Assembly (NCBI GenBank): GCA_028822375.1
Contig: JAPKDW010000018.1
Coordinates: forward strand, 1-33,575
DNA: 33,575 bases
From: Opitutaceae bacterium
GTDB taxonomy: Bacteria; Verrucomicrobiota; Verrucomicrobiia; Opitutales; Opitutaceae
Reading direction: 5' to 3'
The translations under genes were made by a program, and so were the position numbers. The notes below the pieces were generated by a model. That model saw nothing but the letters and a program-made list of their open reading frames with translations. It was not told the DNA's origin and ran no database searches. Shown one piece after another: positions 1-33,575 of the stretch. The first letter of the stretch is position 1. Every line of letters begins with the position of its first letter.

Positions 1-971
1 GTCCCTACGCCGTGAATGTTGGAGAGGATTTCGAAATTAGTTTTACTGTGACTGGAGCGCCTGTTCAACCGGCTCGTTGGATTATACAGGGAAAGGTTGC
101 CCCCGGTTTGGCCATGGAGAGCAATACTAATAATGTACTCGTGGGTAGCGAGATATTGGGCTCGATCATTTTCGTTAGAGGCCAACCTACAGCCGCAGGT
201 ATCTATGTTTTCAGCGCACAGGCATTTAATGCCGGTGGAGATACGGATAATAACGAGTACGAAGTCCAAGTCAACGTTTCAGCTCCTGCCCCCGAGTTTG
301 TATGGGAACCTCGATCCATGAGCGTGCCGACCGGAGGGCGAGCTCAGTTTTTCTTCGAAGCGGAGGAAGGTGTAGATACGGTTCAGTGGCTGAAGAACGG
401 CAATACTCTGACAGGGCAATCAGGTCCGACATTGATATTGGCCGATACAACCGGCTCCGATGCCGGGGTGTATTCAGTTTCGATTAAGAAAGATGGAGCC
501 GAGCGAATTTCGGCTGGGGCGACGTTGACGATCGACGACGCTGCTGCTGCCGCGACCGTGGAGCTCCGAAATCAGGGTTTCGTCGAACCGGGAAGCGATG
601 TTTTGGTTTCAAGTTTAGTGGTTGAGGGTCCGTCGGCTGCAACGATTCTCTTGCGCGGTTTGGGTCCTGATCTGGAGGGAGCGAATGCTCCGGGGGTTTT
701 GGGAAATCCGCGTTTGGAATTGTCGCGAACGCTATTCGAGGGCGATGTCGAAGTAGGCGCTCAGGCGCTTTTGTCGAACGATGATTGGGAAGTGGATCCA
801 AATGCGGTGGAACTAGCCGCCGTTTTGGCTGCCAACGGAAAATCACTTGAGTCCGGGTCGAAAGACGCGGCGATATTGGTGACGCTTCCTGAAGGCGTTT
901 ACAGGATCAAGCTCTCGGGAGACGGTGAATGGACCGGCGCCGGTTTGGCGGAAATGATCGTGATCGAGTAG
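1..971 (+). CDS. Ig-like domain surface protein, C-terminal part (5' end outside window)
   Basis: The reading frame is open from the first complete codon (base 3) with no convincing start; the GTG at 12 lies inside continuous coding sequence, so the gene begins upstream of the window. The visible part has a cadherin/Ig-like beta domain (about the first 90 residues), then an immunoglobulin-like domain with the familiar pattern of a buried Trp (VQWLKNG) and a D-x-G-x-Y motif (GSDAGVYSVSI). It ends in a roughly 130-residue domain with 'LLRGLGPDL' and a closing 'GVYRIKLSGDGEWTGAGLAEMIVIE'-like beta strand pattern. I recognise that last domain as one repeated at the C-termini of many verrucomicrobial secreted proteins; its role is not established but surface display or sorting is likely. 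The protein is probably extracellular and adhesive or structural. No transmembrane segment is visible in this part. The ligand or function cannot be told from this fragment. Confidence 0.7.
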   Translation, partial: PYAVNVGEDFEISFTVTGAPVQPARWIIQGKVAPGLAMESNTNNVLVGSEILGSIIFVRGQPTAAGIYVFSAQAFNAGGDTDNNEYEVQVNVSAPAPEFVWEPRSMSVPTGGRAQFFFEAEEGVDTVQWLKNGNTLTGQSGPTLILADTTGSDAGVYSVSIKKDGAERISAGATLTIDDAAAAATVELRNQGFVEPGSDVLVSSLVVEGPSAATILLRGLGPDLEGANAPGVLGNPRLELSRTLFEGDVEVGAQALLSNDDWEVDPNAVELAAVLAANGKSLESGSKDAAILVTLPEGVYRIKLSGDGEWTGAGLAEMIVIE

Positions 972-994
972 GGGTTTGAGCTTGAGGTTATGGG

Positions 995-2071
995 TTACAG
1001 TCCGCCGAAAAGGTCTTCGAGGGAGCGGGCGATTTTGATTGGAATGGATTTCTTTTCCTTGGCGGATTTGGCGAGAGCATCGAGGAGCTTCATGAGGGCG
1101 AGCCCTTCTTGGCCGCTGTTGAGCGGGTCGCGTTCTTCGCGGATCGCGTCGATGAATTCTTGGGCTTGGGCTACAAATAGATCTCCGGTTGCGATTGGGG
1201 TCGCGTAGGATTCGGTGAGGCTGTCTGGCTGATTGGATTGGGTTTTGGTTGCCGCGATCAAGTCGAGCGAGGCTTTCGTTCCGAAGATGTGTAGGCTGTT
1301 TTGCTCGGGGGCTTCGGTTTCGCCTTTGGGTCCGTCGACGTGACCGAAGGTCATTGCGGATAGGCTTAAGCTTGAGCCGTCTTTGAGGCGGGCGGTTCCG
1401 AAAATCGAATCTTCCGCGGCTTCGGATGGATCGGAAAGCCGTTCTTTGAGAAAAAGGTTGTGGCTCGAAGCCATGGCTTCCATCGGGTCTGGGCACCCCA
1501 TGGCGAACCAAATGCTATCGATAAGATGGATACCGAGATCGAGTAAGGCACCGCCGCCGGTTTCCTTGTTGCCGCGCCAGTTGTCGTCATCGAATGGCCA
1601 CCAGGCTCGATGGCCAGTCGCTTCGCCGCGATAGACGTCGCCCAGGGCGCCAGTGGCGATTAGTTCGCGAGCGATTTGCAGTTCGGGTGCGAAGCGTTGG
1701 TGTCGGGCCCACATGTAGGTTTTTCCGCAAAACCCGGCTGCGGATACGATGCGGGACATTTCGCTTTGGTTGATGCCCGGAGGGCTTTCGCAGAGGACGT
1801 GCAGTCCGGCGTCGAAAGCGGAGCAGGTGGCGCGTTGGTGTCGATAGGTCGGTAGGCAGATTACGACGGCGTCGAGCGTCCCGGATTCCATCATCTCTTC
1901 ATAGGAAATGTAGGCATTGTCGATTCCGAATGTATTGACCATTGCGGTACGGGCTTCTTCGTCGCGGTCGGCCACAGCGGTTAGGCTGACGCCTGCGATT
2001 TCCTTAAACGCGGCTGCATGCCGCCGTCCCCAGTTTGCTCCGGCGATGCCGACTCGAATCGATTCACTCAT
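995..2071 (-). CDS. Gfo/Idh/MocA-family NAD(P)-dependent oxidoreductase
   Basis: A 358-residue cytoplasmic protein of usual family length. The N-terminus carries the Rossmann dinucleotide-binding motif (VGIAGANWGRRH, residues 7-18), followed by strands typical of the family (AVADRDEEAR, DAVVICLPTYRH). The C-terminal half has the GFO_IDH_MocA-like substrate domain, with GGALLDLGIHLIDSI holding the conserved Asp and His. Family members oxidise or reduce sugars, inositols and related compounds. The conserved CEKP motif, whose lysine is usually catalytic, reads CESP here (residues 94-97), so the lysine is replaced by serine. The enzyme may therefore have an altered reaction or have lost redox chemistry. 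It stands alone, convergent with the Ig-like gene and divergent from the FetAB-like pair. The substrate cannot be assigned. Confidence 0.88.
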   Translation of the reverse strand: MSESIRVGIAGANWGRRHAAAFKEIAGVSLTAVADRDEEARTAMVNTFGIDNAYISYEEMMESGTLDAVVICLPTYRHQRATCSAFDAGLHVLCESPPGINQSEMSRIVSAAGFCGKTYMWARHQRFAPELQIARELIATGALGDVYRGEATGHRAWWPFDDDNWRGNKETGGGALLDLGIHLIDSIWFAMGCPDPMEAMASSHNLFLKERLSDPSEAAEDSIFGTARLKDGSSLSLSAMTFGHVDGPKGETEAPEQNSLHIFGTKASLDLIAATKTQSNQPDSLTESYATPIATGDLFVAQAQEFIDAIREERDPLNSGQEGLALMKLLDALAKSAKEKKSIPIKIARSLEDLFGGL

Positions 2072-2202
2072 GACGGACGATTAGATCATGGCGGCAGGGA
2101 ATGGCAACTGTTGGTGGGCGGGCGCTTGAAGGCATTAACAAGTAATTGATTTCGATTTGCTTACAGGTCGATGATGGGCAGTGTGGAACGCGCGGCGAGA
2201 TT

Positions 2203-2817
2203 ATGAGTTTACGAATACGGAATATGCAGTTTTTGGAGTGGTCGGGGATTGAGCTCGAGCTGGAAGCGGGGCAAGCGGTTTCTTTGCTGGGCGAGTCGGG
2301 TTCGGGTAAATCTTTGCTGTTGCGGGCGATTGCGGATTTGATATGCAATGATGGTACCCTCGAGCTAGACGGTCGAGAACGCGCATCATTCTCGCCTCAA
2401 GAATGGCGTCGGGCGGTTGGCTATTTGCCGGCTGAGATCTTTTGGTGGGAGGCGTCGGTTGGAGCTCATTTCGAGCATTTGCCAACGGAGATTGAATTGA
2501 AGCGTTTGCGGTTGTCTTTGGAGTCGCTGGATTGGGCGCCGAGTCGTTTGTAGATTGGCGAGCGTCAGCGGTTAGGGATTCTGAGAATGCTGGATCGGAA
2601 GCCGAGCGTTTTGCTTTTGGACGAGCCGACCGCGAATTTGGATGATGAGATTTCTTCGGTCGTGGAATCGTTGATACTGGAGTATTTGGAATCGAACGAT
2701 GCCGCGGCTCTTTGGGTAACTCATAGCAAAGCGCAGGCTGCTCGTGTCGGTAAGCGAACGTATTTGATGAGGAATAAGGCCCTGGAATTGGCAGGAATGG
2801 AGGAGACTGTTGGATGA
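2203..2817 (+). pseudogene. FetA-like ABC transporter ATP-binding protein, interrupted by in-frame TAG
   Basis: The two halves lie in the same frame and are separated by one TAG codon at 2551-2553. The first half (117 codons including the stop) has Walker A GESGSGKS and the region after it (VGYLPAEIFWW). The second half resumes with GERQRLGILRML, Walker B and D-loop (LLLDEPTANLDDE) and the switch histidine (LWVTHSKAQ). The stop falls exactly in the ABC signature: relatives read L-S-T/G-G-E-R-Q-R, here L-stop-I-G-E-R-Q-R, consistent with TCG to TAG. The start is placed at ATG 2203 (MSLRIRN), because an upstream in-frame ATG at 2146 adds 19 residues without family likeness. The gene overlaps the permease gene by four bases (ATGA), so they form an operon. 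As written no full ATPase is made; restart at ATG 2587 would give only the C-terminal lobe. A sequencing error is a real alternative. Relatives pair with FetB/YbbM permeases in iron export. Confidence 0.8.
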
Positions 2818-3614
2818 ACGCTACAATCGAACTAGATTACTGGGATATAGCGTTTGCGGCCTCGATCGTTCTGGGTCTGGCGGTTCTACTTGCGTACTAT
2901 CGGTTGGGGGTGACGCGTTCGTTGGTGGTCGCTTCGATTCGGCTGGTGATTCAGCTACAGGTTATTGGCTATGTGCTGAAATTTCTGTTTGCGGAAGGGC
3001 GATTGGGTTATGTGGCGATAATGGCGGCGCTGATGTTGTTGGTGGCTTCTCGCGAGATCATGGCTCGGCAGAAATTGCGACTTAAAGGTTGGGCATCGTT
3101 TGGGTTGGGAGCGTCGACCTTGTTTGTTTCGTCATTTGCGGTGGCCCTGTTCGGCTTGCTTGTGGTTGTGAAGCCGGAGCCTTGGTATTTACCTCAGTAT
3201 GCGATTCCGATGCTAGGCATGATTATGAGCAATACGATGAGCGGGGTCAGTCTCAGCATGGATCGGCTGACGTCTGCCTTGAGCGACAATCGCTCGATCA
3301 TCGAGCAGCGACTGGCGTTGGGTCAAAGCGCTCGGGAGTCGATCCAACCTTATCTTCGGGACTGTATTCGGACGGGCATAATGCCGGTGGTTAATTCGAT
3401 GGCGACAGCGGGAATTGTGTCGCTGCCGGGCATGATGACCGGGCAAATTCTTGCTGGAGCGGATCCGACGGAGGCGGTCAAGTATCAGATTATCATCTGG
3501 TTTTTCATTGTTGCAGGAGTGGGTTTTGGAATGGCGATGGCCCTTCGGATGTTGGAGATGCGGTTATTCGATGAACGGCAGCGTTTGCGGTTGGATCGAC
3601 TGGTGGGGGAGTGA
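2814..3614 (+). CDS. FetB/YbbM-like (UPF0014) ABC transporter permease
   Basis: A 266-residue integral membrane protein with about seven hydrophobic segments (first at about residues 12-30, last about 225-245). The family core is visible: AYYRLGVTRSLVVASIRLVIQLQVIGYVL-type N-terminus, PMLGMIMSNTMSG, and the loop containing RTGIMPVVNSMATAGIVSLPGMMTGQILAG, which is highly conserved in the FetB group. E. coli FetB works with FetA and was proposed to export iron and protect against peroxide stress. The start overlaps the end of the ATPase gene by ATGA, so translation is probably coupled. The permease itself is intact although its partner has a stop codon, which suggests a recent mutation, a readthrough event or a base-call error upstream. 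Confidence 0.88.
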   Translation: MNATIELDYWDIAFAASIVLGLAVLLAYYRLGVTRSLVVASIRLVIQLQVIGYVLKFLFAEGRLGYVAIMAALMLLVASREIMARQKLRLKGWASFGLGASTLFVSSFAVALFGLLVVVKPEPWYLPQYAIPMLGMIMSNTMSGVSLSMDRLTSALSDNRSIIEQRLALGQSARESIQPYLRDCIRTGIMPVVNSMATAGIVSLPGMMTGQILAGADPTEAVKYQIIIWFFIVAGVGFGMAMALRMLEMRLFDERQRLRLDRLVGE

Positions 3615-3733
3615 GCTTTTCGTTGGCTCGGGAATTCGAGTTGAAATTTGAATCCAAAGATATCTGGTCAACGAACCATTATTGGACAGGTTCGGTTTCG
3701 TCCGAGCTTGTATACCTGTTCGCATGAACAACA

Positions 3734-4315
3734 ATGAAGACGCTTCGTATAGTTTTGTTTTTACTACTGATCCCAGCTTTGGCTTATTCGAAGCCGAAGA
3801 AGGAGATTCCGTTCATCTATTTGAACCCGAATCAGGTACTTTACATCACCGTAATCGACAATATTTACGATATGGGCGGCGAAAGCGATCGCTACCATTA
3901 TATCGAAGAAACATTGGAGAAAGTCTTAGACGAGACGGAATTTCCGATGGGCTACAAGGTAGGCCGATTCGGCTGGCGCGTGCCGAAGGAACAGCCTGAA
4001 CTGCAGTTGATCTTCCACAAGTGGGGTAATAATGGTATGGGAGAGATAGAAGTCCGCCTAAATGCCTCGTTAAAAGAAACATCTCATGGTCGAAGTCGAA
4101 ATAAGCTAGGATATGTTCACGAAAGGGAGGGGTCTTTCGGCATCTTTTCTAGCAGCCGCGCGATTAAGGTATATAATGATGTACTGAGCAAAGCGTTGAT
4201 TAAGCTCCTCGCTGAGCTTAACGAGCATTTCGAGGTGGATTTCGGCTATGCCGAACCAGACGGGGATACCCAATCGCTTTCCCCGAGCTTGGGAACGCCT
4301 ATCGACGATAAGTAG
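3734..4315 (+). CDS. Putative secreted protein of unknown function
   Basis: A 193-residue protein with a clear Sec signal peptide (MKTLRIVLFLLLIPALAYS, then a charged KPKKE mature start), so it should act in the periplasm or outside. The mature part is a mixed alpha/beta sequence with a YITVIDNIYDMG strand, a helix rich in Glu and Lys (YHYIEETLEKVLDE) and a C-terminal helix ending in LNEHFEVDF. I do not recognise the family. No Shine-Dalgarno sequence is obvious before the ATG. It lies 27 bases upstream of the ECF sigma factor in the same direction, so it may be co-transcribed and linked to the same stress regulon, but that is inference. Confidence 0.65.
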   Translation: MKTLRIVLFLLLIPALAYSKPKKEIPFIYLNPNQVLYITVIDNIYDMGGESDRYHYIEETLEKVLDETEFPMGYKVGRFGWRVPKEQPELQLIFHKWGNNGMGEIEVRLNASLKETSHGRSRNKLGYVHEREGSFGIFSSSRAIKVYNDVLSKALIKLLAELNEHFEVDFGYAEPDGDTQSLSPSLGTPIDDK

Positions 4316-4342
4316 AGCGGCTGGAGTTAAGACGAAAAACCG

Positions 4343-4909
4343 ATGGATGACGCGAGCATTGAAGCTGAATTGATACGCCGGATTGCCTTGGAGCAACGCG
4401 ATGCTTTCGACGAGCTTTATGCCCGGTACTCGAGACCGCTTTTTTCCTATGCCTTCAAATTTCTGAAGGATCGAATGATGGCGGAGGAAGTGTTGCAGGA
4501 TGCGTTCATGAAGATCTGGCGTACATCCCCACGCTACAACCCGGCGCTTTCTCGCCCATTCAGTTGGGCAGTTTTGGTAACGAAACGTTTGTGTATCGAT
4601 CGTTTGCGACGCCTGAAGCCGGAATCGATAGTTGCGGATCCGATGGAGTTGCAATCGAACGAAGCGACGCATTCGAAAGAACGCGATCCAGCCGAAGCGG
4701 TTGCCATTAAGGAAGAAGTCGGGCGTTTGCGTTCGATGCTCGAACGGCTCCCAAAGGCCCAAAAAGACAGTCTATCTCTTGCATTGAGCAAGGGGCTGAC
4801 TCAACAGGAAATTTCAGATAAACTTAATATGCCTCTTGGCACCGTGAAAACCTCGATGAGACGAGGCATGCAACGGCTTAGGCAACTAATGTCCCATTGT
4901 TATGAGTAA
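4343..4909 (+). CDS. ECF-type RNA polymerase sigma factor
   Basis: A 188-residue protein of normal length for the group. Region 2 spans about residues 18-90 (DELYARYSRPLFSYAFKFL, then AEEVLQDAFMKIWR, the core-binding and -10 recognition helices). Region 4 is at about 130-185 (LPKAQKDSLSLALSKGLTQQEISDKL followed by MPLGTVKTSMRRG), the -35 recognition helix-turn-helix. The stop codon overlaps the start of the next gene by eight bases, and that gene encodes a membrane anti-sigma factor, the standard paired arrangement. The sigma factor should be held inactive at the membrane until a signal releases it. Its targets cannot be seen here; the upstream secreted protein gene is one candidate. Confidence 0.93.
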   Translation: MDDASIEAELIRRIALEQRDAFDELYARYSRPLFSYAFKFLKDRMMAEEVLQDAFMKIWRTSPRYNPALSRPFSWAVLVTKRLCIDRLRRLKPESIVADPMELQSNEATHSKERDPAEAVAIKEEVGRLRSMLERLPKAQKDSLSLALSKGLTQQEISDKLNMPLGTVKTSMRRGMQRLRQLMSHCYE

Positions 4910-5780
4910 TAACGAAGAATTACACGAAACTGCGCTGCAATACGCGCTCGGTACGCTACCGGAGTCCGAAACCGAAACATTCGAATCGCACTTGGAATCA
5001 GATCGCGACTTGCAGGATCTTGTTCACGAGTGGCAGCGTGTGAACGAAGAAGATGCCCGCGATAACGAGCAGCAAGAACCGTCGTTTCGGATCTACTCGA
5101 CTGTCATGGCAGAGCTTGAAGGCGAATCGGCGACGGATTCAGCGGAAATCGAGGCGACAGAATCGAAATCTAATCTAATCCCATTTCTTTCTTGGGGCGG
5201 TTGGGCCGCTGCAGCGGGATTGGCTATTTTTCTTGGTCTTACGATTGGAAGTCCAACAAGTTCGACTAGCGCGGTGACAGCTAATCTTCCTCACTCCGGC
5301 AGCGATATCATCCTCGATGATCTCGGAAACCCGGAATTGGCGACGACGATTCCCTTTGGCCAGGAACAGGATGAGTTCCAGGATCGATTGCTGGAATTAA
5401 CCGGATTGGCGGAGTCGTATTGGTTTTCTCGCGAAGGATTGCCGCCCGAAGACGGGGAAGGTTTGGACGCGGAAGCGTTTTCCGGAGGATTTTCGATCTA
5501 CGATCGAAAGATTAAAATAGGGGTAATCGGTATCGAAAACATTCCTGAAGGGCGATTGGGTACCTATTATAATGTTTGGGCTCGAGTTTCGGAAGATAGC
5601 GATCCGGTTTGGGCGGGTATGCTGAAGTCTGACGATGCGGGTAGTCGCTTGGCGTTTTTCGATTTGTCGTCAAATGCGACGATTATGGATCGGGATGAGG
5701 CGGTCTCGTTTTTCGTGACGGAAGAAAGCGAGAAGCATCCTGAACGGCCAGAGGGTCGCGTTGTATTGAGCGGAATTTGA
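4902..5780 (+). CDS. Membrane-anchored anti-sigma factor (RskA-like)
   Basis: A 292-residue protein starting inside the end of the sigma factor gene (8-base overlap), so translation is coupled. The N-terminal cytoplasmic part has the anti-sigma fold signature ALGTLPESETETFESHLESD at residues 14-33, without the HxxxCxxC zinc ligands of ZAS proteins. A single transmembrane segment follows (WGGWAAAAGLAIFLGLTIG, about residues 99-117). The remaining roughly 170 residues face the periplasm and end in a beta-rich domain (YYNVWARVSEDSDPVWAG, SFFVTEESEKHPERPEGRVVLSG) similar to RskA C-terminal domains, which sense stress and control regulated proteolysis. It binds the adjacent ECF sigma factor. Confidence 0.87.
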   Translation: MSNNEELHETALQYALGTLPESETETFESHLESDRDLQDLVHEWQRVNEEDARDNEQQEPSFRIYSTVMAELEGESATDSAEIEATESKSNLIPFLSWGGWAAAAGLAIFLGLTIGSPTSSTSAVTANLPHSGSDIILDDLGNPELATTIPFGQEQDEFQDRLLELTGLAESYWFSREGLPPEDGEGLDAEAFSGGFSIYDRKIKIGVIGIENIPEGRLGTYYNVWARVSEDSDPVWAGMLKSDDAGSRLAFFDLSSNATIMDRDEAVSFFVTEESEKHPERPEGRVVLSGI

Positions 5781-5936
5781 GGGGTTTTGCTTTCAAGGGT
5801 TTGGGGCGTGGCGTTACCGCTAATTGTTTTTGTTCTACCTCTGAAGCTTTTTTTAGAGATTTTGAAGTTGCGGCGGCTTTCGCGATTTTTATGCTGAGTC
5901 GAGAAATTCACAATTCCTTCTCGAACCAAGAACGCT

Positions 5937-7226
5937 ATGAAACGACTTCTCTCTCTCTTCTCTGGACTCGCCTTTGTTCTGCCGTCGATTGCGATGGCGG
6001 CTGACGAAGCGACAATCGATTCGGGCGATACTGCCTGGATGATCGTGGCTTCCGCTTTGGTTCTTTTTATGACCTTGCCCGGGTTAGCTCTGTTCTACGG
6101 AGGACTCGTGCGGTCGAAAAACGTGCTTTCGATTCTAATGCAGTGTTTCGCCATTTGCGCCGTGATGAGTCTTTTATGGGTGATTTATGGTTACAGCGTG
6201 GCAGCTCAAGAAGGTGGACGTTTTTGGGGTGGCTTCGAAATGGCCTTCCTCAAGCATCTAACGGTCGACACCGTTAACGGAACGATCCCGGAAAGCGTTT
6301 TCATAATGTTTCAAATGACCTTCGCGATTATTACCCCGGCTCTGATCGTGGGCGCGTTCGCGGAGCGTATCAAGTTCGGCGCGGTGATGCTTTTTTCGAT
6401 TATTTGGTTCAGCTTTTCCTATCTGCCCATCTGGCACATGGCTTGGGGCGGCGGACTTTTCGCCGAATGGAACGTGATCGATTTCGCAGGCGGAACGGTT
6501 GTTCATATCAATGCAGCGGTTGCCGGTTTGGTCGGTTGCTTGATGGTTGGGAAGCGCCGCGGCGCATTTAGCGAGCCGATCAAACCGCATAATTTACCGC
6601 TAACGGTTGTTGGCGCGGCGATGCTTTGGGTCGGTTGGTTCGGATTTAATGCAGGCAGCCAATTGGCTGCTGATGGTACAGCGGGCATGGCTATGCTGGT
6701 GACTCAAATTGCTTCGGCATCAGCAGCGGTTACGTGGATGCTGATCGAGTGGGCGAAGCATGGCAAAGCGAGTGTTTTGGGTATAGCAACTGGCGCAGTC
6801 GCTGGTTTGGTCGCTATAACGCCGGCCTCGGGGAATTCGGGTCCAATGGGTGCAATATTGATCGGCGTAGCATCAGGCCTCTGTTGTTATCTGGTTGCTG
6901 TCAACCTGAAGCATAAGCTAAAAATCGACGATAGCTTGGACGTGTTTGGCGTTCATGGCATCGGCGGTATCGTAGGCGCTTTGTTGACGGGCGTTGTAGC
7001 GGCCAAGGGAATGGGCGGCTCAGGACTGTCAGTCGATGGCGGTATGGGCGAGCAGGTTTTCGCTCAATTCAAGAGCATCGTGGTCACGATCGTTTGGAGC
7101 GGAACGGTTTCGTATATCGCGTTTAAGCTGATCGGCTATCTTATGAACGGTATCCGTGTAGAGACGGACGACGAGCTTCGCGGTCTCGATCTCAGCTCGC
7201 ACGACGAGCAAGGCTACGATATGTAA
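5937..7226 (+). CDS. amtB: Ammonium transporter, Amt family
   Basis: A 429-residue membrane protein with an N-terminal signal peptide (MKRLLSLFSGLAFVLPSIAM) as in E. coli AmtB, then eleven predicted membrane segments. Hallmarks are LALFYGGLVRSKN near residue 51, FAGGTVVHINAAVAGLVG with the first pore histidine at 190, and FGVHGIGGIVGALLTG with the second pore histidine at 340. The C-terminal tail (DDELRGLDLSSHDEQGYDM) is the usual regulatory tail. It conducts ammonium/ammonia across the inner membrane. No glnK/PII gene lies beside it, which is unusual since amtB is commonly paired with glnK. I found no convincing sigma-54 promoter in the roughly 155 bases upstream. Confidence 0.96.
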   Translation: MKRLLSLFSGLAFVLPSIAMAADEATIDSGDTAWMIVASALVLFMTLPGLALFYGGLVRSKNVLSILMQCFAICAVMSLLWVIYGYSVAAQEGGRFWGGFEMAFLKHLTVDTVNGTIPESVFIMFQMTFAIITPALIVGAFAERIKFGAVMLFSIIWFSFSYLPIWHMAWGGGLFAEWNVIDFAGGTVVHINAAVAGLVGCLMVGKRRGAFSEPIKPHNLPLTVVGAAMLWVGWFGFNAGSQLAADGTAGMAMLVTQIASASAAVTWMLIEWAKHGKASVLGIATGAVAGLVAITPASGNSGPMGAILIGVASGLCCYLVAVNLKHKLKIDDSLDVFGVHGIGGIVGALLTGVVAAKGMGGSGLSVDGGMGEQVFAQFKSIVVTIVWSGTVSYIAFKLIGYLMNGIRVETDDELRGLDLSSHDEQGYDM

Positions 7227-7256
7227 TTCGCTTTTTGGCGATTATGGAATTTTCAA

Positions 7257-7293
7257 GGACCAGAGAGCTTCAGCTTTCTGGTTCTTTTGCTTT
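7257..7293 (+). terminator. Rho-independent terminator after amtB
   Basis: A 12-bp stem (7257-7268 pairing with 7273-7284, two G-U pairs) with a TTCA loop is followed by TTTTGCTTT. It lies 30 bases after the amtB stop codon. It separates amtB from the TatT-like gene, and supports starting that gene at 7344 rather than at the upstream in-frame ATG at 7287 inside the tail. Confidence 0.8.
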
Positions 7294-7343
7294 CGAGCTG
7301 CGATGTTGCATTCTCAAACCAGAGGCGTAGCCTGTTGGCGAAA

Positions 7344-8255
7344 ATGAAAAAAACACTTTTTTCGAGCGTTTCTTTAGGATTAGCAGTCCTTTTCACGAGC
7401 GGTTGCTCGATCAAGAAAATAGCGATGAACCAATTGGGCGACGCGCTTTCTGGCGGGGGGACCGTGTTTTCATCAGACGAGGACCCGGAGCTCGTTAAGG
7501 ACGCCCTGCCATTTAGCTTGAAGCTCATGGAAAGCGTGCTTGCAGAAACTCCTGAGCATCGCGGGCTGCTTTTGTCGCTGGCGAGCGGTTTTACCCAGTA
7601 CGGGTATGGGTTCGTGCAGCTGGACGCGGATGAGATCGAGAATGATGATTATGAGAAGGCCCAGGATTTGAGGGATCGGGCAACCCGTCTTTATTTAAGA
7701 GCGAAACGTTATGGAATGCGGGCATTGGAAGTTAAGCATCCTGGTTTTGAAGCTCGATTGGTAAGCGATCGCGAGGCTGCTTTGAAGGAGCTAAAGGAAA
7801 GCGAGATACCCTATCTTTATTGGACTGGTTTGTCTTGGGCCGCGGCGATCTCTCTTTCGCTGGACGACCCGGAGAAATTGGGAAACCTGACCATCGCAGA
7901 GAGCATATTGGAGCGGGCCCTGGAGCTTAATTCTGATTGGGACTTCGGGACTTTGCGTGGTTTTTTCGTCACCTACGAAATGAACCGGATTGGGGGAACA
8001 GGGGATCCGATTAAAAAAGCGACCGAGCACTTTATTGAGGCTCAGCGGTTGTCGGGTGGGCTTATGGCTTCGAATTACGTAGCCTATGCGGAATCGGTAG
8101 CGACCGAGAAGCAGGATAAGAAGTTGTTCGTTTCGCTTTTGAATCAAGCTTTAGCCATCGATTTGGACACTCGTCCTGACTGGCGGCTTTCCAATAAGAT
8201 CTATCAACGTCGCGCCAAGTGGTTGCTGACTCGCTTGGATTGGTATTTCTTTTAG
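7344..8255 (+). CDS. TatT-like lipoprotein associated with TRAP transporter
   Basis: A 303-residue protein beginning MKKTLFSSVSLGLAVLFTSGC, a lipoprotein signal peptide with lipobox TSGC. An upstream in-frame ATG at 7287 falls in the amtB terminator tail and would bury the signal, so ATG 7344 is chosen. The mature part is helical and resembles the TRAP-T associated TatT family (TPR-like repeats): the early motif LPFSLKLMESVLAETPEHRGLLLSLA, then GYGFVQLDADEIE, YWTGLSWAAAISL and a C-terminal ALAIDLDTRPDWRLSN-KIYQRRAKWLL. TatT (T. pallidum Tp0956) is a trimeric periplasmic lipoprotein that binds the DctP-type solute-binding protein. The dctP and dctQM genes follow directly, which fits this role. 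Confidence 0.85.
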   Translation: MKKTLFSSVSLGLAVLFTSGCSIKKIAMNQLGDALSGGGTVFSSDEDPELVKDALPFSLKLMESVLAETPEHRGLLLSLASGFTQYGYGFVQLDADEIENDDYEKAQDLRDRATRLYLRAKRYGMRALEVKHPGFEARLVSDREAALKELKESEIPYLYWTGLSWAAAISLSLDDPEKLGNLTIAESILERALELNSDWDFGTLRGFFVTYEMNRIGGTGDPIKKATEHFIEAQRLSGGLMASNYVAYAESVATEKQDKKLFVSLLNQALAIDLDTRPDWRLSNKIYQRRAKWLLTRLDWYFF

Positions 8256-8294
8256 AACTGGTAAATGAGTCGGAAATTTCTCCGCTGCCTAATT

Positions 8295-8371
8295 GTAGGA
8301 GCGGGTTTACCCCGCGATAATGCCTGTCCATACCATAAAAATTTAAAATCGCGGGATAAACCCGCTCCTAC
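8295..8371. repeat. REP-like inverted repeat, 24-bp arms
   Basis: Left arm 8295-8318 starts GTAGGAGCGGGTTTA; right arm 8348-8371 is its reverse complement with one mismatch. A 29-base AT-rich loop separates them. The arm core resembles known REP/BIME-type palindromes of other bacteria, which are moved by RAYT transposases. It fills much of the 295-base gap (8256-8550) between the TatT-like and dctP genes. The transcript could fold into a strong stem that protects or ends the upstream mRNA. A weaker 6-bp hairpin (TCCTAG/CTAGGA, 8434-8454) lies downstream; I see no clear promoter. Confidence 0.8.
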
Positions 8372-8550
8372 ACGGTGGCGCGAGACGTCCCGGCTCGCGT
8401 CTTGCGGTAGCAAGATCGACTGTGTAGATACTTTCCTAGGCACTTTTTCTAGGACGGAAAACCGGAAATAATGAAACGTTTCGGAGTAATTGCTGTTTTA
8501 TTGGAGTAAAACCTTGAATTCGTCCGTTAATCTAAGAGAACGCCTTTTCC

Positions 8551-9567
8551 ATGACCTACGCATCTAGATACCTACGCAGCCTTTTGGGCTTAGCGGTTAT
8601 TACAGTCTTTTTCACTGCGCTTGGCCTAAGCGCGCCGCTTCGCTTGGCCACGTTGGCGCCGAAGGACACGTCTTTCGACAAAGCCCTTCGTCGGATGGGG
8701 CAAACCTGGAAGAAGGAGACGAATGGCAAAGTGGAATTGATGGTCTACGCTGGTGGAAGCCAAGGCAGCGAGTCGGAGCTGATCAAGAAAATGCGCATCA
8801 ATCGTCTGCATGCAGCGCTATTGTCCGGTATTGGATTGTCGGAAATCGATGAAAGCGCGGCGGTTTTCCAAAAGGTCCCGCTATTGTATCGGAGCCTTGA
8901 AGAACTTGAGTATGTCATGAAGGAAATGGCGCCGGTAATGGAAGAAAGAATACGTGAAAAAGGTTTCGTTGTCTTGAGCTGGATCGATAGCGGCTGGGTT
9001 CGCGTTTTCAGCAAGAATGAAATTCTAACGCCATCGGACATGGCGAAGAGCAAACTCTTTACCTGGTCGGGTGACCCGAAGCAGACGGATTTGTTGAAGA
9101 AAATTGGATTTCGCCCGGTAGCAATCGACAGTACCGAGATCGTCTCAAGTATGACGACCGGTTTGATCGATACGGTACCGATGCCCCCTTTTTACGCTTT
9201 GGCTACGCAAACTTATAACACAGCTCCGCACATGTTGAATTTCAACTATGCTCCGATTACGGGAGCGATCGTTATATCGGAAAAAATGTGGCTGCGATTT
9301 TCCGAGGAAGATCGGAAGGCGATGAAAGCCGCTGCGATCGAAACGGGTAAAGAAATGACTGCTTCGGGGCGCGAGGAAAGCGAAGCGTCGATTCGTGTCA
9401 TGCGCGATACGTGGGGCTTGAAGGTTAGCGAGCTGGACGACGCATCGCGGGATCAATGGCAGACGGTTGCGAAGGAAGCTTACGACTACATTCGAGGCAA
9501 TACGGTGCCGGCTGAAGTCTGGGATAAGATGGTTCAGACTTTGGAGGAATACCGCTCGGCTAATTAG
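8551..9567 (+). CDS. dctP: TRAP transporter solute-binding protein, DctP family
   Basis: A 338-residue periplasmic protein with a signal peptide (about residues 1-28, hydrophobic run LLGLAVITVFFTALGLS, cut before APLRLATLAP). The mature start LATLAPKDTSFDKALRRMGQTWKKETNGKVELMVYAGGSQGSE is typical of DctP-type receptors. Other family marks are LLSGIGLSEI, GDPKQTDLLKKIGFRPVAI and DTVPMPPFYALATQTYNTAPHMLNFNYAPITGAIVIS. The usual arginine that salt-bridges an organic-acid carboxylate is not obvious in the expected GxxxR context. The ligand is therefore open; the presence of TatT suggests a hydrophobic or non-classical substrate. The dctQM gene follows 63 bases on. Confidence 0.92.
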   Translation: MTYASRYLRSLLGLAVITVFFTALGLSAPLRLATLAPKDTSFDKALRRMGQTWKKETNGKVELMVYAGGSQGSESELIKKMRINRLHAALLSGIGLSEIDESAAVFQKVPLLYRSLEELEYVMKEMAPVMEERIREKGFVVLSWIDSGWVRVFSKNEILTPSDMAKSKLFTWSGDPKQTDLLKKIGFRPVAIDSTEIVSSMTTGLIDTVPMPPFYALATQTYNTAPHMLNFNYAPITGAIVISEKMWLRFSEEDRKAMKAAAIETGKEMTASGREESEASIRVMRDTWGLKVSELDDASRDQWQTVAKEAYDYIRGNTVPAEVWDKMVQTLEEYRSAN

Positions 9568-9603
9568 GAGGCTTTAAAATAGGACCGTTTCGTTGGTTCA
9601 GTT

Positions 9604-9626
9604 CCCCCTTGCGTTTGGCTTGGGGG
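9604..9626 (+). promoter_or_regulatory. Hairpin covering the G-rich ribosome-binding region of dctQM
   Basis: CCCCC (9604-9608) can pair with GGGGG (9622-9626), with a further two-pair inner stem across an internal T-T loop; TATTTT follows. The 3' arm is also the only Shine-Dalgarno-like sequence before the TTG start at 9631. The element could cut translation or transcription of the permease relative to the binding protein. This is inferred from sequence alone. Confidence 0.45.
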
Positions 9627-9630
9627 TATT

Positions 9631-11562
9631 TTGATATTTCGCGTGGAAAATGCGGATTCTTCATCATCGCCGGAGAAAAGCGACGCGACTGGCTTGAATT
9701 TAGTTGTGGGTAAAATGGTTGCTTATTGGGGCCGGATTGAGAACTGGCTCATAACGTTCGCCTTGGGGGCGATGATGCTGCTGCCGCTTCTGGAGATCGT
9801 CTTGCGTCAGTTTCGCTCTGGCATTTCGGGATCGGCGGAATTGCTTCAGCATTTGGTGCTTTTCGTGGCGATGCTCGGCGGAGCAATTGCGGCTCGGGAG
9901 AATCGTCTGCTTTCGCTTTCCACGTTCACGTCTTTTTTGAAAGGTCCTTGGAAGATAGCGGCGCAGTCGGTTAGTTCGACCGTCGCTTTGTTTGTCACGT
10001 TTACGATTGGCGTAGGTTGCTATCAGTTCATCAACACCGAAGGGATTGGGGGGACTGCTTTGTTCGCGGGTTTGCCGTCTTGGGTATTTATGAGCGTGAT
10101 GCCGATCGGCTTCGGTCTTTTGGCGGTTCGAATTTTGTGGTTGAGCGGTGATTCTTGGCGACTGCGGTTAATCCCACTTGTTGTGGGAGTAGTCTTGTTC
10201 GTGTTCTGCACGTATCATTTCGAAGCGGTTGAGTCGTTTGTATGGCCGCTTCTCATTCTGTTGATTATCGGGACAGTTGCGGGGGCTCCGCTATACGTGA
10301 CGATTGGCGGCGCGGCACTGATTATGAATTGGGGTTGGGGCGGCTACTTTCCCGAGGAGCGAGTCGAGATCGCGATTAACACTCAAGCGCAGACTTTGTA
10401 TAGCTTTATTCGCAATCCTTTGTTGGTGACCTTGCCGCTCTTTACTTTGGCGGGGTATTTTTTGGCGCAGGGGGATTCGTCGAAACGTTTGATCCGCCTG
10501 ATTCAATCGGTGTTCGGGGGCGTACGCGGAGGCGCGGTGATCGTTACGGTGGTCGTGTGCGCGTTTTTTACGACTTTCACTGGCGCGTCGGGGGTTACGA
10601 TTTTGGCTCTGGGAGGCTTGCTCATGCCAGTGCTCCAATCAGCTGGATACAGCGAGCGATCGAGTATTGGCATGTTGACCGGCGCGGGATCTCTAGGAAT
10701 TTTGTTCCCGCCGTGTTTACCGCTTATTTTGTATGCGGTGGTTGCTACGAATACGCAGCTGGTGAGTTTGTCGCTTAAGGATGTTTTTCTCGGTGGAGCG
10801 ATTCCGGGAACGTTGTTGGTTTTGATGACGATCGGTTGGGGAATGTGGAATCAGCCGAAGTTCGAGGGTGAGCGTTCTCCATTGGATTGGAACGAAATCC
10901 GTAAGGCATTCGTGGGCGCTTTAGGAGAACTGCTTTTGCCGGTCTTGACGCTTTTCGCTTTGTTCAGCGGATACGCGACGCCGATTGAAGCGGCTTCGGT
11001 TTCCGCGTTTTACGCGTTTCTGCTCTATCTTGTCGATGCGCATTGGGTGCGTAATGCTAATATCCGGACGGAGCTGCCGAAGATGGTATCGGAGTGCGGG
11101 TTGCTGGTCGGGGGCGTATTGTTGATTTTGGGAGTGGCGATGGGGCTGACGGATTATCTTATCTTCGCGATGATTCCTGACCAAATGGTGGAATGGGCTC
11201 AGGCGACGATTGAATCGAAATACGTGTTTCTGTTGGCGCTAAATGGAACGCTGATTTTGGTCGGCTGTTTAATGGATATTTTTTCCGCGATCATTGTGAT
11301 TGTTCCGTTGATCGTTCCTCTGGGGGTGGTTTTTGGAATTCATCCGGTTCATTTGGGCATCATCTTTCTCGCGAATCTGCAGTTGGGTTATCTCACGCCG
11401 CCGATCGGGATGAACTTGTTTCTAGCTTCCTATCGGTTCGGCAAACCGATGTCGGAAGTGATCAGGGCATCTCTACCATTGCTCGTTGTATTCGCAATTG
11501 GGGTACTGCTCATTACGTATGTGCCGATATTGACGACATGGCTACCGGATTTATTTCAGTAA
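9631..11562 (+). CDS. dctQM: TRAP transporter fused permease, DctQM
   Basis: A 643-residue inner-membrane protein in which the small (DctQ) and large (DctM) subunits are fused. The first about 190 residues form the four-helix DctQ part (LLPLLEIVLRQF, HLVLFVAMLGGAIAARENRLLSL). The rest is DctM, with PLYVTIGGAALI, RNPLLVTLPLFTLAGYFLAQGDSSKRLI, GGVRGGAVIVTVVVCAFFTTFTGASGVTILALGG, and ANLQLGYLTPPIGMNLFLASYRFGKPMSEV near the end. It transports solute with a Na+ or H+ gradient, using the upstream DctP. The start is TTG at 9631 preceded by GGGGG; GTG at 9643 is an alternative. Seven bases separate its stop from rsmE, so they are probably co-transcribed. Confidence 0.93.
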   Translation: MIFRVENADSSSSPEKSDATGLNLVVGKMVAYWGRIENWLITFALGAMMLLPLLEIVLRQFRSGISGSAELLQHLVLFVAMLGGAIAARENRLLSLSTFTSFLKGPWKIAAQSVSSTVALFVTFTIGVGCYQFINTEGIGGTALFAGLPSWVFMSVMPIGFGLLAVRILWLSGDSWRLRLIPLVVGVVLFVFCTYHFEAVESFVWPLLILLIIGTVAGAPLYVTIGGAALIMNWGWGGYFPEERVEIAINTQAQTLYSFIRNPLLVTLPLFTLAGYFLAQGDSSKRLIRLIQSVFGGVRGGAVIVTVVVCAFFTTFTGASGVTILALGGLLMPVLQSAGYSERSSIGMLTGAGSLGILFPPCLPLILYAVVATNTQLVSLSLKDVFLGGAIPGTLLVLMTIGWGMWNQPKFEGERSPLDWNEIRKAFVGALGELLLPVLTLFALFSGYATPIEAASVSAFYAFLLYLVDAHWVRNANIRTELPKMVSECGLLVGGVLLILGVAMGLTDYLIFAMIPDQMVEWAQATIESKYVFLLALNGTLILVGCLMDIFSAIIVIVPLIVPLGVVFGIHPVHLGIIFLANLQLGYLTPPIGMNLFLASYRFGKPMSEVIRASLPLLVVFAIGVLLITYVPILTTWLPDLFQ

Positions 11563-11569
11563 TAGCGCG

Positions 11570-12271
11570 ATGAATATCGTTTTGTTCGAGCCTGACGAGA
11601 TCGGCAAGGCGCTGGCGCTTTCCGATGAACGCGCGAAGCATATTTTAAATGTTTTGCGTCGCCAAGAAGGCGATACCTTCGATGCGGGTGTAATCGATGG
11701 TAAGCGGGGTAAAGCGACGGTGCAATCGATTGGCAATGAGTCGATCGACCTTCAATTCGACCTGCAGCATGAGGAACCTTTTTTGTTTCCGATCGATTTG
11801 ATCGTTGGTTTGTCTCGTCCTCAGACGAATCGAAAAATATTGCAGGAAGCCACTTCGATGGGTGTGCGAAGTTTGTCGTTCGTCACTACGGAGCGAGGGG
11901 AACCGTCGTATGCGACCTCGAAGCTGTGGACCACCGGGGAATGGCGTCGTCATGTGATTGCGGGAGTCGTTCAAGCCTACACCACTCGCATGCCGCAAGT
12001 GTCGTTCGGGATAAGCTTGGAAGCGGCGCTTGAGGCGAACGAAAGCGTCGAAGTTAAGATCGCATTGGACAACTACGAAGCGGAATCGGCTTTGAGCGAA
12101 GTCGATCGCGGGAGGGGTTCAATTGCTTTGGCTTTGGGGTCAGAGCGCGGTTGGGCGGGAGCGGAGCGCACGTTATTGCGAGAGCATCGTTTTCAGTTGG
12201 CTCATCTCGGATCGCGTCCTTTACGAACGGAAACGGCGGCCGTTGCAGGAATCGCGGTGCTGTTGAGCTAG
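11570..12271 (+). CDS. rsmE: 16S rRNA (uracil(1498)-N(3))-methyltransferase RsmE
   Basis: A 233-residue cytoplasmic enzyme of normal length. The N-terminal PUA-like part contains DERAKHILNVLRRQEGD; the C-terminal SPOUT (knotted) domain contains the SAM-binding signature LALGSERGWAGAE and the final LGSRPLRTETAAVAGIAVL, both diagnostic of RsmE. It methylates N3 of U1498 in 16S rRNA using S-adenosylmethionine. It begins eight bases after the dctQM stop, an association without an obvious functional reason, so it is probably a passenger in the same transcript. No clear terminator follows. Confidence 0.95.
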   Translation: MNIVLFEPDEIGKALALSDERAKHILNVLRRQEGDTFDAGVIDGKRGKATVQSIGNESIDLQFDLQHEEPFLFPIDLIVGLSRPQTNRKILQEATSMGVRSLSFVTTERGEPSYATSKLWTTGEWRRHVIAGVVQAYTTRMPQVSFGISLEAALEANESVEVKIALDNYEAESALSEVDRGRGSIALALGSERGWAGAERTLLREHRFQLAHLGSRPLRTETAAVAGIAVLLS

Positions 12272-12333
12272 TTTTTGAATCGCAACCGGGTTCATTCCTC
12301 GAAACCTGGAGGGCGAAGTAGGAAGCGTCAGCG

Positions 12334-12373
12334 AGGTATTAAAGGGTAGCGGCCGATCTCCGAGCGGCCATTT
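12334..12373 (+). repeat. Dispersed repeat, copy 1
   Basis: About 40 bases containing GTAGCGGCCGATCTCCGAGC. It matches an inverted copy at 27553-27593 with only a few substitutions and one indel. Its 3' half forms GGCCG/CGGCC ends around ATCTCCGAG. It directly abuts the end of a degenerate reductase fragment, suggesting it marks the junction where that gene was cut. The remainder of 12272-12333 holds nothing I recognise. Confidence 0.75.
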
Positions 12374-12380
12374 CCTCTTT

Positions 12381-12566
12381 TTAAAGCTGAACGATTACGT
12401 CGACCATGTCGGTGTCAAATTGCTTTAGAGGGCGAGCGGAGCGGTGAATGATCGTTACTTGCGAACCTGCTTGGGCAGCGATAAGCGCCTCTCGGACGAG
12501 GGCGATTCGAAGGTATTGATTATTTCCGGAATAGTGGGAAAGGTCGAATCTGACCAAAAAGGTCAA
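12381..12566 (-). pseudogene. Relic of a pyridine nucleotide-disulfide oxidoreductase
   Basis: The minus-strand translation ends with ALIAAQAGSQVTIIHRSARP followed by LKQFDTDMVDVIVQL and a stop. This matches the NAD(P)H-binding domain of glutathione reductase-like flavoproteins, where strand 2 reads AGxxVTxxHRxxRxLxxFDxDxV. Just upstream, IAL..E.A.LIAA recalls the GGGYIAxEFAxIAA helix but with an apparent two-codon insertion and loss of the glycine motif. Only about 50 residues of a protein of roughly 450 remain. The fragment ends eight bases from the dispersed repeat at 12334-12373. It overlaps the start of the OB-fold ORF on the other strand. It cannot make a functional enzyme. Confidence 0.55.
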
Positions 12567-12773
12567 GCGGTCGTAGTGCTTTCGGCCTCCTCTGTCCCAG
12601 CATCGGCGCGTTGCGCGTTTTCGTTGGAAACGAGCGAGAAGGCTCGTTTTTTGGCGAAAGGGGATACGGTCCGGATCAAGGGAGTCATTCGCTCGGGCGC
12701 AAGCAAGGACGAGGAATTGGGGCTTTACGCGGATGTGATCGTCGAGAAGTGCGATCTTGTTCCTGCAGAATGA
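12444..12773 (+). CDS. Small OB-fold protein (tRNA_anti-like), possibly truncated
   Basis: A 109-residue ORF. From about residue 25 it reads VLIISGIVGKVESDQKGQAV, then a VxCxF-like ARCAFSLETSEKARFLAKGDTVRIKGVIRSG and ends in VIVEKCDLV, the pattern of the tRNA_anti-like OB-fold family (KGDxVxxKG and final C-x-L/I). Family members are usually secreted or membrane-anchored with an N-terminal signal; none is present here. The first about 25 residues are antisense to the reductase relic and look non-native, so the true start or original N-terminus may have been lost. Function is unknown. Confidence 0.5.
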   Translation: MNDRYLRTCLGSDKRLSDEGDSKVLIISGIVGKVESDQKGQAVVVLSASSVPASARCAFSLETSEKARFLAKGDTVRIKGVIRSGASKDEELGLYADVIVEKCDLVPAE

Positions 12774-12952
12774 TTAAGTTCTCGACTTAAATTGGTGATC
12801 TTAAGTCACTTATTAGTAGGTGTTTAAGAATTCTAATTGTTGAGAGTGTTTTCTTTCTAGACAGAGGGGGTGTTTGGTGTAGTGTGCCGCTCTCTAATCG
12901 TGGTCTCAGGGAGAGCCTTGGGTCAATTTTTCGATTAGATAATAAAATAAAA

Positions 12953-12964
12953 TATAATACACAC
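12953..12964 (+). promoter_or_regulatory. Candidate -10 box placing transcription start at the csp ATG
   Basis: TATAAT at 12953-12958 lies six bases before the ATG at 12965, the spacing expected if transcription starts at or near the A of the start codon. The preceding sequence is very AT-rich and has no Shine-Dalgarno motif. A second -10-like GATAAT lies at 12938-12943. Neither has a strong -35 box. The 190 bases from 12774 hold no gene. Confidence 0.35.
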
Positions 12965-13159
12965 ATGGCAAAAGGAACAGTAAAGTGGTTTGATTCAGAA
13001 AAGGGCTACGGCTTCATTCAACAGAGTGAAGGCGGCGATGATCTTTTCGTACATCACACCGAAACAGATGGGTACGCCCTAAATGAAGGCGATACCGTCG
13101 AATACGAGATTGGCGAAGGACGTAAAGGTCCCTGCGCAACGAACGTAAAGAAGAGCTAG
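12965..13159 (+). CDS. Cold-shock domain protein, CspA family
   Basis: A 64-residue single cold-shock domain, the normal size. It starts MAKGTVKWFDSEKGYGFIQQ with RNP1 as KGYGFI; RNP2 is DLFVHHT (often VFVHFS). It ends EGRKGPCATNVKKS, matching the family's GPxAxNV. It binds single-stranded RNA/DNA and acts as an RNA chaperone. The ATG at 12965 is chosen because an upstream in-frame extension to 12884 has no family likeness. It is monocistronic, with a terminator at 13227-13255. Confidence 0.95.
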   Translation: MAKGTVKWFDSEKGYGFIQQSEGGDDLFVHHTETDGYALNEGDTVEYEIGEGRKGPCATNVKKS

Positions 13160-13226
13160 CAGTCCATCTCGGACCACTTGACTTGCAGGCGTTCTTAGAA
13201 CTCCTGCTATTTACTTTCAAAACATC

Positions 13227-13255
13227 AAAAGGAGAAGCTTCGGCTTCTCCTTTTT
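13227..13255 (+). terminator. Rho-independent terminator after csp
   Basis: A perfect 8-bp stem GGAGAAGC/GCTTCTCC closes a TTCG tetraloop (13231-13250), flanked by AAAA and TTTTT. It is 67 bases after the csp stop and is the best terminator in the window. Confidence 0.92.
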
Positions 13256-13358
13256 CGTGTCTGGATGGATTGGGCGGAAAGGGTGTCGTTTTGAGCGATA
13301 TTGCGTCGGCACAAGCTTGTCTAGGCATCGCGAGGTCGTTTTCAGTCCCTCTTAGGGC

Positions 13359-13554
13359 ATACGCGTCAACTTAACTCTATTTGAAGGAATTATTGCAGAT
13401 CCCACGCCGAAGTCTCGGCGTAGCTACCCCGACACGTCGGGGTGGTTTTGCTTCGCCATCTGCGCTCCACTCCGTCAGACGATTTCAGTTAAGTTGACGC
13501 GTATCCGCTGAGCGGGACGGGGTGGTTTTTAGACGATTTCAGTTAAGTTGACGC
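13359..13554. repeat. Compound repeat block (inverted and direct repeats)
   Basis: ATACGCGTCAACTTAACT at 13359-13376 is inverted perfectly at 13487-13504. A 24-bp unit starting AGACGATTTCAGTTAAG occurs twice in direct orientation (13477-13500 and 13531-13554), sharing that inverted core. Inside lie two hairpins, CGCCGA/TCGGCG (13405-13420) and CCCCGAC/GTCGGGG (13427-13442), and two copies of GGGGTGGTTTT. The structure looks like a small non-coding mobile element and its decayed second end. It fills most of the gene-free stretch 13160-13575 downstream of the polyamine/PspA operon; no typical U-tract terminator for that operon is seen. Confidence 0.75.
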
Positions 13555-13575
13555 CAATGCTCTTAAGGGGAAGGC

Positions 13576-14937
13576 CTATTTGCTGTTTTCCGGGAGGACG
13601 ACATCCGAGGCTTCGATGGTGATGAGCTCTTTTTTGGAAAAGGTTTGTTTGAGCTGGCGGAGACGCATGGCTTGGTTGCGGATGATTTGTTCGAAAAGGT
13701 TTCGAACGTAACGGCCATTTCCGAAATCGTCGCCAGTATCAGAGAGAGCGTATTGGAATACTTGGGAAAGGTTTTTTTCGGCCCCTTTAGACAGTTTGTA
13801 TTGGTTGTTCTCGCAGAAGATTTTGAAGATCTTGGACAGCTCTGTCGGGTTGAAGTCGGAGAACAAAATGGTTTTGCTGAAGCGCGACTTTAGGCCGGGA
13901 TTCGATTGGATGAACTCGTTCATATCGTTTGGATACCCTGCGACGATAACGATCAGGCGATCGCGATCGTCTTCCATGCGTTTGACGAGGGTATCGATGG
14001 CTTCGCTGCCGAAATCGTTTTCGCCGCCGATAAGGCTGTAGGCTTCGTCGACAAAGAGAACTCCATCGAGGGAGCTGTTTATGATTTCGGAGGTTTTGAT
14101 GGCGGTATGCCCAACGTATTGCCCGACAAGGCCCATGCGGTCGGTCTCGACGAGATGTCCTTTCTTGAGGATGTTCAGCTTTTTGAAGATACGGGCGAGG
14201 ATACGCGCGACGGTGGTCTTGCCGGTACCGGGATTGCCTGAGAAAACGAGGTGGAGGGAGAGGGCGGCAGTTTTCAGCTGGAGCTCTTCGCGTTGCTTTT
14301 GGATTTCTAGAAAGTGAACGAGTTTTTCGATCTCGTCTTTCACGCCTTTTAGCCCGACGAGGGCGTTTAGAGTGGCGAGTTCCTCCTCAAGGGTTTTGTC
14401 GTCGTTTTCGGGAGGCAGCGATGCTTCTTGAGTTGTATTCGTTTTTTGGACATTTTTGAAGATAGGGGCGCTATCGCGATCGAATAGGGCTCGTGCTTCG
14501 GACTCGGCCTTGACAGCGCGGGCTTTGTCTTTTGCTAGGAGGGTATCGGCGAAATTCGACAGAAGGATCTGTTCGTCGCTGCTGAGCGCTCCGTCGGCGA
14601 GGGCGAGGGTGTAAGCAGCCTTTAGGATCTCGGCTGCGAGTACGGGGTGTTTGCTTGCTGCGCGCAGCTGGGTGAGGTCGTAGTCAAACAGGCTTTCAAT
14701 GCGGGATTTAAGCAGGCTTTCGTAGGTGGGGGACCAACCCAGTACGGTGAAGGCAGCGCGGAGGAAAGCGCGTTCGCTGGCATTCGTGTCGCCATCGATC
14801 AGTCCGGTTAGGAAAAAGGCGAAGCGCAGCTCGAAATCGATTTCGAAATCAGAGCAGCCGTGAGCGTTTACAAGGGCTTGTTTAGTTGCGGAAAAATTCG
14901 AAAGACAAGCAGCGGCAACAACGTTTGAATCGTCCAT
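13576..14937 (-). CDS. TerB-like domain plus CbxX/CfxQ-type AAA+ ATPase
   Basis: A 453-residue cytoplasmic protein. Residues about 30-140 form a TerB-like helical domain (FFLTGLIDGDTNASERAFLR and LALADGALSSDEQILLSNFA, with the acidic metal-binding type loops). The AAA+ module runs from about 190 to 440: NALVGLKGVKDEIEKLV, Walker A GNPGTGKT (234-241), the pore-loop region GLVGQYVGHT, Walker B VLFVDEAY (293-300), IVIVAGYPNDM with sensor 1, and GNGRYVRNLFEQ with the second arginine region. CbxX/CfxQ proteins remodel partner complexes (CbbX acts on Rubisco), but no Rubisco gene is here. It is the last gene of the nine-gene run, 41 bases after speD. I infer it remodels a partner encoded in the run, perhaps PspA. 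Confidence 0.88.
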   Translation of the reverse strand: MDDSNVVAAACLSNFSATKQALVNAHGCSDFEIDFELRFAFFLTGLIDGDTNASERAFLRAAFTVLGWSPTYESLLKSRIESLFDYDLTQLRAASKHPVLAAEILKAAYTLALADGALSSDEQILLSNFADTLLAKDKARAVKAESEARALFDRDSAPIFKNVQKTNTTQEASLPPENDDKTLEEELATLNALVGLKGVKDEIEKLVHFLEIQKQREELQLKTAALSLHLVFSGNPGTGKTTVARILARIFKKLNILKKGHLVETDRMGLVGQYVGHTAIKTSEIINSSLDGVLFVDEAYSLIGGENDFGSEAIDTLVKRMEDDRDRLIVIVAGYPNDMNEFIQSNPGLKSRFSKTILFSDFNPTELSKIFKIFCENNQYKLSKGAEKNLSQVFQYALSDTGDDFGNGRYVRNLFEQIIRNQAMRLRQLKQTFSKKELITIEASDVVLPENSK

Positions 14938-14978
14938 AGCGTGTGATTGAGGAGAAAATCGATCTGCCTAGATGCTAA

Positions 14979-15377
14979 TCAATGATTGCTTGGCCCGCGC
15001 ATAATGGTTTTGGCGGAGCAGGTGGCGGGGGCGAAGCGCCGTCCTATTTCATCTTGTATTCGCTGGGCAATGTCAGGTTCGCCGCATGTGAAGATATCGA
15101 TCGCCGCGTAACTGTGTTCTGGCCAAGTGTGCACTGTAATATGGCTTTCCGCGATGACGACGACTCCAGACAGTCCGTGGGGGCTGAACTGATGGAAGAC
15201 TGATTTGACGACATGCGCTCCAGCCTGCGTAGCGGACTCGACCAGAGCGCTCTCAAGTTGCTCCTTCTCGAGGAGAAGCGCTTGAGGGCAATGGTCGAGT
15301 TCCAACAGGATATGGGTGCCAAGCGCATGTGTGTGCGCTTGGGCCACGGGGGAGGTGTTGTGTTCGTCTCTAAACAC
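14979..15377 (-). CDS. speD: S-adenosylmethionine decarboxylase proenzyme
   Basis: A 132-residue bacterial class 1B AdoMetDC. The self-cleavage site and active site are intact in IAESHITVHTWPEHSYAAIDIFTCGEP: cleavage between Glu77 and Ser78 (Ser78 becomes the pyruvoyl group), with His83 and Cys98 as the catalytic residues. FHQFSPHGLSGVVV precedes it as in SpeH/SpeD. It makes decarboxylated AdoMet, the aminopropyl donor for spermidine synthesis. It begins six bases after the pspA stop, so the two genes are co-transcribed. The SpeE-like aminopropyltransferase that would use the product is the first gene of the same run. Confidence 0.95.
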   Translation of the reverse strand: MFRDEHNTSPVAQAHTHALGTHILLELDHCPQALLLEKEQLESALVESATQAGAHVVKSVFHQFSPHGLSGVVVIAESHITVHTWPEHSYAAIDIFTCGEPDIAQRIQDEIGRRFAPATCSAKTIMRGPSNH

Positions 15378-15383
15378 GTGCGC

Positions 15384-16082
15384 TTACTGCGTGACGTTCA
15401 ATTTGGCCTTGAGGGCGGCGAGCTTGTCATTGACTTCAACGGAAGCGCTGCCGCTAGCTCCGAGCCCCTCGAATTCTTTTTCAAGCCTATCTCCGCTACC
15501 GGTGGAGACGTCGGCGATTTCTTTGGCCGCATCGGCTTCGAAGCCTTGGCGTTCCGCCTTGGCTTTCATGCGAGCCATTAGGTCGTCGGCGTTGTTCTTG
15601 CCAGAGATGCGGGCCTTGGCTTCGTAGATGTCTTTCTTGACTTGGGCGGCTTTGCTTTGGGCGATAATAAAATCTTTATTCCGGCGGAATTCAGCCACTT
15701 CATCACCCATTTTGATGATTTCCTTTTTGAGTTCGTCGACGGAATCGCGTTGACTCTGCCACTGGCTTTGGAGGGTCGCCGCTTTCTGCTCGTGCTCGGT
15801 GCCGCGTTGCAGGGCTCGGATGGCAAGTTCTTCTTTGCCTGCCTTGAGGGCCATTTCCGCCTTCTGTTCCCAGGTGAATTTCTCGGCTTTTTCCTTTTCG
15901 AGAAGGGCCTTGGTTTGGCGTTCCGTAGCGATGCAGCTTTGGATGGATTTCTTGGCGTCACGGATCTGGGTTTCTTTGTCTCGAATGGCTTGCTCGAGCA
16001 TGAGTTCGGGCTTCTCCAGATTATCGACCATCTTATTTGCGGCGGCTTCGCCTACTTTGAATATGCGTGAAAATATGCTCAT
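15384..16082 (-). CDS. PspA/IM30 family membrane-integrity protein (YjfJ-like)
   Basis: A 232-residue, highly charged, almost wholly helical protein. The N-terminal amphipathic helix MSIFSRIFKVGEAAANKMVD is followed by EKPELMLEQAIRDKE, the conserved PspA/IM30 start, then long coiled coils (about residues 30-150: EQKAEMALKAGKEELAIRAL, KEIIKMGDEVAEFRR). A flexible tail (about 185-232) ends in NDKLAALKAKLNVTQ. PspA/Vipp1 proteins have an ESCRT-III-like fold and polymerise on stressed membranes. The neighbourhood (DUF2170, DUF350, polyamine enzymes) places it closer to E. coli YjfJ than to the phage-shock pspABC operon. No pspB, pspC or pspF is present. Confidence 0.93.
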   Translation of the reverse strand: MSIFSRIFKVGEAAANKMVDNLEKPELMLEQAIRDKETQIRDAKKSIQSCIATERQTKALLEKEKAEKFTWEQKAEMALKAGKEELAIRALQRGTEHEQKAATLQSQWQSQRDSVDELKKEIIKMGDEVAEFRRNKDFIIAQSKAAQVKKDIYEAKARISGKNNADDLMARMKAKAERQGFEADAAKEIADVSTGSGDRLEKEFEGLGASGSASVEVNDKLAALKAKLNVTQ

Positions 16083-16103
16083 ATCAGAAAAATGGGTCAG
16101 GGG

Positions 16104-16520
16104 TTAGGTTTCGTTTGTTTGGGCGGTGAAGAGCGCTTCGGCTTTGTCGACGGCAAGTTCTAGGGAGTCAAACACGCAGAGGATTTCATGGTCGTTGAGG
16201 CTGCCACTTTCGCGGCTCTCAACGAGCACGAGGCGCGGGTCTTCCGGGTTGGCGTTGTTGATCCCGAAGCTGACTGGGAGAATTTCCGTATTCAGATCGA
16301 GCAGCTTGAAGTGGAGGGACGCCGGGCCGAAGTCGTGGACGTTGCCGAGATCGACTTCGAAGTAGATGGTTTTGTCATTGATTTTCACGAAGACAGGGAG
16401 TTCTTCGTCTCGCGTGATTCTATAGACGTCGTTGTCGAGGTCTTCGACGTCGAAGCCGTGTAGCATGAGGAAACGGCTGAATTCTTCTTGAGTTTCTATT
16501 TTGACGATTACTTCGTTCAT
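16104..16520 (-). CDS. DUF2170 (YjfI-like) protein
   Basis: A 138-residue acidic soluble protein, close to the length of E. coli YjfI. The visible pattern is an N-terminal EEFSRFLMLHGFDVEDLDNDVYRITRDEELPVFVKI, then LPVSFGINNANPEDPRLVLVESRESGSL with LNDHEILCVFDSLELAVDKAEAL at the end. I assign it to DUF2170 from this and from its position directly before pspA, as yjfI is before yjfJ in E. coli. The biochemical role is unknown. It is 21 bases upstream of pspA. Confidence 0.6.
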   Translation of the reverse strand: MNEVIVKIETQEEFSRFLMLHGFDVEDLDNDVYRITRDEELPVFVKINDKTIYFEVDLGNVHDFGPASLHFKLLDLNTEILPVSFGINNANPEDPRLVLVESRESGSLNDHEILCVFDSLELAVDKAEALFTAQTNET

Positions 16521-16548
16521 TGTGTTGATGGAATGTTTGAAGGCTACG

Positions 16549-17646
16549 TTAAGCGATGCGCTTTCGTTTGATATCTTCTTCGATTGAAATAAAGTCTTCT
16601 AGTTTGTCGGCAAGGATAATGAGCTGGTCGCCTGCATCTACATTCGTATCCTTTGGCGGGTTTAGGATGTGTTTATCCTGTTTTACGATGCCGATGAGCA
16701 CCATATTAACCGGGTGATTGAGAGCGGCGATCTGCAGCTCGATAAAAGAGATTTCGGTTAGGGAAGTTGCATGGACGTAGAACTGGCTGCCATCCTGGTT
16801 GGTGATTAATTGCTCGAATGTTTTACGAATGCCGGGGTAAAGAAACTCCTGCACGATCATTCGCTCGTTGATGCCGTCCGATAGGACGATGCCGTCGGTA
16901 TTGGCCCGGTGCATCATCCGTAGGTTGCTGGTGCTGACGAGTTCGACTACGGTTTTGATGGGGTTGCCGGTTTCGAGTTCAATCAATTCTATGACGGAGC
17001 CGATGGCATAGGTCTGCGCGTCGCAAGAAGGGTCGCCGATTCTCTCAGGTAGAATGAACACCCCGTCGCATTGGCTGATATTCGCTTGATGGAGCGTTTC
17101 CTCGTTGATGGGCAGGCCTTTGACGAAGAGTATGCCGCGTTTCTGTAGCGGCTCGGGCAGCTCGTCGAAAGCGTTGCTGACGATTACAATGGTCCGGTCC
17201 TTGTAAGTCGCGGTTCCTTGGAGTTCGTCCAAGAGCATCAAAGTCTTGTCGACGTTGGGGCTATTGCAAATGACGATGTGGTTTTTGGCTGTGATGTTCA
17301 TAGCGCCTTTTTTTCGTTTGGATACGCGTTCGAGTAGAGATTCAGTTACTGCAGCGAGTAGATAGCCAAGCAGGCCGATGCCTACGAGAAAGCAGGGGTA
17401 GGCGATTAGGAAACGTCCGACGAAGGTTTGAGGGTATAGGTCGCCGTAGCCGACGGTGGTCATGGTGACCATCGCCCACCAGATGGAGTCGACGAGGGTC
17501 AATCCTTCGTTCACCGAGCGTTCTGCAAAATAGTACCCGACCCCGAAGACGAGATTCAAGCCTGCTGCGATGGCGAGGACGTTGATCGTCTTGACGCTGG
17601 AGGCGCTCCTCTTGGAGAGGAATCGTTTGAATAGGGCGAATAGCAT
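16549..17646 (-). CDS. Two-TM potassium channel with RCK (TrkA-N/TrkA-C) domains
   Basis: A 365-residue protein. TM1 is at about 20-41, the pore helix and filter follow as WWAMVTMTTVGYGDLYP (TVGYG at 64-68, the K+ selectivity filter), and TM2 at about 78-101. From about 120 there is an RCK N-domain (KNHIVICNSPNVDKTLMLLDEL), in which the usual glycine-rich nucleotide loop is replaced by CNSPNVD, and from about 290 an RCK C-domain (SFIELQIAALNHPVNMVLIGI, then NVDAGDQLIILAD). The start is ATG at 17646, 14 bases after the previous stop; an open extension to 17991 overlaps the upstream gene and is Arg/Pro-rich shadow sequence. It likely gates K+ flux in response to ligands or voltage within this stress operon. 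Confidence 0.92.
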   Translation of the reverse strand: MLFALFKRFLSKRSASSVKTINVLAIAAGLNLVFGVGYYFAERSVNEGLTLVDSIWWAMVTMTTVGYGDLYPQTFVGRFLIAYPCFLVGIGLLGYLLAAVTESLLERVSKRKKGAMNITAKNHIVICNSPNVDKTLMLLDELQGTATYKDRTIVIVSNAFDELPEPLQKRGILFVKGLPINEETLHQANISQCDGVFILPERIGDPSCDAQTYAIGSVIELIELETGNPIKTVVELVSTSNLRMMHRANTDGIVLSDGINERMIVQEFLYPGIRKTFEQLITNQDGSQFYVHATSLTEISFIELQIAALNHPVNMVLIGIVKQDKHILNPPKDTNVDAGDQLIILADKLEDFISIEEDIKRKRIA

Positions 17647-17660
17647 TTCCGATTTTCCGG

Positions 17661-18467
17661 CTAGAGTTCCCAGGGCTCTTTCCAGTGCTCGGGTTTGCCT
17701 GGAGATGCGTCGAAGACGTTGGTTTTGTCCTTCAGAACCTTGACGGCTTCGAGGGTGGATTCGTTGGGCGAATCGGCGGTCGGGTGGGCGATTTCTCGGT
17801 AGGGCGATTCTTCTTTTCCGTGTAGTTGCTCTACGAGCGAGAGTCCTTGGTTGACGATGTCTTGGATAACGGATTCGCCGGATACGGGGCCATCTTCGCT
17901 GTCCCAGCCGAGTTGCTCGATGCGCAGGGTCGAGTTGCAGATATTGAGAATTTCGTCCCACACGCTGCCTAGCAATAGGTCGAATGCCCAACCGGTTTCC
18001 GTTCGCCCGAAGCGCTCTTCGTTGACGAAGCTCATGAAAACGATTTCAACTGGATCGATTCCCTTGTAGGCGGCGATCGCCACGCGAAGGTCTTCCCAGC
18101 GTTCCTGTTTTAGGTGGGTTTTCCAGCTGGATTTAATGTCGAAATCGAAATAGTTGGCGAATGCGAAGCTGCCTTCCTCGAGATCGACAGCGCAGAATAC
18201 GTCGAAGAAAGTTAGAAAATCCGAGTAGCGGAGCATGAAGCGCTGGAGCGCGTCGCGTCCTTTTTCGGTGGGTGTGTAGCGTTCGTCGTCTTTGATTTGG
18301 ATTAAGTCGCGAACGAGCAACCATTCGAGGATGGGTTCCAGGTCTTCCTCTTCCCGCTCGAGCATGAGCGCAAAGAGCTTTGGAGCATTTATCATGTACT
18401 CCAGGAGATAGATCGCGGCAAACTGACTCTTCTGAGCCTCGGTAACCGAGTATTGGGCGATGGACAT
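17661..18467 (-). CDS. Uncharacterised protein of polyamine/PspA operon, winged-helix-like N-terminus
   Basis: A 268-residue acidic soluble protein without signal or membrane segment. Residues about 10-80 resemble a winged helix: several helices (AAIYLLEYMINAPKLFALML, EPILEWLLVRDLI) then a wing-like IKDDERYTPTEKGRDALQRF, a pattern common in DNA-binding or protein-interaction domains. The middle (FLTFFDVFCAVDLEEGSFAF, WEDLRVAIAAYKGIDPVEIVFMSFV) is a second, unrecognised alpha/beta domain; the last about 60 residues look disordered and end KPEHWKEPWEL. It starts four bases after the DUF350 gene and precedes the K+ channel gene by 14 bases. E. coli has yjfK (DUF2491) at a comparable place, but I see no clear likeness. 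Confidence 0.75.
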   Translation of the reverse strand: MSIAQYSVTEAQKSQFAAIYLLEYMINAPKLFALMLEREEEDLEPILEWLLVRDLIQIKDDERYTPTEKGRDALQRFMLRYSDFLTFFDVFCAVDLEEGSFAFANYFDFDIKSSWKTHLKQERWEDLRVAIAAYKGIDPVEIVFMSFVNEERFGRTETGWAFDLLLGSVWDEILNICNSTLRIEQLGWDSEDGPVSGESVIQDIVNQGLSLVEQLHGKEESPYREIAHPTADSPNESTLEAVKVLKDKTNVFDASPGKPEHWKEPWEL

Positions 18468-18471
18468 CGGT

Positions 18472-19380
18472 CTAGTTAAATAGCGTGGTGAGTATGAGAG
18501 TCAGACCAATCGCGGCTGTACCTTCGATCAGGGCGGCTCCCCAGTTGCGGTCCTTGGAGATTTCCTCGTCTAAAGACGCGCCGGGCAGAATGAATTTATC
18601 GACGACGTAGCGGCATACCGTGAGAAGGAAGACGCAGATAACGAACCATAGGGCGAGTCCTAGGATGGAGTCGTTGTTCACGATGTAGCTGGAGAGCAGC
18701 ATCCCGACTGCGGCTAGCGTGATACCGAAGCCGACGCCCGCAGCGGCGTTGTCTTTTTCGATTTCCTTATGGAGGTCGTAGGAGCTAATCTTTTGGTAGA
18801 CGATCGCGAAAAGGATGAAGGCGACTTGGCCAATGGCGAAATAGAGCAGAGTCGAGAAGACATCCGCGAGCAGGCTGCCGGAGGTTTCGCCGTAGGTGGC
18901 GGCTTGGATCGTGAAGGCAGAGCCAATGTAGGCTCCCGCTTGGACGGCGCCGGTCCCGATGTTTTGGTCCTCGACGAGTTCCTTTACGTTCTTGAACTGG
19001 CTCAGGAGAAACTTGTCGTTGGCGATGCGGGCTATTTGAAGCAGTCCGATTCCGAAGAGCGCCCAGATTAGCGTGCCGCCAATGTCTCGGAGCAAGAGGT
19101 TTTGGCCGCTTCCCGTGTCCGATACTGCTATGTCCTGCCGAAGGACTCCCCATAGGATGATGCCGATTGCGAGGATATATCCAGAGAAAGACACGGCGAT
19201 CGCCTTGTTGTCTTTGGTGGTAAGTTCGGTCGAAAGTTTGTATGGAGTGCAGAGGTCGTTGACTACTTTTCCAATCCATAGGATCGCGATTGCGAGGACG
19301 AGAAAGATGATCGCCTGGCTGTCGATGAGCGACAGGGCTTCTTCGGTTCCGAAAAACGCTTTAAGAGAATCTGTATTCAT
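18472..19380 (-). CDS. DUF350 (YjfL-like) membrane protein with two repeats
   Basis: A 302-residue integral membrane protein with about eight hydrophobic segments arranged as two similar four-helix halves, each resembling DUF350: first half KAIAVSFSGYILAIGIILWGVL with LIWALFGIGLLQIARI, second half AAAGVGFGITLAAVGMLLSSYIV with LALWFVICVFLLTVCRYVVDK. E. coli YjfL has one DUF350 unit (about 130 residues), so this is a tandem form, which is common outside enterobacteria. Its transport or sensing function is unknown. It lies 25 bases after the lipoprotein gene and four bases before the next gene, firmly inside the operon. Confidence 0.85.
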   Translation of the reverse strand: MNTDSLKAFFGTEEALSLIDSQAIIFLVLAIAILWIGKVVNDLCTPYKLSTELTTKDNKAIAVSFSGYILAIGIILWGVLRQDIAVSDTGSGQNLLLRDIGGTLIWALFGIGLLQIARIANDKFLLSQFKNVKELVEDQNIGTGAVQAGAYIGSAFTIQAATYGETSGSLLADVFSTLLYFAIGQVAFILFAIVYQKISSYDLHKEIEKDNAAAGVGFGITLAAVGMLLSSYIVNNDSILGLALWFVICVFLLTVCRYVVDKFILPGASLDEEISKDRNWGAALIEGTAAIGLTLILTTLFN

Positions 19381-19405
19381 TTTTTATTACTCCTGTTGAA
19401 GGGGT

Positions 19406-20269
19406 TTATTTGCCACCGCCTCGGTAGCTGGATGTTCGCGAGGTCCTGACGCTAGGGCTACTTGATCGGGAGCTGCTGCTTCCGAATCCTCCGCTTCGTA
19501 TCGTCTTGGATGGGTTGCGAGTTTGGAAACTCTTTTGGGCAGTGGTTGGGCTCTTGAGAGGGGCTTTGATGTTATTGGCGCTCTTGGTCGCGTTTGGAGA
19601 GGCCGAGGACGAGCTGAGACTTGAAGCGGTTGCCTTCGTGTAGCCGGAATTGCTCGTAGTCTTTCTCATATCGCTACGATAGGAATCGTAGTTTCGAGAC
19701 GGATAGGAACGGTAGGTGTTCGGGTAGCGTCCATAACCCCAAGGAGAGTAGTAGGGGCGATGGCTGCTGAAGAGCCATGAGACCAGAAGCACGTCGGTCA
19801 GAGAGGTGCGTCTGTGGTAGTAGTGACCTGAGCCGTAGAGATGCTGGTTTCCGTAAGTTTGGATGTGAGCGCGACCATCGCTCGTCTTTTCGATCTCAAT
19901 CGTGGCTACTTCCTGAGTTTGTCCATCTGCTAGATCGACGGTGAGGGAGAATCCGCGTTGGTTGTCGGTTCCGTATTCGGTTACCTTGATGTAGTCGACG
20001 GCGCCGTTTTCGTCGAGGTCGAGATTGTTGATGCCGACGCTGGAGTCGTTGAGCATTTGCTCGAACTCTCCGCCGGTCTTGGCGCGTTTGAGGAGTTCGC
20101 CAACGGCCTGCAAATCGAGACCGGAGGCTGCGTCCTGCGTAATCGTTTGCTGGACTGTGACGTTGTAATTGTTGGAGCGAGAGCTGCTGCGGCTACAATT
20201 CGAGCAGCTCGAAATTACGAAGAGAAATGCGAGTACGCCTATGCCGATGTTGAGGTGATTGGAGGTCAT
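19406..20269 (-). CDS. Ser/Gly/Arg-rich lipoprotein of polyamine/PspA operon
   Basis: A 287-residue protein with a lipoprotein-type signal (hydrophobic IGIGVLAFLFVISSC, lipid Cys22). The mature N-domain (about 37-130) contains NNLDLDENGAVDYIKVTEYG, with a DxDxNGxxD loop (84-92) that could bind Ca2+, and EVATIEIEK strands; a similar motif occurs in many secreted Bacteroidota proteins. A Tyr-rich stretch (YYSPWGYGRYPNTYRSYPSR) follows. The last about 90 residues are low-complexity Ser/Thr/Gly/Arg (SGGFGSSSSRSSSPSVRTSR), recalling the tails of YjfM-type DUF1190 proteins. It probably sits in the cell envelope, where a basic flexible tail could touch phospholipid or LPS. Confidence 0.75.
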   Translation of the reverse strand: MTSNHLNIGIGVLAFLFVISSCSNCSRSSSRSNNYNVTVQQTITQDAASGLDLQAVGELLKRAKTGGEFEQMLNDSSVGINNLDLDENGAVDYIKVTEYGTDNQRGFSLTVDLADGQTQEVATIEIEKTSDGRAHIQTYGNQHLYGSGHYYHRRTSLTDVLLVSWLFSSHRPYYSPWGYGRYPNTYRSYPSRNYDSYRSDMRKTTSNSGYTKATASSLSSSSASPNATKSANNIKAPLKSPTTAQKSFQTRNPSKTIRSGGFGSSSSRSSSPSVRTSRTSSYRGGGK

Positions 20270-20321
20270 GTTGTTTGCTTGTTCGTGTTATGCTGTGCGG
20301 CGTAAATAGAGGTTGCGAAGG

Positions 20322-22046
20322 CTAAAGAGTACTCTGCGAGCCTTTCCAGGCTTCGAGGTAGTAATTGTAGATACAAGGATTTGTAATCGTATTCACAGAT
20401 TGCTGATCCGTTTCGAGTTGGTTTTTTCCGAAGTGCAGTGATGCCCTGGTTAATTCGGATGTAAGGTACTTTGTGTGGCGAGTCAAGTTGGGGGTGTCGG
20501 ACAAAGCGTGTTTAAGTTTTGTTTCGCTATAAAACGTATCGCGACCGCCGATCCACCAGCCCCACTCGCCGAAGGAAGGCACGTTGTCGTGAAACGGCAC
20601 TGCCGTAAGGCCTCCGCTGTGTAGGGTCCTGCCGATGCAAAGGAATGCTTCCTTGGCGTGATAAGGAGAGGTGGATTGTTGGACGAAGACGCCGTCGGCG
20701 CTGAGTTTTTGGCGGATGAAACCGTAAAAGTGCTGGCTGTAGAGTTTGGCGAGCTCTACGGAATTGGGGTCGGGGAAGTCTATTATGATGACGTCGAACT
20801 TTCCGGGCGCTTGGGCGACGAATGCGGATGCATCTACGTTTAACACTGAAATCGTAGCTACGGTATCGGTGCTTTCTGCGTCGAAGTCGGTTGCTTTTGT
20901 GATAGATATTTTGGCTTCGCCGGTGTCGAGAAAGGCTTGGTTTTCGGTGGCGGTGACGCGTGTCGAGGAGAGGCTACCGTGGTTGAGGCGTTTGAAGTGG
21001 ACGTTGTTGCGAGCGAGATCGGTCATCATCGGATCTAGGTCTACGAGGGTGACCGATTCGACGTCGTCGTATTTTAGGACTTCCCGCAGCGCGAGACCAT
21101 CTCCCCCGCCGAGGATTAGCACTTTATCGCGTCGCGTCGCGATTTGCATGGCTGGGTGCACGAGGTGTTCGTGATAGATGTGCTCGTCGTGGCTGTTGAA
21201 CTGCAGGTGCCCGTTGATGAAGCAGGAGATCACTCCAGCGTGGCTCTCCGTGAGGACTATATGTTGGTATTTGGACGTTTCGGAAAAGATGATGCGGTCG
21301 CGATAGAGTCGTTGCTCGGCAGTTTGCGTCCAGTCGTCCCCGAAGGTGAATCCCACGCCAATCAAGATTCCAACGAGTCCGATGCCCGCGTAGAGGCGAG
21401 CATGGTAGGATGCCTGAGAGCGAAAGGATATTAGCAGAACGAGCGCTGTAAAAAGGGTGGTTAGAGCGAGGATCAGACCCGTTTGCACCATTGTGAAATA
21501 GCGGAACAGGAGGAATACCCAGAGCATCGCTCCAATCAGAGCCCCCATGTAATCCATTTTTAGGATACGGGCGAGATTGCTCTTAACGTCGGTAGAAAAT
21601 TGTTCGTTGATTCGAGAAAGCAGCGGGATTTCAAACCCTATCAAGATCCCAATGCTACTTATTAGCAGGTACTGCGTGAGCGCGAAGTGGGATGGATACG
21701 CGCTAAAGACATGCAGCATGAGCAATGACCCGAAACCTCCGAGCAGGGCCAGCAGGATTTGGCTGTAGACGAATATGTCGATCAGGCGCTTGTCTGAAAT
21801 GTGACGTTGGATCTCGGCTCCAAGACCCATGCAGAATAGCATTACGGCGATGACGATAGCCCACTGTTGGACGGAGTTTCCTAGGATATCGGATGCGATC
21901 TTGCTGAGCGTGTATTCATAGGCCATGCCGCATGCGCCCATCATGAACGTCACGCAGATGATCGCAACGGTTTGCAAAGAGCGGTGCTCGTTTGCTTTTG
22001 TTGAAAAGGGAGCCGGGGCGGAATTAGGCGCTTTAGGATTGCTCAT
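20322..22046 (-). CDS. speE: Polyamine aminopropyltransferase (spermidine synthase-like) with N-terminal membrane domain
   Basis: A 574-residue protein. Residues about 25-240 hold seven to eight transmembrane segments; the C-terminal half is a spermidine synthase domain with the decarboxylated-AdoMet loop LILGGGDGLALREVL (GGGDG at 313-317), VTLVDLDPMM, and IIIDFPDPNSVELAKLYSQHFY carrying the catalytic Asp. Between VTA (about 373) and VLNVDASAF (about 411) there is an extra stretch of about 30-40 residues compared with ordinary SpeE. It should transfer an aminopropyl group from dcAdoMet (made by SpeD, same run) to putrescine or another amine at the membrane. ATG 22046 is preferred over TTG 22070. 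It is the first gene of the run; 52 bases separate it from the lipoprotein gene. Confidence 0.9.
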   Translation of the reverse strand: MSNPKAPNSAPAPFSTKANEHRSLQTVAIICVTFMMGACGMAYEYTLSKIASDILGNSVQQWAIVIAVMLFCMGLGAEIQRHISDKRLIDIFVYSQILLALLGGFGSLLMLHVFSAYPSHFALTQYLLISSIGILIGFEIPLLSRINEQFSTDVKSNLARILKMDYMGALIGAMLWVFLLFRYFTMVQTGLILALTTLFTALVLLISFRSQASYHARLYAGIGLVGILIGVGFTFGDDWTQTAEQRLYRDRIIFSETSKYQHIVLTESHAGVISCFINGHLQFNSHDEHIYHEHLVHPAMQIATRRDKVLILGGGDGLALREVLKYDDVESVTLVDLDPMMTDLARNNVHFKRLNHGSLSSTRVTATENQAFLDTGEAKISITKATDFDAESTDTVATISVLNVDASAFVAQAPGKFDVIIIDFPDPNSVELAKLYSQHFYGFIRQKLSADGVFVQQSTSPYHAKEAFLCIGRTLHSGGLTAVPFHDNVPSFGEWGWWIGGRDTFYSETKLKHALSDTPNLTRHTKYLTSELTRASLHFGKNQLETDQQSVNTITNPCIYNYYLEAWKGSQSTL

Positions 22047-22165
22047 GCTCGATGTTCTGGATCGCTTCAAAAGCGGAGCAGGGGACGATACGCAATAGTA
22101 ATTCGCTCTACTTTGCTAAATGAGGCAAATGGTAATCATTCGGTCCAGGACAACGCGTAGCTTTC

Positions 22166-23584
22166 TCACCCGGTGAACAGTTTATGCACGACTTCTCCGG
22201 AGTTGAGGGTTGGTCGTTCCAGGCGACCGCCTGATTTGAATTCGAGGTTCATATGGTCGAGGCCCATTGCATACAAAATGGACGCGTGCAGGTCGTGTAC
22301 GTGGCAAGGCTCCTCGACTGCCCATAATCCGAGTTCGTCGGTCGAACCGATGACTTGCCCGCCTTTTACGCCACCTCCCGCCATCCACATGGTGAATCCA
22401 TAGGGGTTGTGATCTCGGCCGTCGCCTTTTTCGCTCATGGGCGTTCGCCCGAATTCGCCGCCCCATACGACTAATGTGTCTTCCAGCAAGCCGCGTCGTT
22501 TTAGGTCCTCGAGCAGGCCCGCGACAGGCAGGTCCATCGATTCGCACATCTTGCTGGCCTTGGTTTCATGATCCGCATGGGAATCCCATTTGCTGCCGGT
22601 TCCGCTATAGACTTGGACGAAGCGAACTCCTCGTTCGACCAATCGCCTGGCTTGCAGGCATTGGCTCCCGAATGCGGCGGTCGATTTTCCGTCCATTCCG
22701 TACAGCGTTTTGGTCGCATCGTCTTCTAGGCTTAGATCTACTGCCTCTGGGGCTTCGGCCTGCATCCGGTAAGCCAGTTCGTAGGAATCGATCCGCGCTT
22801 CCAGTTCGTCTTCGAATGTATTTTGCTTGGCATGACGCCGGTTCATTTCTTTCAGAAGGTCCAATTTCCCGCGTTGCCGTCTATCGCTAAGGCCCTCGGG
22901 CGGATAGAGATTTGGGATGGGAGTAGGTCCGTTTCGAAACAGCGTTCCTTGATAAGTCGCGGGCATGAAACCGGTGCCCCAATTTCGGACTCCTCCGAGT
23001 GGCATGGAATTATTATCGACCAAGACAACGTATCCAGGAAGGTTCTGATTTGCAGTTCCTAGTCCGTATACCGACCAAGCTCCGAGCGAAGGCCGTCCCC
23101 CGAGAGTCGATCCTGTATTCATTTGGCAAACCGAGCCCACGTGGTTGAGCCCGTCTGCCCAGCAGGATCGAATAACCGCTAGGTCGTCTGCATGTTTAGC
23201 GATGTTGGGACACCAATCCGAAATCCAAAGTCCGCTCTCTCCGTGCTGATTCCACGTTCGGGGCGAACCCATTAAGGGCGACCCTTGCTCGCCCATCGCG
23301 GTGACCGGTTCCTTGAAGCTGGATGGCAAACGCTGCCCCTCTAATTCGTTAAGCAGAGGTTTCGGGTCGAACATGTCTATGTGGCTTGGGCCACCTTCCA
23401 TAAAAAGGAATATCACATTCTTGGCCGTGGCCTTGTGCCGACTCACTTTGGCGAGCAATGGGTTGCTTGCCGCTCGCGCTTCATCCTGACCGAGAATGCC
23501 CGCAAGGGCGACTCCAGCTATGCCGCCGCCCGCTTTCATTAGAAAGTCGCGTCTCGATACGGCTGCTCTTACGTGGTAGTTCAT
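22166..23584 (-). CDS. DUF1501 family protein with Tat signal
   Basis: A 472-residue protein starting MNYHVRAAVSRRDFLMKAGGG, a twin-arginine signal (SRRDFL) followed by a hydrophobic region, so it is exported folded. The body has sulfatase/alkaline-phosphatase-like DUF1501 marks: NVIFLFMEGGPSHIDMFDPKP, GSTLGGRPSLGAWSVYGLG, FVQVYSGTGSKWDSHADHETK, VVWGGEFGRTPMSEKGDGRDHNPYGFTMWMAGGGVKGGQVIG. ATG 23584 is used because the in-frame ATG at 23657 lies inside the upstream gene. It starts 17 bases after the DUF1549/1553 gene, its invariable partner in Planctomycetota and Verrucomicrobiota. The reaction is not established; a hydrolase with metal ligands is likely. Confidence 0.93.
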   Translation of the reverse strand: MNYHVRAAVSRRDFLMKAGGGIAGVALAGILGQDEARAASNPLLAKVSRHKATAKNVIFLFMEGGPSHIDMFDPKPLLNELEGQRLPSSFKEPVTAMGEQGSPLMGSPRTWNQHGESGLWISDWCPNIAKHADDLAVIRSCWADGLNHVGSVCQMNTGSTLGGRPSLGAWSVYGLGTANQNLPGYVVLVDNNSMPLGGVRNWGTGFMPATYQGTLFRNGPTPIPNLYPPEGLSDRRQRGKLDLLKEMNRRHAKQNTFEDELEARIDSYELAYRMQAEAPEAVDLSLEDDATKTLYGMDGKSTAAFGSQCLQARRLVERGVRFVQVYSGTGSKWDSHADHETKASKMCESMDLPVAGLLEDLKRRGLLEDTLVVWGGEFGRTPMSEKGDGRDHNPYGFTMWMAGGGVKGGQVIGSTDELGLWAVEEPCHVHDLHASILYAMGLDHMNLEFKSGGRLERPTLNSGEVVHKLFTG

Positions 23585-23601
23585 TTTGTCCGATCGAGGG
23601 T

Positions 23602-25737
23602 TCAGTTGATATACAGGAATTCGTTTGTATTTAATAAAACATGACACAAGTCGATCCATGCAGTTCTCCTAGAATCGTTTTTAGAATGGGCGTATTCCAA
23701 GAATGTTCGAGCGCTTTCAAGCTCTTCGATCGACGGGCTACGCCCGAAAGCGAAGCGATAGGCTTGGGCGATACGATCGGAGGCGCTTACGCCTTCGTCT
23801 TCGAGAACGCGATCGGCGAAACGTTCGGCGCGGGTGATCGACCATTGCCCGTTTAGAAGGGTCAGCGCTTGGATCGGAGTAGTGGTGGTGTCGCGAGTGG
23901 GGCAGCTGTTGTGGAAATCCGGCGTGTCGAAGGCGTTCATCATTGTCATGAGTTTATTACGTTTGTTCTGCACGTATATGGAGCGCCGGTTTGTCTTTTC
24001 CTCAGACACTGCAGGCCCGCCCATACTTCCATCGATTTCACCGCTGACGAATAACATCGAATCGCGTAACTGTTCGGCATCCATTCGCTGAACGGGCATC
24101 CGCCAAAGGAAGTGATTGTCCTGGTCTATAATTTCGGCTTCCGCGAAATCCTCGGGAACGGTCGCCTGACGATAGGTCGAGGAGGTCATGATAATTCGGT
24201 GCATGGCTTTCATGTCCCAGTCTTGTTCGACGAATTTCCGAGCAAGCCAGTCGAGCAATTCAGGGTGAGTCGGTTGCTGTCCGAGATGGCCGAAATCATT
24301 GCTCGACGCCACGATGCCGGTTCCGAAATGCCATTGCCATATACGGTTTACGATTACGCGGCCGCTTAAAGGGTTCTCTCCATCGGTTAGCCATCGAGCT
24401 AGTTCTGCTCGTTGACCGGTACTGTTCTGGCGCTTCTCGAATGTTGGATCGGCTATGTCTAAAATCGAAAGGTAGCCGGGCTTGATCAATTCCCCATCAC
24501 GATCCGAGTTGACGTAGGCTCGAGGCGCATCAGCTCCAATGTCGCGAACCGCAGAGACCTGGCCTAGATCTTTTGGTTTGAAGTGATCGAATGTTTTAAG
24601 TTCTTTCTTTAACTCCTGCCATTGCTCCAGTTCTTCGCCTTTGATGTGCTTTGCGAATGTTTTTGCCGAACGATTGGAAAGCATTTTGAGCCCGAACCGG
24701 GCGAGCTGTTCTTCGTACGGCGTTCGATCTTCCGTATCCAGAATTTCTTGCATATAGGTAGGGAGCTTTTTTCTGAAAAACGCCCACTCGGTTTTCACTG
24801 CTTTGTCTTTGATTGGGGCCATCTTCGCGTGGATGCCTGCCGTCATCTTTTCCCAAGCGAGATTCTTTTCAATGTAGGTTTCGTTTGTGACAATGCTGTT
24901 TAGTTGGATTTCTTCCCAGGGTGAGATCGCGGAGAAAAATGCCCGAAAGCGATAGTAGTCTTTTTGGCTGATCGGGTCGAATTTGTGATCGTGGCAACGA
25001 GCGCACTTCATGCTTAGTCCCAGGAATACATCGCCGGATACATCAGCTATGTCGTCTAAGGTGGCTTCCCAGTGACGACTCATGTCCGGTTGATTGTCTT
25101 CGTAGGGCCAAAGCCGCAAGTATCCGGTAGCTTTCTTTGCGTCATCACTATCTGGGTACAGTTCGTCTCCAGCGATCTGCTCTTTTACGAACCGCGCGTA
25201 GGGTTTGTTCTCATTGAACGATTCGATAACGTAGTCGCGATATCGCCAGGCATTGGGCCTGAGGGCGTCCGATTTGAAACCGTCTGAATCGGCGTACCTG
25301 ACGAGGTCCAGCCAATGACGGGCATAACGTTCTCCATAGCGCGGCGATTCTAGCAAGCGATCGATCAGGCGTTCGTAGGCATTCGAGCTTGAGTCGCTAA
25401 GAAATGCGTCCACCTCTGCAACGGTCGGAGGCACGCCGTGCAAGTCTAGGGAGACACGGCGGATCAGGCTTTGGCGAGTGGCTTCGGGACTGGGTTGGAG
25501 GCCGTGCGTTTCGAGACGGGCTAGCACGAAGGCGTCAATAGGATTTCGCGGCCAGCTGGCATTGCGCGTTTCCGGAACCAGCGGCGATTCGATTGCTTGG
25601 AAAGCCCAGTAGGACTGGTCTTCTTCACTGAATGAATCGTCGGTTTTTTTCGCGTCAAGGGTAGCGATTGACGCGAAAAGGGCGCAGCAAATAACGAGTC
25701 CTTTTAGAGGATACGGCACTGGAGCTTTGTTTCTCAT
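23602..25737 (-). CDS. DUF1549/DUF1553 protein with CxxCH motif
   Basis: A 711-residue exported protein; signal peptide about residues 1-29 (YPLKGLVICCALFASIATLDA), start at ATG 25737 because the in-frame extension to 25824 would bury the signal. DUF1549 covers about 60-260 (NPIDAFVLARLETHGLQPSP, RRVSLDLHGVPPT, YGERYARHWLDLVRYADSDG), with the cytochrome-like CARCHDHKFDPIS (Cys245, Cys248, His249) as a possible haem or metal site. DUF1553 lies at about 430-690 (RAELARWLTDGENPLSGRVIVNRIWQWHFGTGIV, RMDAEQLRDSMLFVSG, ALTLLNGQW). No separate cytochrome c domain is fused. It forms an operon with the DUF1501 gene; function is thought to concern extracellular or periplasmic carbohydrate metabolism but is unproven. 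Confidence 0.93.
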   Translation of the reverse strand: MRNKAPVPYPLKGLVICCALFASIATLDAKKTDDSFSEEDQSYWAFQAIESPLVPETRNASWPRNPIDAFVLARLETHGLQPSPEATRQSLIRRVSLDLHGVPPTVAEVDAFLSDSSSNAYERLIDRLLESPRYGERYARHWLDLVRYADSDGFKSDALRPNAWRYRDYVIESFNENKPYARFVKEQIAGDELYPDSDDAKKATGYLRLWPYEDNQPDMSRHWEATLDDIADVSGDVFLGLSMKCARCHDHKFDPISQKDYYRFRAFFSAISPWEEIQLNSIVTNETYIEKNLAWEKMTAGIHAKMAPIKDKAVKTEWAFFRKKLPTYMQEILDTEDRTPYEEQLARFGLKMLSNRSAKTFAKHIKGEELEQWQELKKELKTFDHFKPKDLGQVSAVRDIGADAPRAYVNSDRDGELIKPGYLSILDIADPTFEKRQNSTGQRAELARWLTDGENPLSGRVIVNRIWQWHFGTGIVASSNDFGHLGQQPTHPELLDWLARKFVEQDWDMKAMHRIIMTSSTYRQATVPEDFAEAEIIDQDNHFLWRMPVQRMDAEQLRDSMLFVSGEIDGSMGGPAVSEEKTNRRSIYVQNKRNKLMTMMNAFDTPDFHNSCPTRDTTTTPIQALTLLNGQWSITRAERFADRVLEDEGVSASDRIAQAYRFAFGRSPSIEELESARTFLEYAHSKNDSRRTAWIDLCHVLLNTNEFLYIN

Positions 25738-25908
25738 GGGTATATATTGGGGCAGTTGCCGAAGTAAACAGGGGGTAGTGGTGAGGTGTTCATAGATTGT
25801 TCCACAAATCGACAGAATCGTCAAGGTGACAGCGCTGAACCTGGGGACGCTGCTGCGCGTTGCTCCTATTGTAGGTTGCCTCGCTGAGGCGACCCTTTTT
25901 CGTCCGCT

Positions 25909-25975
25909 GGCGGGTCAGCGACCCGCCCTACAGAGATCGAGATGTAGGTTGCCTCGCTGAGGTGACAGTCGTTGG
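25909..25975. repeat. 67-bp direct repeat, copy 1
   Basis: Identical to 26166-26232 except for one A/G difference. It contains two hairpins: GGCGGGTC/GACCCGCC around AGC, and GCCTC/GAGG around GCT, joined by CTACAGAGATCGAGATGT. Confidence 0.9.
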
Positions 25976-26165
25976 GTTGGCGGGTCAGCGACCCGCCCTA
26001 CAGTTGATTTGCTCAAAGACATTGGACTAATATAAACAATCTCTAAGAAAAAACGCGCGTCGTGCCACCACAATACAAGCCCCAGGTGGTACGTGGCCTC
26101 CGGACGCGTTCTTTCAACCCGAGCAACCCCAAGCCGCCTCGCTGAGGCGACATCTCATTCCAAGC

Positions 26166-26232
26166 GGCGGGTCAGCGACCCGCCCTACAGAGATCGAGAT
26201 GTGGGTTGCCTCGCTGAGGTGACAGTCGTTGG
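26166..26232. repeat. 67-bp direct repeat, copy 2
   Basis: Second copy of the 25909-25975 unit, one mismatch, same orientation, 190 bases downstream of the end of copy 1. The high identity implies recent duplication or selection for the paired hairpins. Confidence 0.9.
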
Positions 26233-26441
26233 ATTCGACAATCGTTTTCGTGGATGAATCGTCGATTGAGGCTCAACAACTAGAATAAACACGATGAATT
26301 TGTGTACGATTAGCTCCACCTCCAATAGCGCGATTGCAGGTGGAGCGGGCGCATGGAGTATGGACTTGAAAGCTTCTTGAGGTTCGTTTGAAGGCAAAGG
26401 GGCTTGCTTTCTAAAGGGTGGCTCCCCTTAGATCGCGTCCT

Positions 26442-27323
26442 ATGGGCATCGCTAAATTCCCGGCAACGGTAACCATGCCAAAGACGCAATTACCGTATCC
26501 GACGATTCTGGATTTTTTGGAAACACGATTTCCAAGGATTGATCGGGAGACGTGGCTAAGTCGGATCCAGGATGGCAAGGTACTCGATAATCGGCGCGAG
26601 CCGATTTCCCTAGATTTCCCCTATGCCCCGCTGGGAAAGCTATTTTATTTTCGGGAGGTGGAAGAGGAGATTTCAATCCCTTTCAAGGAGTCGATTCTGT
26701 ATCAAGACGCTAATTTTATCGTGGCAGATAAGCCGCATTTTCTGCCTACGACCCAAGGCGGACGATTTGTCGAGGAGAGTCTACTGCATCGTCTGCGAGA
26801 GCGGACGGGCAACGACGCGATCGCTCCAATTCATCGCATTGATCGCGAAACGGCCGGATTGGTTATGTTTTCGCTCAATCCGGAAAAACGAGCCGATTAC
26901 CAGCTGCTTTTTGAAAAGCGACTAGTTACAAAGGTTTATCATGCTATTTCGGGGAATGTAGCGGAGGGCGCGATTAGCGAGTGGAATGTTGAGAATCGAC
27001 TTGAGCGTGGGGATCCGCCATTTCGAATTCAATCGGCGCCAGGGGATGTTAATGCTCGATCGCGTATCGAAATAGTGGACACGCGAGAGGGGCGATCGTA
27101 TTTTCATTTGCACCCGCTGACTGGCAAGAAACACCAATTGCGTCACCACATGGCCTCGATTGGTTTTCCAATCGAAAACGATAAATACTATCCTAATCTG
27201 CAGGACGAGTCGCCGGACAATTATGAGAAACCATTGCAGTTGCTTGCAAAGGAACTTCGCTTTGATGATCCGGTAACGGGCGAGCCAAGGCATTTCGTTT
27301 CGCGGAGAACGTTGATTTGGTAG
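26442..27323 (+). CDS. RluA-family pseudouridine synthase
   Basis: A 293-residue cytoplasmic enzyme. The catalytic motif is PIHRIDRETAGLVMFS with the nucleophile Asp124; YVADKP-like FIVADKPHFLPTTQG precedes it, and HPLTGKKHQLRHHMASIGFPIENDKYYP is the conserved C-terminal motif. It isomerises uridine to pseudouridine in rRNA or tRNA; the exact site cannot be told. The N-terminus lacks a complete S4 domain but keeps a short PYPTILDFLETRFP region seen in a subgroup whose members begin about 20 residues earlier. ATG 26442 is chosen; GTG 26418 and ATG 26475 are alternatives. It stands alone. Confidence 0.92.
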   Translation: MGIAKFPATVTMPKTQLPYPTILDFLETRFPRIDRETWLSRIQDGKVLDNRREPISLDFPYAPLGKLFYFREVEEEISIPFKESILYQDANFIVADKPHFLPTTQGGRFVEESLLHRLRERTGNDAIAPIHRIDRETAGLVMFSLNPEKRADYQLLFEKRLVTKVYHAISGNVAEGAISEWNVENRLERGDPPFRIQSAPGDVNARSRIEIVDTREGRSYFHLHPLTGKKHQLRHHMASIGFPIENDKYYPNLQDESPDNYEKPLQLLAKELRFDDPVTGEPRHFVSRRTLIW

Positions 27324-27426
27324 TCGAATTCCCCATTGTACGACTACAATATTTTCAATCCGAATACCTTACAGATCAAGCCTTCGAAGTTGTCTTTAAG
27401 AGCGCGAGGCCTTCGGTTTCTAAAGC

Positions 27427-27472
27427 AGCACAGGCATCTTGCCTGTGAAGAAACGGGCTGGAAGCCTGTGCT
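27427..27472. repeat. Short palindromic intergenic element
   Basis: AGCACAGGC (27427-27435) pairs with GCCTGTGCT (27464-27472), and an inner CAGGC/GCCTG hairpin (27431-27445) competes with it. This type of GCACAGGC palindrome is a common dispersed element in related genomes, in my experience. It lies in the gene-free stretch 27324-27634 between two convergent genes. Confidence 0.6.
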
Positions 27473-27552
27473 ACTCTTTAATCCCTTTGGGTAAATACCT
27501 CGAAGTTTGTCGCGTATGCGACTTGTCGGGGGCTTGGTATACCTTGAAAATA

Positions 27553-27593
27553 ATATGGCCGCTTGGAGATCGGTCGCTACCTGTTGAACACCT
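27553..27593 (-). repeat. Dispersed repeat, copy 2
   Basis: The minus-strand sequence includes GTAGCGACCGATCTCCAAGC and matches 12334-12373 over about 41 bases with a few substitutions and one indel. The two copies are 15 kb apart in opposite orientation and in unrelated surroundings, so this is a dispersed element and not a local duplication. Confidence 0.75.
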
Positions 27594-27634
27594 TAGGGCT
27601 TGTGCTCCGGGGATGCTCTATTTCAGGGCCTCCC

Positions 27635-28126
27635 TTACAGGTCTTTCCAGGTGTCTTTTTTTGCGAATACGAGGGTGCGTGTTTGCGAACCTAAAAGAAT
27701 ATTCACGGTGTTGACCTGTTCGGGGATAATTTCTCGCAGGGCATCGTGACGCATGGAGAGTGTGCTTGGCAGGGGCGCTTCGGCTTCCTGAAAGACGAGG
27801 ATTTCGTCGTTGTCCATTTCTGCTCCGATGAGCTTGAGCGTTACGGGCTTTCCGTTTGAGCGGTCGACGATGTGGAAGTGCTTTTCGATGTATAGGGATA
27901 GCTGGGCTCGCGCCTCCAGCGTATCCAAGGACCACTGCGGGTCTTTCAATATCTCAGATAGGACAACTTCTACGTCGTGAGCATGCAGGTGGTGGACGAT
28001 CTCTATTTGTCCGGTATTCTCGTTGAGCTCGATCGTCGTTAACCCTTCGGGGAGACGATGAGCTAGCAACGCGGTTGTTCCGAAGAACAGAACGGCGAAA
28101 AAGGGAAGAAGCTGGGATCGTGTCAT
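27635..28126 (-). CDS. DUF6702 family secreted protein
   Basis: A 163-residue protein with a signal peptide (MTRSQLLPFFAVLFFGTTALLAHRLPEG, cleavage near the AHR). The mature part, with TIELNENTGQIEIVHHLHAHDVE, YIEKHFHIVDRSNGKPVTLKLIGAEMDNDEILVFQEAE and a final NILLGSQTRTLVFAKKDTWKDL, matches the DUF6702 pattern as I know it. These proteins often sit next to an M1-type peptidase gene, as here: it starts eight bases after the peptidase stop. It probably acts in the periplasm with that peptidase, but its function is unproven. Confidence 0.7.
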   Translation of the reverse strand: MTRSQLLPFFAVLFFGTTALLAHRLPEGLTTIELNENTGQIEIVHHLHAHDVEVVLSEILKDPQWSLDTLEARAQLSLYIEKHFHIVDRSNGKPVTLKLIGAEMDNDEILVFQEAEAPLPSTLSMRHDALREIIPEQVNTVNILLGSQTRTLVFAKKDTWKDL

Positions 28127-28134
28127 CGACCTAA

Positions 28135-30657
28135 TTATTCACTCGTGGTTTTGAGCGGGACGTCTTTCTCGTCCTTATCTTTTCCGCCTTTGATGGGGCG
28201 TAGCTTTTCGAGCATGTCGGCCATCAGGTCTTTTTTCTTGGGGTCGGACTTGTAGAGTTCGATGCGAGAGCGTTTGATGCGGCTCGGGAAATGATTGTTC
28301 GAATAGTCGGCGTCCGCTATTTCGTGGCGGGCGTCGAGTTCGATTGATTGCATCGCTTGATCGCGTATAAGCATCTTTGTAACCTTTTTATGGTTACGTC
28401 TCCAGATCTCGGCGGGAATCATCATAGAGTCGCGGGATCCGTCCTCATTGGCGATTCGAAGCGGAATCGGCATAACCAACCCACCGATATTCTCGAAGTC
28501 GACAAAGTAGATGTATTGGTTTTCTTCGAGCGCTCGTTCCAAGGCAGCTTTTTCCCAGTCCTTGAGTCCCTTGATTAGCGTTTTGTATTTGTTTCGGTCC
28601 TTGTTGGTGACGGTGAGAGGATCGTTTTCGTTGTAGAAATCCGCGAGTTCGGGGCGACGGTCTAGTCGGAGAGAAAGGTCTTGTTCGCGATTGCGAATTT
28701 GCGGAAGCGGCTCTGGATTGTCGCGGTCGCGTTTTGCGCGTTTGAATTCCGCTTCCACGTCCGGATCTTGCGAGGAGACTTGATATTCTCTCACGTCGGT
28801 GATGCCGAGGTCTACATGGTCCGTGCTATAGAACCAGCCGCGCCAGAACCAATCCAGATCGATGCCGGAAGCGTCTTCGAGCGTGCGAAAGAAATCAGCC
28901 GGAGTAGGGCGTTTGAATTGCCAGCGTTGAGCATATTCGCGGAATGCAAAATCGAAAAGCTCTCGGCCCATAACGGTTTCTCGCAAAACGATTAGGGCGG
29001 ACGCAGGTTTTGCGTATGCGTTGGCTCCGAATTGTAGAATCGAATCCGAGTTGGTCATGATGGGAACCTGATTCTGACTGGACATGTATCCGGAAATCGA
29101 ATCGAGCTTGTTTCCGCTGCCGGTAGCCGTTTCGCGGTATTTTTCTTCCCACTCGGTTTCGGCGATGTATTGGACGAAGCTGTTGAGGCCTTCGTCCATC
29201 CAGGTCCACTGACGTTCGTCGGAATTGACGATCATGGGGAAGTAGTTGTGTCCGACTTCGTGAATGATTACGCCGATGAGTCCTGTTTTGGTTCGTCGGG
29301 AATAGGTTGAATCCGGTTTGTCCTCCGCATCTTCGTCGTCCTCGGATTCGCTGTCTTCTTCGTCTTCATCCTCTTCCTCGTCGTCGGAGTCATCGTCTCC
29401 GTCTTTTTTCTTTTTGTAAGGGTCTGGTCGATACCCGTTGAAGGTGATCATCGGATACTCCATGCCGCCGCGTTTCCAGGTGTTGACGGATTGGGATGTC
29501 GGGTAGGGATAGTCGAATGAAAGGCGCGAATAGACTTCCATCGTGTGGACGACTGCTTCGGTGGAGTAGATCGACCAAATGGGCATGGCTTCATTGGGGT
29601 AGAAGGACATTGCGAGGACTTCTTCCTGTTCGGCTCCTTCTTGCCTATGAATCATCGCGTCCCAGATGAACTTGCGGGAGCTCGACCAGGCGAAGTCGCG
29701 TACGTTTTCAGCTTTGAAATTCCAGGTTTTCGTTCCGTCGGATTTTTCGTTTTCGTTTTCCAGGGCTTCTTCGGGAGTGACGAGGTATACGGGTTTATCC
29801 GCTTGGCGCGCTTCGTCCAGGCGATCGCGTTGATCCCGGCTCAATACGCTGGCAGGGTTTTGTAGCTCGCCAGTGGCAGAAACGATGTGGTCTTCGGGAA
29901 CGGTAATCGCCACTTCGTAATCGCCGAATTCAAGCGTGAACTCACCGCGTCCGAGGAACTGTTTGTGTTGCCAGCCCGTGTAGTCGGTGTAGGCGACGAG
30001 TCGCGGAAACCATTGGGCGAGAAAGAAAATGTAGGTGTCGCTTTCCGAGAAATGCTCGAAGCCGTTGCGTCCGCCCACACGGGTGTTGTTGATGATGTTG
30101 AATGCCCAGTCGATTTTGAAGGAATGGCTGTCGCCGGGGTTGAGCGCTTTAGGAAGATCGATACGCATCATTGTATCCACGATCGTGTATTTGAGGTCCT
30201 TTCCTTTGCTATCGGTGACGCTTGTTAGTTCGTGCCCATGGGCCCGTTCGTCGTAGATTTGTTGGCGAGCGAGGGCGCTGTAGCTCAGTTGATCTTTGCT
30301 TGATGCGGCTTCGGTGACGCGAGCGGCAGAGCCTTCGGCGAAACGGTTTTGGTCCAGCTGCAACCAAATGTAGCGCAGAGAGTCGGGAGAGTTGTTCGTG
30401 TAGGTAACGGTTTCGGATGCGGTGATCCGTTGCAGCGATTCGTCTAGGCTTACGTCGATCTTGTAGTCCGCTCGTTGTTGCCAGTATTGGGAGCCGGGAG
30501 CTCCGGAGGCTGTGCGGTAAGTGTTGGGAGTGGGTAGGTCTACATCGAGTTGGCGAAATGCGTCATAGAAGCTGCCTTTGGTTTGACGAATGGCGTCGGC
30601 CATCGCGAGCGATTGCAAGGCGACGAGGGCGAGTAGAAGAGCGTGGAAGAGTTTCAT
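28135..30657 (-). CDS. M1-family zinc metallopeptidase, secreted
   Basis: An 840-residue exported protein with a signal peptide (MKLFHALLLALVALQSLAMADA). The gluzincin site is intact: HEVGH at 466-470 and the third zinc ligand Glu489 in DERQWTWMDEGLNSF, giving HExxH-18-E. Upstream GGMEYPMITF corresponds to the GxMEN exopeptidase motif, though the final Asn is absent. Between these lies a very acidic insert (about 419-446, nearly all Asp, Glu and Ser) preceded by KKKK. The N-terminal domain (YKIDVSLDESLQRITASETVTYTNNSP) is the M1 beta domain. It probably digests peptides outside the inner membrane, next to the DUF6702 protein. Confidence 0.92.
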   Translation of the reverse strand: MKLFHALLLALVALQSLAMADAIRQTKGSFYDAFRQLDVDLPTPNTYRTASGAPGSQYWQQRADYKIDVSLDESLQRITASETVTYTNNSPDSLRYIWLQLDQNRFAEGSAARVTEAASSKDQLSYSALARQQIYDERAHGHELTSVTDSKGKDLKYTIVDTMMRIDLPKALNPGDSHSFKIDWAFNIINNTRVGGRNGFEHFSESDTYIFFLAQWFPRLVAYTDYTGWQHKQFLGRGEFTLEFGDYEVAITVPEDHIVSATGELQNPASVLSRDQRDRLDEARQADKPVYLVTPEEALENENEKSDGTKTWNFKAENVRDFAWSSSRKFIWDAMIHRQEGAEQEEVLAMSFYPNEAMPIWSIYSTEAVVHTMEVYSRLSFDYPYPTSQSVNTWKRGGMEYPMITFNGYRPDPYKKKKDGDDDSDDEEEDEDEEDSESEDDEDAEDKPDSTYSRRTKTGLIGVIIHEVGHNYFPMIVNSDERQWTWMDEGLNSFVQYIAETEWEEKYRETATGSGNKLDSISGYMSSQNQVPIMTNSDSILQFGANAYAKPASALIVLRETVMGRELFDFAFREYAQRWQFKRPTPADFFRTLEDASGIDLDWFWRGWFYSTDHVDLGITDVREYQVSSQDPDVEAEFKRAKRDRDNPEPLPQIRNREQDLSLRLDRRPELADFYNENDPLTVTNKDRNKYKTLIKGLKDWEKAALERALEENQYIYFVDFENIGGLVMPIPLRIANEDGSRDSMMIPAEIWRRNHKKVTKMLIRDQAMQSIELDARHEIADADYSNNHFPSRIKRSRIELYKSDPKKKDLMADMLEKLRPIKGGKDKDEKDVPLKTTSE

Positions 30658-30958
30658 GATGCTGTTATCTGGCGTTGGGTCGAAGACTGCGGTTAGAGCC
30701 GCTGGGGCGAATCGGAAAAGAAGCAGCAGACAAATTGGTTAGCTAGCTTAGGCTTTGCAATTATTAAGCGCGATCGAATTGATTCGCTCGAGTGCGGTTT
30801 AAGGTGATTGGAAATGATATCTATCCAGTTTTGTTGCTTTCGTTGGAGAAAGGTAGGGCAGTCTCGCCGAGGCTGCAGTTGAATTCCGGTTTTTGATTTC
30901 GGCTCCTCGGCGGCCTCGGCGAGGCCGCCCTACCGCTATCAATCGCACCCTTGGTTCG
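30658..30958. other. Intergenic region upstream of the M1 peptidase gene
   Basis: About 300 bases without a gene. It holds the inverted repeat at 30852-30934 and, on the minus strand, must contain the promoter of the peptidase/DUF6702 pair; no -35/-10 pair stands out. Confidence 0.6.
30852..30934. repeat. Inverted repeat, 25-bp arms
   Basis: Left arm 30852-30876 begins GGTAGGGCAGTCTCGCCGAG; right arm 30910-30934 is its reverse complement with three mismatches, around a 33-base spacer. The arms contain GCCTCGGCGAGGC-type palindromes. It resembles other short mobile palindromes in the window but has a different core. It could also act as terminator for the DUF6807 gene, whose stop is nearby on the same strand. 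Confidence 0.8.
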
Positions 30959-31942
30959 CTAGTGATTTGAAATATAGGATTTGTAGTGTTTGGCAACGTC
31001 ACCTTGCTTCTCGTCGCCTTCGTGCATGTAGATGCGGTATAGGAAGGTGATGGATTCTCCTGCGGGTATCGTTAGGTCGCCAGTGCCTTCGGGTTTCGTT
31101 TCGAAATGGTGCACGCCGAATGGATTGGCGGCGAAGAGTCCATAGTCCCGTACGTGCCACCAGGTTGGGTGACGAGGATTGTCCGGATGATCGAAGATCG
31201 CCGCGCCTACGACTTTTCCGTCGACCAGTCCCGAGTAGTCGGTCCAGGCTGCTCGTTTCCCCCATGTCTCGCCATCGCGAGCCCCGGTGTTTTGCACGAT
31301 ATGGCCGGTCGGTTTGCCGACATTGAATTCGTTGGGTTTCAGTCGCATGCTTTCCGCAAGTCGAAAGGCCATCGAGCCTTCTTTGGTGTCGCCTAGTACG
31401 ACTGGTTGATCGCCTGCTTTCAGGGTCACTTCAAAATCGAAGAGCCGCTCGTTTGAAGGACGATTGTAAACGCGGAAGAGGCGTTCGTCGGTACACACGA
31501 TGGTTCCGTCGAGGGCTACCCAGTTGTTGGTTGAACGAATTAGGCCCGATTCTTTGCTGGATTTGATCTCGAGGAATCGATCGTGCGCGATTCGTCCGGA
31601 TTCAGAAGACTCAGCCCAGAAATCCACTCCGTTGACATCGCCATGGGAATACCAGAGCGAGCGGTGATGCTTATGGTCCTGGGCTTCGCCTGCAACGTCT
31701 TTCATCGGAAAATCCCGGGTTATCGGTAGGTCGGATGGTCCGATAACGGGATAGAAATAGACATGCGGCGCCCCGGCATATCGGTACTGAGTGAACAGCT
31801 TTCCATTAATTTCGATTCGAAGACTGTCCGCTTGTTGGGTGATCTTCACTCCTTCCGCCGCTATTGATGACGCTTGTAGCAAAAATAGCGATAATATGGA
31901 TACGGTGAGCGCGATTGGATGTAAGAGGGAACGGAGACGCAT
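30959..31942 (-). CDS. DUF6807 (PmoA-type) family secreted protein
   Basis: A 327-residue protein with a signal peptide (LTVSILSLFLLQASSIAA). The family marks are FTQYRYAGAPHVYFYPVIGPS, the His-rich GEAQDHKHHRSLWYSHGDVNGVDFW (possible metal or sugar site), GDTKEGSMAFRLAESMRL, AIFDHPDNPRHPTWWHVRDYGLFAANPFG and PAGESITFLYRIYMHEGD. Members occur widely in Planctomycetota, Verrucomicrobiota and Bacteroidota, often in polysaccharide utilisation loci; the enzymatic role is not settled and the PmoA name is historical. It is monocistronic here, bounded by a repeat and by sbcC. Confidence 0.88.
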   Translation of the reverse strand: MRLRSLLHPIALTVSILSLFLLQASSIAAEGVKITQQADSLRIEINGKLFTQYRYAGAPHVYFYPVIGPSDLPITRDFPMKDVAGEAQDHKHHRSLWYSHGDVNGVDFWAESSESGRIAHDRFLEIKSSKESGLIRSTNNWVALDGTIVCTDERLFRVYNRPSNERLFDFEVTLKAGDQPVVLGDTKEGSMAFRLAESMRLKPNEFNVGKPTGHIVQNTGARDGETWGKRAAWTDYSGLVDGKVVGAAIFDHPDNPRHPTWWHVRDYGLFAANPFGVHHFETKPEGTGDLTIPAGESITFLYRIYMHEGDEKQGDVAKHYKSYISNH

Positions 31943-32053
31943 GATTGGATCGTTAGGGTTCGACGCAAGAAGGAGAGAGATGAAACGCTTGCTTTTGACA
32001 TTCGGAATAATTGCGCAAATCGAGAGCGCTGGACAGTCATTTCCCGTATAGGA

Positions 32054-33575
32054 TTATTCGACAACGCTTAGCGTGGCGTGGCCGTCGGCTCTGCGGGTGA
32101 CCTGGATTTGCGTGTTGATGCGGATTTTCAAGTCCTCCACGTGGGAGATGACGCCGATGGTTCGATTCTGGAGGCGGAGGTTTTCCAGGGCTGACAAGGC
32201 AACGTCGAGCGTATCGTTGTCCAGACTACCGAACCCTTCGTCGATAAAGAGGCTTTCGATTTTGGTGTTTCGCCCGGCGAGTTCAGAGAGTCCCAGGGCG
32301 AGGGCTAAACTTACGAGAAAGGACTCGCCACCGGAGAGACTGCGTGTTGGCCGAATCGCATTGGCCTCATAGCAGTCGATGATCTCGAGCTCGAGATCGG
32401 CCTCGGCCACGCGATGGATCAAGTAGCGCGGGTTGAGCTCTTGGAGGTGCTGGTTCGCAAAGGCAACCAATTGCCCAAGCGTAAGCCCCTGGGCGAATCG
32501 CGAAAAGAGATTTCCATCAGCGGACCCGATCAAGTCGCGCATTACCAGCCAAGGCCGCGCCGCTTTCTCTAGTTGGTGAATTCGGTCGATCTGCTCCTTC
32601 TTTTCGCTGCGAGCTTTGACGTCGGCCTCCAGGGCGATTCGTAGCTCGACGTGACGTTCCGAAAATTCCTTCTGCTGTTTCCGGGCGGTTTCGGTATCCA
32701 GTCTGAGCTGCGTCGCTTCCGCTTCGTTCGGCAGGTGTTTTTCATTGAGCGATTGGATTGAAAGCGCGTTCTTGTTCGAGAGGGTCGCGATTTCGAGTTT
32801 ATCGTTTTCGATAGTTCGCTTCTTGAGTCGCAGGGCATCAATCGCCTCTCGATTTGACAAAACGGTATCGAGATTTTCCACGCTTTCGAAACCCGATTGA
32901 AGCGCCTTCGCGTGCAGTTCTTTCGAAAGCCTTTCCAGTTCGCGCGTTGCTTTTTCGAGTTCGGTTTCCTTAAGATTGAATTCGGATTTCGATCGAGTCA
33001 TGGCTTCCGCCGCGGCATCCGATCTACGTCGGCGTTCACCTTCATCCCAATTGTCCTCTCCTAAAGAAGGGCTATCCACGAGCAGCTCCATCTTCGCGGC
33101 GAGCAGCTTGCTTTCCCATTCCGCTTTCTCCCGAATCAAACGTTGGCGTTCGTCCTTCAAGCGTTTTGCGTCCCGTTTGGAATTTTCGATTTGCTTATTC
33201 GTATCTAACGCGCGCTTACGATTTTCCAGATAAGTTTTCGAACGAGCTTCCAGCTCGGCGAGCGCTGCCTTCGTTTCGTCCGGGGATTTGCATGGCGGTA
33301 ACCAGGCGGCGATCGATTCGCAATAAAGGGCTATGGATTCGGACAAGTCTTTAGTGGTCTCGGCGACGTGTTTCTGCTCCTGTTCCAGTTCGATGGCCGT
33401 ATCCGTCGCCGTCTGCTCCAGCTGTTTCAATTGTACCGCTAGGGAGCTTCGGTCCGCGCGGGCAGCCGCCTCCTTCTTTTCAGCTTCCGTTAGCGATTTT
33501 TCGTTCGTCTCGATTGCGGTAAGCAGCGTTTCGAGTCGCTTGCATTGTTCATGTTCCTGGCGATTGAAAACCAGC
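32054..33575 (-). CDS. sbcC: SbcC nuclease subunit, C-terminal part (5' end outside window)
   Basis: The frame stays open to the right edge; the last possible TTG start at 33430 is not a real start, since coding sequence continues (NRQEHEQCKRLETLLTAIET). The visible 507 residues comprise a long coiled coil (about 33,575 down to 32,600, Glu/Lys/Arg-rich), then the ATPase C-lobe: signature SLSGGESFLVSLALALGLSEL, Walker B/D-loop SLFIDEGFGSLD, and the switch region IGVISHVEDLK. SbcC with SbcD forms the bacterial Rad50/Mre11 nuclease that opens hairpins and DNA ends. The N-terminal Walker A and the zinc-hook lie outside. sbcD would be expected further right. Confidence 0.93.
   Translation of the reverse strand, partial: LVFNRQEHEQCKRLETLLTAIETNEKSLTEAEKKEAAARADRSSLAVQLKQLEQTATDTAIELEQEQKHVAETTKDLSESIALYCESIAAWLPPCKSPDETKAALAELEARSKTYLENRKRALDTNKQIENSKRDAKRLKDERQRLIREKAEWESKLLAAKMELLVDSPSLGEDNWDEGERRRRSDAAAEAMTRSKSEFNLKETELEKATRELERLSKELHAKALQSGFESVENLDTVLSNREAIDALRLKKRTIENDKLEIATLSNKNALSIQSLNEKHLPNEAEATQLRLDTETARKQQKEFSERHVELRIALEADVKARSEKKEQIDRIHQLEKAARPWLVMRDLIGSADGNLFSRFAQGLTLGQLVAFANQHLQELNPRYLIHRVAEADLELEIIDCYEANAIRPTRSLSGGESFLVSLALALGLSELAGRNTKIESLFIDEGFGSLDNDTLDVALSALENLRLQNRTIGVISHVEDLKIRINTQIQVTRRADGHATLSVVE

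Follow-up and report, generated by a model that had tools for sequence, protein, structure and literature searches.

The window, which is the whole 33,575-nucleotide stretch analysed here, carries on its minus strand nine neighbouring genes of host genome G000 (13576-22046) that bring the membrane-repair protein PspA together with a chaperone, an ATP-driven motor, a K+ channel and aminopropyl-transfer enzymes. The set is a new form of a cluster type that is already known. Judged by its sequence, the operon is a variant of the CesT-PspA operons that encode a seven-transmembrane (7TM) spermidine-synthase-like protein, as these are described in a survey of the PSP system in which the coupling of CesT-PspA to polyamine genes is already published (PMC11237479). 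What we infer beyond this gene content is that the AAA+ ATPase is coupled to PspA, what accepts the aminopropyl group and what the other genes do.

All nine minus-strand genes reported in the first-pass annotation are present, and their gaps, described there as 4-52 bases, measure 52, 25, 4, 14, 28, 21, 6 and 41 bases from SpeE towards the AAA+ gene, assuming that the channel starts at the ATG at 17646; the channels of L006, L007 and L008 align their own first residue at the residue encoded by this ATG. In the same direction the genes encode SpeE (20322..22046), with seven hydrophobic segments by a simple Kyte-Doolittle count and an aminopropyltransferase domain; LPP (19406..20269), a surface or membrane-anchored protein; a double DUF350 membrane protein resembling YjfL (18472..19380); UNK6 (17661..18467), an unrecognised protein; a two-TM K+ channel (16549..17646); a CesT-like chaperone (16104..16520); PspA (15384..16082); the AdoMet decarboxylase SpeD (14979..15377); and a CbbX/SpoVK-type AAA+ ATPase with a TerB-like domain (13576..14937). 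On the same strand, past the 3' end of the AAA+ gene, a sequence scan placed a terminator-like hairpin with 12 pairs (13227..13254). Across the operon region, terminator-like sites were not clearly above those in shuffled sequence (16 versus 12.4, sd 3.7), and promoter-like sites numbered 5 versus 5.2. A sigma-54-like pattern upstream of SpeE was dropped, being present in one of six loci. The adjacent DUF1501 gene may be co-transcribed with the operon; it was set aside as a member because the flanking genes are not common to relatives.

The identical nine-gene order was found at six loci including the window, the other five at 58-87% protein identity, and none of the 11 proteins flanking the operon in the window had a match in nine stretches from eight other genomes, which reach approximately 2-7 kb past the operon. 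Since the same order recurs in six loci without common flanking genes, the arrangement is beyond chance, and the operon is one unit with a conserved order and sharp borders, akin to the PspA/DUF350/SpeE operons as the PSP survey presents them (PMC11237479). A lack of conserved order in related genomes, which the first-pass annotation had named as a check on its operon claim, was thus looked for in relatives, and the claim was not refuted.

In some relatives the order is broken, with most of the pieces remaining elsewhere in the genome. Two modules can be described, one comprising SpeE, LPP and DUF350 and the other UNK6, the K+ channel, the CesT-like protein, PspA, SpeD and the AAA+ ATPase. In G046 the SpeE-LPP-DUF350 cluster lies about 0.69 Mb away from UNK6-CesT-PspA-SpeD-AAA, and the adjacent channel is absent in both G046 and G297. 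Among eight genomes with UNK6, CesT-PspA and the AAA+ ATPase occur in all eight and SpeD and membrane SpeE in seven each, counts that are not independent as the genomes are related by descent. SpeE is present in G297 with no match for SpeD (assembly 95% complete), so that SpeE may act there without SpeD as donor enzyme, or the incomplete assembly may miss SpeD; no SpeE match was obtained in G619 (assembly 86% complete). SpeE matches above 900 bits fell in exactly the six UNK6 genomes among 372. A second subtype, found in three genomes of the same taxonomic order (G131, G339 and G289), consists of DUF350, SpeE and a CesT-PspA-SpeD-AAA tail, with the channel in two of the three, and here DUF4178 and another unrecognised protein replace UNK6 and LPP.

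The CesT-like protein matches CesT (PF05932) at 22.7 bits against a cut-off of 22, and CesT_Tir_1 at 23.8 bits, under the cut-off of 27. Its earlier label, DUF2170, is rejected: the gene at 16104-16520 gave no DUF2170 match even at E values up to 10, and hhalign returned 0.3% with YjfI, a weak test given the single sequence. The structure model was poor (pLDDT 43.4), and a PDB profile search gave two matches only (E 1.3-1.4). The adjoining PspA matches PF04012 (PspA_IM30) at 133.7 bits. Profile matches likewise bear out the remaining family calls (SpeE, DUF350, the RCK channel, SpeD and AAA+, with TerB only barely), leaving the lipoprotein call as a loose one.

The AAA+ protein has AAA and AAA_lid_6 matches and aligns along CbbX, with the LVGQYIGHT segment of CbbX kept, while the TerB domain scored 25.0 bits against a cut-off of 24.4, barely over, and 13.3 bits in L037. 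CbbX is a Rubisco remodeller, and its AAA+ clade includes the operon ATPase. At E 1e-60 the ATPase was found in 11 of 17 chosen genomes, which are exactly the CesT-PspA carriers (11/11 versus 0/6), and it accompanies CesT-PspA even when encoded far off in the genome. This co-occurrence makes the AAA+ ATPase a candidate for remodelling PspA in the manner of Vps4. PspA is a bacterial member of ESCRT-III, and how it disassembles is not settled. Chaperones or PspF have been suggested in Vps4's place (PMC11746142), and assembly and disassembly of the PspA-related IM30 are called poorly understood (PMC11520248); an ATPase that accompanies CesT-PspA in all 11 genomes tested that have the pair offers a concrete motor candidate to test for PspA. 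The parallel with ESCRT-III and Vps4 lies in the membership of PspA in the ESCRT-III superfamily, as stated there (PMC11746142), and in its linkage here to an AAA+ protein. In contrast to Vps4, the window ATPase has a TerB-like N-terminus in place of MIT and is nearest to CbbX, SpoVK and EccA.

The nine genes could well function as a single unit that maintains the envelope, a CesT-PspA system such as those outlined in the PSP survey (PMC11237479) in a Verrucomicrobiota arrangement, although we stop a little short of calling this probable. In such a unit PspA would form a membrane-remodelling polymer and the CesT-like protein would hold PspA or a membrane client, with the CbbX-type AAA+ threading or extracting PspA subunits so that the polymer is remodelled and recycled, as Vps4 does for ESCRT-III. 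SpeD would supply decarboxylated AdoMet, which SpeE would use at the membrane to aminopropylate an acceptor, probably one other than bulk putrescine; the DUF350 protein and LPP may work with SpeE on the aminopropyl product or site, the channel may adjust membrane potential, and UNK6 may be a regulator or adaptor. A more specific form, in which the TerB-AAA+ protein is a dedicated Vps4-like PspA motor assisted by the CesT-like protein and SpeD with 7TM SpeE aminopropylates a membrane lipid or protein and yields no free polyamine, appears unlikely; if true, bacteria would possess an ESCRT-III-like machine for repair that is tied to a novel modification of the membrane.

A rival model follows the first-pass annotation, which proposed a local polyamine at the membrane: the operon would make ordinary spermidine, or some other free polyamine, and this would stabilise the membrane while PspA repairs damage. 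We regard this model as doubtful but still a serious contender. SpeD and SpeE both score over curated cut-offs (TIGR03330, 124.5 bits against 75.65, and NF002956, 580 bits against 472), the SpeE family alignment keeps the normal aminopropyltransferase motifs GGGDG, YHE and D-x-PDP, and among solved structures thermospermine and spermidine synthases come closest to SpeE, all consistent with two enzymes of spermidine-pathway families with catalytic-type motifs. However, speA and nspC are both present in G000, above cut-offs and on contigs other than that of the operon, and four operon-less congeners of the host gave no SpeD and no SpeE matches, three of them having speA and nspC above cut-off and G489 having neither. 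Moreover, the system is present in G046, G291 and G619 with neither speA nor nspC above cut-off and with PF02784 proteins that match lysA best, so that a search covering speA, nspC and PF02784 reveals no evident source of putrescine; in these three genomes the context argues against putrescine as the acceptor. Similar membrane fusions are also said, by Li et al. in 2019, not to replace spermidine synthase. The genome evidence thus weakens the earlier suggestion of a polyamine as the possible end product, and leaves intact the accompanying observation that the operon lacks an ATP-grasp ligase, none being found among the nine proteins. Peptide-spermidine ligase activity is named for YgiC and YjfC (PMC12270671), and the account in the PSP survey leaves open an 'aminopropylation of other substrates' (PMC11237479). 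As the genomes separate the operon-bound decarboxylated-AdoMet route from the speA/nspC genes, candidate acceptors of membrane aminopropyltransferases can be put to the test in hosts that grow in culture, Pelagicoccus among them.

Whether the nine genes work together at all is the point at which a second explanation departs, a loose storage cluster of co-transcribed stress genes acting separately, with PspA at the membrane, SpeD and SpeE in metabolism and the AAA+ ATPase on another client. The separation of the modules in G046 and G297 fits such a cluster, as does G143, which has SpeE and SpeD with DUF4178 and neither CesT nor an operon-type AAA+, so that the aminopropyl part is separable from PspA. 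Most separated pieces nevertheless remain in the same genome, and CesT-PspA-SpeD-AAA stays one block in two subtypes, which makes this explanation rather improbable. Far less likely still is a role in phage defence for a system made up of TerB, AAA+, PspA and the channel. The patchy distribution of UNK6 (6/372 genomes, absent from four host congeners) and weak PADLOC matches (IetA at 36.7 bits as the best for AAA+, mad2 at 50.2 bits for SpeE) would accord with it, but both matches fall on widespread domains, seven of the nine proteins have no PADLOC match, and UNK6 had no match in plasmid and phage collections.

Taken as a CesT-PspA envelope-maintenance unit, the operon stands closest to the second group of the PSP survey, a Shewanella-type CesT-PspA operon (AAN56744-AAN56747). 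As that group is described (PMC11237479), the two share a CesT/Tir-PspA dyad, adjacent in the window; a spermidine-synthase-like domain with an N-terminal 7TM region; an 8TM DUF350 protein, represented in the window by two DUF350 stretches and seven counted segments; and a lipoprotein, for which the putative counterpart in the window is LPP with its lipobox-like cysteine. The survey's group has DUF4178 and a Ctha_1186 lipoprotein where the window has UNK6 and LPP, and no model named Ctha_1186 came up in the searches. DUF4178 also belongs to the second subtype but is matched by none of the window's nine proteins. SpeD, the K+ channel and TerB-AAA+ are extra in the window and not among the features given for the group (PMC11237479). 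PspA and DUF350 are shared with E. coli yjfIJKLMC and the survey's third group, for which a K+ channel with a ligand-sensing domain is also described (PMC11237479), a feature that the window has too in its PF07885 and PF22614 channel. In contrast, the ATP-grasp amine ligase, DUF2491, DUF1190 and DUF2170 of the E. coli type are all absent from the window operon, and the alignment of YjfJ with the window PspA spans 48 residues only. In the bac cluster of Pseudomonas aeruginosa, similarly, BacA, which has a CesT fold, is encoded next to BacB, a homologue of PspA; BacA is, however, a DUF2170 protein, and a spermidine-synthase homologue is reported as not found in or around bac (PMC10948618). PspB, PspC and PspF of the classical Psp operon are absent among the window's nine proteins.

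The remaining proteins are less readily placed. LPP had no family at E 0.001 and a single PDB profile match (E 4.9); its identity as DUF1190 is unsupported, with a match at E 0.025 that falls under the cut-off and 0.4% against YjfM. In an eight-sequence alignment its basic Ser/Gly-rich tail is conserved. The earlier description as a Ser/Gly/Arg-rich lipoprotein is loose: the window copy has a lipobox-like cysteine, and across the alignment a cysteine stands at the lipobox position in six of the eight homologues and is missing from L021 and L023. UNK6 likewise had no family at E 0.001 and no PDB profile match, and its reading as DUF2491 is unsupported (1% against YjfK); weak HTH_45 matches (E 0.23 in the window, 0.18 in L005) hint at a winged-helix-like N-terminus, and a structure model from four sequences was of low confidence (pLDDT 40.8). 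Control of K+ flux and deployment of PspA on envelope damage, also proposed in the first-pass annotation, are putative roles read from the family names. The DUF350 protein matches PF03994 at 190 bits in two stretches, with seven hydrophobic segments counted, and the channel combines Ion_trans_2 (PF07885), with a TVGYGD filter, and a Slo-like RCK domain (PF22614).

The nine genes described in the first-pass annotation are all present in the window on the minus strand from 22046 to 13576 and are separated by gaps of 4-52 bases: a membrane SpeE, LPP (a Ser/Gly/Arg-rich surface or membrane-anchored protein), a double DUF350 protein, UNK6 (an unrecognised protein), a K+ channel with an RCK domain, a CesT-like protein, PspA, SpeD and a TerB-like/AAA+ protein. 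With its start at 17646, the channel gene stays clear of UNK6. Contig C383, which makes up the window, belongs to a 4.56 Mb assembly (G000) in 457 contigs with 93.4% completeness and 2.1% contamination; judged by this locus, the named relatives closest to it are Puniceicoccaceae bacterium K14, a Verrucomicrobia MAG and Pelagicoccus sp. SDUM812002. The CesT-like gene had been labelled DUF2170, yet it gave no DUF2170 match at E values up to 10 and barely exceeded the CesT cut-off; its orthologues in G046 and G289 fall below both CesT cut-offs and above one, respectively. As DUF2170 belongs to the CesT superfamily according to a PSP survey (PMC11237479), the label was wrong as to family but perhaps right as to fold. 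LPP, annotated as a lipoprotein, carries a cysteine at the lipobox position in six of eight homologues but not in the other two, and the TerB match is marginal. LPP (19406-20269) and its homologues share a strongly conserved tail, SPNA-K-...-APL--P---QK-FQ-RNPSK...GGFG with K as the C-terminal residue, as well as a possible metal-binding loop, D-L-[DN]-E-[DN].

A search of 288 genomes from the phylum found UNK6 in two, and a profile search of 372 genomes from the order found it in six, G000 among them in both cases; the profile also matched two of six genomes from the order of G046 (itself included), and three further loci come from named relatives. Gene order proved to be conserved in related genomes: counting the window, six loci have all nine genes in one and the same order, and the proteins of the other five (L006, L007, L008, L017 from G541 and L018 from G608) are 58-87% identical to those of the window. 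In L020 (G291) LPP-UNK6-channel-CesT-PspA-SpeD-AAA is ordered, with DUF350 past the AAA+ gene on the opposite strand and SpeE about 3 kb beyond it, and in L019 (G295) the nine genes are all in order with about 3.3 kb separating SpeE from LPP. The interval between these two genes encodes, at L019:12469-15022 in G295, two proteins that look exported and carry sorting-type tails at the C-terminus. Eleven proteins flanking the operon in the window had no match in nine stretches of eight other genomes. DUF1501 and PSD1/PSCyt2 genes on the operon strand (22166-25824), not common to the relatives' loci, end 119 bases upstream of SpeE and could be co-transcribed with the operon. The SpeE upstream regions of L008 and L017 look alike by eye, sharing a TTGTAACCAA element and a block near GACAAA...GTGAAAAG, neither seen upstream of SpeE in the other four loci; this likeness is a possible conserved promoter or operator.

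Elsewhere the genes are dispersed. On one contig of G046, UNK6-CesT-PspA-SpeD-AAA lies at about 1.00 Mb and SpeE-LPP-DUF350 at about 1.69 Mb, with no channel gene adjacent to them. G297 has LPP-DUF350-UNK6 on C21, CesT-PspA on C1, SpeE on C46 and AAA+ on C15, with no SpeD match, and G619 has UNK6-channel at one contig end and CesT-PspA-SpeD-AAA at the end of another, with no SpeE match. Across the eight UNK6 genomes, counted apart from the loci of the three named relatives, CesT-PspA and AAA+ each occur in all eight, SpeD and membrane SpeE each in seven, LPP and DUF350 in seven (the eighth, G619, being searched only in part), and an adjacent channel in six, G046 and G297 being checked at neighbourhood level only.

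Among the 372 genomes sampled from the order, which share ancestry so that the counts are not independent, the CesT profile matched 9 and SpeE (E 1e-60) 11. SpeE matches above 900 bits occur in exactly the six UNK6 genomes of that sample; G373 (75% complete) has a 374-bit fragment at a contig end, and the remaining four (G131, G339, G289, G143) score 263-321 bits. Three of these carry subtype B, in the order DUF4178-DUF350-unknown-SpeE-CesT-PspA-SpeD-AAA; G131 and G339 additionally have a channel gene separating SpeE from CesT, and G289 has none there. G143 holds DUF4178, SpeE, a flavin amine-oxidase-like gene and SpeD, without matches to the CesT profile or, at E 1e-60, the AAA+ profile. At that threshold, among 17 hand-chosen genomes, the AAA+ profile matched all 11 with CesT-PspA and none of four operon-less congeners, G143 or G373. 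The flavin amine-oxidase-like genes of G291 (L020:760-2268, between SpeE and DUF350) and G143 (L039:8621-10249, between SpeE and SpeD) are 27% identical over their length; the survey mentions a polyamine oxidase in related operons (PMC11237479).

SpeD matches number one per genome in G000, G541, G608, G291 and G046, as do SpeE genes over the cut-off; G046 has two extra SpeE-domain matches below it, and G295 two additional, longer SpeE-domain proteins. Of 12 genomes, the same eight, including G000 and three operon-less congeners, have both speA and nspC over cut-off; nspC presumably serves spermidine synthesis here. In the fourth congener, G489, nspC is not over cut-off and speA appears only as short separate pieces below cut-off (G489:C7:96507-97333), possibly a polyamine route in decay. 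Neither gene is over cut-off in G046, G291 or G619. In these three genomes lysA is the best match of the PF02784 proteins, at 344.6 bits in G046 and 344.4 in G619, over cut-off, and 261.1 in G291, under it; G291 has an additional 19-bit PF02784 match. We read these distributions as pointing to an operon-bound aminopropyl route that would stand apart from housekeeping polyamine synthesis.

SpeE keeps the GGGDG, YHE and D-x-PDP motifs, and in the window subtype an insertion, missing from subtype B (L038), cuts its Pfam and NCBIfam matches in two. The nearest solved structures to the AAA+ protein are CbbX and EccA1, and it keeps the LVGQY(V/I)GHT segment of CbbX, which we take to be the pore loop. 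Given that PspA belongs to the ESCRT-III superfamily (PMC11746142), we infer that AAA+ motor, CesT-like chaperone and PspA polymer would form a triad at the membrane; neighbourhood alone suggests the roles of UNK6, DUF350, LPP and the channel. The CesT-PspA/7TM-SpeE kind of operon is already published (PMC11237479), but the available text of that survey has no group combining SpeD, a K+ channel, UNK6 and TerB-AAA+ with this set, and it describes other AAA+ proteins as partners of PspA; literature searches gave, among the matches listed, no other paper on the combination. G000 also encodes a second PspA (L002, G000:C36:619-1284; 109.2 bits), near which the channel protein is weakly matched (23% over 117 residues).
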